From contig JAPOZO010000043.1 of assembly GCA_026706025.1 (NCBI GenBank), forward strand, positions 1-64,000: DNA of 64,000 nt, in the 5' to 3' direction. This document shows positions 1 through 64,000 of this stretch, one piece after another. This DNA is from Candidatus Poribacteria bacterium. GTDB lineage: Bacteria > Poribacteria > WGA-4E > WGA-3G. A program made the position numbers and the translations under genes. The notes under the pieces were generated by a model that did not search any database, was not told where the DNA came from, and was given only the letters and a program-made list of their open reading frames with translations. How positions within the stretch are numbered: position 1 is the first letter of the stretch; the number at the start of each line of letters is the position of its first letter.

Positions 1-331
1 GCACATGCTCTAAAGATCATAGAAAATTTCTAATAACGAAAACTGAATGGCTCTGGAGTAGTGAGAACTCATCTAACATTGAAAACAGAAATGTGATATA
101 CTCTCTGATGTCAGGATATTGCATGGGTGTCTCCTTCAATTTATGTGGTATAAAATGAAAGGATACCCAGTATCCTGACTTTTGACAACTATTATTTATA
201 AAACACCCTCATGTTAATATAGCACTATGAACCCGATCAAATTCTTCTCGGTGATAATTTTCCTAAACTATTTATTGCGTCCAATTGAGGAGTCTGAGAA
301 CCACGCATGGACGCAATAGTTACGGACATCC
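1..331. other. Intergenic DNA at left edge, no gene seen
   Basis: No convincing coding frame. An inverted repeat AGGATAC-CCA-GTATCCT (160-176) is followed by a short T-rich run and could end a plus-strand transcript coming from outside the window. A TTGACA at 182-187 has no -10 at proper spacing. The DNA is AT-rich compared with the neighbouring gene. Confidence 0.5.
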
Positions 332-940
332 CTATAGCGGCTTGACCTTAATGTTTCGGCACCAGATCTTCCCACCGTGGTCCTGGATACCAATGTGACC
401 GCCGCGTGGGAAATCCTTGAGCGCGATGCCGAACTTATTCCGGCTGCCATCCGGGTTTTTGTGTGGCGTGTCCCACTCATCCAGATCAGCACGGACAATT
501 TCTTCATCATTAAGTGCTACAGCAACAATGCTACCATCACATGTGATGGTCATCTGATTCCACTCACCGGCGGGTTTACACGTATTTCGGGTCGGTCCGA
601 GCGCATCATACAGCGCGCCGCAGTCGTGATTCGTCGTCGGTTCTTTGCCGTGTGTGTCTAAAATCTGGATTTCAAGTCCGCTCTGAACGGCATCATCAAG
701 GTCTGCCCATCGGATGAAAATTCCGCTATTGACTTTCGGCTCGGTTTTGTAATCGAGTGCCAGGACGAAGTTATCGTAGTGCTGTTCGGTATAGAGATAT
801 TTTCCACCCTGAACGGTGCAGAGAATACTACCATCATCAATAACCCATCCCTCATCTTTTCCGGTGGCACCCCAACCGTTGAGCGTTTCACCATCAAATA
901 GGGATATCCAGCCTTCAGTTTTTTCTTTGTCTGTTAACAT
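332..940 (-). CDS. DUF1080 (3-keto-disaccharide hydrolase-like) protein
   Basis: 202 residues. The N-terminal stretch GWISLFDGETLNGW is the hallmark start of the DUF1080 fold, a concanavalin-like jelly roll now named the 3-keto-disaccharide hydrolase domain. The rest, with GIFIRWAD and GLEIQILDTHG, fits the same domain throughout, so the gene is essentially one domain. There is no signal peptide, although many family members are secreted. The ATG start is preceded by TAGGAG at good spacing. It lies 59 bp downstream of the phosphonoacetate-hydrolase-like gene on the same strand, so both may share a transcript. Family assignment is firm; the substrate is unknown and probably a sugar. Confidence 0.85.
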   Translation of the reverse strand: MLTDKEKTEGWISLFDGETLNGWGATGKDEGWVIDDGSILCTVQGGKYLYTEQHYDNFVLALDYKTEPKVNSGIFIRWADLDDAVQSGLEIQILDTHGKEPTTNHDCGALYDALGPTRNTCKPAGEWNQMTITCDGSIVAVALNDEEIVRADLDEWDTPHKNPDGSRNKFGIALKDFPRGGHIGIQDHGGKIWCRNIKVKPL

Positions 941-999
941 AGTGTCTCCTATACATGTAGGTGCGTACGCGCAGTTTCAAGCCCGTAACGCACTATTGA

Positions 1000-2109
1000 T
1001 TAACGCAGGCTTTCTAAAAATAGTCTTCCGATATCAAGATTATATTCAAAATCTATTGCTGACCAAGGGCTATTATACCCAATAATCGGCACATAACTTT
1101 CGTGTCGCGAACCGTGTGACCGCACAGCGGTTGGTTCAACTGCGGTTTCCAATTCACCGAAGACAGTCGTTTCATCTGCTAACACAAAGATGTCGCCGAT
1201 CCGTTCGCGATGGAGCCGAAACCTGCCTGCGGCATCTTCTGCAGCGTACACTTCTTCAATACCGGGCGTACGCAGCAGTTTCTGAATCGCTTCTGGTGTA
1301 TCCGCATGGCTTTTTAGAAATACGTATGCCGCGCCACCTAAATTGCCGTGATGTGCAACGTATCGATCCTTAATAATCGGGATGGCACTCGCGGGGATAC
1401 CTTGCTCCGTTAGCAAGCGGCCCGGGTCAAGTGCGGTGGTCTTCTCCAACATCCCATGATCCGCCGTAATATAGATTTCACGTTCTGGATCATCATCTAC
1501 AATGTCACCGATGATTTGGTCGAGTACTACGAGATGGCGTTGCGACGGTTCGGCATCGGGCGCGTATTTGTGTTGGACCCAATCCGTTGTTGAGCAGTAG
1601 ACAAGTTCTGGATCGTCTCTACGCACAGTCTCGCGCACAGCACGTAGGAGCCACCAGTTGATTTCAATTGAATAAATCGGCTCAACCTGTCCAGCCATCT
1701 GGATATATTCAGGCGGTGGTGCTTCAGCGGCAACAGCGATGTCGGTACCGGCTTCTAACATTCGTAACAACTTTTTCTTTGTTACAAACAGTGCGGTTTT
1801 GTCTGCAAATTTAGACGCTTTTGCGATTTCAAAGAGTGTCGGTGCGAGAAGGAAACGGTTATCCTCAATAAATTCGCCTTTGCCAGTCATTCTGTCTACA
1901 TGGTAATTCGTCGTGATGCCATGTGTCTCAGGAAAGGTGCCAGTTGCGATGCTCACATTGTTGACATTCGTAACAGACGGAATAACGGCATTGGCATGCC
2001 GATAAAATCCGGTTTTTGCCAATCTTTGAAGGTTTGGAAGGTCGCTCGCCGCGAGATAGTCATGACTCCCCGCGTCGATGCAGAGGATAAGAATTTTTCG
2101 TCTTTTCAC
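1000..2109 (-). CDS. Alkaline-phosphatase-superfamily hydrolase, phosphonoacetate hydrolase-like
   Basis: 369 residues. Two-zinc phosphohydrolase of the nucleotide pyrophosphatase/phosphodiesterase type. Visible metal and catalytic positions: Asp12 (CIDAGSHDY), Thr47 nucleophile in PSVTNVNN, Asp176 and His180 (TDWVQH), Asp217-His218 (ITADHGM), and a late His at 332 or 336 (SHGSRHE). The PSVTNVNNVSIATG block resembles phosphonoacetate hydrolase, which cleaves phosphonoacetate to acetate and phosphate, more than it does sulfatases. The exact substrate is inferred. The start is GTG, with GGAG upstream at a rather long spacing. No signal peptide, so probably cytoplasmic. No phosphonate transport genes are adjacent. 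Confidence 0.78.
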   Translation of the reverse strand: MKRRKILILCIDAGSHDYLAASDLPNLQRLAKTGFYRHANAVIPSVTNVNNVSIATGTFPETHGITTNYHVDRMTGKGEFIEDNRFLLAPTLFEIAKASKFADKTALFVTKKKLLRMLEAGTDIAVAAEAPPPEYIQMAGQVEPIYSIEINWWLLRAVRETVRRDDPELVYCSTTDWVQHKYAPDAEPSQRHLVVLDQIIGDIVDDDPEREIYITADHGMLEKTTALDPGRLLTEQGIPASAIPIIKDRYVAHHGNLGGAAYVFLKSHADTPEAIQKLLRTPGIEEVYAAEDAAGRFRLHRERIGDIFVLADETTVFGELETAVEPTAVRSHGSRHESYVPIIGYNSPWSAIDFEYNLDIGRLFLESLR

Positions 2110-2229
2110 GTTTTGTGTGTAACTCCACTCTCTCTAATGTTTTGGCAGCTAACTTTATCTGCCTACCAAGGGAATTGTAGCAGCTATCCATCTAAATTGC
2201 AAACTTTTTGATGGCACTGGCATTTAAGA

Positions 2230-2258
2230 TTGTTATTCCGGCAGAAATCTGTTATAAT
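2230..2258 (+). promoter_or_regulatory. Sigma70-type promoter for the HEAT/TPR gene
   Basis: TTGTTA (2230-2235), 17-bp spacer, TATAAT (2253-2258). It lies 57 bp before the ATG at 2316 in the divergent gap between the two gene blocks. Confidence 0.6.
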
Positions 2259-2315
2259 TATCCCTAAGTGGAACAGCAAGATAGCAGTGAAACAGTAAGA
2301 TAGCGAGGTTTAACC

Positions 2316-2969
2316 ATGTATGGGAACAACGGATTTTCCGAACTGGCGAAACTGATGTTCAAGAATTCAGGAGATGGTGAGAAACTCAAACAAGTGCTGA
2401 ATGCTAACTATTCAGAAGCCGATCTGATTGTCTATCTTCATAGCGAAGACCCGTTGATAAGTCGCGCCGCGGGATTTGCGCTCCGCTTAATTGGCACATC
2501 AGAAGTAGTTCCGGCATTGGTAGAAGCACTTAAAAACGATGATCGTGGGACCCGCTACAATGCTGAATACGCGCTCTGGGCAATCTGGTCGCATTCCGGT
2601 GATGATACCGTTGACGCCATGCTTGAAGATGGGAAAAATTTGCTCAAGAACAAGGCATATCAGGATGCAGTTGACCGGTTCACCACGGTAATCGAGACAA
2701 ACCCAAATTTCGCTGAGGGTTATAACCAACGCGCTATTGCATACTTTATGCTTGAGGAATGGAGCAAAGCGATTCGTGATTGCAAACGGACTATCTCGCT
2801 GAATCCGAATCATTTCGGGGCGTTCGCAGGGATGGGACACGTTTATGTTAGACTCGGTAAAATCACCGAAGCCATTGATGCCTATAAGCAGGCGTTGATT
2901 ATTAACCCGAATCTTATCTCCATTGCCGAGGCAATTTTGCGGCTCCGCAGCCGAACACAAGCCCAATAA
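2316..2969 (+). CDS. HEAT-repeat plus TPR protein
   Basis: 217 residues. The first half (about 38-95) holds HEAT-like helices (DPLISRAAGFALRLIG, GTRYNAEYALWAIW). The second half (about 100-203) holds three TPR units, recognisable by the AFxxxG/YNxRAIAYF pattern and NPNF, NPNH, NPNL turns. These are protein-interaction scaffolds; no catalytic domain is present and the partner is unknown. The ATG start has GAGG upstream. The following membrane-protein gene begins 14 bp after its stop, which suggests a two-gene unit and a possible role as partner of that membrane protein (inference). Confidence 0.75.
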   Translation: MYGNNGFSELAKLMFKNSGDGEKLKQVLNANYSEADLIVYLHSEDPLISRAAGFALRLIGTSEVVPALVEALKNDDRGTRYNAEYALWAIWSHSGDDTVDAMLEDGKNLLKNKAYQDAVDRFTTVIETNPNFAEGYNQRAIAYFMLEEWSKAIRDCKRTISLNPNHFGAFAGMGHVYVRLGKITEAIDAYKQALIINPNLISIAEAILRLRSRTQAQ

Positions 2970-2983
2970 AGTCGTCTCTTCGT

Positions 2984-3763
2984 ATGACTATTAACAATCG
3001 CAGCTACCTCATAAAATCCCTTTCGGTGTGCAGCATCGCGAGTGCCTTGTTGTGGATTATCTATCAACTATTGATGCACATTAAACTCGGTTTACCGATA
3101 GAATGTTTTTTTATGGCACAGGTATGTGTTGTGCTTTTGATAGCCCCCTATTTCGCCGCTTATGCTGTTCATACAAGCTTTTCTGGAACCCGTTTTAACG
3201 CGCAGACTGCGCGGCTACTCACACTTAGCCCTATCTTTTCTGGGCAGTGGTTGTTGCAGCAGCTTGTGATGAGTCAGGTACTGGTGTTAGGCTGGGTATT
3301 TTTATCGACTTTTGTCGCTTTGTTCGCCACGAATCTCCCATTGACGAAGGCGTTACAGATGGTGTTGATATTGGGAATCTATAGTTTGTCGGCGGCGGCA
3401 GTCGGAATGTGGGGCGCACATATTTTCAGAGACGCACTTTTCGGTGCAGAATTCGCTACGCTTTTATGGTGTGTTTTGATAGGTGGTGCATTTTTACTCA
3501 ATCCCTTAGAACGTTATGTGAACAACCTTCAGCCCTTTATATCACCAGTCTTGCATCTAAACCCGCTTATTGCGGTGTGTGGTATCTTTGAAGGGATGGA
3601 CATCTTCAGAAAACCTGTGCTTTACGAACTTACACCGGTCACTTCGTACGATTATAGGTATCCAAACCCGTGGTATCTTATAGGCGTATGGCATCTGGTG
3701 ATCGGTGGGTTCAGTTTTTTAGGCGCGTGGCGGATGTGCAAACATCGCGGAGCCATCGCATAA
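2984..3763 (+). CDS. Polytopic membrane protein, ABC-2 permease-like
   Basis: 259 residues with about six hydrophobic segments (near 13-33, 42-62, 95-115, 122-145, 153-172, 232-250). A loop with ARLLTLSPIFSGQWLLQQL is reminiscent of ABC-2 type permeases, where an LLLSPIS-type motif is common, but no ATPase gene is adjacent. Function is unrecognised. It follows the HEAT/TPR gene by 14 bp and precedes glmM by 19 bp, so the three genes are probably cotranscribed. No strong ribosome binding site is visible before the ATG, which suggests translational coupling. Confidence 0.6.
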   Translation: MTINNRSYLIKSLSVCSIASALLWIIYQLLMHIKLGLPIECFFMAQVCVVLLIAPYFAAYAVHTSFSGTRFNAQTARLLTLSPIFSGQWLLQQLVMSQVLVLGWVFLSTFVALFATNLPLTKALQMVLILGIYSLSAAAVGMWGAHIFRDALFGAEFATLLWCVLIGGAFLLNPLERYVNNLQPFISPVLHLNPLIAVCGIFEGMDIFRKPVLYELTPVTSYDYRYPNPWYLIGVWHLVIGGFSFLGAWRMCKHRGAIA

Positions 3764-3782
3764 ACACCACAGAGAGGGTTAC

Positions 3783-5183
3783 ATGGGAAAAGTAGGAAAA
3801 CCGATTATTAGTGTTTCAGGCGTTCGTGGAGAGGTTGGCATCTCGCTTGATGTCCGAGTCATTACGCAATTCGCAATGGCATTTGGCACTTTTGTCGGTG
3901 GTAGAACAGTCGTCATCGGTAGGGATTCCCGCACCTCAAGTCCGACGCTTAGACATGCAGTCCTCGCCGGGCTTTTTGCGACCGGATGTCACGTCATTGA
4001 TGTGGGGCTTTGTCCGACACCGACTGTCCTCTTGATGGCGAAGGCACTGCACGCGCAGGGAAGTATAACCATTACAGCAAGTCATAACCCAGTCGCTTGG
4101 AACGGCATCGAATTGGCATCTGCCTCAGGTAACCTCCTGACACAAGCAGAACGCGATGAATTGCTACGCATCTACGAAGCAGAGGATTTCGCGCTCGCGC
4201 CTTGGAATGAACAAGGGACACTTGAAACTTACGAAGATGCAACGGCGTATCACTTAGAACAGGTGCTATGTTCCTCTTGGCTTAGACCGAAATTAATTCA
4301 AAAGACTGGATTGAAGGTCGTAATTGATTGCGGGAACGGTGCTGGCAGCGTTATCAGTCCATCGCTCTTGAGGAAACTCGGCTGTCGGGTTGTTGCACTA
4401 AATTGTGTCGCGGACGGAAATTTCCGCCGCCCTGCTGAACCTACACCTGATGCGTTAGATGAACTCTGTGAAATTGTCTCAGCGTCCGGGGCAGATATTG
4501 GCTTGGCACACGATGGTGATGCCGATCGACTTGTTGTTGTCACAGAACGCGGTGTGCCGCTCAGCGGTGAATGGACGCTCGCCTTCGTCGTCGATTTTAT
4601 CCTCAGCAAAACGAAAGGTGACCTCGTCGCGACGGTATCAACAAGCAGAATGTTAGACGATATTGCGGCGAATCACGGGGTAACACTGCATCGTACGAAA
4701 GTGGGTGTAGGTTGGGTGGTTGAGAAGATGCAAGAAGTTGGGGCAGTCATTGGCGGGGAAGGCACTGGTGGTGTCATTTACCCTAATGTGCACTACACAA
4801 CGGACGGAATCACCTCTATTGCAGCGATTGTTCAACACCTCGCTGAATCTGGTGGTACTGTAACGCAGCTCGTGGAGAACATGCCGCAATATCAGATGTG
4901 CCAGAAAAAATTGGAGATCCCGTCGCAAGAAGTTGCGACGCACCTTGTTGATACGGTTTTAAAGGTGTATAAAGAAGAATGTGACACTGGAACGGAACTA
5001 TCCCTTGAACTAACGGATGGTGTTAAACGTGTCTGGAGCGATCGGTGGGTAAACATTCGCAAATCGGGTACAGAACCCGTAATCCGAGTTTTTAGTGAAG
5101 CCCCGACTTCCGAAGCGGCAGAGCGATTGTGTGATGAAACACTTGAAACTTTGACGACCTTAATGAAACAGATGTCGTATTAA
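3783..5183 (+). CDS. glmM: Phosphoglucosamine mutase-like alpha-D-phosphohexomutase
   Basis: 466 residues, normal length for the family. Four-domain phosphohexomutase: phosphoserine loop TASHNP with catalytic Ser100, metal loop DGDADR (244-249), sugar-binding GGEGTGGV, and phosphate-binding RKSGTEPVIRVFSEA near the C-terminus. The N-terminus ISVSGVRGEVG is the variant seen in Bacteroidetes- and archaea-type enzymes, so phosphomannomutase activity cannot be excluded. The likely reaction is glucosamine-6-P to glucosamine-1-P for UDP-GlcNAc and peptidoglycan. GAGAGGG precedes the ATG. YvcK, which is linked in Bacillus to cell-wall precursor metabolism, follows, supporting a cell-envelope role. 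Confidence 0.82.
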   Translation: MGKVGKPIISVSGVRGEVGISLDVRVITQFAMAFGTFVGGRTVVIGRDSRTSSPTLRHAVLAGLFATGCHVIDVGLCPTPTVLLMAKALHAQGSITITASHNPVAWNGIELASASGNLLTQAERDELLRIYEAEDFALAPWNEQGTLETYEDATAYHLEQVLCSSWLRPKLIQKTGLKVVIDCGNGAGSVISPSLLRKLGCRVVALNCVADGNFRRPAEPTPDALDELCEIVSASGADIGLAHDGDADRLVVVTERGVPLSGEWTLAFVVDFILSKTKGDLVATVSTSRMLDDIAANHGVTLHRTKVGVGWVVEKMQEVGAVIGGEGTGGVIYPNVHYTTDGITSIAAIVQHLAESGGTVTQLVENMPQYQMCQKKLEIPSQEVATHLVDTVLKVYKEECDTGTELSLELTDGVKRVWSDRWVNIRKSGTEPVIRVFSEAPTSEAAERLCDETLETLTTLMKQMSY

Positions 5184-5292
5184 TTGCGTTATCTGTTACG
5201 CTGCCCTATAAAGGTGCAATGTAATATAATTCGCGGAAAACCTAAAGTTCCGACCACTAAGTAAAAAAACCGCGATTCAGCTTGGAGAGATT

Positions 5293-6519
5293 ATGACTTT
5301 GAAACTTGCCTGCATCGGAGGCGGAAGTGGTTTATCTGCTCTTCTCAGCGGCATCAAGCGGTATGCTGATTTAGAGATAGGTAAAGACAACATTATTGAT
5401 TTAGATAGTTTGGCAGCGATCGTCACCGTTTCAGATGATGGTGGAAGTTCAGGACGGCTCGTTGAAGAATTTGATATGCTACCGCCTGGTGACATCCGAA
5501 GGCTTCTATTTACCTTGTCCGATGCCGATGAACTCGCGGGGCTTTTTGAATACCGGTTCTCAAGCAACGGTGAACTCGGCGGACATACCGTCGGAAATAT
5601 CCTCTTAACCGCGTTGACAGAACTGAAGGGCAACTTCCCGAAGGCAATTCAAGCCGCCTCCCGCCTCCTCGCTGTCCGAGGTAGAATCATCCCTGTTACT
5701 TTGGATTACACCATACTCTGTGCGGAACTCGCCGATGGCGAAATCGTTCATGGTGAATCAACGATTCCTATGCGAGAGAATCGCGAACCTATCAGGCGCG
5801 TCTTCTTTGAACCCCGCGAAAATGGAAAAACGCATCACCCAACTGACGGCTCTTATGAATGTCAAGCGCATAAAGGCGCAACAGATGCCCTTCTTAATGC
5901 AGATGTTATCCTTATCGGTCCCGGAAGCCTATACACCAGCATTATGCCGAATCTCGTTATCAAAGGGATTGTAGAAGCGATACAACAGTCCCCCGCAATG
6001 AAAATCTACATCTGTAACGTAATGACACAACCCGGGGAAACCGATGGGTATGCCGTGACCGACCATGTGAACGCTGTCCTTGACCATGCGAAGATTGCGC
6101 TTGACTACGTTCTCGTCAACAACCAACCTGCCCCGACGGAGATCATTCAAGAGTATGTGCGCCAAGAATTGGTCGCACAATTGACGCGAATCCGTTCGCT
6201 GTCGGAAGAAGGGTTGTCAATGCTCTATGGGAATACCGCGCATCCGATGGATGTGCTCAACTTGGCGAAACATATTTCCTTGCTGTCAGCGGAAACAATG
6301 CAGGTTGCGGATGCAGCAAAGGTCCAGGTTTCCTATAACCGTGAGGGGGAATCACTTGAAGAGGAAGGCATTCGTGTGGTTGAAGCGGACCTCATTTGCG
6401 GTATGGTGGTAACTGAAGGTGGCGTCGAAATGAACGTAATCCGCCACGACCCCGAAAAGTTAGTCCGCTCTCTCGTTAAAATCTTTAAAAACCATCCCAA
6501 ACTCCAAGAGTCAGTCTAA
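5293..6519 (+). CDS. yvcK: YvcK/CofD-like gluconeogenesis-factor family protein
   Basis: 408 residues, longer than Bacillus YvcK (about 317). Visible motifs are the N-terminal Rossmann GGGSG (9-13), VTVSDDGGSSGRL, the PPGDIRRLL block and GGHTVGNILLTAL, all diagnostic of this family. It binds a nucleotide-sugar-type ligand (UDP-GlcNAc in Firmicutes) and tunes carbon flow to cell-wall precursors; that role is known from Bacillus, not shown here. The extra length lies in the middle and C-terminal parts. GGAGAGA precedes the ATG, and a TATAAT at 5225-5230 in the 109-bp gap could be a weak separate promoter. Downstream of glmM on the same strand. Confidence 0.85.
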   Translation: MTLKLACIGGGSGLSALLSGIKRYADLEIGKDNIIDLDSLAAIVTVSDDGGSSGRLVEEFDMLPPGDIRRLLFTLSDADELAGLFEYRFSSNGELGGHTVGNILLTALTELKGNFPKAIQAASRLLAVRGRIIPVTLDYTILCAELADGEIVHGESTIPMRENREPIRRVFFEPRENGKTHHPTDGSYECQAHKGATDALLNADVILIGPGSLYTSIMPNLVIKGIVEAIQQSPAMKIYICNVMTQPGETDGYAVTDHVNAVLDHAKIALDYVLVNNQPAPTEIIQEYVRQELVAQLTRIRSLSEEGLSMLYGNTAHPMDVLNLAKHISLLSAETMQVADAAKVQVSYNREGESLEEEGIRVVEADLICGMVVTEGGVEMNVIRHDPEKLVRSLVKIFKNHPKLQESV

Positions 6520-6536
6520 AATACTTCTGACTCGCG

Positions 6537-6728
6537 TTAGGAACCCTGCTCCTTAGAAGGGGCAGCGTCTTCAGAAGCGATCTCGGAGGCAAACGTATCA
6601 CAAATCTGGGATAAATTATCAATAAAACGTTCCCAGTGCAATTCATCTTGACGCGCTTTCGCCATAGCGAGGCATAAAGCCGTTTCGTATAAGGATAGAC
6701 GATTCTTGCGTACATCGGTGGATTTCAT
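6537..6728 (-). CDS. Small hypothetical protein (63 aa)
   Basis: 63 residues, charged, no recognised domain: NRLSLYETALCLAMAKARQDELHW then an acidic tail. The ATG has a good ribosome binding site (AAAGGGGT about 8 bp upstream on the minus strand), which is the main reason to accept it. It is convergent with yvcK with 17 bp between stops. The amphipathic first half could form a helical pair. Possibly a small regulatory protein; no function can be assigned. Confidence 0.5.
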   Translation of the reverse strand: MKSTDVRKNRLSLYETALCLAMAKARQDELHWERFIDNLSQICDTFASEIASEDAAPSKEQGS

Positions 6729-6850
6729 AATTTTACCCCTTTCTGAATTAGTATATTAATCAATACAACGTTTTAAACGGATGCACTGGCGAAATAGTTA
6801 CACTTTTTTCAAAAAAATCGAAAATGCTAAAATTCAATTCTATATTTTCC

Positions 6851-6930
6851 GCAGGACCGGTAGGTTCGGTTTCCTAACCGAACCGGGCTTCGCCAAAAAT
6901 TGCCGAATTAATTATTTTATCTTCAATTGA
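6851..6930 (+). repeat. Dispersed palindromic repeat, copy 1
   Basis: Core palindrome 6863-6884: GGTTCGGTT, a short centre, AACCGAACC. Flanks are also shared with other copies: an upstream ...AGGACCGGTAG block, and downstream CCGGGCTTCG plus an AAAAATT..CCGA stretch that aligns with the right flank of copy 3. Copy 1 uses T/A where the others have G/C at one stem pair, a compensatory change that keeps the stem intact. Confidence 0.75.
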
Positions 6931-7140
6931 AGTCGTAGCAAGTTTCGTGCCAATATCCTAAGAAGACACAGCATTTGTATCAGAAATTCTGCCAAGGATG
7001 CCTAAAATACAGTTATACACTTAGTTATCTTTAAGGGGATCCGCCTTCACTTTTTTTACTATAACGCAAGTTGCCACCTATTGATAAATATAGCACTCCT
7101 AATGAAGTTTAATAAAATATTTGGGTAATTCTGCGTTTTC

Positions 7141-7192
7141 CCAGGCCCGGTAGGTGCGGTTTCCTAACCGCACCATAGGTGTCAATTTTAGA
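7141..7192 (+). repeat. Dispersed palindromic repeat, copy 2
   Basis: Core 7153-7174: GGTGCGGTT, short centre, AACCGCACC. It is followed by ATAGGTGTCAATTT, which recurs in inverted orientation before copy 3. The left flank CCCAGGCCCGGTAG matches that of copy 1. Confidence 0.75.
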
Positions 7193-7654
7193 AATAATAA
7201 CCGTCGCTACCCCCAGGCCGGTAGGGTTGGAATGCAGGTCGCAAGTCCCGTAGGTGTTTTTGCTTGGGGTCTTTGATAGGGTGTTTCTGCGGATTTCCGT
7301 TAGGTTGAACGGATATTCCCAAAACCCTGAAAAGGAACACAACACTCGGACTGCACCATAGATGGCACGCCAAACAGAAAACCGAGAGAAACCCAACGCA
7401 TTAGCGGTTTACGGACTCCTGACGGTATGAAGTTGGGTTTCACTACGTTCTTGATTACGGACGACACCTCGCTGGATTTAAGAGGTTTTTGGAAAACACA
7501 TCTGCCTGCTGAGTTCCGTTCAACCCAACCTACGGGACGACCGGCACTTCAACTTTTATTTTCAAATGAGATTTCAATCTTATCACAAAAATCAAATAAA
7601 TCAAATAAATCACAGTTCAGAATTAATAAGACGAGAATCGAACGAAAAATCACT

Positions 7655-7735
7655 AAATTGACACCTATGGTGCGGTTTCCTAACCGCACCGGGCATCGGG
7701 AAAAATTACCCGATTAAATTCTTAATCTTCATACG
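7655..7735 (-). repeat. Dispersed palindromic repeat, copy 3 (inverted)
   Basis: Core 7669-7690, identical to copy 2. The preceding AAATTGACACCTAT (7655-7668) is the reverse complement of the sequence following copy 2. The two copies therefore form a ~36-bp terminal inverted repeat around 7189-7654. The right flank (CCGGGCATCGGG...AAAAATTACCCGATTAA) aligns with the right flank of copy 1. Confidence 0.72.
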
Positions 7736-7807
7736 GGGTGAAGAAAATACTTGAAAAGTGTTGTTGAAACGCCGAAAATCTGTTAGTAGCAACTTGGTTT
7801 AATTTAA

Positions 7808-7837
7808 CCCCCTAAATCCCCCTTATCAGGGGGACTT
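7808..7837 (+). repeat. CCCCCTAAATC-type dispersed repeat
   Basis: CCCCCTAAATCCCCCTTATC followed by AGGGGGACTT. The same unit occurs twice near 18.05-18.12 kb. AGGGGG can pair with CCCCCT, giving a small hairpin. Confidence 0.7.
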
Positions 7838-7879
7838 TAAGACGAAATGTGTCTGTCCTAAATATTTATCAAACTCACG

Positions 7880-7976
7880 TTAGGGTACATATCTGCCTAT
7901 TTTTTACGCGATCAAGGCGAATTTTCGCGCAATACTTCGTGAACTCGGTAAATACGATTTGAAAGCGTACCCTAAC
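7880..7976. repeat. 10-bp inverted repeat before the isrB promoter
   Basis: GTTAGGGTAC at 7880-7889 and its exact reverse complement GTACCCTAAC at 7967-7976, 77 bp apart. The right arm ends one base before the -35 hexamer of the isrB-locus promoter. It could be the ends of a small decayed element or an operator. Confidence 0.5.
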
Positions 7977-7977
7977 C

Positions 7978-8006
7978 TTGACTTTACGGTATTTTGACGG
8001 TATAAT
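7978..8006 (+). promoter_or_regulatory. Near-consensus sigma70 promoter of the omegaRNA-isrB locus
   Basis: TTGACT (7978-7983), 17-bp spacer, TATAAT (8001-8006). Predicted transcription start is about 8012-8014, at or just before the left end of the IsrB element. The promoter appears to lie outside the element, so it may originally have served glnS. Confidence 0.72.
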
Positions 8007-8012
8007 ATATTA

Positions 8013-8314
8013 ATCGGATGTTCCAACCCCTATAGACATACCGCTTTGAAGAGCGGAAGTCTCTGTAACACGCCCAAAACAGGACATATATGATTGGTAC
8101 GGTATAAGATGTCAACTACCCAAGTCTGAAGACTTGGGAAACTTGTGAATATCCGTAGCCACACGGGGACCCACAAGGTAAACGGTTTTCTAGAGTAAAA
8201 TATCGCGTGTCTCGTGGTGGCACACGCACAGACGGTATAGATGCTCCCCAAGTCTATACCCGCTCTGATACGTGATCTCGAAGGGGCAACACATAACCCG
8301 AAAGGGAACTTACG
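8013..8314 (+). ncRNA. Probable omegaRNA (HEARO-type) of IsrB
   Basis: About 300 nt of highly structured non-coding sequence directly upstream of isrB, where IscB/IsrB guide RNAs (HEARO RNAs) are encoded. Visible stems: CCGCT/AGCGG (8041-8045, 8052-8056), the perfect hairpin CCCAAGTCTGAAGACTTGGG (8119-8138), GCGTGT/ACACGC (8205-8210, 8222-8227), GGTATAGA/TCTATACC (8234-8241, 8253-8260), and CCC-GAAA-GGG with a GNRA loop (8297-8306). The loop CCCCAAG (8246-8252) can pair with CTTGGG (8133-8138), a possible pseudoknot. In this family the guide is at the 5' end and comes from DNA flanking the left end, here around 8013-8030. The 5' end is inferred from the promoter; the 3' end is set by the start codon and is uncertain. 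Confidence 0.65.
8119..8138 (+). repeat. 20-nt perfect hairpin inside the omegaRNA region
   Basis: CCCAAGTCTGAAGACTTGGG, a 9-bp stem around GA. It is identical to the sequence at 9330-9349. Confidence 0.85.
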
Positions 8315-9340
8315 ATGCACTTCGTTCCTGTCAAAAGTAAAGATGGCGAAAGACTCATGCCGACAACACCGACGCGGGCAGGCATGATGATCAAATGTGG
8401 AGACGCTACACCGTATTGGGATCATGCGGTGTTCTGTATCCGACTTAACAGAGAACCATCGAAACGATTCAAACAAGAGATTGTTGTCGGTGTAGACCCC
8501 GGTAGTAAGAAAGAAGGATTTACAGTGAAGTCTGAAGCACATACTTACTTGAATATGCAAGCAGACGCTCACAATGGTGTTGGTAAGAAAGTCGAGAAAC
8601 GCAGAAGACTTCGCAGAGGCAGACGTTCTCGGAAATGTCCGAACCGAAAGCACAGAACCAACCGTATGGCGAACAAGGAACGTATCCCTGCGGGGACACG
8701 TGCGAGATGGGATTGGAAACTGCGGATCTTAGACTGGTTGTCAAAACTCTATCCTCTGACGCATGTCTGTGTAGAAGATATTAAGGCAAGAACCAAACCG
8801 TATGAAAAGAAATGGAATACCTCTTTTTCTCCACTTGAAGTCGGTAAACAATGGTTCTATGCTGAAATAGTGAAGCGTTGGAAGTTGTTCACCCTTCAAG
8901 GGTGGGAGACGAAAGAGATCCGTGATAGATTGGGACTCAAGAAATCCGCTAAGAAACTTTCAGAAACATTTGAGGCACATTGTGTAGATAGTTGGTGTTT
9001 AGCCTATCATACGATTGGCGGTGTTTCTGCCCCTGATAATACAGACTTGATGTGTGTTTCACCGATCCCAATTGCCAGACGCGAACTTCACAGGCAGAAC
9101 CCTGAAAAAGGGGGTAAACGTCCACGTTATGGTGGAACCACTCAGAATGGTTTGGTAAAAAACACGCTCGTCAAACATATCAAATATGGCTTGACGCGTA
9201 TCAGTGGTTTTGGCAAACGCGGTATTTCTCTCTACGATTTAAGGGGCACCCGTCTTTGCCAAAACGCTAAAACATCTGATTTCAAAGTGCTAAGACGCTT
9301 GAACTTTACTTATAGGAGCGGGTTTTCCGCCCAAGTCTGA
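8315..9340 (+). CDS. isrB: IsrB: RNA-guided RuvC nuclease without HNH domain
   Basis: 341 residues, the usual IsrB size (about 350). Order: PLMP-like N-terminal segment (LMPTTPTRAGMMIK, 14-27); RuvC-I with catalytic Asp61 (VVGVDPGSKKEGF); arginine-rich bridge helix (about 92-114, KRRRLRRGRRSRK); RuvC-II with Glu154 (VCVEDIKA); RuvC-III with His222 and Asp225 (EAHCVDSW); C-terminal target-adjacent-motif-interacting region. Only about 65 residues separate RuvC-II and RuvC-III, leaving no room for the HNH nuclease of IscB, hence IsrB. Known IsrB proteins are omegaRNA-guided nickases. All RuvC acidic residues are intact. The start ATG has GGGA 8 bp upstream. The stop codon lies inside the terminal hairpin. 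No TnpA is nearby. Confidence 0.88.
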   Translation: MHFVPVKSKDGERLMPTTPTRAGMMIKCGDATPYWDHAVFCIRLNREPSKRFKQEIVVGVDPGSKKEGFTVKSEAHTYLNMQADAHNGVGKKVEKRRRLRRGRRSRKCPNRKHRTNRMANKERIPAGTRARWDWKLRILDWLSKLYPLTHVCVEDIKARTKPYEKKWNTSFSPLEVGKQWFYAEIVKRWKLFTLQGWETKEIRDRLGLKKSAKKLSETFEAHCVDSWCLAYHTIGGVSAPDNTDLMCVSPIPIARRELHRQNPEKGGKRPRYGGTTQNGLVKNTLVKHIKYGLTRISGFGKRGISLYDLRGTRLCQNAKTSDFKVLRRLNFTYRSGFSAQV

Positions 9341-9349
9341 AGACTTGGG
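9330..9349 (+). repeat. 20-nt perfect hairpin overlapping the isrB stop
   Basis: Identical to 8119-8138. The TGA stop of isrB (9338-9340) falls in its centre. It ends 19 bp before the glnS start codon and may be the right-end recognition hairpin or a transcript-folding element. Confidence 0.85.
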
Positions 9350-9368
9350 TTTCCAACCCTAAGATTAG

Positions 9369-11087
9369 ATGAAGCATTCAGATCCGCATTTAAAAGAAGA
9401 CATCAACAACACCTCCGACACAAACTTTATCCGTCAAGAGATTGAAAAGGACCTCAAGACAAACAGATATGAGAGTCGGGTGCATACCCGATTCCCTCCA
9501 GAACCGAGTGGCTACCTCCATATCGGGCACGCTAAAGCTATCTGTATTAGTTTCGGGATCGCCGAAGATTATGGTGGACTTTACAATCTAAGATTTGACG
9601 ATAGCAACCCGATTACAGAAGAGAGTGAATACGTAGAAGCGATTAAGCGAGATGTCCATTGGCTTGGATTCGATTGGAAAGATCGAGAATACCACGCTTC
9701 CGACTATTTTGAGGTGCTTTATGGGTACGCAGTTAAACTTATAGAGAAAGGGAAGGCGTACGTCTGTGATCTGACCCCAGACGAAATGCGTAGTTATCGT
9801 GGCACCTTAGTCGCGCCAGGGACAAATAGTCCTTACCGAGATCGGTCCGTTGCGGAAAACTTAGCGTTGTTCCAAGGAATGCGTAACGGCGACTTCCCAG
9901 ACGGTTCCCGCACGCTCCGCGCAAAAATTGATATGAGCAGCCCGAATCTGAATATGCGGGATCCTGTGATGTATCGCATCTTACGCGCAGACCACCATCG
10001 CCACGGCAACAAATGGTGTATCTATCCGACCTATGATTTCACACACGGGCAATCTGATTCAATTGAGGGGATAACACACTCGTTATGCGATGTTCATTTT
10101 CAGGATCACCGTCCGCTCTACGACTGGTTTTTAGAAGCGTTGGAAATCTATCAACCCCGCCAGATTGAATTCGCACGGCTGAATCTCACCTATACTGTTT
10201 TGGGTAAACGGAAACTTCGGGTACTGGTACAGGGTGGACACGTCAGCGGTTGGGACGATCCAAGGATGCCGACACTCGCAGGGATGCGCCGCCGTGGGTA
10301 TACACCTGAATCTATCCGAGATTTTTGCAACCGCATCGGTGTTTCAAAGGCTGATAACCTCATTGAAATGGGGCAACTTGAGTATTCTATTCGTGATGAC
10401 CTGAATCGTCGGGCACCACGTGTTATGGCAGTTCTCGATCCGGTTAAGGTGATTATTGACAACTACCCAGAAGGACAGGTTGAGATGCTCGATGCAGAAA
10501 ATAATCCGGAAGATGAGAACGCAGGCACACGGCAAATCCCGTTTTCGCGGGAAATCTACATTGAACGTGAAGATTTTATGGAAGACCCACCCCGAAAATT
10601 CTTCAGATTAGCACCCGGACGAGAAGTCCGGCTGAAGCACGCCTATTATATCCAGTGCGAACGCGTTGTTAAAGATGAAAATACTGGTGAAATTGTTGAG
10701 ATTCACTGCACCTATGATCCAGAAACGCGTGGCGGTTGGTCGGAAGACGGACGCAGAGTTAGAGGGACATTGCACTGGGTGTCTGCTGAACACGCTGTTG
10801 ATGCTGACGTGCGCCTCTACGATTCGCTTTTTACAGAACGTGAACCCGAAAGTGCTGCAGAAGGCGAAGATTGGATACAGTTTCTGAATCCGAACTCCTT
10901 GGAGATTTTAAACAATTGCAAAGTTGAACCGAGTCTCGCTGACACGCCACCTGAAAGCCGGTATCAATTCCTTCGGATGGGATATTTTTGTGTAGATCCA
11001 GATACAACATCAGAGAAGTTGGTATTCAATCGCACAGTGCCGTTGAGGGATAGCTGGGCGAAGATTCAAAGAGGACAGAAGAAATGA
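9369..11087 (+). CDS. glnS: Glutaminyl-tRNA synthetase
   Basis: 572 residues, class I synthetase charging tRNA-Gln. HIGH motif at 51-54 within [39 protein letters not shown] is the GlnRS tRNA-acceptor and substrate block. The KMSKS position reads LGKRK rather than the usual MSKRK. The C-terminal anticodon-binding beta-barrel is complete. There is no strong ribosome binding site before the ATG (AAGATTAG only), and an IsrB element ends about 10-20 bp upstream. The stop overlaps the gltX start by 4 bp (ATGA). The presence of GlnRS suggests direct Gln-tRNA charging. Confidence 0.95.
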
Positions 11088-12562
11088 GCAACACACTCAG
11101 CGGAACATCGGTTTCCGCTATGAAAGATCAGGTTCGGGTGCGGATGGCACCGTCCCCCACCGGCTACTTACATATCGGCGGCGCACGCACGGCTCTGTTC
11201 AATTGGCTATTCGCTAAACACCACAACGGCACATTTATCCTCCGAATCGATGACACAGATACGGCACGTTCGACTGATGAATCCATGCACGAGATTTACG
11301 ATGCGTTGAAGTGGTTGGGCATTAATTGGGACGAGCAATATGTCCAATCGGAACGGAGAAATATCTATGAGGGGTACGTCAAGCAATTGCTTGAAAGTGG
11401 CAATGCATACCGCTGCTATTGCACACCTGAAGAACTTGAAGAAATCCGCGCACAGGCGCGTGCCGATAAGCTGACCCGTTCCTACGATGGAAGGCACCGA
11501 CACCTGACATCGGAAGACGTAGAACGCTTTGTCGCCGAGGGCAGAAAGCCGGTCGTGCGCATAAAGATGCCAGACACACCGATCCTTGTTGAGGACATCG
11601 TGCTCGGTTCACGCAGTATCGATCCCGATACCTTAGAGGACGAAGTGATTGTCCGCTCAAACGGGATGCCGAACTACAATCTCACCTCAATTATCGACGA
11701 TGCGGAGATGCAGATAACGCACGTGATTCGAGGGACAGAACATCTCAATAACACGCCAAAACAGATTGCGATTGCGAATGCGCTCGGTTTAGAGGTCCCG
11801 CAGTTTGCGCATATTCCACTCGTGCTCGATAGTAGTGGCAGGAAGATGAGCAAACGTCATCACGGCGACCTCGTTGCTGTTAACCGTTACCGTGAGCAGG
11901 GGTATCTCCGCGAAGCGATGCTGAACTTTGTCGCGAGACTCGGTTGGTCCTATGACGATAAACAAGAGATCTTTTCTGTAGATGAGCTTATAGAGAAATT
12001 CGACCTCGAACGCGTCGGCAAAAGCGGTAGCGTTTTCGATATTAAGAAACTTGAATGGCTCAACTCCCATTACATCAATCAACTCGATATTTCGGCACGG
12101 ACAGACGCAGTGATCCCCTTCTGGCAGGCAGAAGGTTTAATCAATTCGACTGGACAGCGCGACTGGCTGGAAAATATTGTAGAGGCCGTCGGTGAACGCC
12201 TCACAACACTGCAGGACATCATCCCACAGACCCGTTATTTTTTTACCGATGAATTTGAATATGAACCGAAAGCGGTCAAGAAATGGTGGGGCGGTTCAGA
12301 GGAGAAGAAAGAGAAAACGCGTGAGATTCTGACGAACCTCTTACAGATTTTGGAAGAAACACCTTCGTTTGACGTAGAAACAGTTGAAACGGCAATTTGG
12401 AAATACACGGATGAGAACGATATCAAACGCGTCGCAGCGATGCAGGCATTGCGAATCGCACTGACGGGGACATCGTTCGGACCGAGTCTCTTTGATATTG
12501 TTGCACTGCTCGGCAGAGACGAGGTTTTAAAACGGATCCCAAAGGCAATAGCACATCTATAA
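11084..12562 (+). CDS. gltX: Glutamyl-tRNA synthetase
   Basis: 492 residues, class I synthetase for tRNA-Glu. [23 protein letters not shown] near the N-terminus carries the HIGH-type motif, and [10 protein letters not shown] is the KMSKS loop. A C-terminal helical anticodon-binding region is present. About 15 residues precede the usual start of the fold. It overlaps glnS by four bases, so the two are translationally coupled. The pair glnS-gltX in one operon is neat: two related enzymes, probably an old duplication. Confidence 0.95.
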
Positions 12563-12723
12563 AGCACTGCTGCTCGTTACACTTTCAGTCATCGGTACGA
12601 ATCAAAAACCTCTTGAACTGACACCTGAAAGTGAACGTAGCGAACCCCCTGTTGCTGACTGCTATTCTCCACTGCGGCGTAAGCAAACGCTTCATGTTTT
12701 TCGAGGCGTTAAGGAGCACACTC

Positions 12724-14013
12724 ATGGCAGGGAAACTCGCAATACACGGTGGCAAACGGACGATCCCCGATGGATTGATTCAACCGTGGCCACAGGTTAC
12801 CAAATCTGACAGAGACGCGATTGCCGAGGTCATCGCTTCTGAAAGAATTACCGAACAGCAGCGAATCCAATCCGAAGGTCTTGCGCAGGAATGGGCGGAA
12901 TACATGGGGGTTCAGTATTGTATTCCTGTCAATAGCGGCACCGCTGCGCTACATCTCTGCGTCGCCGGGGCAGGTATCGAACCGGGTGACGAGGTTATCA
13001 TCCCCGCCTTCACTTTCTGGGCAACTGCGGCAGCAGTGCTCCATCACAACGCTATCCCCGTTTTTGTTGATATTGATCCGGTGACCTATTGTATTGATCC
13101 GAACGAGATTGAAGCAAAGATTACCGAGCGAACACGTGCGATTCTGCCGGTGCATATTCACGGCATACCTGCCGATATGGATCCTATCCTCGCCATTGCC
13201 AAGAAACACAACTTAAAAGTCATTGAAGATGTCGCGCAAGCACACGGGGCGCGTTATAAAGGTAAACTTTGTGGTTCATTTGGCGACGCGGCGGGATACA
13301 GCACGCAGGCATCAAAAACGCTCAGCAGCGGTTGTCAAGGCGGTCTGTTCACAACAGACGACGAGGAAATTTATAAGCGCGCGGCGTTGTTGCAGTATTT
13401 CGGGGAAATCGTCGTACCGGGCAGAGAACGTGAGGAGCAGGCGTATAACGCGTATGGACTCGGATGGATGTATCGCGGTGATATGTTCAGTCAGGCGTTC
13501 ATTCGGAGTCAGCTGAAACGGCTTGATGCGAACAACGCACTGCGCATCGAAAATTGCAACTATCTCACGCTGCATCTCAGCGAACTTGACGGCATCGAGA
13601 CACCTTTTACGCCAGACGGATGTGAACCGGTATATTATAACTATGTTGTCGGTTTTAATCCAGAAGCGTTGGGGTTAGACATTCCAGCACGCACTTTACG
13701 TGAGAAGGTGCAGGAAGCACTCCGCGCTGAAGGTGTACCGACAGGACAGTGGCAACGGTTACCCGTGCCATCGCAGGAAATTTTCCAGAACCGAATCGGT
13801 TACGGTACAGGCTGCCCGTGGCGATGCAACGGTTCAACAGTCGAATACAAAACAGAGGATTATCCGAAAGCCGTTGAATTCATTGACTCTCACTGCTACG
13901 TCTTTGATATCAACCCGCCCAACGATTTCGAGTTAATGTGGCTGTACGTTGAAGCGTTCCACAAAGTGATGGATCAACTGGATGCCGTGCTTGACGCACC
14001 AGAGACTACTTAA
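12724..14013 (+). CDS. DegT/DnrJ/EryC1/StrS family aminotransferase
   Basis: 429 residues with the chosen ATG at 12724, which has AAGGAG 7 bp upstream; an in-frame start 93 bp earlier lacks such a site and adds residues outside the fold. PLP-dependent sugar or cyclitol aminotransferase fold: NSGTAALHL, FTFWATAAAV, IEDVAQAHGA (Asp169), and Schiff-base Lys198 in STQASKTLSSG. Such enzymes make amino sugars or amino-cyclitols, or act as related dehydratases. No sugar-biosynthesis genes are adjacent, so the substrate is open. Same strand as gltX, 161 bp after it. Confidence 0.85.
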   Translation: MAGKLAIHGGKRTIPDGLIQPWPQVTKSDRDAIAEVIASERITEQQRIQSEGLAQEWAEYMGVQYCIPVNSGTAALHLCVAGAGIEPGDEVIIPAFTFWATAAAVLHHNAIPVFVDIDPVTYCIDPNEIEAKITERTRAILPVHIHGIPADMDPILAIAKKHNLKVIEDVAQAHGARYKGKLCGSFGDAAGYSTQASKTLSSGCQGGLFTTDDEEIYKRAALLQYFGEIVVPGREREEQAYNAYGLGWMYRGDMFSQAFIRSQLKRLDANNALRIENCNYLTLHLSELDGIETPFTPDGCEPVYYNYVVGFNPEALGLDIPARTLREKVQEALRAEGVPTGQWQRLPVPSQEIFQNRIGYGTGCPWRCNGSTVEYKTEDYPKAVEFIDSHCYVFDINPPNDFELMWLYVEAFHKVMDQLDAVLDAPETT

Positions 14014-14333
14014 ATTGTATCAACGATTTCTTGAAACCGACAACATTTCATGATACACTCTGAGGAAATAATTTCATAGTTTTCATAGTAAATCAAAAAA
14101 ATAGTGAATTTTGAAGTATAGGTGTAAATCCATACCACCACTGGGTTTAGGTGAAATTTACGCTGCATACTTTTTCATAGTACTATGAAATTTTCGTATT
14201 TGTGCTATGCAAAATTGCGTTGAGTGGAACAGGAAATCTGTAGGGCTATTTATCATGCCCAGAGGAACTAATTTTACTGCAATCCGAGCGAAACTTTCCC
14301 AAAATCCAAGTTAAAAAAAATAGGAGACTCAAT
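14014..14333. other. 320-bp intergenic region with possible operator repeats
   Basis: No gene. It holds the TTTCATAG repeats listed separately and, just before the next gene, TAGGAGACTC as ribosome binding site. A GTAAAT...ATTTAC inverted pair (about 14130-14160) between the repeats could form a leader hairpin. Confidence 0.5.
14072..14190. promoter_or_regulatory. TTTCATAGT repeats and palindrome, possible operator
   Basis: Two tandem copies of TTTCATAGT (14072-14080, 14081-14089), then about 80 bp later a perfect 18-bp palindrome TTTCATAGTACTATGAAA (14173-14190) built from the same half-site. This arrangement is typical of a dimeric repressor binding region. The regulated gene would be the substrate-binding protein at 14334. 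Confidence 0.5.
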
Positions 14334-15506
14334 ATGAACATCAGAAAAATCATAACCTTAGCGTTTGTATTGGCTATTATTGTCCCAATTGCGAGTTTTA
14401 TCGGCTGTGAACGGGTTCAGCAGGTTGTCCAACCTACCGTGCCGCAGATGGAAGGGATTGACGAAGAAATTTTAGTCGGTGCTGTCTACCCTATCACAGG
14501 GCCCTCCAGTTTGGCAGGTCCTCCGGTAGAATACGGTATTGAACTCGCTGTTTCAGAAATTAACAACTCACAACACAGCCACGTGAAGATCAAACTCATC
14601 ACGGAGGACGGTCAGAGTACCGTAGAGGGCGCGGTTGAAGCCTTCAACAAACTGATTCATCAAGATAAAGTTTCTGTTATTCTCGGTCCGGGATCCTCAA
14701 GTCAGGCACAAGAGGCTTTTCCGATCGCGCACCAGAATCAGGTCGTGGCGATCAGTCCTTCCTCAGCTGCCTCCGGCTTGAGCGCAATTAGCGATTTTGT
14801 TTTCCGCACGAATCTCACCACAGACGTGCTTATTCCGAACGGAGTCAGGGTGACACAGGAGAAACTCGGGTACCAAAAAGTGGCTACGCTATTCGACGAG
14901 ATTGATCTCTTTTCCCAGACCAGCGATGCGGAATTGAGGAAAGCACTGACGGATAACGGTGTTGAGATCCTCACAGCGGAGAGTTTCCAAACTGAGGCGA
15001 CTGGCTTTTCCGACCAGTTCACTCGTATCAAAGCATTGAATCCTGATGCCATCTTTATCTCGGCTACAGTCGGGGACATTTCCAATATTCTGATTCAAGG
15101 ACGGGCACTCGGTGTTCCTTCCGATATTCCGTTTATTGTGAATCTCACGTTGTCCAGAGATTTAGTAGCAGCTGCAGGAGATGCTGCCGAGGGGGCGATC
15201 ACTTTTACGAGTTGGCATAGCACAGCAGACACGCCGGGCAACCAAGCCTTTGTTCAGAATTACAGCACCAAGTACGGAATGGAACCCAATATTTGGGCAG
15301 CGCAATTTTACGCCGCTGTTCATATCCTCGCCAAAGGAATAGCCGATGCCCAATCAACCGATCCAGAGGCGATTGCTGCTGCGCTCGCGGAGATTCGAGA
15401 TTTTGATACGATCCTCGGTCCGTTCTCTTTTAACGCTGTTGGGGACGCAGTCTACGATCCGATTGTCTTGATTGTCAAAGATGGCGAATTTGAGGTTTTC
15501 GAGTAG
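14334..15506 (+). CDS. Branched-chain-amino-acid-type ABC substrate-binding lipoprotein
   Basis: 390 residues. N-terminal signal with lipobox-like SFIGC (Cys25), then a periplasmic-binding protein type I fold (LivK/receptor ligand-binding family): VGAVYPITGPSSLAGPPVEYGIELAV, VILGPGSSSQAQEAFPIAH, NIWAAQFYAAVHILAKGI. It would bind amino acids, amides or urea-like compounds in the periplasm. No permease or ATPase genes lie next to it, so it is an orphan receptor or pairs with a remote transporter. Preceded by a possible operator region and followed by a strong terminator. Confidence 0.85.
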   Translation: MNIRKIITLAFVLAIIVPIASFIGCERVQQVVQPTVPQMEGIDEEILVGAVYPITGPSSLAGPPVEYGIELAVSEINNSQHSHVKIKLITEDGQSTVEGAVEAFNKLIHQDKVSVILGPGSSSQAQEAFPIAHQNQVVAISPSSAASGLSAISDFVFRTNLTTDVLIPNGVRVTQEKLGYQKVATLFDEIDLFSQTSDAELRKALTDNGVEILTAESFQTEATGFSDQFTRIKALNPDAIFISATVGDISNILIQGRALGVPSDIPFIVNLTLSRDLVAAAGDAAEGAITFTSWHSTADTPGNQAFVQNYSTKYGMEPNIWAAQFYAAVHILAKGIADAQSTDPEAIAAALAEIRDFDTILGPFSFNAVGDAVYDPIVLIVKDGEFEVFE

Positions 15507-15540
15507 GGGCACGTCTCAGTTAAACCAATTTTAATTATAT

Positions 15541-15581
15541 AAAGAGAGGCTTTAGGTTGCTTTCACCTAAAGCCTCTCTTT
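15541..15581. terminator. Bidirectional rho-independent terminator
   Basis: A 17-bp perfect stem (15541-15557 with 15565-15581), 7-nt loop. A-rich on one side and T-rich on the other, so it works in both directions between two convergent genes. Confidence 0.9.
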
Positions 15582-15602
15582 TCATTTTAACCTTCGATTT
15601 TC

Positions 15603-17051
15603 TTATTCATCTGATTCTTCTGGATAGTCAATAGACCATTTGCCAGTGCCGTCGCCAGACGGTTCTTCTTTCCAGAGATCAAGGAAATTCTCAGGTGCAT
15701 TATGCTCCGTGAGATGCGACATAAACAGTTCATGCAACTCCTTGACGAGTTCCATGTTATCTCCAGCGATGTTGTTCTCGGCTATCGGATCTGCATGTAA
15801 ATCAAAGAGTTCCGGTCTACCGTATTCGCCGACAGGGGCGTATCCCCAGCGTTCTGTGACGAGGAATGGTGTTGTCGCCCGGCGAGGCATACGGCTATCT
15901 CGGGCACCGATATGGCAACCCGTTACGGCATATTCCCTGTGCTGTGCATCGCCATTAAGGAGCGCATTTGCGAAGGAACGTCCCTCAAACGGTTTTGGCG
16001 GATCCAAAGTAACACCAGCCAATTCACAGAGCGTCGGCATAATATCCATCGGCTGCGCGATGAGATCCAAACGTTGTCCTTGTGGGACATCACCACCAGC
16101 AACCAAGAACATCTCATGGTTAATTTCCGGGTACGTGGGCCAGTAGCGTTCATCCTTTGGATCAATGTTGGATTTGCCTGTCCGACTGTGTTCACCGATA
16201 GACATTCCGTGGTCAGATAGCACAACAACAAGCGTGTCGTCCCATAACTCCAAGTCTTCCACCTTCTGCAGAATCCGTCCAATATGTCGGTCAACGAGTT
16301 CAGATTCACCAGCATAGTGTGCCCATAGGTTGTGCAGCTCGGCATCCGTAAAGAGGGACGATAGACCGTAGTTCGGATGTAGCATCGGCGGACCGGTGTA
16401 ATCCGGATCGTAGCGTTTGACGAGGTATTCGGGGGGATCCCACGGTTCGTGCGGATCAAAGAAATCTACCCAGAGGAAAAAGGGACCCGAGTTGTGATTC
16501 TCTTCCAACCATCGGATTGTGGTCTCGGAGGTCCTACCGGAGAACGTCTCCGACTCATACTGGTAGTACCGGTTCGTCCAACGGTGTGTATTCGGCAGTG
16601 TGTGCCCACGGAAGGCTGGATGCGGTCGCGTCTTCTCATTCGGCATAACGACTTTTATTTCGTCATTGAGATGGAGAAGCGGCTTGTCTCCTTCCTGTCC
16701 GCGGTGCTGGAAAGCGGCATCAAAACAGTGCTGGAAACGGACATTGAATAGGTGTGGCGTATCACATATCAGCTGTGTTGCGTATCCCTGCTGACTCAGA
16801 AGTCTCGCGATGACCGTCCGTCCACTCTGATCAATTGGCTGCCACGGGTAGTGTGGCCAGCCGACTGTTGCCGTCATAATATCTGTGCGATGTGGGACGG
16901 TCGGGAAGCTGCTCATATAGAATTTGTCAATAGCCGTTGCGCGCTCCGCCTCAAATTTATCAAGCATCGGCGTGCGAATGGGTCGTTTCGCCCGTTCACC
17001 TAAGTTGTCATACCGAAAGGTATCCGTAATAAGCAAAACAATGTTTTTCAT
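15603..17051 (-). CDS. Sulfatase-family hydrolase with Thr at the formylglycine position
   Basis: 482 residues, alkaline-phosphatase/sulfatase superfamily. Metal-binding Asp10 (LLITDTFRYDNLG), HEPW-type loop (DPHEPWDPP), LSDHGMSIGEHS. The usual C/S-x-P-x-R activation motif reads T-V-P-H-R (51-55), so the residue converted to formylglycine in true sulfatases is threonine here. Thr is a nucleophile in related phosphodiesterases, so a phospho-substrate is possible. No signal peptide, so probably cytoplasmic. Good AAGGAGAC ribosome binding site. It follows ubiA on the minus strand with 45 bp between them. Confidence 0.82.
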   Translation of the reverse strand: MKNIVLLITDTFRYDNLGERAKRPIRTPMLDKFEAERATAIDKFYMSSFPTVPHRTDIMTATVGWPHYPWQPIDQSGRTVIARLLSQQGYATQLICDTPHLFNVRFQHCFDAAFQHRGQEGDKPLLHLNDEIKVVMPNEKTRPHPAFRGHTLPNTHRWTNRYYQYESETFSGRTSETTIRWLEENHNSGPFFLWVDFFDPHEPWDPPEYLVKRYDPDYTGPPMLHPNYGLSSLFTDAELHNLWAHYAGESELVDRHIGRILQKVEDLELWDDTLVVVLSDHGMSIGEHSRTGKSNIDPKDERYWPTYPEINHEMFLVAGGDVPQGQRLDLIAQPMDIMPTLCELAGVTLDPPKPFEGRSFANALLNGDAQHREYAVTGCHIGARDSRMPRRATTPFLVTERWGYAPVGEYGRPELFDLHADPIAENNIAGDNMELVKELHELFMSHLTEHNAPENFLDLWKEEPSGDGTGKWSIDYPEESDE

Positions 17052-17096
17052 ATTTGATAATTCGTCTCCTTAATCTGTCTTACGTAAAATCGCACC

Positions 17097-18020
17097 TTAA
17101 ACCTCTTGGCGCGTCGTTCTTAAAAGAAACAGTGTAATCAATAGCAACGGCAGAATGACCGCTGCGGAAATAGCAATAGATAGCTGCGCGCCGATAAGGC
17201 ACGGAAAAAAGAGAATAGACCCCACCATTGAACCCTTCAGCGCGAAATAACCATTTTCCTCATTCGGTTGCAGGTAGAGTGAGATACGGGTGCCGACAGT
17301 CGCAATAATGCCTAAGATCACCCAAACAATATAAGACTTCTGAATGTCCGGCTCCAACCAATATGGCAAAAGTGCGATAGCGAAAGCGAGGATCGTCGCA
17401 ACTGCAGAGACAAAGAGTGCCGGACGGATACCAATCTGAAGCGGTGTCGTCAGGATTCCGAGCTGTTCGTCGCGGGCAAGGTCTTTGAAAGTCGTAGTGA
17501 TATGTGTTCCTAAATCGTAAAGTGTCGTAGCAGCAAAGACATACCACACCAAACGTGGCACAGTCCCACTAACAACCAAAGCCCCGAAGATACTCAGTAG
17601 CCCAATACCCAAAGGCAGGGTGAGACTCCCTAAGATGCCTTTCGCTTTGAAAATAGCGTTGTAGAGATGCGAAATCGCGACCAACCCCATCACCAGAAAA
17701 CCGGTCGCAGGGTTGAGCAGGAATCCCCCAATAACACATAATCCATAGATAACACTCGCGGGTACGATCGCTTGTCGTGGTGTCAGTCGTTGTGAAGGCA
17801 GCGGACGTTCTGGGTTGGTCTGCTTGTCCGTTTCGTGGTGGAAATAGTCATTTTTTATCATTCCAGCGAAGTAGCCGAAAAGCGCAATCACCAATGCTAC
17901 CGCAACACGCCCTGTGAACTTTCCCTGACTTGCGATAAGCGCGCCCGGAAGCGTCGCGACAATCGGAATCGCAAAGAGTGGATAGCGGATAAGTTCAAGA
18001 TAGGCTTTGAGGCGGTTCAT
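17097..18020 (-). CDS. UbiA-family prenyltransferase
   Basis: 307 residues with eight to nine membrane segments. The first aspartate-rich motif is IKNDYFHHETDKQTNPERP (Asn57, Asp58, Asp65), binding Mg-diphosphate of the prenyl donor. The second motif is less clear; a region with YDLGTHITTTFKDLARD (residues about 160-180) fits. Such enzymes attach polyprenyl chains to aromatic quinone precursors or other acceptors. A ubiX gene at 27.5 kb might belong to the same quinone pathway, although it is not adjacent. Acceptor unknown. Confidence 0.8.
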   Translation of the reverse strand: MNRLKAYLELIRYPLFAIPIVATLPGALIASQGKFTGRVAVALVIALFGYFAGMIKNDYFHHETDKQTNPERPLPSQRLTPRQAIVPASVIYGLCVIGGFLLNPATGFLVMGLVAISHLYNAIFKAKGILGSLTLPLGIGLLSIFGALVVSGTVPRLVWYVFAATTLYDLGTHITTTFKDLARDEQLGILTTPLQIGIRPALFVSAVATILAFAIALLPYWLEPDIQKSYIVWVILGIIATVGTRISLYLQPNEENGYFALKGSMVGSILFFPCLIGAQLSIAISAAVILPLLLITLFLLRTTRQEV

Positions 18021-18040
18021 ATCACTTTCCTATAGAATCG

Positions 18041-18127
18041 GAAGAAACCCCCTAAATCCCCTTATCAGGGACTTGCAAATAGGAAGAAACCCCCTAAATC
18101 CCGCTTATCAGGGGGACTTGCAAACAG
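18041..18127. repeat. Two tandem CCCCCTAAATC-type repeats
   Basis: Copies at 18048-18074 and 18090-18119, each preceded by GGAAGAAA and followed by CTTGCAAA, so the duplication unit is about 42 bp. The first copy has lost some of the C and G runs. They lie between the UbiA and beta-helix genes. Related copy at 7808-7837. Confidence 0.75.
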
Positions 18128-18129
18128 GC

Positions 18130-19218
18130 TTAGAAATTTTCTCGCGGCACACCAGCCTCTGCCACCGGAGAATTTCTCGGTTCAAACACTTCCTCTACGC
18201 CGTAATACTGATCGCCCTGTATCCCGACTGCAAGTTCCGTTATGTTAGGTCCAACCTGTTTATTCCCTTGAATGAAATTATCCCGGAGTCTACCGCCATC
18301 ATAAACCGCCCAACCGATGTTCATAGTGATGTTATTGGAAACTATCTCTGGGGAAGCGGTAGAATAACAGGTAATCGCGTTCTGGTAATTAGCACGCAGG
18401 ACATTATACTGAATACGTGGCCGGGAGTCATCCTCACATGAAATTCCGTATTCGTTGGCTGTGAATTCATTGTATTCGACTTCTGGTGATGCGCTGCCTT
18501 GAAGTTTTGAACCTATGCCATTTCTGTTAAATTCGTTGCGGGTAATCGTCGGATTGGTGTTTTCACAAAGGACACCTGTATTATTCTCGCTCAAAAGGCA
18601 GCTTTCGATTTGGACGGCATCCGTTCTGGTGCTGATACCGACAGTCGCGTGTTGGATACGGCAGTACGTTAGGCGGCTATTCGGACTTGTGGCTTCAATC
18701 CGAATTCCTGCCCAATCTCCGGCTCTGGGCGGATCTGAGGTTGTGGTTTTTTGTATTTCAGTGCTCGGATTCCGTTGCTCCTGTGTCGAAAAAGGATCTG
18801 TTGCCAATGTGGAAGTGTGGGGGTCCTCTATTGGTGTTTGTTCGATTTTTCGCTGCTTGCCTAAGGATCCGAAGACGATCATACGGTCTGGTGATCCTTC
18901 GGCATAGAGTTCACCATGCACAATGAGTTCACTCGGTGTATCCGTCGGTTCAAAACCGATAATGGCTCCTGAACGGATCGTCAACGTTATACCTTCCGGC
19001 ACAACGACTGTACCGGTGATATAGATTCGCCCGTCCCAGACCTCATTCTCAGTCAGTTCACCGGATTTTTCTATGATTTCTAAACTCGCACCCTCTATAT
19101 CGAAATTGAACATTTCGCCTTGGCATCCGTATAACCCCGATAGGGCACAGATCAAGAAAATTAGAGCAGTATAAGGAACGGATTTCTGGTGTTGTTGTTT
19201 GATCGTTGTTGTTTTCAT
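18130..19218 (-). CDS. Right-handed parallel beta-helix lipoprotein
   Basis: 362 residues. Signal peptide with lipobox SGLYGC (Cys32). The C-terminal two thirds show beta-helix rungs (CRIQHATVGIST, SCLLSENNTGVLCEN, NPTITRNEFNRNG, SPEVEYNEFTANEYGISC), as in NosD/pectate-lyase-like proteins. A variable Ser/Thr/Pro-rich stretch (about 130-165) separates it from an N-terminal segment with VPEGITLTIRSGAIIGF, also typical of polymorphic beta-helix proteins. Probably anchored to a membrane, facing the periplasm or surface. Ligand unknown. Confidence 0.8.
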   Translation of the reverse strand: MKTTTIKQQHQKSVPYTALIFLICALSGLYGCQGEMFNFDIEGASLEIIEKSGELTENEVWDGRIYITGTVVVPEGITLTIRSGAIIGFEPTDTPSELIVHGELYAEGSPDRMIVFGSLGKQRKIEQTPIEDPHTSTLATDPFSTQEQRNPSTEIQKTTTSDPPRAGDWAGIRIEATSPNSRLTYCRIQHATVGISTRTDAVQIESCLLSENNTGVLCENTNPTITRNEFNRNGIGSKLQGSASPEVEYNEFTANEYGISCEDDSRPRIQYNVLRANYQNAITCYSTASPEIVSNNITMNIGWAVYDGGRLRDNFIQGNKQVGPNITELAVGIQGDQYYGVEEVFEPRNSPVAEAGVPRENF

Positions 19219-19642
19219 ATTATATTTTTACCATAGATGAGGATTCCTGTCAAGCGTGAAAAAAGCCAAAGAAGTCGCGATTCGGAGAGCACTTCTACAA
19301 GGAAGAGCTTTACGCGAAAAATCTAAATTATCGGACGATTGAATGGCTCCGAAGACAGCGTCGTTGAATTCTCCTGTAATTTCGATTTTCCGATCATCAG
19401 ATGTTTCTTATATGAACGAATTCTTGGTCGCTATGTTTACTAACTGCTGACTACATCTGGAAAAAAAGTTTGACATCGGCGGTAAAATTTGCTATAATTG
19501 TATAATTAGGGATTAGTGTGTCTTTACGCGCTGCTTCGCATTTAGATAACGTCGCAGATGATACATCGGCAATCGCACATTTTAGACGCTAATCGGAAAT
19601 TATGAACATAACTCACACCGACAGAAAAAGGACGCAGAAACA
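19219..19642. other. Intergenic region with ffh promoter
   Basis: 424 bp between divergent genes. The only clear signal is the consensus promoter at 19470-19498. I looked for an SRP RNA near ffh and saw none of its conserved core. Confidence 0.5.
19470..19498 (+). promoter_or_regulatory. Consensus sigma70 promoter for ffh
   Basis: TTGACA (19470-19475), exact 17-bp spacer, TATAAT (19493-19498): a perfect consensus. Leader of about 140 nt before the ffh ATG. Confidence 0.85.
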
Positions 19643-21058
19643 ATGTTTGAGAGTTTAAATGATAGGTTGCAAAGCACTTTCAAAAAACTCAAAGGGCAAG
19701 GGAAACTCACAGAGAACAACATCTCTGAGACCTTGCGTGAGGTGCGGCGTGCTTTTCTGGAGGCGGATGTTAACTATAAAGTAACACGTGAATTTATAGA
19801 GCGAATTAAGGGGCGTGCCCTCGGTCAAGAGGTCTTAGGTAGCCTTACACCTGAGCTGCAGATTGCCCGAATTATCGGCGAAGAACTGACCCAATTGATG
19901 GGCAATGAGGCGGAAAAGATTCAGATCGCTTCAAACGGTCCAACAGTGGTGATGCTTGTTGGCTTGCAAGGCGCGGGTAAAACGACCGTGGCAGCGAAAT
20001 TAGCCCTTAGATTCCGCAAAGAGGGACGAAAACCGCTCCTCGTTGCCGCTGATGTATATCGACCGGCTGCGATTAAGCAGCTGCAAGTTCTCGGTGAACA
20101 GACGGAAACGCCCGTATTTTCGATGGGAACAGAGGTTTCTCCAGTCGAGATCGCGGCGGCATCTGTCAAGGAAGCTTTAGCACACGGACATAACTGCGTT
20201 ATTATTGACACCGCGGGACGTTTGCATGTCGATGATGAATTAATGGGCGAACTTCGGCAGATTAAAGAACAAGTCAACCCTTCTGAAATTTTGCTCATCG
20301 CTGACGCGATGACCGGACAAGATGCCGTAAATGTAGCAGAGAACTTCAACAATGACTTAGACATTGACGGCGTTATTCTGACGAAAATGGATGGTGACGC
20401 TCGCGGTGGTGCTGCACTTTCGATTCGGCACATCACAGAGAAGCCGATTAAATTCATCGGTGTCGGTGAAAAGATTGAGGCAGCGTCCTTAGAAGAATTT
20501 CATCCAGAACGGATGTCTTCCCGTATCCTCGGACAAGGTGATTTCCAAACCCTGCTTGAAAAGGCAGAGGAAGTATTCACCGAAGATCAGGCGAAGGAAC
20601 TTGAACGTAAACTCGTAGAAAACAAAGGCCTCGATTTTGATGATTTTCTCACACAACTTGAGCAGCTGAAAAATATGGGACCTTTGGATCAGTTGATGGA
20701 TCTGATGCCCTTTAAGAACCAGTTGCCCGTCAAAAACCTTACACCAGATGAAAGCCATTTGCAAACAGCAAAAGCGATCATTCAATCAATGACGCTTGAA
20801 GAACGCAAAAACCCCCGACTGTTAGACAGAAGTCGGAAGCTCCGTATTTCCGAAGGTAGCGGCACGACCGTAAATCAGATAAACATGCTGGTTTCACAAC
20901 TCCAAATGATGAATCGTATGTTAAATCAGCAAGCGGCGATGGCAATGCCACAAATGGGGGGGGCTTTAAACAAGAAGATGGGGCAGAAGATAGGCGCGCT
21001 TCCGCGTCCGAAGCGGAAGGCAGCAAGAAAACCCCGGAAGCGAAAACGCCGCAGATAG
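19643..21058 (+). CDS. ffh: Signal recognition particle protein Ffh
   Basis: 471 residues: N domain, GTPase G domain with GLQGAGKTT (107-115) and [13 protein letters not shown], then the methionine-rich M domain ([20 protein letters not shown]) and a very basic tail ending RKRKRRR. Targets nascent membrane proteins with 4.5S RNA to FtsY. First gene of a translation operon with rpsP, khpA, trmD and rplS, a common bacterial order. A consensus promoter lies upstream. The basic tail is longer than in many homologues. Confidence 0.95.
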
Positions 21059-21129
21059 CGATAGGTGCACCTGAATTAGGTCGCCTGTGGATAAAAAAGA
21101 GCGGCACAGATACCATTAGGAGGTATTTT

Positions 21130-21537
21130 TTGGCAGTTAGAATTAGATTACAACGGCACGGTAGAAAGAAACGTCCTTTTTATCGACTTGTCGCGGCTGA
21201 TGCACGTGCTCAAAGAGATGGCGTGTTTTTAGAACGTCTCGGTCATTACAATCCGTTAACGGATCCGGCAGATGTCGTCATTGATGAAGAGAAAGCCTTG
21301 AAATGGTTGAGGCGGGGCGCGCAGCCCTCGGATACGGCAAAGCGTTTACTCTCCAAAAGCGGAATTTTGATGAAATTTGAATACGAAAAATTGGGGAAAC
21401 CGATGCCGGAAACTGAAATCGCCGAACAAGTCGTAGAGACAGATGACACCGAACCTACCGAAGCACAAGAAACAGAATCTGAAACAGGAACTCTGCTTAC
21501 TGAAGAAACATCCGACGCATCCACTGAGGAAGAGTAG
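21130..21537 (+). CDS. rpsP: 30S ribosomal protein S16
   Basis: 135 residues. The first 80 are typical S16 ([34 protein letters not shown]). The last ~50 are an acidic, Glu/Thr-rich tail (from about residue 88), an extension also seen in some other phyla. The start is TTG, fixed by a strong AGGAGGT (21118-21124). The TAG stop lies inside the left arm of a palindromic repeat. Confidence 0.95.
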
Positions 21538-21560
21538 GGGCTGGGTTACCCAGCCCCTAC
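21534..21560. repeat. 27-bp palindrome overlapping the rpsP stop codon
   Basis: GTAGGGGCTGGG-TTA-CCCAGCCCCTAC, a 12-bp stem. It contains the rpsP TAG stop. A nearly identical copy lies at 27086-27113. REP-like element; may also act on transcript stability. Confidence 0.8.
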
Positions 21561-21615
21561 ACAAGTTCCGAAAATATAGGCGGTGGACGTATCTACCGAA
21601 ATCCGAAAGTGAACT

Positions 21616-21867
21616 ATGTTCAAAGATTTGATTGAATACATCGTAAAAGCTCTCGTTGATTACCCTGACGCGGTGGTGGTTCGTGAAGTAACTGGCGAAA
21701 CAGTGGTTATTATTGAACTGACTGTCACAGAAGAAGATTTGGGGAAAATCATCGGTAGATACGGACGAACACTGAAAGCGATTAGAAGTGTCCTCTATAC
21801 CGCCGGATTGCGAGCGAATAAAAAGGTGATTCTTGAACTGATTGATGAACCGAGTCCGGATGTGTAA
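21616..21867 (+). CDS. khpA: KH-domain RNA-binding protein KhpA
   Basis: 83 residues, one KH domain with GKIIGRYGRTLKAIR as the GxxG nucleic-acid loop. Matches KhpA (YlqC) in length and in its position between rpsP and trmD. In Firmicutes it pairs with KhpB and affects cell division and RNA binding; here only the family is certain. Confidence 0.92.
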   Translation: MFKDLIEYIVKALVDYPDAVVVREVTGETVVIIELTVTEEDLGKIIGRYGRTLKAIRSVLYTAGLRANKKVILELIDEPSPDV

Positions 21868-21908
21868 ATCGAAGAATAGCAGTCAGGACGGAAATCTTTC
21901 AGGTTTTC

Positions 21909-22014
21909 CTTTCAGCAATCAGCAGTCAGAAAAGACGTGTCTCTGCTTGGGTGTTTCCCCAGAACTATCATATCCGTCTTTAACTAATGGCTGATAGCCG
22001 AAAGCCGAAAGCGA
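21909..22014. repeat. AGCAGTCAG-type repeat between khpA and trmD
   Basis: Left part CAGCAATCAGCAGTCAG (about 21912-21929); right part TGGCTGATAGCCGAAAGCCG (about 21986-22005), roughly inverted. The same family occurs at 49163-49260. It fills the space where rimM is usually found and ends 7-15 bp before the trmD start. Confidence 0.55.
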
Positions 22015-22020
22015 ATAAAA

Positions 22021-22749
22021 ATGAAAATTGATGTCCTCGCCCTATTCCCGGAGATAATCGCACCGGCGTTAGAGACTGGAATACTTAAACGTGTTCAGGA
22101 GGCGGATAAACTCACCGTTAATCTTCATAACCTTCGCGATTGGGCAACTGATAAACATAAGTCGGTTGATGACTACCCTTATGGCGGTGGCGCGGGGATG
22201 ATTCTTAAACCCGAACCCATTTTCGCGGCGGTTGCAGCGTTGAACTCAGAAGAAACAGCACATCTTATCTATCTGACCCCTCAAGGTACACCTTTAACAC
22301 AAGCGGTCGCGGAATCGATTTCTTTGGAAAGGCATCTTATTCTGTTATGCGGGCGTTACAAAGGGGTTGACGAGCGGGTGCGTGACCGATTGGTAACGAC
22401 TGAAATTTCCATCGGTGATTATGTCTTGAGCGGCGGTGAAATTGCAGCCCTTGTCTTGATTGATGCTATTGGTCGTGTACTTCCGGGTGCACTTGGGGAT
22501 TACGAGTCTGCACACGTTGATTCATTCAGTCAGGAATTGCTTGACCATCCGCACTACACACGTCCTGCAGAGTTTGCTGGCATGGGTATCCCCGAGGTGC
22601 TCTTGAGTGGACATCATGAGAATATTGAAAAGTGGCGGTATGCAGAGGCACTTAAACGCACAGCGAAATACCGTCCAGATTTACTCCAGAAACTGGAACT
22701 CAGCGAGGAAGATATCGCAATTCTTAAAGCGGCGGGGTTAGCGGAGTAA
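22021..22749 (+). CDS. trmD: tRNA (guanine-N1-)-methyltransferase TrmD
   Basis: 242 residues, SPOUT-class methyltransferase making m1G37 in tRNAs, which prevents frameshifting. Visible: N-terminal DVLALFPEI, DDYPYGGGAGMILKPEP, and the knot region LLCGRYKGVDERV...SIGDYVLSGGE that binds S-adenosylmethionine. Complete length. In the expected operon position before rplS. Confidence 0.95.
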   Translation: MKIDVLALFPEIIAPALETGILKRVQEADKLTVNLHNLRDWATDKHKSVDDYPYGGGAGMILKPEPIFAAVAALNSEETAHLIYLTPQGTPLTQAVAESISLERHLILLCGRYKGVDERVRDRLVTTEISIGDYVLSGGEIAALVLIDAIGRVLPGALGDYESAHVDSFSQELLDHPHYTRPAEFAGMGIPEVLLSGHHENIEKWRYAEALKRTAKYRPDLLQKLELSEEDIAILKAAGLAE

Positions 22750-22823
22750 ACCAAAGCATACGTTTTTGAGTTTATACGGAATCATAATATCAATTTTATA
22801 TGTTAGCGAAAGGAGAAATAAAG

Positions 22824-23168
22824 ATGAACTTGATAGAATCTTTTGAGAATCAATACATGAAGAGCGACATCCCTCAATTTGGTCCCGGGGATGTTGTTAA
22901 GGTGAATACACGTATCCGTGAAGGGCAAAAGGAACGCATCCAAGCGTACGAAGGCACCGTTATTCGCCGCGCACATGGTGGACTCAAGGAAACCTTTACC
23001 GTCCGGCGCGTCGCATTCGGTGCCGGGAGTGAAAGAACTTTCCCACTTCATTCTCCGAATATTGAGAGCATTCAGGTGGTTCGATACGGCGCAGTTCGGC
23101 GAGCGAAGTTGTATTACTTACGCGATCGTACTGGCAGATCCGCACGTGTCAAAGAACGTAGAGACTAA
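22824..23168 (+). CDS. rplS: 50S ribosomal protein L19
   Basis: 114 residues, normal L19 length, with [24 protein letters not shown] and a [16 protein letters not shown] end. Start ATG at 22824 chosen because AGGAG lies 8 bp upstream and the protein then begins like other L19s; an upstream in-frame start at 22800 would put the ribosome binding site inside the gene. Confidence 0.95.
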
Positions 23169-23178
23169 TCTGATACAG

Positions 23179-23772
23179 ATGGACGTTTTTGAACGTGCTT
23201 GCCAACGAAGCGGTTATAAACAGATTGCGGGCATTGACGAGGCGGGTCGAGGCGCGTTGGCTGGTCCCGTCATTGCTGCTGCTGTCATTCTACCCATCAA
23301 TTGTGGTATCGAGGGTTTGAACGATTCAAAGCAGTTAACACCGAAGCAACGCGACCGTTTGCATGATGAAATTTACAGGGTTGCCGTGTCTGTCGGGATC
23401 GGCTCCGTGGACAATCGCGTTGTTGACAGTGTGAACGTTCTTGAAGCAACTCTATTGGCGATGCGGCAAGCGATAGAAAAACTCACCCCCCAACCTGATT
23501 ATCTCCTCATTGACGGTATAAATTTTCCTGCAATAGATATCCAAGGCGAAGCCATTAAGAAAGGCGATAGCCGAAGTTATTCTATCGCGGCTGCCTCTAT
23601 TATCGCCAAAACGACCCGCGATAGACGCATGATCGCGTTGGATAGCACCTACCCCGACTATGGATTCTCCCAACACAAAGGCTACCCCACATCACAGCAT
23701 CGCCAAGCGATTGCTCAGTTTGGTGCCTCGGACATTCATCGGCACACCTTCAAACTACTGCCAGATGCTTAA
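23179..23772 (+). CDS. rnhB: Ribonuclease HII
   Basis: 197 residues from the ATG at 23179, 10 bp after rplS. Removes RNA from RNA-DNA hybrids. GIDEAGRGALAGPV (catalytic Asp20, Glu21), LNDSKQLTPKQRD and AAASIIAKTTRDR are the RNase HII blocks. The reading frame stays open far upstream over rplS, but that N-terminal extension is a shadow and not used. Operon with rplS and yraN. Confidence 0.93.
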   Translation: MDVFERACQRSGYKQIAGIDEAGRGALAGPVIAAAVILPINCGIEGLNDSKQLTPKQRDRLHDEIYRVAVSVGIGSVDNRVVDSVNVLEATLLAMRQAIEKLTPQPDYLLIDGINFPAIDIQGEAIKKGDSRSYSIAAASIIAKTTRDRRMIALDSTYPDYGFSQHKGYPTSQHRQAIAQFGASDIHRHTFKLLPDA

Positions 23773-23818
23773 AAAGGTGCGTGCTTGAACACACACGATA
23801 TTCAAAGGAAGCACACGG

Positions 23819-24205
23819 ATGAATCGTTCACGCTTGGACATCGCAAAAACAGGTGAATCGTTAGCGGTTGCGCACCTCAAAGCGCGCGGCTATGAAATTC
23901 TTGAACGGAATTACCGAGCCGTCCGCGGTGAGATTGATCTGATCGCACAAGATGGTGATTTTATCGTTTTTGTGGAAGTTAAGACGCGGCGCAGTCTCAA
24001 ATTCGGACTACCGCAAGCGGCTGTAACTATCCAGAAACAGCGACAGATTTCCAAAGTGGCTTTGGCATATCTGCAAGCCAAAAACCGCTTTGATGCTCCG
24101 TGCCGTTTTGATGTTATAGCGATTCATTTGTCACCGCAGCTCGAATTGTTAAAACTTGAACAGATTGAGAGCGCATTTGAATTCCAAACCAAAAGCAGAT
24201 TCTGA
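23819..24205 (+). CDS. yraN: UPF0102 family protein YraN
   Basis: 128 residues, predicted restriction-endonuclease-like fold: AKTGESLAVAHLKARGYEILERNYR, GEIDLIAQDGDFIVFVEVKTRRS (the E...D...ExK active-site pattern). Often next to rnhB, as here. Function in cells is unclear, perhaps DNA processing. AAGGAAG precedes the ATG. Confidence 0.92.
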   Translation: MNRSRLDIAKTGESLAVAHLKARGYEILERNYRAVRGEIDLIAQDGDFIVFVEVKTRRSLKFGLPQAAVTIQKQRQISKVALAYLQAKNRFDAPCRFDVIAIHLSPQLELLKLEQIESAFEFQTKSRF

Positions 24206-24217
24206 ACTGCCTCCGCT

Positions 24218-25111
24218 TTATAGGTCGGGGAACCTTAAAATCCGTTTCGCATTCCCTCCCATAATGTCTGCGAGTTCTGCTTCAGATAGATTTGGTAATA
24301 ATTCCGCTATAACCGTAGTCAATTTACCATAACCCGGTTCTTCCAATATCCATGGAAAATCGGTTGCCCACATCAATCGTTTCGCACCAAAGCCGCTCAG
24401 AAGTCCGCTGTGCCATCCTGCCAAATCTTTATAAGGAAATTCTTCCCTGCTAAAAGCATACTGACCAGAGAGATGCACATTCACATTTTCAAAGCGCGCC
24501 AGTCGATAAGTAGTGTGCATAGTGAGGTTGTAACCTGTCACCTGTATCTGAGGTCTCCCGAATTCGTCCCAACTGAATTTGCCTTTTCCTGGGCACACGG
24601 CGAGATGATTTAGCACAACACGAACCTGTGGGAATGCTTGTATCAGGTATGGTAGGAGATGCGCGTTGATGGCGTTCGGATAAAGCCATAGAACAGAGTC
24701 CCGTTCAGCAGCATATTTCCAAATCGGATATGTCTCAAACTCGCGGACATCCATTTTCGCGAAAATATCACGTGGTCCACCGAATGTTGAGAGCCGGAAC
24801 CCAATAATTCCAGTGTCATCTGTCAATTGCGCCATGTGTTCGGCAGGGTTCGGATGTCCCTCAGGAATCAGTCCGATGCCCAGAAACCGGTTTGGGTAGT
24901 CTTTGAGGCATTGCAGCAGATAACGATGGTTTGCTATACTCGCACCAGCCATCTGGACAAGGACCGCCTGATCAATCTGATGTTTTTCCATCTCGTCTAA
25001 GAGTTTTTCGACAGGTTCTTCCCGTTCCGCGGGCCAAACGTCTGATGTCTCCCTCGGAAACTCGGAGGAGGCTTTCGTGAATACGTGCAGATGCGCGTCA
25101 ATTCGTGGCAT
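24218..25111 (-). CDS. Amidohydrolase-family metal hydrolase
   Basis: 297 residues. TIM-barrel amidohydrolase-2 type: HLH metal motif at 7-9 (RIDAHLHVF), VVLNHLAV in the middle, and late MWATDFPW with the catalytic Asp. The group includes decarboxylases and lactonases acting on aromatic or sugar-derived acids. Good AAAGGA ribosome binding site. Same strand as the PhyH gene (17 bp gap), so possibly one catabolic unit. Substrate unknown. Confidence 0.82.
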   Translation of the reverse strand: MPRIDAHLHVFTKASSEFPRETSDVWPAEREEPVEKLLDEMEKHQIDQAVLVQMAGASIANHRYLLQCLKDYPNRFLGIGLIPEGHPNPAEHMAQLTDDTGIIGFRLSTFGGPRDIFAKMDVREFETYPIWKYAAERDSVLWLYPNAINAHLLPYLIQAFPQVRVVLNHLAVCPGKGKFSWDEFGRPQIQVTGYNLTMHTTYRLARFENVNVHLSGQYAFSREEFPYKDLAGWHSGLLSGFGAKRLMWATDFPWILEEPGYGKLTTVIAELLPNLSEAELADIMGGNAKRILRFPDL

Positions 25112-25128
25112 AGGATACCGTCCTTTGA

Positions 25129-25845
25129 TTAACCGTCCAAGCTAAATAATTTACGACGTTCAGACGTCTGACAGTAGTCTGAGATGGATGCATACTGTTT
25201 TGGTCCAATGCGTCCGGGGGTTCGCTTCTCGTAAATCAGGATAATCGACTTACGCGGTGTATCAGAATGATTGTCCATCGAAACGTGCCATCCACACGAA
25301 TTGAACATAATCGCAGTCCCGGCTTTACCAGGGAAGGTTTTGTGTCCGGTCATACTCTCTTGCCGCATCGGACGCGTGTAGGGACCGGCAGCTGGTTTAT
25401 GACTGCCTGGCACGAAGCCGAATTCCCCACTTCCTGGCTCGACATCGTTGACGTAGATTTGCACCTTGATATGGAGTGGATTGCTATGACCTACATCGGG
25501 GTGCCAACCTGTATAACTCACGGGCCACGGTGCCACAGTCCGAACCTGCGGTCCTAATAGGATTAGATCGTGATCTGTGAACGCCATCAACGCGCCGTAA
25601 TAGCTTGGATAGTCAATAATATCAATGAAAACCGGATCCTTCTCAAGCGGGTTTGGGATGTCATAAAAGGTTGCGACGGCTTCCCCCGCTTCGACTCTAT
25701 CCAGCCATTCCGCTTTGCATGCGTCTGCCCAATAGTCGAAAGCGGTTTGGAGACGCTTAAGATCCTCCCCTTGAATTGCGTTTTCAAAAACGAGATACCC
25801 TTCTTCTTCCCATTGTGCTTTTTGTTCGGGTGTCGGTAGAATCAT
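25129..25845 (-). CDS. Phytanoyl-CoA dioxygenase (PhyH) family protein
   Basis: 238 residues with start ATG at 25845, chosen because GAGGGGGA is 4-5 bp upstream; an earlier in-frame start adds 15 unlikely residues. Fe(II)/2-oxoglutarate oxygenase fold: His115 and Asp117 (GWHPDVGH), distal His187 (CGWHVSMDN) and Arg198 for the cosubstrate. PhyH enzymes are expanded in Poribacteria and similar marine bacteria; their substrates are mostly unknown. A second family member lies at 59476. Confidence 0.88.
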   Translation of the reverse strand: MILPTPEQKAQWEEEGYLVFENAIQGEDLKRLQTAFDYWADACKAEWLDRVEAGEAVATFYDIPNPLEKDPVFIDIIDYPSYYGALMAFTDHDLILLGPQVRTVAPWPVSYTGWHPDVGHSNPLHIKVQIYVNDVEPGSGEFGFVPGSHKPAAGPYTRPMRQESMTGHKTFPGKAGTAIMFNSCGWHVSMDNHSDTPRKSIILIYEKRTPGRIGPKQYASISDYCQTSERRKLFSLDG

Positions 25846-25960
25846 GATTTCCCCCTCTTGATGTGTTTGGGTGATGTGAGCAGGCGACAACGGAAGCCTG
25901 CGGTGCTTAAGAGAAAACCGTTATTAAATAAAAAACTATTTTTACACGCCTTGCGCTAAA

Positions 25961-27004
25961 TTAAAATACTTTGCCTCTACCTGTGATTTGCCATATTGCC
26001 TCTACTTTATCGCCGCGTATACCTACCAGCTCATCGTGGAGGTTACTCGTCATCCCTTGATGTAGCGGGATAACCGAGAGCTGCTCTCCTACCTTAAATC
26101 GGTGTGAACATTCACTAACATTGACATGCCCGTGTTCGACCGACATGCCATAAATCTTCGCGTCAGGATGCTCAATGATATGTCCATAAGGCGTTGGTGG
26201 GTAACTGGCGAAAGTCTTCATCCCACCATCAATAATAATCCGCTCAGGTGTTGGCGTGCTGACAACGGTTGTGATAACACGCAACACACACCTTTCGGGC
26301 GTTAGCATCTCCGAACTCCCGATGCGGGTCATACCTTCGTAGACATAAGAACCGCTACGGGTTTCCGTACAACCGATCTCTTTTGATGCCGCTTCCGAAC
26401 CTGTACCACCGCCACTGATAATGTTCACCGGAATCCCGTCGTTTGAGAGCAAGTCAAGCGTCTCTTCTATAAACGGTTTCGCTCGCGCGTTGCTCGGATA
26501 CGTCATGATACCTTGAAAATCAATGCCTTGCATTTTCATAACCTGTTGCGCGAGACGTTGTGCTGCTTGGGGTGATTGCACACCACAACGTCCACTTCCG
26601 GTATCAAGTTCCACGATAACAGGCACAACACAGCCGTCAGCAATTGCTTGTCGAGAGATACCGGTTGCGGTCTCTTCTGAATCGAGTGCGACGATAATTC
26701 GGGCGCGTTGAACGAGTGCCGTCAACCGTTCCAGTTTCGGTTTCCCGACGATGTTATATGGGATAAGGATGTTGTCAACGTCCGCATCCACCATCACCTC
26801 TGCTTCGCCTAACTTCTGACAGGTGATACCTTGTGAACCCGCAGCGATTTGCAGTTTAGCGATTTCTGGTACCTTATGTGTCTTCGTATGGACGCGCAGT
26901 GGAATACCGAGTTGTTGACAGTGCTGTGCCATTCCGTCTATGTTCCGTTCAAGCACATCCAGATCTGCGACAAGTGTTGGTGTATCCAATTCGGTGATGT
27001 TCAT
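25961..27004 (-). CDS. D-threonine aldolase/D-serine dehydratase-like PLP enzyme
   Basis: 347 residues. N-terminal alanine-racemase-type barrel with RVHTKTHKVPE (PLP lysine at 41 or 44), VELDTGSGRCGV, GIMTYPSN, ISGGGTGS; C-terminal beta domain with VIPLHQGMTSNLHDE, where DTA enzymes bind a metal through a His followed by Cys or Asp. Here the usual PxHxC pattern is PLHQG, so the metal site is altered. Likely cleaves a beta-hydroxy D-amino acid; exact substrate uncertain. Confidence 0.82.
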   Translation of the reverse strand: MNITELDTPTLVADLDVLERNIDGMAQHCQQLGIPLRVHTKTHKVPEIAKLQIAAGSQGITCQKLGEAEVMVDADVDNILIPYNIVGKPKLERLTALVQRARIIVALDSEETATGISRQAIADGCVVPVIVELDTGSGRCGVQSPQAAQRLAQQVMKMQGIDFQGIMTYPSNARAKPFIEETLDLLSNDGIPVNIISGGGTGSEAASKEIGCTETRSGSYVYEGMTRIGSSEMLTPERCVLRVITTVVSTPTPERIIIDGGMKTFASYPPTPYGHIIEHPDAKIYGMSVEHGHVNVSECSHRFKVGEQLSVIPLHQGMTSNLHDELVGIRGDKVEAIWQITGRGKVF

Positions 27005-27085
27005 TAGGTCCCTCGTGATGGTACTACATCAGATAAACTTCTGCGTTTATAGTAAATCCCATAATTATTTGCACACACGGTAACT

Positions 27086-27113
27086 CGTAGGGGCTGGGTT
27101 ACCCAGCCCTACG
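27086..27113. repeat. GTAGGGGCTGGG palindrome, second copy
   Basis: CGTAGGGGCTGGG-TTA-CCCAGCCCTACG, same family as 21534-21560 with one C lost in the right arm. Confidence 0.8.
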
Positions 27114-27391
27114 AAGATGCGAAGTGTAAACACATTTTCCGATTTTACTATAATATACCCATTGTGCACTTTTCTGTCAAGTCGCTCGTGCCACAACGGC
27201 TGGACATTCAATTGTCCGTTTTTGGTGTTGTCCTTTTCGCAGGTGTTAATACTTCATATATGTTATGTTTTTTAAAAAATCCCAGAAAAATTCGCAGCCT
27301 GTCGCAGCCTGTCGCAGCGAATTCTAAAAAAAAAACGTCCAATCCAATAATTTCTTAAAATTGAATGACCTTGCACCACAGCGGTTTACCC

Positions 27392-27419
27392 TTGATATTT
27401 CCCCTGAAATTGTTATAAT
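27392..27419 (+). promoter_or_regulatory. Promoter for ubiX
   Basis: TTGATA (27392-27397), 16-bp spacer, TATAAT (27414-27419); 65 bp before the start codon. Confidence 0.65.
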
Positions 27420-27484
27420 TACACTGTACGGGCGCGACACAATTTGAGGTATAGGCATAATTTTTTCTGAGGAGCATCTAAAAA

Positions 27485-28075
27485 TTGAAACGATTAATTG
27501 TAGGAATAACAGGCGCGAGTGCAGGCATCTATGGAGTCCGCCTGCTTGAGGTTCTCACACAACATGAGGATATAGAGATACATCTGACGATTTCCGCATC
27601 CGGGGCACGGGCTTTATCGGAAGAACTTCAGATCGAAATAGACCTCGATAACTTTGAATTGGAATCGCTTATTGGCGTTTCTTCACCGCGGGTTATCTAC
27701 CATCATGAATCGGACATCGCGGCACCGATTGCCAGTGGCTCTTTTCGGACTGAGGGAATGATTGTCGTGCCGTGTAGTATGGGAAGTATCGCTTCTATTG
27801 CCGGAGGTATCTCACGTAACCTTATCCAACGCGCGGCGGATGTGTGTATCAAGGAGCGACGTAAACTTGTACTTGTACCGCGCGAGACCCCGTTAAGTTC
27901 AATTCATTTAGAAAATATGCTCAAGTTATCACGTATAGGTGTCTGTGTGTTACCTGCGATGCCGGGATTTTACCACTTTCCAAAAGATGTGGATGATCTG
28001 CTCAACTTTGTTGTGACCAAAATCCTTGATCAGTTTGGGATAGATACAAAACTGATTCAGCGCTGGAAAGAATAG
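27485..28075 (+). CDS. ubiX: UbiX-type flavin prenyltransferase
   Basis: 196 residues. GITGASAGIYGVRLLEVL flavin-binding start, PIASGSFRTEGMIVVPCSMGS, NLIQRAADVCIKERRKLVLVPRETPLS, MPGFYHFP: all UbiX/Pad1 landmarks. It makes prenylated FMN, the cofactor for UbiD decarboxylases, needed in quinone synthesis. The start is TTG with GAGGAG upstream. No ubiD gene in the window. Single-gene transcript, with a possible hairpin (28141-28161) after it. Confidence 0.88.
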   Translation: MKRLIVGITGASAGIYGVRLLEVLTQHEDIEIHLTISASGARALSEELQIEIDLDNFELESLIGVSSPRVIYHHESDIAAPIASGSFRTEGMIVVPCSMGSIASIAGGISRNLIQRAADVCIKERRKLVLVPRETPLSSIHLENMLKLSRIGVCVLPAMPGFYHFPKDVDDLLNFVVTKILDQFGIDTKLIQRWKE

Positions 28076-28140
28076 TTTTTTAACTTACCTTGCGGACGAA
28101 TAACGTAGATTAGAACCTTGATGTGTCTGTCTCAAGAGTC

Positions 28141-28161
28141 GCCTGCGCCGTTGTTGCAGGC
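28141..28161 (+). terminator. Possible weak terminator after ubiX
   Basis: GCCTGC stem, 9-nt loop, GCAGGC, followed by TTGGTTTTC. Confidence 0.35.
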
Positions 28162-28244
28162 TTGGTTTTCTTAGTAATTTTCTTTCCATGGAGATACCAC
28201 TTGCTGATGAGACACCCATGCAACAATACTGTTGCTTTTTAGAT

Positions 28245-28373
28245 TAGGACTTACGCATGCTGCTCTTTTGTAGCATAGGAAACCGTTGGTCTCCTGTGCC
28301 AAGAGAACATCTGCGTTTTTTCCAAGCACTCCACTTAACACGGGCTGCTAAAATCAAAATTGCGTAAGTCCTA
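28245..28373. mobile_element. 129-bp MITE with 13-bp terminal inverted repeats
   Basis: TAGGACTTACGCA (28245-28257) and its exact reverse complement TGCGTAAGTCCTA (28361-28373), flanked on both sides by the 5-bp direct repeat TAGAT (28240-28244 and 28374-28378), the expected target duplication. Interior about 103 bp, non-coding. A parent transposase is not in the window. It sits between ubiX and the MFS gene stop. Confidence 0.82.
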
Positions 28374-28386
28374 TAGATGTAAGCAT

Positions 28387-29697
28387 CTATTTTTCCGCTA
28401 CTCGGCTGTGATGTCTCTGCCACAACCACCACAGCAATGCTGGAATAAGGTTTAGTACTGCCATTCCCCGTAAGATAGCCTCTACTTGAAACCGATCTAA
28501 CAACGCACCAATGATCAGTGAACTGGCTCCACCCATGAGTGTAAAAAAGGCAAACTCAGCACCGAAGATGCGTCCTCGAATCTCGTTTGGAGCACGTTGG
28601 AGCAGCAATTGCGTTGAAAACACCCATGCGATGCCACCTCCGATGCTCCTGACGAACCCACCGAAAAGCACAGTCCCGAAATCAAGAAGGGGCGCGATGA
28701 TAGCGATTCCGATCGCCGCAATCACATAACCGAAACTAATACTCATCCTGAGCGGTTTGTCTCGGTCTCCGGTCCAACGCCGAGCGAGAATCGGCCCAAC
28801 CCCACTGCCGATGCCGTTCATACAGTACATCATCCCTAAACTGAGCGCGCCGCCAACCCCGATAACGAAATAATTTTTGGCGATTTCAACCAGTATGACC
28901 TGAACGCCAGTAGACATTAGAAGGGATATCGCCGCCTTATGCATCGCTATAAAAAGAATATCAGGGTGCTGAAACATATAGCGCAACGCCGTTACCTTCG
29001 CACGTCCGGGAGTTGCTGCCGTTTCGGAGGATGACCTGGGTAGCCTAATCTTCAGCAAGAGTCCTGCTGAAATAGCAAAGGTGAAACCATCAATAACGAA
29101 GGCTGTCTGGCTCCCAAAAAGCCCTGTTGTTAAGCCACCGATGGCAGCACCGACTGCCAGCATGACCGACCAGGTCGCAGCACCGAGCGTATTGGCAGTA
29201 CCGAGTTCCTGTGGGGAGGTGATGTCTGGTAGGATTGCGCTCCGTGCGGGACTGAAGAAACCGCTTACGCCAAACAGAAGGACCGTGAGGGCATAAAGCA
29301 ACCAGATATCGCTTGCGTCTCGTACGAAAAGAAAACCGAGAACAACGACAGCACGTACGAGATCAGTGATGATTAACAGATGCTTCCGGTTGTAGCGGTC
29401 GGCACATATCCCCGCGAGTGGAGAAATGACAAATGGTGCCAACATCCTAATTGTAAACAGAACGCCTAACGCGAGACCTGACCCAGTCAACTCAGCAATC
29501 AATATTGCAGAGGCGATGAGGTTGAACCAATCCCCAAGTAGGCTGACAACCTGTCCACCCCAGAGCCAACGGAAATTAGGATTCTGCCGCATTAGTTCAA
29601 TATAGCCGATCGGTTTTTGTGGGTAACTGCTCGACGCATCCGTCTCTCGCTGTCGATCTATCGCAGACTTTATTGGGGTACGTTCCTGTTTAGACAA
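28387..29697 (-). CDS. Major facilitator superfamily exporter
   Basis: 436 residues, about 12 membrane segments, of the EntS/macrolide-efflux-like group: NPNFRWLWGGQVVSLLGDWFNLIA start, GICADRYNRKHLLIITD conserved loop, FFSPARSAILPDI, ANTLGAATWSVMLAVGAAIGG. Probably exports a small molecule. The start is TTG immediately after the TAA stop of the upstream oxidoreductase gene, implying translational coupling; a later ATG at residue 36 is the alternative. The hydrophilic N-terminal 35 residues are unusual. Confidence 0.85.
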   Translation of the reverse strand: MSKQERTPIKSAIDRQRETDASSSYPQKPIGYIELMRQNPNFRWLWGGQVVSLLGDWFNLIASAILIAELTGSGLALGVLFTIRMLAPFVISPLAGICADRYNRKHLLIITDLVRAVVVLGFLFVRDASDIWLLYALTVLLFGVSGFFSPARSAILPDITSPQELGTANTLGAATWSVMLAVGAAIGGLTTGLFGSQTAFVIDGFTFAISAGLLLKIRLPRSSSETAATPGRAKVTALRYMFQHPDILFIAMHKAAISLLMSTGVQVILVEIAKNYFVIGVGGALSLGMMYCMNGIGSGVGPILARRWTGDRDKPLRMSISFGYVIAAIGIAIIAPLLDFGTVLFGGFVRSIGGGIAWVFSTQLLLQRAPNEIRGRIFGAEFAFFTLMGGASSLIIGALLDRFQVEAILRGMAVLNLIPALLWWLWQRHHSRVAEK

Positions 29698-30885
29698 TTA
29701 CAGACCCCACCGCTCATTGATCGGTTTCTGGTAAACTTCAATATCTCCTGCTACTACCGCCTCATAGTCCACTGCTTGACCACATGCGTTGGATTCGTAA
29801 ATTGCTTCGCAGATCGATTTTGCGCGGAGTCCGACTTCGGCATCAAGTTCGGGTGGACGCTTGTTCGCGATTGCATCTGCGAAATCGTAGCATTCCAGTA
29901 CTACGCCATCGGTGAAATTGTGCGGGAAAAGCCTCGATTTTTCTTCATCTGATAGGCTTGCCATGTAATCAGCGATAAGGCTCTCCATACTATGGCGGGT
30001 CCCATCCTTGAGTACGACTTCCGCACCATCAAATGGACCGTGGAAGATGTCTCCATCGTCGAGCAAACACCCTTCACTCCCATAGTAGACGACGTGATTG
30101 AAGTTGTGTCCAATGGCTGCCCATGTACACGTCCAAAGTCCGATGACCCCGCTTTTGAAGTTGATGGTCGCTACCCATGTGTCCTCTTGTTCGTTCTTAA
30201 CGATTTCGCCAGCCTTGGTAACTCGCAAGTCCTCGAACTGACAAACACGCGCATACACAGTACTCGGATCACCGAAGAGGTAGCGCAGCGTATCACAATA
30301 GTGTGCCCCGGAGTCCATGACCATACCACCGCCACCGAGCGTCAGGTCAAGTCGCCAGTGCCAATCGCTTTCCGGATTTGGTGCCCGATAACTGGCGTGC
30401 TGAGCGGAAAACGTCCATAAATCACCGAGCATCTGTTTTTCGTTCATCAACCATTCCGCTGTACGGCGACTCGGCATCCGGCGAATATTCTCAGCGGTTG
30501 CAGCAATTTTGTTATTGGCTTTTGCGGCGTTAATAATCGCATGGGTCGCTTTGACGGTAACGCCCATCGGTTTTTCTACCATGACGTTGACCCCGTTGTT
30601 GAGGCATTTTATCGCATTGATGTGATGGTGTGCATGCGAAGTGCAGATGTCTGCGCCGTCCAAATCCACAGTTGCGAGCATCGTATCGGTATCATCAAAG
30701 ACAGCTGGTTTTTTACCCGTTACCGCTTTGACGCGCTCGGCGAATTGATCCGCCCGATCTTTGACTTCATCGCACATCGCGACGAGTTCGACTTTCCCTG
30801 GCTCTGTTTGATGTATTGTAAGATAGGCGTTGAGATGACCATTTGCCATCCCACCGCATCCGATAATTGCAATCTGAACCGCCAT
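29698..30885 (-). CDS. Gfo/Idh/MocA family oxidoreductase
   Basis: 395 residues. NAD(P)-binding GCGGMANGH (10-17), VMVEKPMGVT with the conserved EKP (104-106), and the DSGAHYCD active-site helix. Catalyses sugar or cyclitol oxidation or reduction; substrate unknown. AAAGGGGA ribosome binding site. Its stop abuts the MFS start, so the enzyme and exporter are one operon. Confidence 0.88.
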   Translation of the reverse strand: MAVQIAIIGCGGMANGHLNAYLTIHQTEPGKVELVAMCDEVKDRADQFAERVKAVTGKKPAVFDDTDTMLATVDLDGADICTSHAHHHINAIKCLNNGVNVMVEKPMGVTVKATHAIINAAKANNKIAATAENIRRMPSRRTAEWLMNEKQMLGDLWTFSAQHASYRAPNPESDWHWRLDLTLGGGGMVMDSGAHYCDTLRYLFGDPSTVYARVCQFEDLRVTKAGEIVKNEQEDTWVATINFKSGVIGLWTCTWAAIGHNFNHVVYYGSEGCLLDDGDIFHGPFDGAEVVLKDGTRHSMESLIADYMASLSDEEKSRLFPHNFTDGVVLECYDFADAIANKRPPELDAEVGLRAKSICEAIYESNACGQAVDYEAVVAGDIEVYQKPINERWGL

Positions 30886-31062
30886 GATTTCCCCTTTTTG
30901 GTGAGAGTGTCAATCTGATGTGTTACAATACCACAGATGCGTTTTTTTCGCAAATTAAGGCATGTTTTTACGAACTCAGTTGTCCGCTAACAGAAAAGAT
31001 TTCTTTGATTTCCTATGCGCTGCTAACGGTTAGCAAGCATATTGCAGCATCTTTGATTTAAC

Positions 31063-31089
31063 TTGACAAGATGACTTTTGCCGTATAAT
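31063..31089 (+). promoter_or_regulatory. Promoter-like sequence before the DUF481 gene
   Basis: TTGACA (31063-31068) and TATAAT (31084-31089) with a short 15-bp spacer; the overlapping TAATAT (31086-31091) would give 17 bp. It lies in a 334-bp gap between divergent genes that holds nothing else recognised. Confidence 0.5.
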
Positions 31090-31219
31090 ATATACCCGTT
31101 GCTTTATTTGGATTATTTCGTTTCTTAGATCATTATATCAACATAACTTATTGGGTGGTGTTGCGTTGAAAATTCCATATACCGAATAAATCTTTGTTCA
31201 CCGTAAATTTTTGTGCTAC

Positions 31220-31984
31220 ATGAAGAAACAGATGGATAAACCAGCGGCAGCGCTGGTCCTGCATGCCGTGAATATATCAATCAAAAAGTTGGGAGTGTTT
31301 TCAATTACAATGCTCTTCTCAATTTTGGGGACAATGTCTGCGTATTGCCAATTTGCAGATTTACCGCGCGATGTAAAAACAGTAGACATCGGTGTGAACG
31401 GCGACGCTGCCTCACAGACGCTCAGCCTAACTGCTGTCATCCCCCTTCGGCAAATTAATGGTTGGGCGGGTATTTTTAGTTCGCGCGCTTCTGGTGAAGG
31501 GACAGTACTATCTGAAATCGTCAAAGCGCATGCCCAAGGCGGTTTTCGTATAGGTACATTCGGCATTGAGGCATTCACAGATTTAGAGCGTGACATTACC
31601 AAAGGGAGTGCGCTTACATCGCAGATTGGTAGTTATATCCGTCCAGCGATTTATGAGAAAGACACACTCCGTGTATCAGGTGGTATCGGTTGCTTTCTTG
31701 AGAATATTCAACCGCATACAGATCTTGTTCTCAGGAAGTTTGATCCGACGACTTTTCGATGGTTGGCATTTTCGTCTATAGGGTGGCGGAAACTTAATAC
31801 AGTGTTAAAATTCACGCCACAAATTGGCTTTAAAAACTTTCAGTTTTCAGCAGAACCCGCTATCACGTTTAGCCTCTCCACTCAGTTAGGCTTGCGTTTA
31901 AGTGGGTCCGTGAATTATAATAGTGAACCACTAACGGAAAATTGGCATTACAAGTATTTATCTATATTGCGATTTACATTGTAG
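31220..31984 (+). CDS. DUF481-like outer membrane protein
   Basis: 254 residues from the ATG at 31220 (an in-frame TTG at 31211 is the alternative; neither has a clear ribosome binding site). Signal peptide-like stretch LGVFSITMLFSILGTMSAYC, then alternating beta strands and a terminal aromatic-type LRFTL, the usual barrel ending. Similar in type to the gene at 48312. Function unknown; DUF481 proteins are small salt-induced outer membrane barrels in Proteobacteria. Confidence 0.6.
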   Translation: MKKQMDKPAAALVLHAVNISIKKLGVFSITMLFSILGTMSAYCQFADLPRDVKTVDIGVNGDAASQTLSLTAVIPLRQINGWAGIFSSRASGEGTVLSEIVKAHAQGGFRIGTFGIEAFTDLERDITKGSALTSQIGSYIRPAIYEKDTLRVSGGIGCFLENIQPHTDLVLRKFDPTTFRWLAFSSIGWRKLNTVLKFTPQIGFKNFQFSAEPAITFSLSTQLGLRLSGSVNYNSEPLTENWHYKYLSILRFTL

Positions 31985-32120
31985 CTGCATAAGTGTGTCC
32001 TTTGATGCGTGATAACCAGCATGGCAAGTCATCTCATAACACATATCATCCGCTTTTAAGGTGTCAGTGCCCTTGTGTAGCTATCTGTGCTAATTTTACT
32101 AAATGAAAGGAAAACTGGCG

Positions 32121-34421
32121 ATGTCTTCAAACCCTGGACAACAAACCGGATCTGAACGCGGTATCAATACCTCACCTCCCCAACAAGGGCATGGCTTCGG
32201 GACTGCCCCTGTGTTCCTTGCCTCGATTAGTACTATCCTCGGAGCGATTCTTTTCTTGCGGTTCGGTTACGCTGTCGCCAACGTTGGACTCTGGGGCAGC
32301 CTAATGGTGATCATGCTTGGACATTTAGTGACGATTCCGACAGTCTTAGCGGTATCCGAAATTGCGACGAACCGTCGTGTAGCGGGTGGCGGTGCGTATT
32401 ACATTGTCAGCCGTTCCTTCGGTGAAAGTATCGGAGGCACGATCGGCGTTGCCCTGTATATTTCCCAAGCAATCTCAGTTGCTTTTTATATCGTCGCGTT
32501 CGCGGAAGCCTTTAAACCTGTTTATGAATTCCTTGCGACCATGTATGAGTGGCAGCTTGACCTGCGTGTAATAAGCCTTCCTTGTACTGTCCTGATGATT
32601 ATACTCATGTTGACGAAAGGAGCGGGTGTAGGTGTCCGAGTTTTATGGGCGGTATGCATACTTCTCGTTACATCAATTGCCGCGTTCCTGTTGGGCGATA
32701 CCCCGTTCCTGTTAGCGGAAGGACAACAAGAAGAAGAAGTTCGAACTATAGGGATTAATCTCACAGCAACCATTCAGAACCCAGCCAGTTTCGGCACGGT
32801 TTTCGCAATCTGCTTTCCCGCTTTCACGGGCATGATCGCGGGGTTGGGGCTATCGGGAGACTTGCAGAACCCGCGGCGGAGCATACCGCTTGGTACAATC
32901 AGTGCGACACTCGCTGGCATGGCTGTATATGTGATTGTCGCTATCAAACTTGCCCAGAGTGCCTCCCCCGAAGCACTTGCCGAGGACCAGTTCATCATGT
33001 CAAAGATTGCGCTATGGGGCCCCGCAATCTATATCGGTTTAGGCGCAGCCGCCTTGTCCTCCGCGCTCGGTTCAATCATGGTGGCACCGAGAACGCTGCA
33101 GATGCTTGGGCGTGACAATGTCCTACCTATCCCTAAGCTGAACCTTCTTATGGGAAAAGGCAGGGGAGAAACACAAGAGCCGATATACGCCACATGTGTG
33201 TCCGGTATAATAGCGATCGTGTTTGTAGCCATCGGTGAGTTGGACTTTATCGCACAGATTTTGACAATGTTCTTCATGGTAACTTATGGCGCACTCTGTG
33301 CGGTCTCGTTCTTAGAACATTTTGCAAGCAACCCGTCCTACCGCCCCACATTCCATTCTCGCTGGTACGTGTCGGTTGTAGGGACAGTGATGTGTGGTGT
33401 GTTGATGATCCAGATAAGCGCGCTATACGCGTTCATATCAATTATGCTTATGGCGATAGTCTATCTCGGTCTCCGACGCGGTCACCGTGGGCAACGCGAC
33501 TTAGCAGCCATCTTCCAAGGCGCGATGTTTCAGTTAACTCGGTGGCTACAGACGACCTTGCAAAAAAGCCGGGTCATCTCATCTGAAGGCGGCTGGCGCC
33601 CTTCTATTGTCGCAGTGACTCGGTTTGGGGAACGGCGGCTCGGGCATTTCGATCTCCTTCGCTGGATCTGCCATAGACACGGGTTCGGTCATTTTATCCG
33701 ACTCTTTCACGGCGACTACTCGTTTTCTGGTGAAATCCAAGCACGTCTCAAAGTTGATGGATTAATTAAACGGACTGAGGTCAGTAGAGCAGGTGTTTTT
33801 GTTGATTCCCTAATTTCCCCGACATTCCAACTCGCGCTGGCACAAATACTGCAGATGCCCGGCATTTCTGGCTTGCCGAATAACTGTATTTTGCTTGAGT
33901 TTGACCGAGAGAATTCTGACGAGATTGACGAGGTGGTGCAAGGGTCTCAACTCGCTGCGAATTCACTCTTCAACGTCCTAATCCTACGGTCAACAGGATA
34001 CCGTTTCGGCTACAAATCTTCTATCCATATTTGGGTAACTGAGGACAGCTTGACGAATGCGCCGATGATGCTTTTGCTGGCGTATATAATTGTCGGGCAC
34101 CCAGATTGGAAACGTGCCGAAATCCGGCTCTTCGTCTGCTCCGATTCAAGGGACGCGGAACGCGAGGCAAATAAACTTTCGACCCTAATGCAGGAAGGTA
34201 GACTCCCGATCTCAATGCAAAACGTCACTTCTGTGTCATACGACAGCAAGGAGGCTTTAGAGGAAGAAGTCTCACACCGCTCCGAACAGGCTGACTTGAC
34301 TATAGTGGGTGTAACGGCTGAAAATCTCGTTTCCGAGAACTTGGCACAAACATTGCGATCTTACAAAGGCGCGAATGATGTTTTGTTTGTCCATTCAATT
34401 GAGCAGATCTCGATTGATTAG
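32121..34421 (+). CDS. SLC12-like cation-chloride/amino acid permease
   Basis: 766 residues from the ATG at 32121 (AAAGGA 9 bp upstream; ATG at 32103 also possible). APC-superfamily transporter with 12 membrane segments in the first ~440 residues: PVFLASISTILGAILFLRFGY, NRRVAGGGAYYIVSRSFGESIGG, GLSGDLQNPRRSIPLGT. The remaining ~300 residues form a soluble C-terminal domain, as in Na-K-Cl cotransporters. Likely moves ions or amino acids with Na+/K+ and chloride. Followed by a MscS channel gene, so both may serve osmotic adjustment (inference). Confidence 0.82.
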   Translation: MSSNPGQQTGSERGINTSPPQQGHGFGTAPVFLASISTILGAILFLRFGYAVANVGLWGSLMVIMLGHLVTIPTVLAVSEIATNRRVAGGGAYYIVSRSFGESIGGTIGVALYISQAISVAFYIVAFAEAFKPVYEFLATMYEWQLDLRVISLPCTVLMIILMLTKGAGVGVRVLWAVCILLVTSIAAFLLGDTPFLLAEGQQEEEVRTIGINLTATIQNPASFGTVFAICFPAFTGMIAGLGLSGDLQNPRRSIPLGTISATLAGMAVYVIVAIKLAQSASPEALAEDQFIMSKIALWGPAIYIGLGAAALSSALGSIMVAPRTLQMLGRDNVLPIPKLNLLMGKGRGETQEPIYATCVSGIIAIVFVAIGELDFIAQILTMFFMVTYGALCAVSFLEHFASNPSYRPTFHSRWYVSVVGTVMCGVLMIQISALYAFISIMLMAIVYLGLRRGHRGQRDLAAIFQGAMFQLTRWLQTTLQKSRVISSEGGWRPSIVAVTRFGERRLGHFDLLRWICHRHGFGHFIRLFHGDYSFSGEIQARLKVDGLIKRTEVSRAGVFVDSLISPTFQLALAQILQMPGISGLPNNCILLEFDRENSDEIDEVVQGSQLAANSLFNVLILRSTGYRFGYKSSIHIWVTEDSLTNAPMMLLLAYIIVGHPDWKRAEIRLFVCSDSRDAEREANKLSTLMQEGRLPISMQNVTSVSYDSKEALEEEVSHRSEQADLTIVGVTAENLVSENLAQTLRSYKGANDVLFVHSIEQISID

Positions 34422-34522
34422 CGAGTTTACATACCAGTTTTGCTAAACAGATAACCCAAAAGGGTTATACAAAGATGCCAACATTTTTCGCTAACGCTTC
34501 ACAATGAGTTAGATCGTATAAC

Positions 34523-35731
34523 ATGGATCAATCACTTGAACAGATTACGAATTTCCTTAAAAATTCTCTAACCATTTTAGGCGAAGAGATAACAGTCCAG
34601 CAAATCGTTGCGTTTATCCTAATTTTGATAGCCATATTAATAGGCGCAGGATATTTGCACCGATGGTTCCGCCGCCTTTTCAATCGGCTCCGACTACCGC
34701 CAAATCTTGCAAACCGATTGCTGGCACTGTTATTTCTTATCGTTATGATTGTTGGGATTGGCTTGGCGTTTAGGATTGCAGACATAAACACCGGATTTCT
34801 CGGCAAAATTTTTAATTACCCAATCACAAAACTGTTTCAACCGCCGCAAAAATCCGTCGAAACCGAGACGGGTGAAGAGAAATCGTCCATTGCCGTTAAT
34901 GATGAAAACCCCTTAACCTTGAAAAGACTTTTCTTGGCATTCGTGATTGTCTTCGGGGCGTTTATCCTGTCTAAGTATGTGCAATGGATGTTGCGACGGC
35001 AAGTCCTACAAGCTCTTCAAATTGCAAGACATACCCAATTTATTTTACTCCGCTTTATTCACTTTACTTTTCTTATTATCGGAGTACTTATTGGTCTCAG
35101 TGCTGTCGGTGTCAGTTTCACAAGTTTAGCGATAATTTTCGGTGGGTTAAGTATCGGCATCGGTTTCGGTTTACAAAATATCGCTTCAAACCTGATTTCA
35201 GGGTTTATTCTAATATTTGAGCGTCCTATTAAAATCGGGGATTTGGTGGAGATCATGGATGCTAACATATTTGGCAGAGTCAGTAGCATCAATCTCCGTT
35301 CAACGGTTATCGTTTCGCTTGATGAAAAGGAATTGATTGTTCCGAACTCGCAATTGGTTAGCGAAGCCGTTCATAACCTCACACACGATAATAACCTATT
35401 CCGCCTGCGTGTTTCGGTCGGAGTATCATACGATTCAGACGTAGAATTGGTAAAAACGTCACTTATTGAAGCAGCACATGAGCATTCAGAGGTGATTAAA
35501 GAGCCGGATCCCATTCTGGAAAATGTCACGCCGCCGTTCGTACGTTTTGTTAGTTTCGGTGAGTCCTCTTTGGATTTTGAATTGCTCGCCTGGATTCCTG
35601 ATTCCTTTCAGCGTTTTGATGTCGCCAGTGATCTCCATTTTACGATCTGGGAAAAATTTAAAGAATACAACATTAAAATCGCTTTCCCACAACGGGATGT
35701 CCATTTTTACCCGAAGGAAAGCGACTCATAA
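34523..35731 (+). CDS. MscS-family mechanosensitive channel
   Basis: 402 residues. Several N-terminal membrane helices, then the pore helix and beta domain FGGLSIGIGFGLQNIASNLISGFILIFERPIKIGDLVEI, the MscS signature, and a C-terminal domain ending in PQRDVHFY. Opens under membrane tension to release solutes. About 100 bp after the transporter gene; no clear ribosome binding site. Convergent with phoU; a small hairpin (CGTTGAT/ATCAACG at 35765-35787) lies between the stops. Confidence 0.9.
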   Translation: MDQSLEQITNFLKNSLTILGEEITVQQIVAFILILIAILIGAGYLHRWFRRLFNRLRLPPNLANRLLALLFLIVMIVGIGLAFRIADINTGFLGKIFNYPITKLFQPPQKSVETETGEEKSSIAVNDENPLTLKRLFLAFVIVFGAFILSKYVQWMLRRQVLQALQIARHTQFILLRFIHFTFLIIGVLIGLSAVGVSFTSLAIIFGGLSIGIGFGLQNIASNLISGFILIFERPIKIGDLVEIMDANIFGRVSSINLRSTVIVSLDEKELIVPNSQLVSEAVHNLTHDNNLFRLRVSVGVSYDSDVELVKTSLIEAAHEHSEVIKEPDPILENVTPPFVRFVSFGESSLDFELLAWIPDSFQRFDVASDLHFTIWEKFKEYNIKIAFPQRDVHFYPKESDS

Positions 35732-35788
35732 CACAACATCTGGATTGGGGATTAGTGTGCGGGTCGTTGATGTTAGATATATCAACGC

Positions 35789-36439
35789 TTAGCGCGGATC
35801 GGAATGTCGGATGACATCGCCTTTGACGAGGTAATAGACCTCTTCACTGATATTTGCGGCGAGGTCCCCAACGCGCTCTAAATGCCGGAAGAGGAGTAAA
35901 AGACTAATACCCGGTTCGATGAGTTTCGGGTGCTCACTTAAAATAGTGAGAAGTTCGTGGAGCATCCTTTCATAGATTTCATCAACCTCACCATCACGTT
36001 CTCGAATCTCTAAGGCAAGGTCAGCGTTCCGATTAACAAACGCGTCCATTACATCCTTCACCATCGTCTGAATGACTTGTGCAACGTAAGGTAGATCAAT
36101 GAACGGTTTGACAGGCGGGTATTCTAAGAGCTCGATGCTCCGTTTGGCAATAGCAACGCTTTTATCGGCAAGCCTTTCAATATTGTGGCTGATTTTCATC
36201 ACCATCATCAGAAAGCGAAGTTCCGAGGCTACGGGTTGGTGGAGTGCGATGAGTTGGATGCACGACGATTCGATTTCGTTTTCAAACTGGTCGATCGTAT
36301 CATCCGTTGCGACAACGATCCGGGCTAACGCCTCATCTCGCGTTAATACAGATTCAATCGCTTGCCGTAACATCTGTTCGGCAAGTCCTGCCATTTCCAA
36401 GAGTTTGTGCTGAAGGGTTCTGATTTCTGCTTGTAACAT
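35789..36439 (-). CDS. phoU: Phosphate-signalling regulator PhoU
   Basis: 216 residues of two three-helix bundles with the E(R)xxD metal-binding repeats (NIERLADKSVAIAKRSIELL; HLERVGDLAANISEEVYYLV). It controls phosphate-uptake activity and PhoR signalling in model bacteria. Last gene of the Pst cluster; 30 bp after pstB-3. GGAAGAAG before the ATG. Confidence 0.93.
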   Translation of the reverse strand: MLQAEIRTLQHKLLEMAGLAEQMLRQAIESVLTRDEALARIVVATDDTIDQFENEIESSCIQLIALHQPVASELRFLMMVMKISHNIERLADKSVAIAKRSIELLEYPPVKPFIDLPYVAQVIQTMVKDVMDAFVNRNADLALEIRERDGEVDEIYERMLHELLTILSEHPKLIEPGISLLLLFRHLERVGDLAANISEEVYYLVKGDVIRHSDPR

Positions 36440-36469
36440 ATCTTCTTCCGAGACGAATTGAAGTTTCGG

Positions 36470-37237
36470 TTACCCGAGTCTGCCTGTTACATACTGTTCA
36501 GTTCTGTTATCCTGCGGATTTGTGAAAATTTTCTCCGTTGGTCCGAATTCGATTAACTCACCCCCGTAGAGAAACCCAGCAACGTCAGAGACACGGGCGG
36601 CTTGTCTTCTTTTGTTCGTGGCAAAGATAAGCGTGCATTCGTTTGTAAGGTCGCGCACGAGTGTTTCAATTTTGACGGTTTCTATGGGATCCAGTTCTCC
36701 ACACGGTTCATCAAATATCAAAACTTCGGGAGCAACCGCCAAGGCACGTGAAATACAGAGAAGTTGCTGTTGTCCCGTAGAGAGGTGTTCTGGCGTTTCA
36801 TTCAAGTTGTCTTCAACTTCCCCCCAAAGCCCTGTTTTTCGTAGATTTTCCTCAACAATGGTATCAAGGTGTTCTGACTGGTTTACGCCCGAAATCCGAG
36901 CACCATAGGCTACATTTTCATAAATAGAACACTGGAACAGTGTCGGTTTTCGAAATACCATTCCGATCTGTTTCCGAAGTGCGGTGGTATCTGTTGAAGC
37001 GTCCAAGAGATTGCCTTTAAAAAATATCTCGCCAGAGGACCTGAAATTCGGCGTAAAGTCATTTAATCGATTGAGACATCGGATAAGCGTGCTTTTACCA
37101 CAGTTCGCAGGGCCAATAAACGCAGTTACCTGTTTCTGCTGGACATCAAAAGAGAGCGTACTCAGAATCTGCTTGTCGCCGTACCAGATATTTAGATTAC
37201 GGATACTCAAAATAGATTGCTCTTTTTCACTCAGCAT
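36470..37237 (-). CDS. PstB-like ABC ATPase, third copy
   Basis: 255 residues. Walker A GPANCGKS (42-49), Walker B LIFDEP (173-178), PstB-like NRLNDFTP region. The signature reads LSTGQQQ (152-158), with Gly replaced by Thr in the second position after LS. Likely drives phosphate or a related oxyanion. Follows the extra permease by 40 bp, so these two could form a second transporter. Confidence 0.85.
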   Translation of the reverse strand: MLSEKEQSILSIRNLNIWYGDKQILSTLSFDVQQKQVTAFIGPANCGKSTLIRCLNRLNDFTPNFRSSGEIFFKGNLLDASTDTTALRKQIGMVFRKPTLFQCSIYENVAYGARISGVNQSEHLDTIVEENLRKTGLWGEVEDNLNETPEHLSTGQQQLLCISRALAVAPEVLIFDEPCGELDPIETVKIETLVRDLTNECTLIFATNKRRQAARVSDVAGFLYGGELIEFGPTEKIFTNPQDNRTEQYVTGRLG

Positions 37238-37277
37238 CTTGGTATCGCGAGCGGATTAGGAATTCGCGCCTCCGTAG

Positions 37278-37946
37278 TTAACTATGTTGCACTGAGTAGG
37301 GATTGTACATTTCAAGGGTGCTGGAGAAAATACTCAAGAACAGTGTTATACTTAAAAATAACATAAACCTACTGGACACTTCTCCGAGTTCAGTTGTGTA
37401 ATGCCATGTGTAGATACCAACCAACAACGCTGCGGTAGCAAAGGCGCGCGACATGGCTCGGCAGCCACCAGCGAGTATTTGGGTGAAGGCGAGCGGTACA
37501 ACTTGTCTTGTTAGGACTTGCCACTGACTCGCTCCAAGTGCGTAAGCCGCTTCACGGATAGGCGGTACGACCGAGCGGAGCGCACTTTGTGTTGTTTTAA
37601 TTGTCACCGGCATTACCATAAATATAAAGGTTAACGATCCAGTGTAAAAGAGTGTGGTACCGCGCTGAACAGGTATTGCCTCAGCGTTCTGAGGTAACGG
37701 GAAAATCCCGGTCGCTTTGAGAGCACCAGCGTAAGCAAAGAAAAAACCGATTGCCAGGATTCCGTATAAAAGCGAAGGAATACCAGTCAAAATAGTGACT
37801 AAACTTTCAACCGAACGCCGAATCCAATTGGTTTTTGGGAGCCACTCTTCTAAGTAGAATGCGCATACCATCCCAAATAAAACTGCCAAAAGGCTAACTG
37901 AAAGAAGAATATAGAGATCGTTAAGCAGAATAGACATGGCATTCAT
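37278..37946 (-). CDS. Extra PstA/PstC-type ABC permease
   Basis: 222 residues, about five to six membrane segments, shorter than the main PstA and PstC here. The cytoplasmic EAA loop is REAAYALGASQWQVLTRQVVPLAF, matching the Pst family. GIPSLLYGILAIGFFF corresponds to the PstA/C membrane core. No second permease partner is adjacent, so it may form a homodimer or mix with PstC. Encoded between the second and third PstB paralogues. Confidence 0.82.
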   Translation of the reverse strand: MNAMSILLNDLYILLSVSLLAVLFGMVCAFYLEEWLPKTNWIRRSVESLVTILTGIPSLLYGILAIGFFFAYAGALKATGIFPLPQNAEAIPVQRGTTLFYTGSLTFIFMVMPVTIKTTQSALRSVVPPIREAAYALGASQWQVLTRQVVPLAFTQILAGGCRAMSRAFATAALLVGIYTWHYTTELGEVSSRFMLFLSITLFLSIFSSTLEMYNPYSVQHS

Positions 37947-38066
37947 AGTGTGAAAGCTTCTCGTAAAGATTCATTCCGCTAATCTAACAAGGTGAACAAT
38001 ATTCCGTAATTTTGCTGAGACTGCAGCGCGCGTAATACCTGCACTCAGACGGTTTATGGATTTTTC

Positions 38067-38852
38067 TTAACCGTACCGCATCTGTACATAATCGGCGGTT
38101 TTTTCGTGTACTGGGTCTTCAAACAGTGCTTGCGTCTCTCTGTGCTCAATAAGTTCACCGAGGAACATAAAAATACATTCTTTACTGACGCGCCGAGCCT
38201 GTGCCATGTTATGCGTCACAATTAGAAATGTATATGTCCCCGCGAGGATTTCCATCAATTCTTCAACCGCCCGTGTGCCCTTTGCGTCCAATGCGGAGCA
38301 GGGTTCATCCATCAGAATAATTTTGGGTTTAAGTGGCAATAGGCGTGCAATACAGAGTTTTTGTTGCTGTTCCAACTGGAGCGATGTCGCCCGTGTCTTT
38401 AATTTGTCTTTTAGATCCTCCCAAAGAAAAACGGAGGTGAGTGCTTCTTCTACAATCTCCTCTGATTCTGTCCGCGTGATGCTACGCATCGGGGAGTGGA
38501 TACGTAACCCGAACAAAACATTCTCATAAACCGAGATCGGCAATGGGTTTGGTCTTTGGAATACCATACCAACCGCTTTTCTGAGTTCAGGTAGAGAGAC
38601 ATCTGGATCATAGATGTTTTTCCCGAGGACCTCAATCTTTCCTTGTGTGGTAACGTTCCCGTAACGTTCATTGACGCGATTAAAACAGCGCAATAGCGTT
38701 GTTTTTCCACATCCAGAAGGTCCGATAAGGGACGTTATCTGCCCGTCTGGTATTTTCACGTTGACATCAATGAGTGCCTGAAAATCACCATACCAAAGAC
38801 TGAGATTTTCGGTTTCAATGCTATGATTTATGGGCGTAGTTTGCGAATCCAT
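38067..38852 (-). CDS. PstB-like ABC ATPase, second copy, degenerate signature
   Basis: 261 residues. Walker A GPSGCGKT (44-51), Walker B IILMDEP (178-184), and PstB-typical LSLWYGDFQAL, FNRVNERYGNV. The signature LSGGQQQ is replaced by LQLEQQQ (158-164), so SGG is lost and ATP hydrolysis in the usual head-to-tail dimer should be weakened. It could be a regulatory or asymmetric partner of a normal PstB. Separated from neighbours by 120 and 146 bp, longer than other gaps in the cluster. Confidence 0.87.
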   Translation of the reverse strand: MDSQTTPINHSIETENLSLWYGDFQALIDVNVKIPDGQITSLIGPSGCGKTTLLRCFNRVNERYGNVTTQGKIEVLGKNIYDPDVSLPELRKAVGMVFQRPNPLPISVYENVLFGLRIHSPMRSITRTESEEIVEEALTSVFLWEDLKDKLKTRATSLQLEQQQKLCIARLLPLKPKIILMDEPCSALDAKGTRAVEELMEILAGTYTFLIVTHNMAQARRVSKECIFMFLGELIEHRETQALFEDPVHEKTADYVQMRYG

Positions 38853-38998
38853 ATTGCTATTATAGTGAAATCTAAAAATAAGTAAACATTTATTAGGAGA
38901 CGCCCTTTGATGAAGTTATGGTGTCTCGTTAATCGTAAAATCTACTGTAGCCGTCAAAGTATTTCTTCGCAGCGTGCCTGCCGGATTTTCTAAATGAT

Positions 38999-39754
38999 TT
39001 ATCCAAAGGTGCCATTGACGTAGTCATAAGTCGCTTGATTTGTCGGATTATCGGAAAAGATTACATCTGTTGTGTCAATCTCAATAAGATCACCGTTAAG
39101 AAAAAAGGCGGTGCGGTTCGCTAACCGTTTTGCCTGTTGCACCAAATTCGTAACGAGCAAAATTGTCATTTCTGTCTGTAAAGTCTTGAGTACTTCTTCA
39201 ATACGCATCGTTGTGACAGGATCAATAGCGATAGAAAATTCGTCGAGGCACAGAATTTCTGGTTGATGTGAAAGTGCACGAGCGATTGTCAGTCGTTGTT
39301 GTTGTCCACCTGACAATTTGGTGCCGAGCGTATCCAAACGGTCTTTCACTTCGTCCCAGAGTGCTGCTTGCTGTAGACAGCGTTCAACGATTTCATCCAA
39401 TTCAGATTTCGTGCGAAGCCCTGCTGTCCGCGGCGCGAAAGCGACGTTATCGTATATTGAGAGCGGTAAACCAACTGGCAAAGGCAGGACCATACCGATG
39501 CGTCGGCGCAATTCATACACGTCGCCAATTGTATCGATATCCACGCCATCCAATTTCACAGAACCTTGCACCGTCGCCTCCGGTGTGAATTCCAAGGTTC
39601 TGTTGATGACTTTTAGGAGCGTCGTTTTACCGGACTGCGCCGGACCAATGATACCGAGAATCTCATTTGGACGAACATCAAAGGAAATTCCGTTCAGCGC
39701 AGGCTTGTCTCCATAATGCACCTGTAGGTCGGAAATCTCTATTTTATTTTCCAC
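38999..39754 (-). CDS. pstB: Phosphate ABC transporter ATPase PstB (canonical)
   Basis: 251 residues. The only one of the three with an intact LSGGQQQRL signature, plus Walker A GPAQSGKT and Walker B ILCLDE. The start is GTG with GAGGAG 4-5 bp upstream. It powers phosphate import with PstC-PstA. It follows the channel gene by 15 bp. Confidence 0.9.
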   Translation of the reverse strand: MENKIEISDLQVHYGDKPALNGISFDVRPNEILGIIGPAQSGKTTLLKVINRTLEFTPEATVQGSVKLDGVDIDTIGDVYELRRRIGMVLPLPVGLPLSIYDNVAFAPRTAGLRTKSELDEIVERCLQQAALWDEVKDRLDTLGTKLSGGQQQRLTIARALSHQPEILCLDEFSIAIDPVTTMRIEEVLKTLQTEMTILLVTNLVQQAKRLANRTAFFLNGDLIEIDTTDVIFSDNPTNQATYDYVNGTFG

Positions 39755-39769
39755 GTTCTCCTCGTTTGC

Positions 39770-40507
39770 CTAATCTTCCCGTTCTTCATTTTCTACCTCA
39801 CGCTCTTCTGATTTTTCGCGTTCCACTCGCGCTTCTGTTAATGCCGAAGCCAACAAGCCAGACGGAATTGCTATTAAGCCTACCCCGACAAGCGCAACGA
39901 GAGCGGTGAAAATCCTCCCACCAGAGGTTGTCGGATAGACATCTCCATAACCAATTGTGGTTAATGTCACGACAGACCACCACATTGAATCAAGGATGGA
40001 GCCGAATTTTTCAGGTTGCACCTCTCTTTCAAAGTAGTGGATGCCGCATGCAGCGAGGTATACAAACATCAACGATAAGATTACCAGTGCTAAAAGCTCC
40101 TGTTGAATTTCACGTAGTGCCGCTCCGAGCCGATCTACGGCTAAAATAAACCGCGTCGCCTTAAATATTCTGAAAATTCGCAAGAACCGAAGTATCCGTA
40201 ATACGCGAAACCCCGGCACGAGGAACAGAGATGGTAAAATGGCGACCAGGTCAATTAGACCATAGAAACTAAAAACGAAATCCCGTTTTTTTCGTTCAAT
40301 ATAGACGCGCAGGGCATATTCTATCGAAAACAGTACCAGAAAAACCACGTCTAAAACAATAAAATGGGTTGCATAAGGATCCACCTCCAATTGCTGCCTA
40401 TCGGATTCAATCACAAAGACAACAGCAGAAGCGAGAATCAGGAATTGGATGATTCCGGTAAATACACTTCCTTCAACAATTGTTCGTAATCTTTCTTTTT
40501 TCTCCAT
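39770..40507 (-). CDS. Voltage-gated K+-channel-like ion transporter
   Basis: 245 residues, six membrane segments. S4 sensor with regularly spaced arginines (RVLRILRFLRIFRIFKATRF, 101-120), pore helix and selectivity filter TTIGYGDVYP (183-192). A K+-selective channel of the Kv type without long cytoplasmic domains. Located inside the Pst cluster between pstA and pstB, so its expression is likely linked to phosphate supply; a role in charge balance during phosphate uptake is a guess. Confidence 0.88.
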   Translation of the reverse strand: MEKKERLRTIVEGSVFTGIIQFLILASAVVFVIESDRQQLEVDPYATHFIVLDVVFLVLFSIEYALRVYIERKKRDFVFSFYGLIDLVAILPSLFLVPGFRVLRILRFLRIFRIFKATRFILAVDRLGAALREIQQELLALVILSLMFVYLAACGIHYFEREVQPEKFGSILDSMWWSVVTLTTIGYGDVYPTTSGGRIFTALVALVGVGLIAIPSGLLASALTEARVEREKSEEREVENEERED

Positions 40508-40610
40508 GAACCTTCCTTCCTATAAGCGTCGTAATCAGTGAACCGCCTTACCCTTAGCGGTAGGCAAGTCCAACTCTATTATAGGGAGTTGTGATCATAG
40601 ACCTTCGTAC

Positions 40611-41582
40611 CTACCACTTCTTCCGAGTTCGGAGATAAATCCTTAGCACAATCGCTGCGGCGTTGATGAGTAACACACTACTGACAAGTACCACCGCAGT
40701 TCCATAAGGGATGCCTTCCGTAACATCAGGAACCTGTGTTGAAATCGTGAAGAGATGGAGTGATAGTGCCATACACTGTTCTGTTATATTATAGGCGAAA
40801 AGGTTTCCTTCGGCAATAGCTTTATAAAAGACAGCCCCGGTAAACATAATTGGGGCTGTTTCACCTGCTGCGCGCGACACCTGCAGAATCACACCTGTCA
40901 AAATACCACTGATTGAGTTTGGAATGACAATACGACGGATGGTTTGCCATCGCGTCGCCCCGAGGTTCCAACACGCTTCCCGGAACGACATCGGCACGGC
41001 TTTTAAAGCCTCCGTGGTACTCGCAATGATAACAGGGAGCGTCATAATTGCCAATGTGAGCGACGCTGCTAAGATCGATTCACCCAACCCCGCAAAGAGC
41101 ACAAATGCCCCGACACCGAACAAGGCATGGACGATGCTCGGCACACCGGCAAGGTTGACGACAGCCAAGTTCGTGATACGCGTAAACCAACTCTCACGGG
41201 CATACTCGTTGAGATAGACCGCCGCGAACACACCAATGGGGGCGGATACCAATAGAGAGACGACGACCAAGTAAATTGTGCCAAGAAAAGGTGCCCAGAT
41301 CCCGCCTGCACGCATGTTATCCTTCGGATTCGCAAAAAGGAATTCAAGCGAAAGTACAGGGAGTGCCTTGTAGAGGAGATAACCCACAATGAGAAGCAGC
41401 GGAATAATCATCAGACTCGTCATCACGAGGAAGAAAATCCGCATTACGTTTTCTATCCGTCGTTTTTGTCTGCCAATTTCTGTTTCTGTGAACATTGTTT
41501 CTGGCGATACCTGCATATCGGTGTTCATATTTCCGTATGATCCTTGAGGCTTTATAACAGCGAGTTTTGGCGTGCGAGCCAT
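40611..41582 (-). CDS. pstA: Phosphate ABC transporter permease PstA
   Basis: 323 residues from ATG 41582; an in-frame ATG at 41528 with AAGGA upstream is an alternative. Six membrane segments, EAA loop SFREACWNLGATRWQTIRRIVIPNSI. GVPSIVHALFGVGAFVLF is the PstA core. With PstC it forms the membrane channel for phosphate. 30 bp after pstC. Confidence 0.9.
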   Translation of the reverse strand: MARTPKLAVIKPQGSYGNMNTDMQVSPETMFTETEIGRQKRRIENVMRIFFLVMTSLMIIPLLLIVGYLLYKALPVLSLEFLFANPKDNMRAGGIWAPFLGTIYLVVVSLLVSAPIGVFAAVYLNEYARESWFTRITNLAVVNLAGVPSIVHALFGVGAFVLFAGLGESILAASLTLAIMTLPVIIASTTEALKAVPMSFREACWNLGATRWQTIRRIVIPNSISGILTGVILQVSRAAGETAPIMFTGAVFYKAIAEGNLFAYNITEQCMALSLHLFTISTQVPDVTEGIPYGTAVVLVSSVLLINAAAIVLRIYLRTRKKW

Positions 41583-41612
41583 GCCCAAAAATTGCTGGCT
41601 AAAATAATAGTA

Positions 41613-42518
41613 TTACTCTTGGCGGATACCTTTGATGACTAAATCAGCGATGAGGTTCACTACAAACGTGATGGTAAAGAGCAGAATGCCGATGATGAAA
41701 AGGACCTGATAATGTTCGTCGCCTCTTGCGACTTCGCCAAGTTCCGCGGCGATTGTTGCTGTGAGTGTACGAATCCATGAGAGGGGTCCAGATGGAATGT
41801 TAACGGAGTGTCCTGTCGCCATGAGAACTGCCATGGTTTCACCGATAGAGCGAGCAGCACCGAGCAGCACGGCTGCCAATAACCCATTCTTTGCTGCGGG
41901 TAGTAGTACGCGGTAGACCACTTGCCATCGAGTTGCTCCGAGTGCTTCTGCCGCTTCACGATAGGAGTCGGGGACAGCCTTGAGTGCATCTTCTGCTATA
42001 GAAACGATGATAGGAACACTCATCAACGCCAACATGATACTGCCGTTCAACATCGTTAAGCCGATCGGGGCTTTGAACACAGTGATAATTAACTGATTCA
42101 TCAGCGTCAATCCGATAAATCCCCATACAACAGAAGGGATCGCGGCGAGCAATTCGATGATAACCTTAAAGGCCTCTCTTAGTTTTGGGCTGCAGAACTC
42201 CGACACAAAGATCGCTGCGCCGAGTCCAAAAGGCACAGCAATACACATCGCTAAAGCGGTTACACTGAACGTCCCCAAAATCAAGGCGAGGGTGCCATAC
42301 CTCTTGTTACTCAGCGAGGTCGGGTACCATTCAGGGCTTGTCAGGAATTGTCCTAAGTTTAATCCATCAAAAAGAAAACCTGCGCCCTCTCGAAACACGA
42401 AGAAGAATATACCAAAGACAAAAATAATAGAACTAATCCCACATAAGCGGATGAATAGTTCTATTACGGTTTCGGAAAACGGCAAATTTGCTGTGCTTTT
42501 TTTTCGCAGGATATTCAT
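41613..42518 (-). CDS. pstC: Phosphate ABC transporter permease PstC
   Basis: 301 residues from the ATG at 42518, 5 bp after the pstS stop; a longer in-frame reading back to 42593 overlaps pstS by 70 bp and is not used. EAA loop YREAAEALGATRWQVVYRVLLPAA; AIPSVVWGFIGL. Membrane partner of PstA. Tight spacing indicates translational coupling with pstS. Confidence 0.92.
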   Translation of the reverse strand: MNILRKKSTANLPFSETVIELFIRLCGISSIIFVFGIFFFVFREGAGFLFDGLNLGQFLTSPEWYPTSLSNKRYGTLALILGTFSVTALAMCIAVPFGLGAAIFVSEFCSPKLREAFKVIIELLAAIPSVVWGFIGLTLMNQLIITVFKAPIGLTMLNGSIMLALMSVPIIVSIAEDALKAVPDSYREAAEALGATRWQVVYRVLLPAAKNGLLAAVLLGAARSIGETMAVLMATGHSVNIPSGPLSWIRTLTATIAAELGEVARGDEHYQVLFIIGILLFTITFVVNLIADLVIKGIRQE

Positions 42519-42523
42519 ATTTT

Positions 42524-43441
42524 TCAGTTGCTCGTTAACGGGACAAAGCCGAGTTTTTCCACGATTTTTTGACCTTCCGCTGACAAAATCCAATCAAGAT
42601 ATTTCTTTACCTCACCCGTGGGTTCACCGAGGGAATACATATATAGTGGACGCGCGATGGGGTAGGTTTTGGCGAGGACATTCTCAAGATTTGGCGCGTA
42701 GTAGCGTCCGCCGGGTGTCGTTGCAATTTCTAACATTTTTACATGTGAAGTTGCGTATCCCATACCACTATAGCCGATAGCACAAGGCGTTCGCCCAATG
42801 ACTTCTACCACGTCTTTAGAACCGTGTAAATCCAAAGAGCCGAGTTCAAAATCACGGGTCTTTCCGAGCAATGCTTCCCGAAAATAGAAGTAGGTACCAG
42901 AATTAGATTGCCGACTAATACGAATAATTTTGTCGCTCGGACAATTTTCATGTGTAATGCCGAGGTCGCTCCATTGGGTTATTTTACCATCTTCACCATA
43001 TATTTCCGCGAGTTGGGGAATCGTAATTTTATCAAGAGGCGTATCGTGGTGGACATAGACCGCGAGCGCATCGTATCCGACAATAAATTCTTGTGGCACT
43101 TTACTGGTATTTTGCGTCGCTTGTTCTAACTCTTTGGGTTTGATTTGACGACTGCAGTTTGCAATATCTACGGTGCCATTAATAAGCGCGGCAACACCTG
43201 TACCAGAGCCACCACCTGACACCTCCACTGACGCTGTCCTGGTGATACCCGTGTATATCTCTGCCCACGCTTGTGCCAAGTTCACCATCGTATCTGAGCC
43301 TTTGTTCTTGATGGTGTCTTGCGTTGCGTCTTTACTCACAGTGCTTCCGCCATTAGGAGAACATCCACTGATAGCAAAACCACATGCTAAAATCCCCAAA
43401 ATACATATAAGCGTGTAACTTACCCGACCCTCTTTTTGCAT
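42524..43441 (-). CDS. pstS: Phosphate-binding lipoprotein PstS
   Basis: 305 residues from ATG 43441 (a TTG directly before is in frame). Lipobox AISGC (Cys27). Binding-protein blocks: KGSDTMVNLAQAWAE, SGGGSGTGVAALING, DIANCSRQIKPKE, RQSNSGTYFYFRE, PSGGYSGMGY-like GYSGMGYAT. Captures phosphate in the periplasm. First gene of the nine-gene minus-strand cluster; AGGAAAGG ribosome binding site. Confidence 0.92.
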   Translation of the reverse strand: MQKEGRVSYTLICILGILACGFAISGCSPNGGSTVSKDATQDTIKNKGSDTMVNLAQAWAEIYTGITRTASVEVSGGGSGTGVAALINGTVDIANCSRQIKPKELEQATQNTSKVPQEFIVGYDALAVYVHHDTPLDKITIPQLAEIYGEDGKITQWSDLGITHENCPSDKIIRISRQSNSGTYFYFREALLGKTRDFELGSLDLHGSKDVVEVIGRTPCAIGYSGMGYATSHVKMLEIATTPGGRYYAPNLENVLAKTYPIARPLYMYSLGEPTGEVKKYLDWILSAEGQKIVEKLGFVPLTSN

Positions 43442-43896
43442 CAATCTGCCTTTCCTACTGGATTCTGTTGTAAATTATAACACCTAATTGTTACGAAAAT
43501 AAGACAAAATTCGGAATTTTTGTAATTTGTTATCAAGCGAGTGTCGTGCTAAGAGTATCTTTTTGTATAATACCATTTATAGTCGAATACCTTTCAATGT
43601 GCATGTGGCATAAACTTGCCTCACAGTGAGAGTTTGTGCCACCGGGACCCTTTCAGAAAAGTTACACATGCGATATTTACTTTCAGAAATGGTATAATAT
43701 ATTAGAAACAGTATTAGCACAGTTCCAAAATTGGTTTGATTTTTAAGCCAGATTGTAGTAAATTAGAAAGTAACAGCCACCGCTATACACGTATGCAGCA
43801 ACGACAACACGAATTGTTAATCCTTCTTTCAATGGCAACATAAAATACGAGCCTACCACGCCAGTCAACACTAAGTTACAAAAGAGGAATCATATT
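43442..43896. other. Divergent intergenic region between pstS and the M32 peptidase
   Basis: 455 bp, no gene. An extended -10 motif TGGTATAAT at 43690-43698 points towards the peptidase. A hairpin with arms TGGCATAAACT and AGTTTGTGCCA (43606-43641) and an inner CTCAC/GTGAG stem lies upstream of it. A TATAAT on the minus strand (43474-43479) may serve pstS, but no -35 or Pho-box is evident. Confidence 0.5.
43690..43698 (+). promoter_or_regulatory. Extended -10 promoter motif
   Basis: TGGTATAAT: TGn followed by a perfect TATAAT, with no recognisable -35. About 200 bp before the M32 carboxypeptidase start. Confidence 0.45.
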
Positions 43897-45468
43897 GTGG
43901 AAACCAAGTTTCAAGAACTCAAAAACCGTCTCCTTGAGGTGAATGATATATCGTCCGCTGCCGGACTCCTTTATTGGGATCAATCCACCTATATGCCCGC
44001 CGGTGGTGCAACCGCACGGGCACGCCAAACTGCGACCCTCGGACGATTGGCGCACGAGAAATTTACAGATCCGGCTATCGGAAAATTGCTTGACGCGCTT
44101 GAACCTTACGAAAAAAGTCTCGCATACGACTCTGACGCAGCAAGTCTCCTCCGTGTCGCTCGACGAAAGTATGAACGCGCTATTAAAATACCGGCAGAAT
44201 TCACGGCGGAGGTGGCGAATCACACTTCTGAATCTTACCAAGTATGGACAGAGGCGCGCCCGGCAAACGACTTTGAGCGGGTGCGACCGTATTTGGAAAA
44301 AACATTGGAATATAGCAGGCAGGCTGCTAACTTCTTCCCGGGTTATGATCACATCGCGGATCCACTTATTGAGTCAAGCGATTACGGGATGAAAGCGGCG
44401 GATGTGAGTCGCGTCTTTGCCGAATTGCGCCAAGAACTTGTGCCGATTGTTTCCGCTATCACATCACAGGATGCTGCTGACGATTCGTGTTTGCACCAAC
44501 ATTTTCCTGAAGAGCAACAACTCGCGTTCGGTTTGGAAATCGCTCAGCAGTTCGGCTACGACCTGAATCGGGGACGACAGGATAAGACACACCACCCGTT
44601 TATGACGAAGTTCTCACTCGGCGACGTGAGGATTACAACCCGGACGAAAGAGAATTTCCTCGGTGATGCGTTGTTCAGCACGTTGCACGAGACCGGACAC
44701 GCCCTTTATGAACAAGGTATCCGTATGGATTATGAAGGGACACCCCTCGCTCGCGGAACTTCCTCTGGGGTCCACGAAAGTCAGTCGCGGCTTTGGGAAA
44801 ATTTAGTCGGACGCAGCCGAGGGTTTTGGTATCACTACTATCCGAAACTCCAAAGCGTCTTTCCTGAGCAGCTCGGTTCTGTGCCCAAGGATACATTCAA
44901 CCGTGCAATCAATAAGGTGGAACGCTCTCTCATCCGTACAAACGCAGATGAGGTAACATACAATCTGCACGTCATGTTGCGTTTCGATCTGGAGTTGGCT
45001 ATGCTGGAAGGGAATCTGGAGATTCGTGATCTACCGAACGTATGGCGTGAACGGTTTGCAGCGGATTTCGGCATCGTACCACCGGATGACAAAGACGGCG
45101 TTTTACAAGATGTTCACTGGTATTTTGGATTGATTGGCGGTTCATTTCAAGGCTATACACTCGGCAACATCTTAGGCGCGCAATTTTACGCGTCTGCTTT
45201 CAAGGCGCATCCTGAAATTCCTACTGAAATTAAGAGGCAAGGCAAGTTTAGTACACTGCACAATTGGTTGCAAAAGAATCTTTATCAACATGGATCGAAG
45301 TATACCGCCCCAGAAATCGTTGAACGCGCAACTGGAAGTCCACTTTCTATTAAACCCTATATGGCGTATCTGCGCTCAAAATATGGCGAGTTATACGATT
45401 TGGACGATTGTGGTCCAGAGCAATGGGTGGAGATGATGGAAACGTGGCCCGGCGGGAGTGCTTCGTAA
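43897..45468 (+). CDS. M32-family metallocarboxypeptidase
   Basis: 523 residues. Zinc motif HETGH (264-268) in STLHETGHALYEQG with third ligand Glu294 in HESQSRLWENLVGRS, the M32 (Taq carboxypeptidase) signature. Cytoplasmic enzyme removing C-terminal residues from peptides. The start is GTG with AGAGGA upstream. Slightly longer than the ~500-residue norm. Followed closely by a small lipoprotein gene. Confidence 0.93.
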   Translation: METKFQELKNRLLEVNDISSAAGLLYWDQSTYMPAGGATARARQTATLGRLAHEKFTDPAIGKLLDALEPYEKSLAYDSDAASLLRVARRKYERAIKIPAEFTAEVANHTSESYQVWTEARPANDFERVRPYLEKTLEYSRQAANFFPGYDHIADPLIESSDYGMKAADVSRVFAELRQELVPIVSAITSQDAADDSCLHQHFPEEQQLAFGLEIAQQFGYDLNRGRQDKTHHPFMTKFSLGDVRITTRTKENFLGDALFSTLHETGHALYEQGIRMDYEGTPLARGTSSGVHESQSRLWENLVGRSRGFWYHYYPKLQSVFPEQLGSVPKDTFNRAINKVERSLIRTNADEVTYNLHVMLRFDLELAMLEGNLEIRDLPNVWRERFAADFGIVPPDDKDGVLQDVHWYFGLIGGSFQGYTLGNILGAQFYASAFKAHPEIPTEIKRQGKFSTLHNWLQKNLYQHGSKYTAPEIVERATGSPLSIKPYMAYLRSKYGELYDLDDCGPEQWVEMMETWPGGSAS

Positions 45469-45498
45469 ACAGACTGTTTTCTAAATGGAGAATTGATC

Positions 45499-46020
45499 AT
45501 GGGAAACGGACGGTTGCTCCTCATTTTACTCCTCTGTAGTCTTCTGCAAGCATGTGGAGGGCTGAAGCTGATTGATGTTTCCAAAAGTTCTGCTGCATTG
45601 CAACTCACAACAGCACAGCAGGAGACAATCCACCCGAAACTGAAACTTATCCGTGATATTGTCGAGGATTACGATTTTGAGAAGAAACAGTTAGAAGCAG
45701 ATTATCAGGTGTTTCGTGCCGGTATAACACAACGACAATACGGTCGATATGAAGACAGATTCACGGACACACGGACGCGGCGGGATCTATATGAATTTCG
45801 GGAGGAGGCACGAAAATTTCTGAGGCAGCGTGACATCTACCTCAAAGAAATTAAAGAGATCATTGAGGAGGTTGCAGCAGGACTTACACCCGATCAACGT
45901 GTTAAATTGGCGGATATGAAACTCCCCAAATTGGAAGTCCCGCTGATGCTTCAGCGCGATCCTTATAGCGAACTCCGTTATATCCCGAACCATCCACTTG
46001 GCGGCGCGAATATCTTTTAA
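45499..46020 (+). CDS. Small lipoprotein, possibly Spy/CpxP-like
   Basis: 173 residues from the ATG at 45499 (GGAG upstream). Signal peptide with lipobox LLQAC (Cys19). The mature part is helical and charged with LTPDQRVKLADMKLP near the end, reminiscent of the LTxxQ motif of Spy/CpxP periplasmic chaperones. It is 30 bp after the peptidase gene and 9 bp before the next, so part of an operon. Function uncertain. Confidence 0.55.
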   Translation: MGNGRLLLILLLCSLLQACGGLKLIDVSKSSAALQLTTAQQETIHPKLKLIRDIVEDYDFEKKQLEADYQVFRAGITQRQYGRYEDRFTDTRTRRDLYEFREEARKFLRQRDIYLKEIKEIIEEVAAGLTPDQRVKLADMKLPKLEVPLMLQRDPYSELRYIPNHPLGGANIF

Positions 46021-46029
46021 GCAGTTCCA

Positions 46030-47373
46030 ATGGATTATTATGTCAGTTTACTCGGGGACGATTCAAACACCGGTTCATCCGAAACACGCCCGTGGCGAAG
46101 TATTGACCGAGTGAACGGTGCGCAGTTGTTACCCGGTGATTCAGTTTGGTTTCGAGCCGACCAGACTTTCGTCGGGACCCTCTATCTTACGAGTGTTCGG
46201 CAAAATAGCAGGCACACACCATCTGCCGTGACAATAGGTTCTTACGGGTCGGGCAGTGCGACAATTGACGCAGGCTTCGGTGCCGGTTTCATAGCGAAAA
46301 ACAGAGGCGGTGTGCACCTCGTCAATCTCAATTTTGTCGGCACTGGGGCATCGAAGAATACTACTTCTGGCATCCTGTTCATCAATACGCTACCCGGAAG
46401 CACGAAACTTGAAGATATTCGGATACATCGGGTAGATGTCAGTGGTTTTAAGTATTCCGGGATTAGCCTTGTCGCACAACCGACCGATATGAGCTGGAGC
46501 GGGTTCCGTGATGTCAAAATTACAAACACCACGAGCCACGACAACGGCGACGCGGGTATTAGCTGCATCGGTGCCTGGAATCCAGATCAAAAGGGTTACG
46601 CGCACACTGATTTTTATATCGGCAGCTGTAGTGCCTATAGGAATGCGGGTATCCCGAGCAAGGGGAGCCATTCGGGAAGCGGTATCATTCTCGCACAAGT
46701 GGACGGCGCAATTATTGAGCACTGTCGCGCCTACGAAAACGGAAATTTAAACGATTACGAAGGCGGTGGTCCCGTCGGTATATGGGCTTGGGATGCCAAC
46801 CGTGTTGTGATTCAATTCAACGAATCTCATCACAACCGAACGGGCAGCAGTAAAGATGGTGCGGGATTTGATCTCGATGGGGGTGTGACGAATTCAGTCG
46901 TTCAGTATAACTATTCCCACAACAACGATGGTGCCGGGTATCTACTGGCACAGTTTGAGGGTGCGCGTCCGTTTTACGGTAACGTCCTCCGCTATAACCT
47001 AAGTGTGAACGACGGCAGACGGAATCGTTATGGCGGCATCCACCTCTGGTCTACAGGTGCGAACGGTGGCATCACGGACACAGCGTTTTATGCGAATAGT
47101 ATCTACACGACACAATCTGCTGATGGTAACCCCGCTGCGGTTGACTGTATAAGCGAAGGGATTCGTAACATCCGTTTTTACAACAACTGTTTTCAAACGG
47201 ATGGAAAGGCAGTGTTAGTCCGCGGTGAGACAAATCGAGGCGCAATTTTTGAAGGCAACACCTTTGACGCAGATTGTAGGTTTCCGAAATTTTCCATTGA
47301 CGATATGAGACCCTCCCATTTCACTGAAGCCGACCAAAAAATGTATCCAAAAACGCTTCAGCAGCGACCTTAA
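46030..47373 (+). CDS. Right-handed parallel beta-helix protein
   Basis: 447 residues. The N-terminal YYVSLLGDDSNTGSSETRPWRSIDRVN resembles the DUF1565-type start of secreted polysaccharide lyase-like proteins, followed by beta-helix rungs (GIWAWDANRVVIQFNESHHN, VVQYNYSHNNDGAGYLL). No signal peptide is present, although relatives are usually exported: the real start may be upstream, but an in-frame stop region and the lipoprotein gene leave no room. Its 3' end overlaps the convergent nucleoside hydrolase gene by 53 bp. Confidence 0.78.
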   Translation: MDYYVSLLGDDSNTGSSETRPWRSIDRVNGAQLLPGDSVWFRADQTFVGTLYLTSVRQNSRHTPSAVTIGSYGSGSATIDAGFGAGFIAKNRGGVHLVNLNFVGTGASKNTTSGILFINTLPGSTKLEDIRIHRVDVSGFKYSGISLVAQPTDMSWSGFRDVKITNTTSHDNGDAGISCIGAWNPDQKGYAHTDFYIGSCSAYRNAGIPSKGSHSGSGIILAQVDGAIIEHCRAYENGNLNDYEGGGPVGIWAWDANRVVIQFNESHHNRTGSSKDGAGFDLDGGVTNSVVQYNYSHNNDGAGYLLAQFEGARPFYGNVLRYNLSVNDGRRNRYGGIHLWSTGANGGITDTAFYANSIYTTQSADGNPAAVDCISEGIRNIRFYNNCFQTDGKAVLVRGETNRGAIFEGNTFDADCRFPKFSIDDMRPSHFTEADQKMYPKTLQQRP

Positions 47374-48283
47374 CACAGACTTGCGCGTTCGGATTGGAAG
47401 GTTGGCGTTCTCGTCGTAGATCGGCAATTGTCATGCCGTTTGTCAAAGTGCCAGCGGTTTCGACCTGTACATAGGCATCAACGCTCTCAAAGTAGTCTGG
47501 ATGTGTGAGCATGCCAATTGGGAGCGCATCGTGGATATGGAAGCCCCAAAATCCGACGTGTTGACGATAAAATTCCATACAGGCGTGTGTGGAATCCTTG
47601 AGGAAACGCAAAATCGGACTGTCTCGTTTATCGACTTCGGCGTGCAACCGTTCACCTGTCAAAATAACTTGATGCGTTGCGTCAAGTGGCGCGATATGGA
47701 CAGGCACACCGAAATGGAAAACTTCATCGGCTGCATGTGGATCAACAAAGATGTTGAATTCCGACGTTAATGTGACGTTGCCGTATGCTTCAAACACGCC
47801 ACCCATGACAATAATCTTCTGAAGTCGTTGCATTTTGGCGGCATCTTTACGGATTGCTTTTGCGATGTTTGTCAATGGACCCAGCGTCACAATAACCAGT
47901 TCATCTGGATAGCGGGCTGCCATCTCAAGAATGAGATCAACACCTGCCATTGATGAAACCTCAGTGTTGGCGGGAGGATACAGCAGGCTGCCATTAGCAC
48001 TGCGTAATTGGTTGGTATTGCCCAAGCCGTCTTCACCGTGGACGTGTGCTGCTGTCACGAGGGATTTGGCAAGCGGTTCCGCCTCGCCTTGGGCAATAAT
48101 GGGAAACTCATCGAGGTCAAGCACGCCAAGAATTGTGAGTAGGTTTTCTGTCGCTTGCGCGACAGGGACATTCCCGCAGACAGTCGTTATCGCCTCTACG
48201 CGTAATTCAGGTGAGTGCATCGCGAGAAAGATAGCAAAAGCGTCATCTACCCCCGGATCTGTGTCTATAAGGATTCGTTGCAT
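47321..48283 (-). CDS. Inosine-uridine-type nucleoside hydrolase
   Basis: 320 residues. The calcium site DTDPGVDD (7-14) at the N-terminus, VTLGPLTNIAKAI, MGGVF and NIFVDPHAADEVF are the family blocks. It splits ribonucleosides into base and ribose for salvage. AAAGG precedes the ATG. It converges with and overlaps the beta-helix gene at its 3' end. Confidence 0.93.
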   Translation of the reverse strand: MQRILIDTDPGVDDAFAIFLAMHSPELRVEAITTVCGNVPVAQATENLLTILGVLDLDEFPIIAQGEAEPLAKSLVTAAHVHGEDGLGNTNQLRSANGSLLYPPANTEVSSMAGVDLILEMAARYPDELVIVTLGPLTNIAKAIRKDAAKMQRLQKIIVMGGVFEAYGNVTLTSEFNIFVDPHAADEVFHFGVPVHIAPLDATHQVILTGERLHAEVDKRDSPILRFLKDSTHACMEFYRQHVGFWGFHIHDALPIGMLTHPDYFESVDAYVQVETAGTLTNGMTIADLRRERQPSNPNAQVCVKVAAEAFLDTFFGRLQ

Positions 48284-48311
48284 TTTCTGCCTTTCTATAG
48301 GATGGGTTCTT

Positions 48312-49160
48312 GTGTTTCATATTTCCTTTAGCGATTTTAGCACTACAAAACGATTTTGTCCAACCCATTTTCCAAGCCAGGGCAAACATAAACAGGTCAT
48401 CGGCACTTGTCTCCTTTTACTCACTATTTTTTCTGCCCCGCTCGCGGCACAGGTGAATATCTTCACCGGTGAAACAATACGACAGATGCGATTGGATCCG
48501 GGTTGGTATAACAGTATCAACTTGGATTTGACTTATCGTACTGGCAATACAGATCTACTTACTGCACGCACCCGATTTCGTTCGGATTATCTGTCAAAGA
48601 CGTATCACGGCTTTATTTTTGGGAGCCTCCAGCAGGGAAGAAAAGGTAGGGCATTTTTCATCAATAAGGGCATGGCACATGCGCGTATTATCCGAAACTT
48701 GAGGCAACACATCCTTTTTGAATCCTTTATTCAGAAACAATTCAACGAATCTATCCGATTAAGTGATCGAAATTTAGCAGGTGGTGGCGTTCGATTCGCC
48801 TTGCATCCACTAAGTCCCAAATTTAATCTCTATCTCGGTATCGGTGCGATGTGGGAACACGAACGCATCAATGACACAAATATTGGCGAAATTACAACCC
48901 ACCTTATTCGGTCAACCAACTATATCAATTGGACTGGACAGTTGGATGAACGGATTACAACAAGCGCGACGGGGTACTACCAGGTCCATACGCGGCGTTT
49001 CCGAGATTATCGCGTTCTTTTTGAGGGAAGCCTAACATTCCGCCTGACAGCGAAATTAGCGTTCCCGCTTTGGATAAATTTCCGATACGATAATGAACCA
49101 CCAACCGGTATTCGTAAACATGATGTGGAAATTTTTAACGGATTGCGGTATACTTTTTAA
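48312..49160 (+). CDS. DUF481-family outer membrane protein
   Basis: 282 residues with the chosen GTG at 48312 (AGGA 9 bp upstream); the frame is open much further back over the divergent nucleoside hydrolase gene, which I treat as a shadow. Hydrophobic signal VIGTCLLLLTIFSAPLAA is preceded by a long N-region, so the start is uncertain. The mature part is beta-stranded with NSINLDLTYRTGNTDLLTARTR and a final LRYTF, the barrel ending. A DUF481 protein, probably inserted in the outer membrane. Confidence 0.65.
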   Translation: MFHISFSDFSTTKRFCPTHFPSQGKHKQVIGTCLLLLTIFSAPLAAQVNIFTGETIRQMRLDPGWYNSINLDLTYRTGNTDLLTARTRFRSDYLSKTYHGFIFGSLQQGRKGRAFFINKGMAHARIIRNLRQHILFESFIQKQFNESIRLSDRNLAGGGVRFALHPLSPKFNLYLGIGAMWEHERINDTNIGEITTHLIRSTNYINWTGQLDERITTSATGYYQVHTRRFRDYRVLFEGSLTFRLTAKLAFPLWINFRYDNEPPTGIRKHDVEIFNGLRYTF

Positions 49161-49162
49161 GA

Positions 49163-49260
49163 GCCATCAGCCATCAGCAGTCGGCAGTCAGTTATAACAG
49201 TTTTTGGAGAATAAAGCCTCAGCAGCAGGCACAACAATTTGCCAGCAGCTGATAGCTGCT
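49163..49260. repeat. AGCAGTCGGCAGTCAG repeat
   Basis: Left part GCCATCAGCCATCAGCAGTC (about 49164-49183) and right part CCAGCAGCTGATAGCTGCT (about 49241-49259) are roughly inverted. Same family as 21909-22014. Both copies end shortly before a start codon. Confidence 0.55.
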
Positions 49261-49277
49261 AAAAAAGGAGTCATCTC

Positions 49278-50246
49278 ATGAGCAAAGTAAAAACCTACAC
49301 TTGGCAGGTGAAAATAGTCGTCTACATCGGCGTATATCTTATCGCGTTATTGAGTACTGCATGGGCAGATGGGCATCTTCAGGTCAAGGAAGAAGAAAAA
49401 AAGCTCGTTCTAAAGGGTAAGATTTCTGAAGCCCTCGGTGAATACGATTCACATTTGAAAGGAGCCGTTGAATACCTTGTTTGTGGACGCAACGGCAAGG
49501 AATATGAGAGCATTATTGTCGTTGATGCGACAGCGAAAGAAATTTACGATGCGCTCGAAAAACTCGGTGTTGCGGTAGGTACGCCTCCCGGCTATGATGA
49601 AGAAAAAGATGAACCGACACCAGCAAAAGGGACCGAGTTTCTTATCTATGCTGAATGGAAGATCGGTGACAAAGCGAAGAAAGTCCGTGCCGAAGATTTA
49701 ATTTTCAATGTGAAAACCGAAAAGCCGATGCAACAGGTCGCTTGGATCTATTCCGGTTCGCGCGTAGTCGCAGACTTGGATAGTGATGACGAGGATGCGA
49801 TGATACCGCAAGCATTTATGAGTAATGACCTTGTCGCCTTAAAGCGGTTTGATGCAAGCGCGCTCTTCCAAAATCCGCTTCTCGAATCGGAAGAGGAGAA
49901 TATCTATAAAAAGAACGATGCCTTGCTGCCAAAACTTGGGACACCTGTCACACTCACAATTGAGGTTAACCGGAAAATGCAACTGTTTGTGCTAATCAGT
50001 GGGAAGGTTCAAGGCGTGGGATTCCGCAATTTCACACAGATGAATGCTAAGCAACTCGGTATCAACGGCTATGCTAAGAATTTACCCAACGGTCAGGTTG
50101 AAGTCATCGCAGAGGGTAATAAGTCGCAGTTGGATGCGTTAGTCGCTTTGCTAAAGAAGGGACCGCGCTTTGCGAGAGTGGATTTGCTTCATGTTGACGA
50201 GCGTCCCTTCACAGGCGAATATAAGACTTTCGGCATTCGGTATTAA
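49278..50246 (+). CDS. Secreted YdjY-like domain fused to acylphosphatase
   Basis: 322 residues. N-terminal hydrophobic signal (about 10-30, ending STAWA), a YdjY-type domain (about 40-200, with AVEYLVCGRNGKEYESIIV), then a complete acylphosphatase domain (236-322): GKVQGVGFRNF with catalytic Arg250 and NGYAKNLPNGQVEV with Asn268. Acylphosphatases hydrolyse acyl phosphates and are normally small cytoplasmic proteins; an exported one fused to YdjY is unusual. The next gene begins 3 bp after the stop. Confidence 0.82.
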   Translation: MSKVKTYTWQVKIVVYIGVYLIALLSTAWADGHLQVKEEEKKLVLKGKISEALGEYDSHLKGAVEYLVCGRNGKEYESIIVVDATAKEIYDALEKLGVAVGTPPGYDEEKDEPTPAKGTEFLIYAEWKIGDKAKKVRAEDLIFNVKTEKPMQQVAWIYSGSRVVADLDSDDEDAMIPQAFMSNDLVALKRFDASALFQNPLLESEEENIYKKNDALLPKLGTPVTLTIEVNRKMQLFVLISGKVQGVGFRNFTQMNAKQLGINGYAKNLPNGQVEVIAEGNKSQLDALVALLKKGPRFARVDLLHVDERPFTGEYKTFGIRY

Positions 50247-50249
50247 ACC

Positions 50250-50855
50250 ATGAGGCGTACGTCGTTCCCGTTCATATCTGGAATTCTCCTTGCAGCAGGA
50301 CTCTCCACTCGGATGGGGGAACCGAAGCAGCTGCTCCCTTTTGCGGAAAGCACTATCGTTGAAACCGTAGTGGACAATATGCTCGGTGCCAAGTTTGATG
50401 AAGTGATCGTTGTCGTGGGACATCGCGCATCAGAGGTTCAAGAACAATTAGGGACACGTCCGATCAATACCGTTTTTAACCCTGATTATCGCGAGGGTAT
50501 GTTAACCTCTGCACAAATAGGCGTCCGGGCACTTGAATCAAGCGATGCATTCGCGCTCATGCTCGTAGACCAACCCTTTATCACATCTGCCCTGATTGAT
50601 CAAGTTGTTGATGCATATCGGCAAACAGAGAAGGGAATCGCCTTACCGAGTTATAATTATAAGCGTGGTCATCCGGTCATCTTTAACCAGAAATATGCCC
50701 GCGATATTCTGGCACTCACTTCGGAAAGCGGCGGTGTGCGAACGCTTTTTAAAAAGTATGGTGATGATATTCATTATGTTACCGTAGATACAGATAACGT
50801 GCTGCGGGATATTGATTACCGCGAAGATTATGAGCGTGCCCTGAAGGAAAATTGA
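50250..50855 (+). CDS. MobA-like NTP transferase (molybdenum-cofactor type)
   Basis: 201 residues, GT-A-like fold: ISGILLAAGLSTRMGEPKQLLPF is the nucleotide-binding start and ALMLVDQPFITSALID the metal-binding Asp loop. Resembles MocA/CTP:molybdopterin cytidylyltransferase, but no molybdoenzyme genes are in the window, so another sugar or cofactor substrate is possible. It follows the acylphosphatase fusion directly. Confidence 0.82.
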   Translation: MRRTSFPFISGILLAAGLSTRMGEPKQLLPFAESTIVETVVDNMLGAKFDEVIVVVGHRASEVQEQLGTRPINTVFNPDYREGMLTSAQIGVRALESSDAFALMLVDQPFITSALIDQVVDAYRQTEKGIALPSYNYKRGHPVIFNQKYARDILALTSESGGVRTLFKKYGDDIHYVTVDTDNVLRDIDYREDYERALKEN

Positions 50856-50891
50856 AAGGTTGCCACGTAAACACACGACGGAGAAAGAAAC

Positions 50892-51563
50892 ATGAAAGAA
50901 TCTCGCAAAGACGCACCAGAAATTCCCGAATCAATACCTACCACCGCGACATTGGAAGAATTTCTTGAGAACGATGTCCCAGGCTATGAATACATTGATG
51001 GCAAATTAGTCCTGAAGTCACCGCCAGAAAGGCACCTACCGATTCCCACGACGATGACAGCGGAAGAATTTCTTGAGAACGATGTCCCAGGCTATGAATA
51101 CGCGAAAGGAGAACTAATACCGATGTCACCAGCAACGAGAAGACACGGTAAGATCAGCGCAAAGGTCATATGGCATCTGTCCTCACATGTCTACGAAAAT
51201 AGGCTGGGGGAATTGTATACAGCAGAAACAATATTTCAGGTTGGCGAACGCATGATGAAACCGGATGTGGCTTTCGTTTCAACTGACCGCCTGGATGTTG
51301 ACGAAGATAAAACGTTCCCGATCCCGCCCGATCTGGCGATTGAAGTGATCTCTCCGACAGATGTCCACTACCGTATTGTCCGAAAAGTGTTCGACTATCT
51401 GGATGCGGGGACCCGCCTCGTCTGGGTACTTGATCCTGTTGCTAAAACGGTGACGGTGTATCGTTCTGAAAGCGACATTGAGATACTTACGCACGAAGCC
51501 ACGTTAACGGGCGAGAATGTCGTACCAGGGTTTACCTGTCCCGTGGCACAACTGTTTGAATAA
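50892..51563 (+). CDS. Uma2-family endonuclease with internal duplication
   Basis: 223 residues. PD-(D/E)xK nuclease-like DUF820 fold: KPDVAFVS, DLAIEVISPTD, then RKVFDYLDAGTRLVWVLDP. The N-terminal EEFLENDVPGYEY segment occurs twice, 36 residues apart, from a recent 108-bp duplication. In other members one copy exists. The family is abundant in cyanobacteria and Poribacteria; biological role unknown. GGAGAAAG before the ATG. Confidence 0.88.
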   Translation: MKESRKDAPEIPESIPTTATLEEFLENDVPGYEYIDGKLVLKSPPERHLPIPTTMTAEEFLENDVPGYEYAKGELIPMSPATRRHGKISAKVIWHLSSHVYENRLGELYTAETIFQVGERMMKPDVAFVSTDRLDVDEDKTFPIPPDLAIEVISPTDVHYRIVRKVFDYLDAGTRLVWVLDPVAKTVTVYRSESDIEILTHEATLTGENVVPGFTCPVAQLFE

Positions 51564-51628
51564 CGTAAGTTCGGTATAATACATCCAAAATTTGTCAATA
51601 TCAAACGGAGTCTATTACACTTTACACA

Positions 51629-52516
51629 ATGTTTACATCCATCGAAAACGTTCAAAACGCTTGTGAGAAACACGCGTACATTGCAGATAAGGGTTTAGCG
51701 ACAACGCTCTATCTTGCACATCACCTGAAAAAACCTATTTTTCTTGAAGGCGAACCGGGTGTCGGTAAAACAGAAGTCGCTAAAGTACTTGCGGATTCTA
51801 CAGGTGCGAAACTCATCCGATTGCAGTGTTATGAGGGGTTAGACGCAAACAGCGCATTGTACGAATGGAACTACACGCGTCAAATTTTGCAACTCCGTAT
51901 TGATGAAGCCCGCGGTCGCGAGAAAGAAGATATCGGCACCGATCTCTTTAGCGAGACATTTCTGCTGAAACGCCCCCTCCTTGAAGCGATCCAAAGCGAT
52001 GGCGATGTACCGCCAGTCTTGCTCATTGACGAGGTTGACAGAAGCGACAGCGAATTCGAGGCGTTCCTGCTCGAAATCCTATCCGATTTCCAGATTACCA
52101 TTCCCGAAATCGGGACAATCCAAGCGAAACATATTCCATACGTCGTGCTAACCTCAAACCGCACACGAGAGGTTCACGAAGCACTCAAACGGCGTTGTCT
52201 CTATCAGTGGATTGACTACCCTACCATTGAAAAGGAATTGGCGATTGTTCAGACGAAACTGCCGCAGATTGATGAACATCTCGCACAACAATTATGCCGG
52301 ATCATGCAACTCTGGCGGCAGGGAGATTACTATAAAAAGCCGGGAGTCGCTGAAACACTGGATTGGGCATTGGCACTCATTGCACTCGGCAAAGGGCAAT
52401 TGGATGCGGATGTCGTTGCAGAGACGCTTGGGTGTGTTTTCAAATATCAGGATGATATCCAACGGGCGCGCACCGTAGAACTATCCGAATTAGGATTACA
52501 AGATGAACCAGCATAG
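51629..52516 (+). CDS. MoxR-type AAA+ ATPase
   Basis: 295 residues. Walker A GEPGVGKT (41-48), Walker B VLLIDEVDR, sensor 1 VLTSNRTREVHEALKRR with arginine finger. Resembles CoxD/MoxR chaperones that mature metalloenzymes, usually next to a VWA-domain gene. Here no VWA partner follows; the next gene, an ABC permease, overlaps its end by 14 bp. Confidence 0.9.
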   Translation: MFTSIENVQNACEKHAYIADKGLATTLYLAHHLKKPIFLEGEPGVGKTEVAKVLADSTGAKLIRLQCYEGLDANSALYEWNYTRQILQLRIDEARGREKEDIGTDLFSETFLLKRPLLEAIQSDGDVPPVLLIDEVDRSDSEFEAFLLEILSDFQITIPEIGTIQAKHIPYVVLTSNRTREVHEALKRRCLYQWIDYPTIEKELAIVQTKLPQIDEHLAQQLCRIMQLWRQGDYYKKPGVAETLDWALALIALGKGQLDADVVAETLGCVFKYQDDIQRARTVELSELGLQDEPA

Positions 52517-54230
52517 GAAAGGTCAACGTGTTGAAACAAAAATCTTTAGAGGGACGGGTTACCTCCTTTTAGTGGCTGCAGCTTTCTGCACGATGATACC
52601 TCTGCTATGGTTGTTGACTTCCTCTTTTAAAACTGCAAATGAGATTTTTGCCGTTCCTATACAGTGGTTTCCCAGCTTCCCCCCACGTGTTGCATCATCG
52701 CCTTATATTATTGAAGACGCATATCCAAAGATTGAGAAACCGATAACAGTAGATAAAACAAAATGGAATGAACTACAACCTGAACTTACACAAGCAATCT
52801 GGACGAAGGCGCGAGCACACATCGCAGCAAACAGACAATTTTCCAATTACGTCCCATCCGAGCAATTACAGACGGAAATGATAGAAGGCTTATGGCAACA
52901 GTTGGTCACGACTTTGCCAGACGAGATATGGCATGAAACAACAGAATCCGTCGCTACTGCGGTGCAGGACGCAGTTATTCCAGAAATCGTTGACACGATC
53001 TGGGGGTCTGTGTACCGTGAAGTTGGAATTGGAACACTCCAGATAGAAGATATTGACTTTAATCGTACGTCAATTGAAACCGTGAAATGGGAAACAGCAT
53101 CAGAGACGAGTACACGCATGCGTCCCTCCGAAGATACGCAGACTGTTGCGAGTCTATCCTACAATTTTCAAGACAGCGACACGCTTCATATAACAGCTGC
53201 TGTTCCTTCGCCTGTCCCAATTGAGCGGATTCGGCGACTCACGTTGCCTGTCCGCGGAGATGCCTCGTACCACCGACTCTCCTTAACCGTGTCTGTTCTG
53301 CAATCTGGAGAGGCTACGGACAATACCAATAGAATTACATATCAACCGACACGATCTTTCGTTTTGGAGAGTGCGTTGTGGAAAGACGCGGTCTGGCGAC
53401 TGCACGGCATCCCTGGTGAATTGGAATCATCGCACATTACGATGCAGCAAGTGAAAACGGATGACGCAGTCCAGCCTCCGGTAGAGATAGGAACAGAACC
53501 GCAATTGTCTCTCCAATTAACAATTCATCAACCGTCTTACCTGTCAATCGTCTGGGATAAGTTAACTTCAAACTATCGGAATCTGTGGAAGACAGTCCCA
53601 TATAACCGCTACTTTATCAACAGTATTTTCATCGCCACCGCGTCAACGCTTCTTACGCTGTTTTTCTGCTCCCTCGGCGGTTATGCGTTTGCGAAGTATC
53701 AATTCCGCGGTCAGAAAATCCTGTTCGGGATTCTCCTCGCCTCCATGATGGTGCCTTTTCAGGTGTTGCTTGTGCCTCTGTTTGGATTGATGTACGACAT
53801 CGGATGGCTGAATAGTTATAAGGCGATTATCATCCCATTTTCAGTTGGGGCGTTCGGCGTATTTTTGATGCGTCAATTTATCGTCACGATTCCGTCGGAG
53901 CTGCTTGATGCGGCGCGTATTGATGGGTGCTCGGAGTTCGGTATCTACTATCGGATAGTGCTGCCTATCATCAAACCGGCACTCGGCGCGCTAACGATCT
54001 ATTCGTTTTTAGGTTCATGGAACGGTTATCTCTGGCCTCTCATCATTTTGCGAGATGAAGCGAAATATACACTGCCCATCGGTTTAGCAAATCTCGTCGG
54101 TATCTATCGTCAAGATTACGGTATGCTGATGGCTGGCACACTGCTGTCGCTGATGCCGATTGTTATTCTCTTTTTAGCGATGCAGCGCGAATTTGTACAA
54201 GGGATTACTTTAGGAAGCGTCAAGGAGTAA
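52503..54230 (+). CDS. MalG-type sugar ABC permease with large periplasmic insert
   Basis: 575 residues, about twice the usual length. First membrane helix 18-40 and the TANEIFAVPIQWFPSFPP loop are normal MalG; the remaining core (360-575) has YNRYFINSIFIATASTLLTL and the EAA loop ELLDAARIDGCSEFGIYYRIVLP. Between them lie about 290 residues rich in helix and strand, predicted periplasmic, of unknown fold. No MalF, binding protein or ATPase is adjacent. Overlaps moxR by 14 bp. Confidence 0.85.
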   Translation: MNQHRKGQRVETKIFRGTGYLLLVAAAFCTMIPLLWLLTSSFKTANEIFAVPIQWFPSFPPRVASSPYIIEDAYPKIEKPITVDKTKWNELQPELTQAIWTKARAHIAANRQFSNYVPSEQLQTEMIEGLWQQLVTTLPDEIWHETTESVATAVQDAVIPEIVDTIWGSVYREVGIGTLQIEDIDFNRTSIETVKWETASETSTRMRPSEDTQTVASLSYNFQDSDTLHITAAVPSPVPIERIRRLTLPVRGDASYHRLSLTVSVLQSGEATDNTNRITYQPTRSFVLESALWKDAVWRLHGIPGELESSHITMQQVKTDDAVQPPVEIGTEPQLSLQLTIHQPSYLSIVWDKLTSNYRNLWKTVPYNRYFINSIFIATASTLLTLFFCSLGGYAFAKYQFRGQKILFGILLASMMVPFQVLLVPLFGLMYDIGWLNSYKAIIIPFSVGAFGVFLMRQFIVTIPSELLDAARIDGCSEFGIYYRIVLPIIKPALGALTIYSFLGSWNGYLWPLIILRDEAKYTLPIGLANLVGIYRQDYGMLMAGTLLSLMPIVILFLAMQREFVQGITLGSVKE

Positions 54231-54233
54231 AAA

Positions 54234-54545
54234 ATGTCTGATTACACTACAGTCACGAAAACGAAAGCCATACGAGAAGGTCGCGGAAAGGCTTTTACCG
54301 TCAATGGAAGACGAGTTGCGATCTTCAATGAAAATGGTAAATTCTGTGCTGTGGACAACACCTGTCCGCACGCCATGGGTTCACTTGGTAGAGGTAGAAT
54401 TCGGGACGGTATTGCTGTGTGCCCCGTCCACGGCTACGCTTATAATACAGAAACTGGAGAATGCCAAACTGACCCACGTCTCCGCATCAGGACTTATCCG
54501 TTGATTGTTGAGGACGAGGAGATCAAAGTTGAGGTAAAGCAGTGA
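54234..54545 (+). CDS. Rieske [2Fe-2S] ferredoxin-like protein
   Basis: 103 residues. Cluster ligands Cys44-x-His46 (NTCPHAM) and Cys63-x-x-His66 (VCPVHGY). Small soluble Rieske as in nitrite reductase NirD or dioxygenase ferredoxins. Lies 3 bp after the permease gene and overlaps the following gene by 4 bp (GTGA). Electron partner not visible. Confidence 0.92.
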   Translation: MSDYTTVTKTKAIREGRGKAFTVNGRRVAIFNENGKFCAVDNTCPHAMGSLGRGRIRDGIAVCPVHGYAYNTETGECQTDPRLRIRTYPLIVEDEEIKVEVKQ

Positions 54546-56008
54546 AATCCAATTGTGTATACATAATCCTTTTAGGTATTGTGTTCTGCTTCTGTCTGGT
54601 TCTTTTGAACAAATCGTTTTGCGAACCGCAAAAATCCGAGAATAAAATGGTGAAAGACAATACCGAAGATGTTTGGAATGTGTTCTCGGATCTGCACCAC
54701 ACTGACAGGGACAAGTTGCAAACTTACTGGGCGAGCGTGCCCGAGTTTCAGGCGGCGTTGGCTGCCTATCTCAAGGCAAGAATTGATGCAGGCGTTGTTA
54801 ATGGAAAAACGTCACTCCCACCCAACTTTGTTTGGTACGAGTTCATCTCGAGTTTTCCTGAGCCGTTGCGTGAGGATTTGTATGAGCATGCCCAAAAGGT
54901 CTTGGAAAGCAGCCCCGACAATGGGGCCGCCGCAAAATTTGCGGCTATAGTACTCGCCGGAAGCCCGTGGGACCTACCACGTGATGGTTTCTGGGATGTT
55001 GTTGAGCAAGCAATAGTGCTGCTGCCAAACGACGTTGAAGTCTGCTATCTGGCTTTTGAAAAGGCTGGTTTTGATTATCTCCACGAAGAAGCCGTTACCG
55101 CACTCGAAAGACTCTTTGAACGGCATCAAGCACCCCAAGTACCTATTGTGACATCTCGCTTCCAACGGAACGTGCAGGAAAATGGGCAGCCTGCTTTGTC
55201 ACAATGGGTATACCGTTTCTGTTATGATTACGAATATGTAACATCAAGGCCTAACGATTTTTATCAACGGCTTGAAGATGACCACCCGCTAAGGGAACGA
55301 TGGACTACACTGCTCGGCAAGATTCAACAGGTTTTTGAAGAACAGTTAAAACTGACACCTGACGATTGGAATAACACGCGGATGCTCGCTGAAATTCATG
55401 AGGTCTTAGGGAATACTGAAGAAGTTCAAGCCGTTTTTCAGAGGTTACAGTTGGTATTGAAAAATCGGTTAAAGCACAATCCGGATGACCGAACTGCTTG
55501 GAGCGGTTTAGCTAAAATCCACGAAAAGTTAGGCAACTCCGAACTTGCACACGCGTATCGGGTGAACGCTGATCCCACACTGGCATGGGTGGATAAAGTC
55601 TTGCCTGATTTCTCATCTGCTGTTGATTTGGATGGAAAACCTATTTCACTCGCCAACTACCGTGGTAAAGTTGTTTTGCTTGACTTCTGGAGAACGCAGT
55701 ATACCGACAGGATACCGACACTCGAAACTGTATACGAGAAGTATCATCACAGAGACTTTGACATTATTGGGATAAGTCTTGATGTAGATGAGACGGTGTT
55801 GCGCGAATTTATTGAGGAAAATCCGTTGCCGTGGCGACAGATCTTTGACGGCAAGCGGTATGAGGGTCCCTTGGCACAACAGTATGGTGTCCGTAGTATT
55901 CCGAGAATGTTTCTCCTTGATCGAGAAGGCAAAGTTATTTCAGCTAATGTAAGAGATATCATGCTTGACAAATTTGTTGCCGAGGAGATAGAACGAGAGA
56001 TGGATTGA
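54542..56008 (+). CDS. TlpA-like thioredoxin-fold protein lacking its CxxC
   Basis: 488 residues, GTG start overlapping the Rieske stop. N-terminal hydrophobic anchor (about 6-24), a helical repeat region with TPR-like units (about 90-345), then a TlpA/redoxin domain from residue 354. At the active site the usual WCxxC is WRTQYTDR (383-389), so both cysteines are missing. Downstream DIIGISLDVDE and GVRSIPRMFLLDREGKV keep the fold, including the cis-Pro. Probably a non-catalytic periplasmic binding or scaffold protein. Confidence 0.82.
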   Translation: MKSNCVYIILLGIVFCFCLVLLNKSFCEPQKSENKMVKDNTEDVWNVFSDLHHTDRDKLQTYWASVPEFQAALAAYLKARIDAGVVNGKTSLPPNFVWYEFISSFPEPLREDLYEHAQKVLESSPDNGAAAKFAAIVLAGSPWDLPRDGFWDVVEQAIVLLPNDVEVCYLAFEKAGFDYLHEEAVTALERLFERHQAPQVPIVTSRFQRNVQENGQPALSQWVYRFCYDYEYVTSRPNDFYQRLEDDHPLRERWTTLLGKIQQVFEEQLKLTPDDWNNTRMLAEIHEVLGNTEEVQAVFQRLQLVLKNRLKHNPDDRTAWSGLAKIHEKLGNSELAHAYRVNADPTLAWVDKVLPDFSSAVDLDGKPISLANYRGKVVLLDFWRTQYTDRIPTLETVYEKYHHRDFDIIGISLDVDETVLREFIEENPLPWRQIFDGKRYEGPLAQQYGVRSIPRMFLLDREGKVISANVRDIMLDKFVAEEIEREMD

Positions 56009-56034
56009 TGCCTACCTCCTTGATAGAGATAACA

Positions 56035-57567
56035 CTAAAAATCCGTCCTGATGCCTACCATGAATGAAGTTTTATGAATCGGTTCAAACTGCGAGATTCC
56101 ATCGGCTGTTTCGACACGGCGGAACCGGTACTCACGGGTAATAATGGTTTCAACCGGCGGATAAATTGCATAGCCAATCTCTAAACGGAATGCCGACTTT
56201 TCATTGAGATCAAACAGATCTGCGAAGAAATTCGTCTCATCTCCCTCACCGATGTCACGTTTTGTATAGAGCGCCCGCATCCTAAGCCGCGGCACTAACC
56301 CCGATTCTGACACCACCATATAAAATTTGGGTGAGCTATTGTTATAGTCTTCAAATGTTCCAAAGAAGTGGAGGTGTTCCCCCGGCTTCCAGATGAATTG
56401 TGAAAAGAAGCCGCGTCTCTGTTCATTGCTCGTTTCGATATCCAAGAAATCGGGCATATCCGGCTCGGGTGCCAGCGATTTTGCCGACTCATACGTATAA
56501 TCAAAGACAGAAGGGATATATCCTTCGCTAAGGACGCGGTACTCAAGTTTGAAGATGGCTTTAGTAAAAGTAAATCCAACACCAACGGCGTTGCCCCACG
56601 TGAATTCTGTTGTTGCTGAGGCTGCTTCTCCACCTATCGGGGCACTTTCTAATCGTCTTGTGGGTTCCTGCTCAGTCGATTCAGTTTCCAACTGTTCTTC
56701 TTCAGGTTCTTCGGATATATCCTCCGGTTCTTTGGATAAAGTGTTGAGCACGGCAAAATCATTATAGAGATCAAACCGAAACGTGCTTCTCTCAATAATC
56801 GGAAATCCTGCGTCCACGCCTAAGGCAATCAACGGATCTTCTCCAACCTCCTGTGGATTTGGATCGATATCGGTGAGATAGGTACCCCCGAGTTCAAATC
56901 GTGTGAGAAAGTTATTATTTTCTGAACGTGGAACCGGTTGATCTTCAAATTGTGTGAGAGCGTTATTATTTTCTGAACGTAGAAATGGTCGATAAAACAA
57001 TCGCCCCCCGAAGATTAAAGGATTCCCAAGATCATTCACCATTGTTTCAACACCGTATCTGTTATTGGATTTCCTGAGGTTTACGCGTAATCCACGCCGG
57101 TCGTAATTAGAATAACCGGACATAATCGAACCGTGTCCAATTGTTAGATAATCCAATTCCCCAAGACGGAAGTAAAACGGGTCGTAAGGTTCTGCGTAAC
57201 TGACGTACCGGATGAGTCTTAACCATGTGCTTGGACTATTCCATGACTCACCATCTTCGGCGAGGAATTGCGTACCGGTGTCTGTTGCGTAAGGGTTATA
57301 GAGTACAACTAAATCTAATCCGATACTGATTTTTCCGAGTGGAATATCCGGTTGTGCTTGAAACTGAATATACGGGCTTGTCCCAATGAAGGTCAGACCG
57401 CCCCCGTATAACCCACTTGTCAGGAAGTCGGGTTGTTGCAACGCGGTTAAGCCAGGATCTTCTTCGGCAGGTGTAGGCGTTGGTAGGGTGAGGCGCAAAA
57501 ATAATATGGCAATTGTTGAAGCCAGGGTTACCTTTCTATAGTGTGTAAGAACCGTATCTCTGTTCAT
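56035..57567 (-). CDS. Outer-membrane beta-barrel protein
   Basis: 510 residues. Signal-like N-terminus (TLASTIAILFLRLTLPTPTPA), long runs of alternating strands, final GIRTDF with C-terminal Phe. An acidic, Glu-rich low-complexity loop (about 265-300) and a duplicated RSENNN segment lie in surface loops. Its ATG overlaps the TGA of the upstream ABC ATPase gene by four bases, so it is translationally coupled to it. Possibly the outer-membrane part of an export pathway. Confidence 0.72.
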   Translation of the reverse strand: MNRDTVLTHYRKVTLASTIAILFLRLTLPTPTPAEEDPGLTALQQPDFLTSGLYGGGLTFIGTSPYIQFQAQPDIPLGKISIGLDLVVLYNPYATDTGTQFLAEDGESWNSPSTWLRLIRYVSYAEPYDPFYFRLGELDYLTIGHGSIMSGYSNYDRRGLRVNLRKSNNRYGVETMVNDLGNPLIFGGRLFYRPFLRSENNNALTQFEDQPVPRSENNNFLTRFELGGTYLTDIDPNPQEVGEDPLIALGVDAGFPIIERSTFRFDLYNDFAVLNTLSKEPEDISEEPEEEQLETESTEQEPTRRLESAPIGGEAASATTEFTWGNAVGVGFTFTKAIFKLEYRVLSEGYIPSVFDYTYESAKSLAPEPDMPDFLDIETSNEQRRGFFSQFIWKPGEHLHFFGTFEDYNNSSPKFYMVVSESGLVPRLRMRALYTKRDIGEGDETNFFADLFDLNEKSAFRLEIGYAIYPPVETIITREYRFRRVETADGISQFEPIHKTSFMVGIRTDF

Positions 57568-58238
57568 GTAGTAACAATCCTTCCATCTTTCATCTGGATA
57601 ACGCGATCGGCACTTTGTTTTAAGCCTTCATGGTGTGTCACAATCGCGATAGTAGTTTGGTATTCCCGGCGTAGTTCTTGAATCAAATTCATCAAATTGT
57701 CGCTTTGGCGACTGTCTAAGTTGGCAGTAGGTTCATCGGCAAAGATGATTTTTGGGCGGTTGGCGAGCGCACGGGCAAATGAGACGCGCTGTTTTTCGCC
57801 ACCGGATAGTTGGGCAGGACGATGGTGAAGTCTATCGACTAAACCGACTTGTGTGAGGAGTTCCGTCGCACGGCTTTCGGCTTCATCCGTTTTTGTGCTG
57901 GCGATGTCCATAGCAACCATTACGTTTTCAAGGGCGGTGAGGTAGGGTAATAGATGAAACAGTTGGAAGACAAATCCGATCTTCTCGCGGCGGATGACGC
58001 TCAGGTCTTCGGACACCGGATCAATCGGTTCGCCATCAATTCGGAGTTCCCCATCGTCTGGCGTTAAGATGCAACCGAGGAGACTGATGAGCGTTGTTTT
58101 GCCACAACCGCTGTTCCCCATAATCATTACCAATTCGCTCTCTTCAATTCGGACATCGACTGCGTCAACAGCGAGAACAGTTGCGTCGCCTGTGCCAAAG
58201 CGTTTGGTTAAGCCGGTACCTTCTACTATGGCTGCCAT
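57564..58238 (-). CDS. LolD/MacB-type ABC ATPase
   Basis: 224 residues. Walker A GNSGCGKTT, signature LSGGEKQRVSFARAL, Walker B IIFADEPTANLDSR. Typical of MacB/LolD/FtsE ATPases that act with FtsX-type permeases. Directly adjacent to the permease gene (its ATG follows the permease stop without a gap). Confidence 0.92.
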   Translation of the reverse strand: MAAIVEGTGLTKRFGTGDATVLAVDAVDVRIEESELVMIMGNSGCGKTTLISLLGCILTPDDGELRIDGEPIDPVSEDLSVIRREKIGFVFQLFHLLPYLTALENVMVAMDIASTKTDEAESRATELLTQVGLVDRLHHRPAQLSGGEKQRVSFARALANRPKIIFADEPTANLDSRQSDNLMNLIQELRREYQTTIAIVTHHEGLKQSADRVIQMKDGRIVTT

Positions 58239-59369
58239 CTATATTTCTCCTCGGAACGCTATCATCGGATCTACTGTAATTGCTTTGCGCGCCGCCAAAT
58301 AACCGCTACCACAACAGACAACGAAACTGATACACGCGACGATAATTGATTCAACGAAATGAATTGCGACAAAGATCGGTGCTGCCGCCGCAAATATGTA
58401 AGATAGAACGAGTCCAAGTATTACACCAACAACAGAGATTAGAACGACCTGTTTCAGCAATAGTCCCATCACATAACTGTTTGCGGCACCGATAGCCTTT
58501 AAGACCCCAATTTCCTGCGTCTTTTCAAGCATTGTCACATAAGTAATCATCCCAACGAGAATACCCGCCGCTAACCACAACATCACTCGTAGGAATTGCA
58601 CCGCCTTCATCGGCTCGTCAACATAGTAGGCAATAATGTCCCCGAGGGTCTGTTTTAAGGTGCGCGCCTCGATAGTTTCTAAAGCGTCTAAACCGGCAGC
58701 AGCCTGCACAGGTTGCTCATTTTCACTGGTTTTGGCAATCATCATATTGACATGTGGCGTGTTGCCGAGTAAAATCTTCTGGGCAATGCGGACATCCATA
58801 AAGAGCAACGGCGTATCTAAAACAAACATCAGGCTTTTCGCTTTCCCGACGACCCGTACCTTTTCGTTGCCAAGGGTAATCTGCTCTCCGATTTCCAATC
58901 CCATCTTTTCGTCAACAACCACCTCATACGGGACCGGGTCTTCGGGTCTGTAGTCCTCAAAATTGCTTGGGGTAAACATTTTTCCGTCAACAACACTCTT
59001 GGGTCCGCCAAGTTGCCCTAATTTATAGCCAACGACAATAGCCTTAGTGGATTTTCCACGGACCGTTGGACGTGCTTGCGCAAAAACCAAGGGAGATGCG
59101 GAATCGGGGGTTAAACCTTGTGCCGAATTCAGGAATGCCATGTATTCCTCAACGACCATAGAGAACCCAATAAATGCACCGCCAGAGCCTTCGGCGGAGA
59201 TCCAGACATCCGCACCGGTGGATTCGACATACTGTCGCGCTTGGATACGCATACCGTTCATGATACCGCCCAACAGCAAGATTAGCGAAATCAGCACGGT
59301 GATGCCGAGTGCCGTTAGCACGACTCTTGCTTGACGATAACGCATGTCTTTAAGGAATAACGTCTTCAT
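58239..59369 (-). CDS. FtsX/DevC-type ABC permease
   Basis: 376 residues. One N-terminal membrane helix (about 14-36), a large MacB-like periplasmic domain (about 40-250) and three C-terminal helices with MLEKTQEIGVLKAIGAANSYVMGLLLKQ. Works with the ATPase encoded right after it to move or extract substrates across the inner membrane. First gene of a three-gene unit ending in a beta-barrel; no membrane-fusion adaptor gene is present. Confidence 0.9.
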   Translation of the reverse strand: MKTLFLKDMRYRQARVVLTALGITVLISLILLLGGIMNGMRIQARQYVESTGADVWISAEGSGGAFIGFSMVVEEYMAFLNSAQGLTPDSASPLVFAQARPTVRGKSTKAIVVGYKLGQLGGPKSVVDGKMFTPSNFEDYRPEDPVPYEVVVDEKMGLEIGEQITLGNEKVRVVGKAKSLMFVLDTPLLFMDVRIAQKILLGNTPHVNMMIAKTSENEQPVQAAAGLDALETIEARTLKQTLGDIIAYYVDEPMKAVQFLRVMLWLAAGILVGMITYVTMLEKTQEIGVLKAIGAANSYVMGLLLKQVVLISVVGVILGLVLSYIFAAAAPIFVAIHFVESIIVACISFVVCCGSGYLAARKAITVDPMIAFRGEI

Positions 59370-59475
59370 AATCTTTTAACTATTGGGTTTTTGCTCGTTT
59401 TTTTCGTTGTCAAAAAACGGTTTTTGATACGCCTGTACATTACTTGCTGCGAATTAAGGACAAAAAATGCCGTTT

Positions 59476-60372
59476 TTACAACGCGGCAAGCCTTTCGGGC
59501 ATTGTCTGCCGTTTGCGGCGATGCAATTTAACGTGTTCCAGATACGCATCCTCATCCGCCTCAACCCCTGTCTCGCGTTCAAGGAAGAGCGGAAAATCAG
59601 ACGCGGGCGGTTTGGCGTTGTGATACGCGTTGCTATAACTCCGCATGATAATACGCTGTTCGCGGTTGAGCGTCTCTAACCACTCCGGTGAGGAATGAAA
59701 GCGATCAGCAGGCGTAAGCCATGACGGACAATAGGCAGCGAAGATATTATAACGCACCACATCGCTCTCATTGGGTTCAACGCGATGCCAAATGCTCGAA
59801 TGCATCACCGTCATTGTGCCTTTACGCGGGCAGACAACCATTTCCCCAGGAATACTCTCGTGGGTGTCGTAGCCGTCCATGTATTGCTGCCGGTGACTCC
59901 CGGGTAGGACAACGAGGTTACCCATCTTTTCTCTCGGCAGATCAGTCAACCAGTACCCGATTTTGATTTGCAACGGTAATTTGGGTGAAAAGACACCATA
60001 AGGGAGTGCCCGCGCCCCGTCTGGGTGCCACTGATTATACTGTTTCCCTCCTGGTGGACGCAGGAAAAACTGGCTTATGTGGAGTTTGAGGAGCTCTCCG
60101 AACAGGTCGTAAGCATAGCCGACATGGCGTTCATGATCAATAAGCCCGGCGAACACAGGATCTCGTTCGACAATGTTCTGCATGCCGAGATAACCGCCTG
60201 GGGTATATTTCGGATTATTAGCGGCGACACGGTCTATCGCGTCAATATAGGTCTGGATATCTTCATTGGAGATTGCATCCTCAATGAAGATGATGCCGTC
60301 TTCGTTAAAGGTTTTCCACTGTTCCGATGTAAACCCAGGCGGGGCAACACGATATTTTTTTTCGGTTTCCAC
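59476..60372 (-). CDS. Second PhyH-family dioxygenase
   Basis: 298 residues from a GTG at 60372 with AAAGGAG 7 bp upstream; an upstream in-frame start is not supported. Fe/2OG oxygenase: His116 and Asp118 (QWHPDGAR), distal His196 (SSIWHRVEP), GNLVVLPGSH. Distinct from the 25129 gene. C-terminal ~60 residues are charged and family-unusual. Substrate unknown. Confidence 0.88.
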   Translation of the reverse strand: METEKKYRVAPPGFTSEQWKTFNEDGIIFIEDAISNEDIQTYIDAIDRVAANNPKYTPGGYLGMQNIVERDPVFAGLIDHERHVGYAYDLFGELLKLHISQFFLRPPGGKQYNQWHPDGARALPYGVFSPKLPLQIKIGYWLTDLPREKMGNLVVLPGSHRQQYMDGYDTHESIPGEMVVCPRKGTMTVMHSSIWHRVEPNESDVVRYNIFAAYCPSWLTPADRFHSSPEWLETLNREQRIIMRSYSNAYHNAKPPASDFPLFLERETGVEADEDAYLEHVKLHRRKRQTMPERLAAL

Positions 60373-60652
60373 TGGACGGCTCCTTTCGTTTGACGTTAGT
60401 AGCAAATTACGTGCCAGTCTGGATAATACCACGCTGCCTTATCCTTCGTGAAATATCCAGAGATAACTGCCCAAAATAGGGCAAACGCCGTATCCAATAG
60501 CACGAAATGGTGCAATTGAGCAATCGTACGTGCCATTAGAGGGATCTGTTGAAACCGGTTTCTTGCTAATAGCGGTATATTCTAAAAAGTTGCGGTTATT
60601 TTGCAGATTTCCGGTAGATGCTTATGTCAAACTTACATTGATGGTTAAGCAG

Positions 60653-61837
60653 TTACACACCCATCGATGCATCACACATATCACTCTGAAGTAGCCATAC
60701 CGAAACCGCTTGTACGATAATATGGTTGGCACGTTCAACAATCGGGTTAAGCGATGGGATATGAGTAAACATTTTTTGTGCTTGGTCTTTTAGGTTTGCA
60801 ATTGATGGAAGTTCAAGGACTTTCATCTCTTTGAGAAAATTTTCAACCTCTGTTTGACCGATGCGAGCGCGGTTGCGGAGTTCTTCTAATTTCGGTGTAT
60901 GTCTCCACGCTTTCAAAACCGTTTCGCCGATATGTTCAATCGAAAAACTCGCAGCGAGTTGCTGGGCGGCTTTTTCGACGGCAACCAACGGCAACTTACG
61001 TTTCCCTTCAACCACATGCGCTGGCGGTAAGCGAAGGTCCCAGACGATTCTAACAAGCGACAAAACTTTCAAAATATAATATGTGACATCAATTTGCCAC
61101 CAACGAAAGCCTTGCGGCGTAGCACTTGGAAAGTGATGGTGATTGTTATGCCACCCTTCCCCTAACGTAATGATCGCCAGAAACAGGTTGTTGCGAGAAC
61201 TATCACCGGTGGCGTACGGCTGTTTTCCGATCACGTGTGAAAGCGAATTAATTGTAAATGTGCCGTGAAAAAGGAATACCGTACTCACGAAGAAACCTAC
61301 AACAAGTCCCGACCAGCCTGCAATTAGCCATACAAGGAACCCTAATAAGAATGGCGGCAGTCTTTCCCATTTCTCTAACCAAACGAGTTCCGGGTATTTC
61401 TGGAAATCCTTAATTAAACTGTAATCTACTGACCGTCCTCGTTTGGAGAAAATCCAAAGCACATGAGAATACCAGAATCCGTGTTGAACTGGCGAGTGTA
61501 CATCTTGTTCTGTGTCAGAGTGCTTATGGTGGTAACGATGTGTTGCTGCCCACCAGAGTACACCTCGTTGTGCGGAACTCTGACCGAGGAACGCTAAAAT
61601 GAATTGAAATACACGGCTGGTCTTGAATGATCGGTGCGAAAAGTAACGATGGAACCCCGCCGTAATTCCGAACATACGGATAACGTACAATGCGCCACAG
61701 ATAATCCAGTCGATAGGTTGAACATCTACCCAGAGAATTGCGAGACATGCGAGGTGAACAGTTATAAACGGTAGAACACGAGGGTGGATAATGTCCGCCT
61801 CATCGGCTGGACTTTTAGGCCATGATTCTGTTGACAA
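60653..61837 (-). CDS. Membrane fatty-acid (acyl-CoA) desaturase with C-terminal extension
   Basis: 394 residues. Three histidine boxes: HRYFSH (63-68), HRYHH (100-104), EGWHNNHHHFP (227-237), binding the di-iron centre of delta-9 desaturases. Core ends near 265; about 130 extra residues follow, helical and charged with no clear match. The start is TTG, set by a strong AGGAGG 6-7 bp upstream. It introduces double bonds into membrane lipids. Confidence 0.9.
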   Translation of the reverse strand: MSTESWPKSPADEADIIHPRVLPFITVHLACLAILWVDVQPIDWIICGALYVIRMFGITAGFHRYFSHRSFKTSRVFQFILAFLGQSSAQRGVLWWAATHRYHHKHSDTEQDVHSPVQHGFWYSHVLWIFSKRGRSVDYSLIKDFQKYPELVWLEKWERLPPFLLGFLVWLIAGWSGLVVGFFVSTVFLFHGTFTINSLSHVIGKQPYATGDSSRNNLFLAIITLGEGWHNNHHHFPSATPQGFRWWQIDVTYYILKVLSLVRIVWDLRLPPAHVVEGKRKLPLVAVEKAAQQLAASFSIEHIGETVLKAWRHTPKLEELRNRARIGQTEVENFLKEMKVLELPSIANLKDQAQKMFTHIPSLNPIVERANHIIVQAVSVWLLQSDMCDASMGV

Positions 61838-62018
61838 TTATATCCTCCTTGCTATGCATAACGGTTAGGTTCATCTAATCATGTTATTCCAAGGGCGCGT
61901 CAAGGAACATCAAGACGCGCGCCACAGTGGTTGATAGGGTATTAGAATAGTATTAAGTATACTACATTTTACCGAGAGAGTCAAGCACTCTATTTTCTTC
62001 CCAGGGTTAACAAAATGC

Positions 62019-62048
62019 CCCAAACCCAAAAGGTGCTTCGGGTTTGGG
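62019..62048 (-). terminator. Terminator of the dockerin-protein gene
   Basis: 9-bp stem CCCAAACCC / GGGTTTGGG with a 12-nt loop; on the minus strand it is followed by GCATTTTG. Lies 41 bp after the stop of the gene at 62089. Confidence 0.7.
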
Positions 62049-62088
62049 ACAACAAGATTTCACAAATTAGGAAGCCTAATTCCGATTC

Positions 62089-64000
62089 CTATTTCAGAAT
62101 AACCATTTTACGTGTAAGTGAGGCATCGTCAGTTTGCAGTTGATAAAAATAGACACCATTTGCGACATTTTCCCCTAAACCGTTGTGCCCATCCCAATAC
62201 GCGGCACGGTTTCTATTGGTGTAATAGCCTGCTGTCTGATGTCCAAGTGCTAACGTGCGAACTACAGTGCCTTTCGCATCGTAAATGGTAATCTGCACAT
62301 CGCTGGCATTCGCCAATTGATAGGGTATCCATGTTTCCGGGTTGAAGGGATTTGGGTAGTTCGGCAACAAGACTGTTGTTTCTGGACGAACCGCACGTAA
62401 AAGTGCTTCTAACACACCGATAGCGCGACGAAAGGCTGGACTGCCATCGTCAATTTGTCTTATCTGTGCCAGCCAACTTTGGATCTGTTCAGCAGTTGGA
62501 CTGTGAAGCGTAGGTGCAGCTGCCGACCCTTCTCCAATATCATTAGCGACTTGGACCAAATCTAAAATGTCAACAACACCATCGGCGTTGATGTCGGCGT
62601 TGAGTTCGCCGTCCGCGGCACCCGGATGTCCGATTGCATTCGCAACCATCACTAAATCCTGTATGTTAACTGTCCCATCTTGATTGACATCCGATTTGGC
62701 ATAGATAGGGGCATCATTCACCTCAAAACGAACGGTTTCAGTGAAATCTACCCGTAAGACATTATGTGCCTTGTCTATTATTGTCATTCCAGCAAGTCCC
62801 CATATACCAGGTGGGCTTCCAGCTGGCAAAATAATCGTCTTATGGTAAGTTTCATAGACAGTTGGATCTCGTGAGAAGTAGATTTTGTAAAAATCAGGAT
62901 CATAATAATCAAAGTCAAGCATAACACCTTGGGGGTTTCGTAAGCTCATATATGTAATTCTATGCCCGCTGATGTTATCTTTAACCCGAAAAGTAATGTC
63001 AACTCGAGTTTCACCGTTTGGGTCTTCTGGTTGTGTTGGCTCTGCCTCAACATTAATTTCGTTTAAATCCAATACAGGTGGTTGAGTATCCGGGTTGGTT
63101 GTCTGAATCTCAATGGAAGCAGGCAACTCATCATCTCCCCCCTCAGTGAAGTATACCCTCCGCCTATTTTGAGCCAAATCTTTCATCACAATGCGGGTAA
63201 TCTTGTAGATGCTGTTTGGGAAGTAGTCAGGTACCTCAAGTTTAGTAGTCGCTTCCCACACGTCTCCAGCTTCTTGCTTGTATTCTCCCCAATCTGTTAA
63301 GCGGCGCGAGTAAGTTTCAACATTCGCGTCATATAACTCAGCATAAACACCACTTACCCCATTTTTTTCAATAAACTTCCAACGGGCTGTCAGAATTTGA
63401 TAGGCGCGCCCTTCTTTCGTAGTTGCATCTGATAAAGAGAGTTGCATTGAATTCGGAATATATTGTGGAGCTTCAGTATCTGCCAGAGGATTGTTAACAT
63501 AGAGTTTCCATCCAAAGTCTGTTAGTCCATTATGTCGTTCATTACCTTGGGCATCATATACCCGAATTGTGTCAGGTCTCCAATAGCCATTTGCTGCATA
63601 TTTTGAAATCCGCTGACGACCTCGCAAGATATGCCCCGCTGGGATATGTTACCATCAGAACTAATAGGAGAAAGCCACATGTCAAATCGGGTGCCTTGTG
63701 GACTCCAAACTCGAGTAAACCCTCTAGAAGCGGCATCTCGGTCACTCTCTCCATGAATTTCAATTTCCACTGTTATGATTTTATCTTCTTCAGGTTCACC
63801 TTCAATTTGTATATCAATGCGTATAATTCGTCCCGGATACACATAGTCTGGATAGAGATTGTAGACTTCAAAGGTTAAATCTTGGCGTATTTTTGAGATG
63901 TATTGGGTACCGTGCATCACTCGGTTTTGGATGAATTTATACTTGGCAGGTGACCGTGAACGCAGCTTGTTTGGGTTTACAATGTAGTAACTGATGCTCT
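62089..64000 (-). pseudogene. Frameshifted, partial dockerin/PNPFNP secreted protein
   Basis: Coding from beyond the right edge down to 62089 in two frames. The frame open to 64000 covers the first part (VYNLYPDYVYPGRIIRIDIQ, WSPQGTRFDMWLSPISSDGN); at a CCCC run (63634-63637 plus strand) it must shift to the frame that continues with RISKYAANGYWRPDTIRVYD. One extra G would restore a single frame. The rest shows Ig-like repeats, two dockerin-type calcium loops (DVNQDGTVNIQDLV and DINADGVVDILDLV) and a C-terminal sorting-like module LLPNYPNPFNPETWIPYQL. Secreted, probably surface or complex-bound. The shift may be real or a sequencing error. Confidence 0.75.

What the first reader, a model, noticed from the sequence alone, without database searches (positions are those of the whole stretch)
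8013..9359. Stand-alone IsrB with probable omegaRNA: a compact RNA-guided nickase locus
Seen: all RuvC residues (Asp61, Glu154, His222, Asp225), an Arg-rich bridge helix, and only ~65 residues between RuvC-II and III, so no HNH domain. About 300 nt of strongly structured DNA precede it. Known: IsrB proteins use omegaRNAs and are ancestors of the Cas9 line. Inference: this is an active guided nickase unit in a probable Poribacterium, with no transposase nearby.
Basis: partly seen in the sequence, partly recalled or inferred. Interest (0 to 1): 0.85.

Follow-up and report, generated by a model that had tools for sequence, protein, structure and literature searches.

The report
RNA-guided nickase element inserted at start codon
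A small mobile DNA element that encodes an RNA-guided DNA-nicking enzyme (IsrB) sits exactly in front of the start codon of a tRNA-synthetase gene; its relatives repeatedly choose gene start codons and carry what looks like a replacement ribosome-binding site, which may let them sit at the start of housekeeping genes without silencing them.

Summary
The RNA call is right in kind but misplaced: the omegaRNA scaffold is 8111-8314 and the guide about 8091-8110. It is not stand-alone: it is one copy of a 1,258-bp IS200/IS605-like element (8111-9368), with seven isrB copies in this genome and about 200 matches in the genus. Empty glnS sites in 27 relatives show seamless insertion directly before the glnS start codon; one matches the guide 20/20 with an ATGA TAM. 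New here: 70 of 108 insertions lie at gene starts, often with the host Shine-Dalgarno (SD) stranded on the far side. The right end reads AGGAG, strongly covarying hairpin (isrB stop codon in its loop), 7-10 nt, host start codon; AGGAG persists in elements that lost isrB. I infer a portable ribosome-binding site. Nicking, RNA expression and translation from that site are untested, and no transposase with matching ends was found. I found no description of this arrangement in the open papers searched.

The parts
8091..8110 (+). guide of the omegaRNA = left flank of the insertion (former glnS leader)
   Evidence: Not conserved between copies; 20/20 identical to the empty glnS site of relative G006, followed there by ATGA; no other match with fewer than 3 mismatches in the own genome
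8111..9368 (+). whole mobile element (1,258 bp), left end GTCAACTACCC, right end ...TAAGATTAG
   Evidence: Sharp conservation boundary in seven copies; seamless empty site in 27 relatives
8111..8314 (+). omegaRNA scaffold
   Evidence: Covariation; model R1 179 bits (this copy is in the training set); weak Rfam HEARO 20.9 bits
8119..8138 (+). left-end hairpin CCCAAGTC-TGAA-GACTTGGG
   Evidence: Seven of eight pairs with two-sided changes across the genus
8297..8306 (+). terminal hairpin CCC-GAAA-GGG holding the isrB Shine-Dalgarno-like sequence
   Evidence: Sequence; same arrangement described for DtIsrB SL7 (PMC9581776)
8315..9340 (+). isrB, 341 aa; PLMP, RuvC-I D61, bridge helix, RuvC-II E154, RuvC-III H222/D225; no HNH
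9314..9318 (+). AGGAG, proposed portable Shine-Dalgarno sequence
   Evidence: AGG is the Arg codon here in 79 of 86 copies against 10% of Arg codons elsewhere in the same genes; AGGAG in 65/108 copies here against 1.3% of other windows in isrB; kept in isrB-less elements
9320..9359 (+). right-end hairpin: outer stem GGGTT/AACCC, inner stem CCCAAGTC/GACTTGGG, loop containing the isrB stop codon TGA (9338-9340)
   Evidence: 92.7% of cells paired, covariation score 0.633 against 0.137 in shuffles; fold
9360..9368 (+). 9-nt spacer between hairpin and host start codon
   Evidence: 7-10 nt in 85 of the 89 copies that fit the architecture, 108 examined
9369..9372 (+). ATGA: target site / expected TAM, and start codon of glnS
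   Evidence: Empty sites; NTGA is the DtIsrB TAM (PMC9581776)
9369..11087 (+). host gene glnS (class I tRNA synthetase, Glu/Gln type), followed by a second synthetase gene at 11084
   Evidence: Pfam PF00749, PF03950

Best explanation
The locus is a non-autonomous OMEGA (IS200/IS605-like) element encoding IsrB and its omegaRNA. SHOWN: it is a multicopy mobile element that inserted without target duplication directly before the glnS start codon, and its guide plus ATGA reproduces the empty target. INFERRED from DtIsrB biochemistry: transcription from the host leader yields an omegaRNA whose guide is the displaced host leader; the IsrB-omegaRNA complex recognises an empty copy (guide plus start codon as TAM), nicks it, and so favours restoration or spread of the element. 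SHOWN statistically, function INFERRED: these elements preferentially sit at gene starts, and the right end carries an SD sequence, a foldable hairpin and a 7-10 nt spacer abutting the host start codon. Folding would bring the SD to about 10 nt from the AUG and stand in for the host's own SD, which is stranded 1.26 kb upstream, so that insertion at the start of a housekeeping gene is tolerable.
For: Protein. omegaRNA. Mobility: seven copies in the genome, 38 of 79 relatives with copies, empty glnS sites in 27 relatives, empty dnaN sites in relatives. Target: ATGA 81, GTGA 9, ATGG 6, TTGA 2, ATAA 8, other 2 among 108 insertions. Gene starts: 70/108; host SD motif at -18..-6 in 59% of these against 7% in a control window; at most 24% of non-coding-or-start NTGR sites in the window are starts, binomial p 4e-19. 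Right-end SD. Hairpin covariation. The same right-end layout appears in about 30 of 54 more distant IsrB loci (40-56% identity) on viral contigs and in some cyanobacterial, archaeal and Desulfovirgula-group loci.
Against: No expression, nicking or translation data. About a third of insertions are not at a recognisable gene start. SD retention is only slightly higher at start-type than at other sites (59/70 against 27/38, p 0.13). No Y1 transposase with matching ends was found in the genome. glnS empty sites in this genus show no clear SD of their own, so for this copy there may have been no host SD to replace.
Confidence: 0.8

Rival explanations
1. Ordinary IsrB element: the start-codon bias only reflects a 4-nt ATGA/GTGA transposase target plus loss of insertions inside genes; AGGAG is a coding or transposase-recognition motif without a role in translation.
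For: Target motif is short; about a third of insertions are not at starts; AGGAG overlaps isrB codons in most copies; weak difference between start and other sites.
Against: Starts make up 65% of insertions against at most 24% of non-coding-or-start NTGR sites; AGG is chosen among six Arg codons in 79/86; AGGAG or AAGGA stays directly before the stem in 9 of 10 isrB-less elements that keep the right end, where it codes for nothing.
Confidence: 0.25
2. Host genes are translated by termination-reinitiation: ribosomes finishing isrB at the stop codon in the right-end loop restart at the host ATG about 31 nt downstream; the hairpin serves only transposition.
For: The stop codon lies 30-33 nt before the junction in 95 of 112 copies.
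Against: isrB-less elements keep the SD-hairpin-ATG layout without isrB; in the G058 copies the isrB stop lies upstream of the SD. Both routes may operate.
Confidence: 0.35
3. Domesticated RNA-guided regulator of glnS (TldR-like) rather than a mobile element.
For: Position in the leader of a housekeeping operon.
Against: Catalytic residues intact; site empty in 27 relatives; many copies at unrelated genes with unrelated guides; the sister copy in G015 lost about 330 bp of isrB.
Confidence: 0.05
4. Dead relic with no activity.
For: Activity untested; a 99.5% identical copy at the same site in G015 has lost part of isrB.
Against: Intact ORF, RuvC residues, RNA fold and ends.
Confidence: 0.15

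Closest known systems
DtIsrB and other IsrB OMEGA nickases (Hirano 2022, PMC9581776)
   Same: PLMP-RuvC-bridge helix layout without HNH; omegaRNA directly upstream with the guide at its 5' end; isrB SD inside the terminal hairpin; TAM NTG/NTGA
   Different: Shorter scaffold (204 against 262 nt); about 30% protein identity; that paper does not mention start-codon insertion
IscB / HEARO elements (Rfam RF02033; PMC9755519)
   Same: Same RNA class at the 5' side of the ORF; HEARO model aligns weakly over 8111-8313
   Different: No HNH domain; Rfam score far below gathering (20.9 against 83 bits). From memory, ATGA/GTGA integration of HEARO elements was reported by Weinberg 2009; I could not read that paper here
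IS200/IS605 elements with TnpB (e.g. ISDra2)
   Same: No target duplication, subterminal hairpins, guide taken from the flank, short TAM at the junction
   Different: Mirror-image layout (guide on the left, TAM on the right); no TnpA in the element; right-end SD next to the host start codon
TldR RNA-guided repressors
   Same: Transposon-derived RNA-guided protein near a host gene leader
   Different: TldR is nuclease-dead (own knowledge); this one keeps all RuvC residues and has a different guide at each copy

Membership tests
IsrB | RuvC nuclease with D/E/H/D motif | tested here: met
   D61, E154, H222, D225 invariant in 41 sequences
IsrB | N-terminal PLMP domain and Arg-rich bridge helix | tested here: met
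   RLMPTTP and RRRLRRGRR aligned to DtIsrB
IsrB | No HNH domain | tested here: met
   No HNH hit in Pfam; IscB profile matches only residues 6-158; 68 residues from E154 to H222
IsrB | Closest to IsrB rather than IscB in sequence and fold | tested here: met
   8dmb ranks first
IsrB | omegaRNA upstream with conserved structure | tested here: met
   Rfam HEARO itself is sub-threshold
IsrB | NTG/NTGA TAM next to the guide at the empty site | tested here: met
   ATGA at the glnS empty site; 98/108 junctions are NTG
IsrB | RNA-guided nicking of the non-target strand | not testable with these tools
   Needs purified protein and RNA
IS200/IS605 element | Seamless insertion, subterminal hairpins | tested here: met
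IS200/IS605 element | Encodes or is served by a Y1 TnpA | tested here: inconclusive
   Five Y1 loci in the genome, none in the window and none with matching ends
Rfam HEARO (RF02033) | Score above the gathering cutoff of 83 bits | tested here: not met
   20.9 bits

The most novel reading that the evidence does not exclude
IsrB-family OMEGA elements are start-codon invaders: TAM = start codon, guide = the host's own leader and ribosome-binding site, and the right end is a portable ribosome-binding site in which an SD sequence is brought next to the host AUG by the transposition hairpin. This would let them settle at the starts of housekeeping genes, borrow the host promoter for guide expression, and place host translation under the element's control.
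Probability: 0.55. Interest if true: 0.8.

Novelty: new variant of a known kind. Interest (0 to 1): 0.62.

Why it matters
IsrB is close to the root of the Cas9 lineage, and its TAM was known only as NTG/NTGA from biochemistry. Reading that TAM as the host start codon would explain where these elements live, why genes such as glnS tolerate them, and why the right end keeps a sequence that coding does not require. It gives simple reporter tests in laboratory strains, and a hairpin-bridged SD would bear on how structured spacers work in translation initiation.

Tried and rejected
Rfam at gathering threshold found nothing in the window. My first alignment mixed strands for the minus-strand copies and was redone. 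My first regex misplaced the right junction in some copies (e.g. L001) and missed others; corrected by hand. Y1 transposase loci were checked for IsrB-like ends: none; four of the five look like REP-associated transposases by eye. An SRP-RNA identity for the second domain of isrB-less elements was tested with Rfam: no match. dnaN as an 'essential gene' example was weakened: the two carriers have a second dnaN-like copy next door. Literature searches found no report of start-codon insertion or a right-end SD; Weinberg 2009 and Kapitonov 2016 were not held. The right-end finder used on viral contigs gives extra score for an SD, so counts there are illustrative only, and about 20 of 54 loci gave no convincing right end.

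Full report
WHAT IS THERE. The ORF at 8315-9340 encodes 341 aa. Pfam gives RRXRR at E 8.7e-29. The NCBIfam IscB model matches only residues 6-158 and stays below its cutoff, as expected for a protein without HNH. The closest solved structure is DtIsrB by sequence (E 5e-35) and by fold of an AlphaFold model (mean pLDDT 79.7, E 6e-27). D61, E154, H222 and D225 are invariant in 41 homologues that span Poribacteria, Desulfovirgula and relatives, methanogens and a Syntrophaceae bacterium.

LIMITS OF THE ELEMENT. The genome holds seven isrB copies, one of them frameshifted. Aligned in the same orientation, they become similar sharply at 8111 and end just before an NTGA at 9369. The element is therefore 8111-9368. 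The omegaRNA scaffold is 8111-8314, and the guide is the ~20 nt before it, which differ in every copy. Rfam HEARO aligns to 8111-8313 with only 20.9 bits. A structure drawn from 47 copies has 47 pairs, 30 with changes on both sides, and a covariation score of 0.372 against 0.154 in shuffles and at most 0.063 in slid controls. A model from these copies (R1) scores the window copy at 179 bits; this copy is in the training set, so that score is not independent.

EMPTY SITES. Joining 300 nt from each side of the element and searching the genus gives contiguous matches in relatives. Aligned at the junction, 27 relatives read ...GGTATAAGAT|ATGAAGCATTC or close variants, with no gap or duplication. 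Relative G006 matches the window's 20-nt guide exactly and has ATGA next to it, so it is a predicted target. Relative G015 carries a 99.5% identical copy at the same site with about 330 bp of isrB deleted. A second case, dnaN in G016 and G032, shows AAGGAG...|ATGGAA in empty relatives, so there the element lies between the host SD and the start codon. Those two genomes also have a second dnaN-like copy nearby.

START CODONS. I fetched 80 further copies from relatives and defined both junctions in 108 non-redundant insertions. The right flank begins ATGA 81, GTGA 9, ATGG 6, TTGA 2, ATAA 8, other 2. From the 98 NTG junctions, 67 open ORFs of at least 60 codons, against 29% for other NTGR sites on the same strand, a control that is inflated by in-frame internal codons (p 2e-15). 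In 70 start-type sites the left flank has an SD-like motif at -18 to -6 in 59% of cases, against 7% in a control window at -60 to -48; other sites show 18%. In the window at most 53 of 220 non-coding-or-start NTGR sites are gene starts, so 70/108 is not explained by avoidance of coding sequence alone (binomial p 4e-19). This background rests on a crude gene call in one 64-kb window.

RIGHT END. In 89 of 108 copies the right end reads SD, outer stem, inner hairpin, outer stem, spacer, host start codon, with a spacer of 7-10 nt in 85 of them. In the window this is AGGAG 9314-9318, stem 9320-9324/9355-9359, inner hairpin 9330-9349 with the isrB stop in its loop, spacer 9360-9368, ATG 9369. Pairs are kept in 92.7% of cells, with covariation score 0.633 against 0.137 in shuffles. 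The Arg codon that supplies AGG is AGG in 79 of 86 cases, against 10% of Arg codons elsewhere in these genes. AGGAG occurs here in 65 of 108 copies against 1.3% of other 30-nt windows in isrB. Most tellingly, elements that lack isrB and keep omegaRNA and right end (about 370-490 bp) retain AGGAG or AAGGA directly before the stem in 9 of 10 cases, usually in an A-rich run, and 9 of these 10 abut an ATG. The same layout, often with GGAGG, appears in about 30 of 54 IsrB loci of 40-56% identity on viral contigs (the finder favours an SD, so this is illustrative). Some Methanoculleus, Methanocalculus and cyanobacterial copies also abut the next gene's ATG, and the Desulfovirgula group carries AAGGAGGTG before its right-end hairpin.

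MECHANISM. Shown: seamless mobile element, intact IsrB, structured omegaRNA, guide plus start codon equal to an existing empty site. Inferred from DtIsrB biochemistry (PMC9581776): guided nicking next to an NTG(A) TAM, here the host start codon. Inferred from conservation: the right end supplies an SD that the hairpin brings within about 10 nt of the host AUG, standing in for the displaced host SD. Termination-reinitiation from the isrB stop 30-33 nt upstream is a rival or an additional route. How the element moves is open: no Y1 transposase with matching ends was found in the genome.

KNOWN OR NEW. Membership in IsrB/OMEGA is well supported. From memory, ATGA/GTGA target preference was reported for HEARO elements in 2009; I could not read it. 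The enrichment at gene starts and the right-end SD were not found in the papers searched, which cover open-access PMC only. Because the layout recurs across IsrB elements, it is best read as an apparently undescribed property of a known kind rather than a new system.

Noticed in passing
L273-L282 (isrB-less relatives in the genus): Between omegaRNA and right end they carry a second conserved domain GGGTCAGGTC...GAAGCAGCCC. Its two 8-mers GTCAGGTC and GAAGCAGC equal the internal-loop region of the genome's own SRP RNA (L323), and flanking pairs change together (GGG/CCC to GTG/CAC). Rfam's SRP model does not hit it.
   Followed up: partly
L238 (G015, glnS site): A 99.5% identical copy of the window element at the same site has lost about 330 bp of isrB while keeping omegaRNA and right end.
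   Followed up: partly
L108, L111, L119, L120, L121: A subclade ends in ...GATTAG|ATAA instead of ATGA and is not at start codons; its SD motif is less regular.
   Followed up: partly
window 7811-7883: A 72-bp sequence (CCTAAATCCCCCTTATCAGGGGGACTTTAAG...) recurs at about 90% identity many times in the genomes of this genus.
   Followed up: no
L009-L013: Five Y1 transposase loci in the genome; four look like REP-associated transposases, and L009 looks like an IS200-type TnpA flanked by repeated CTATAAACATGC-like sequences.
   Followed up: partly
L123-L125: In Desulfovirgula and Ammonifex IsrB elements the motif before the right-end hairpin is AAGGAGGTG, a full complement of the usual 16S rRNA tail.
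   Followed up: partly
L203, L204, L207 (G014, G016, G032): dnaN-like genes appear in tandem pairs about 1.3-1.5 kb apart in several genomes of the genus.
   Followed up: no
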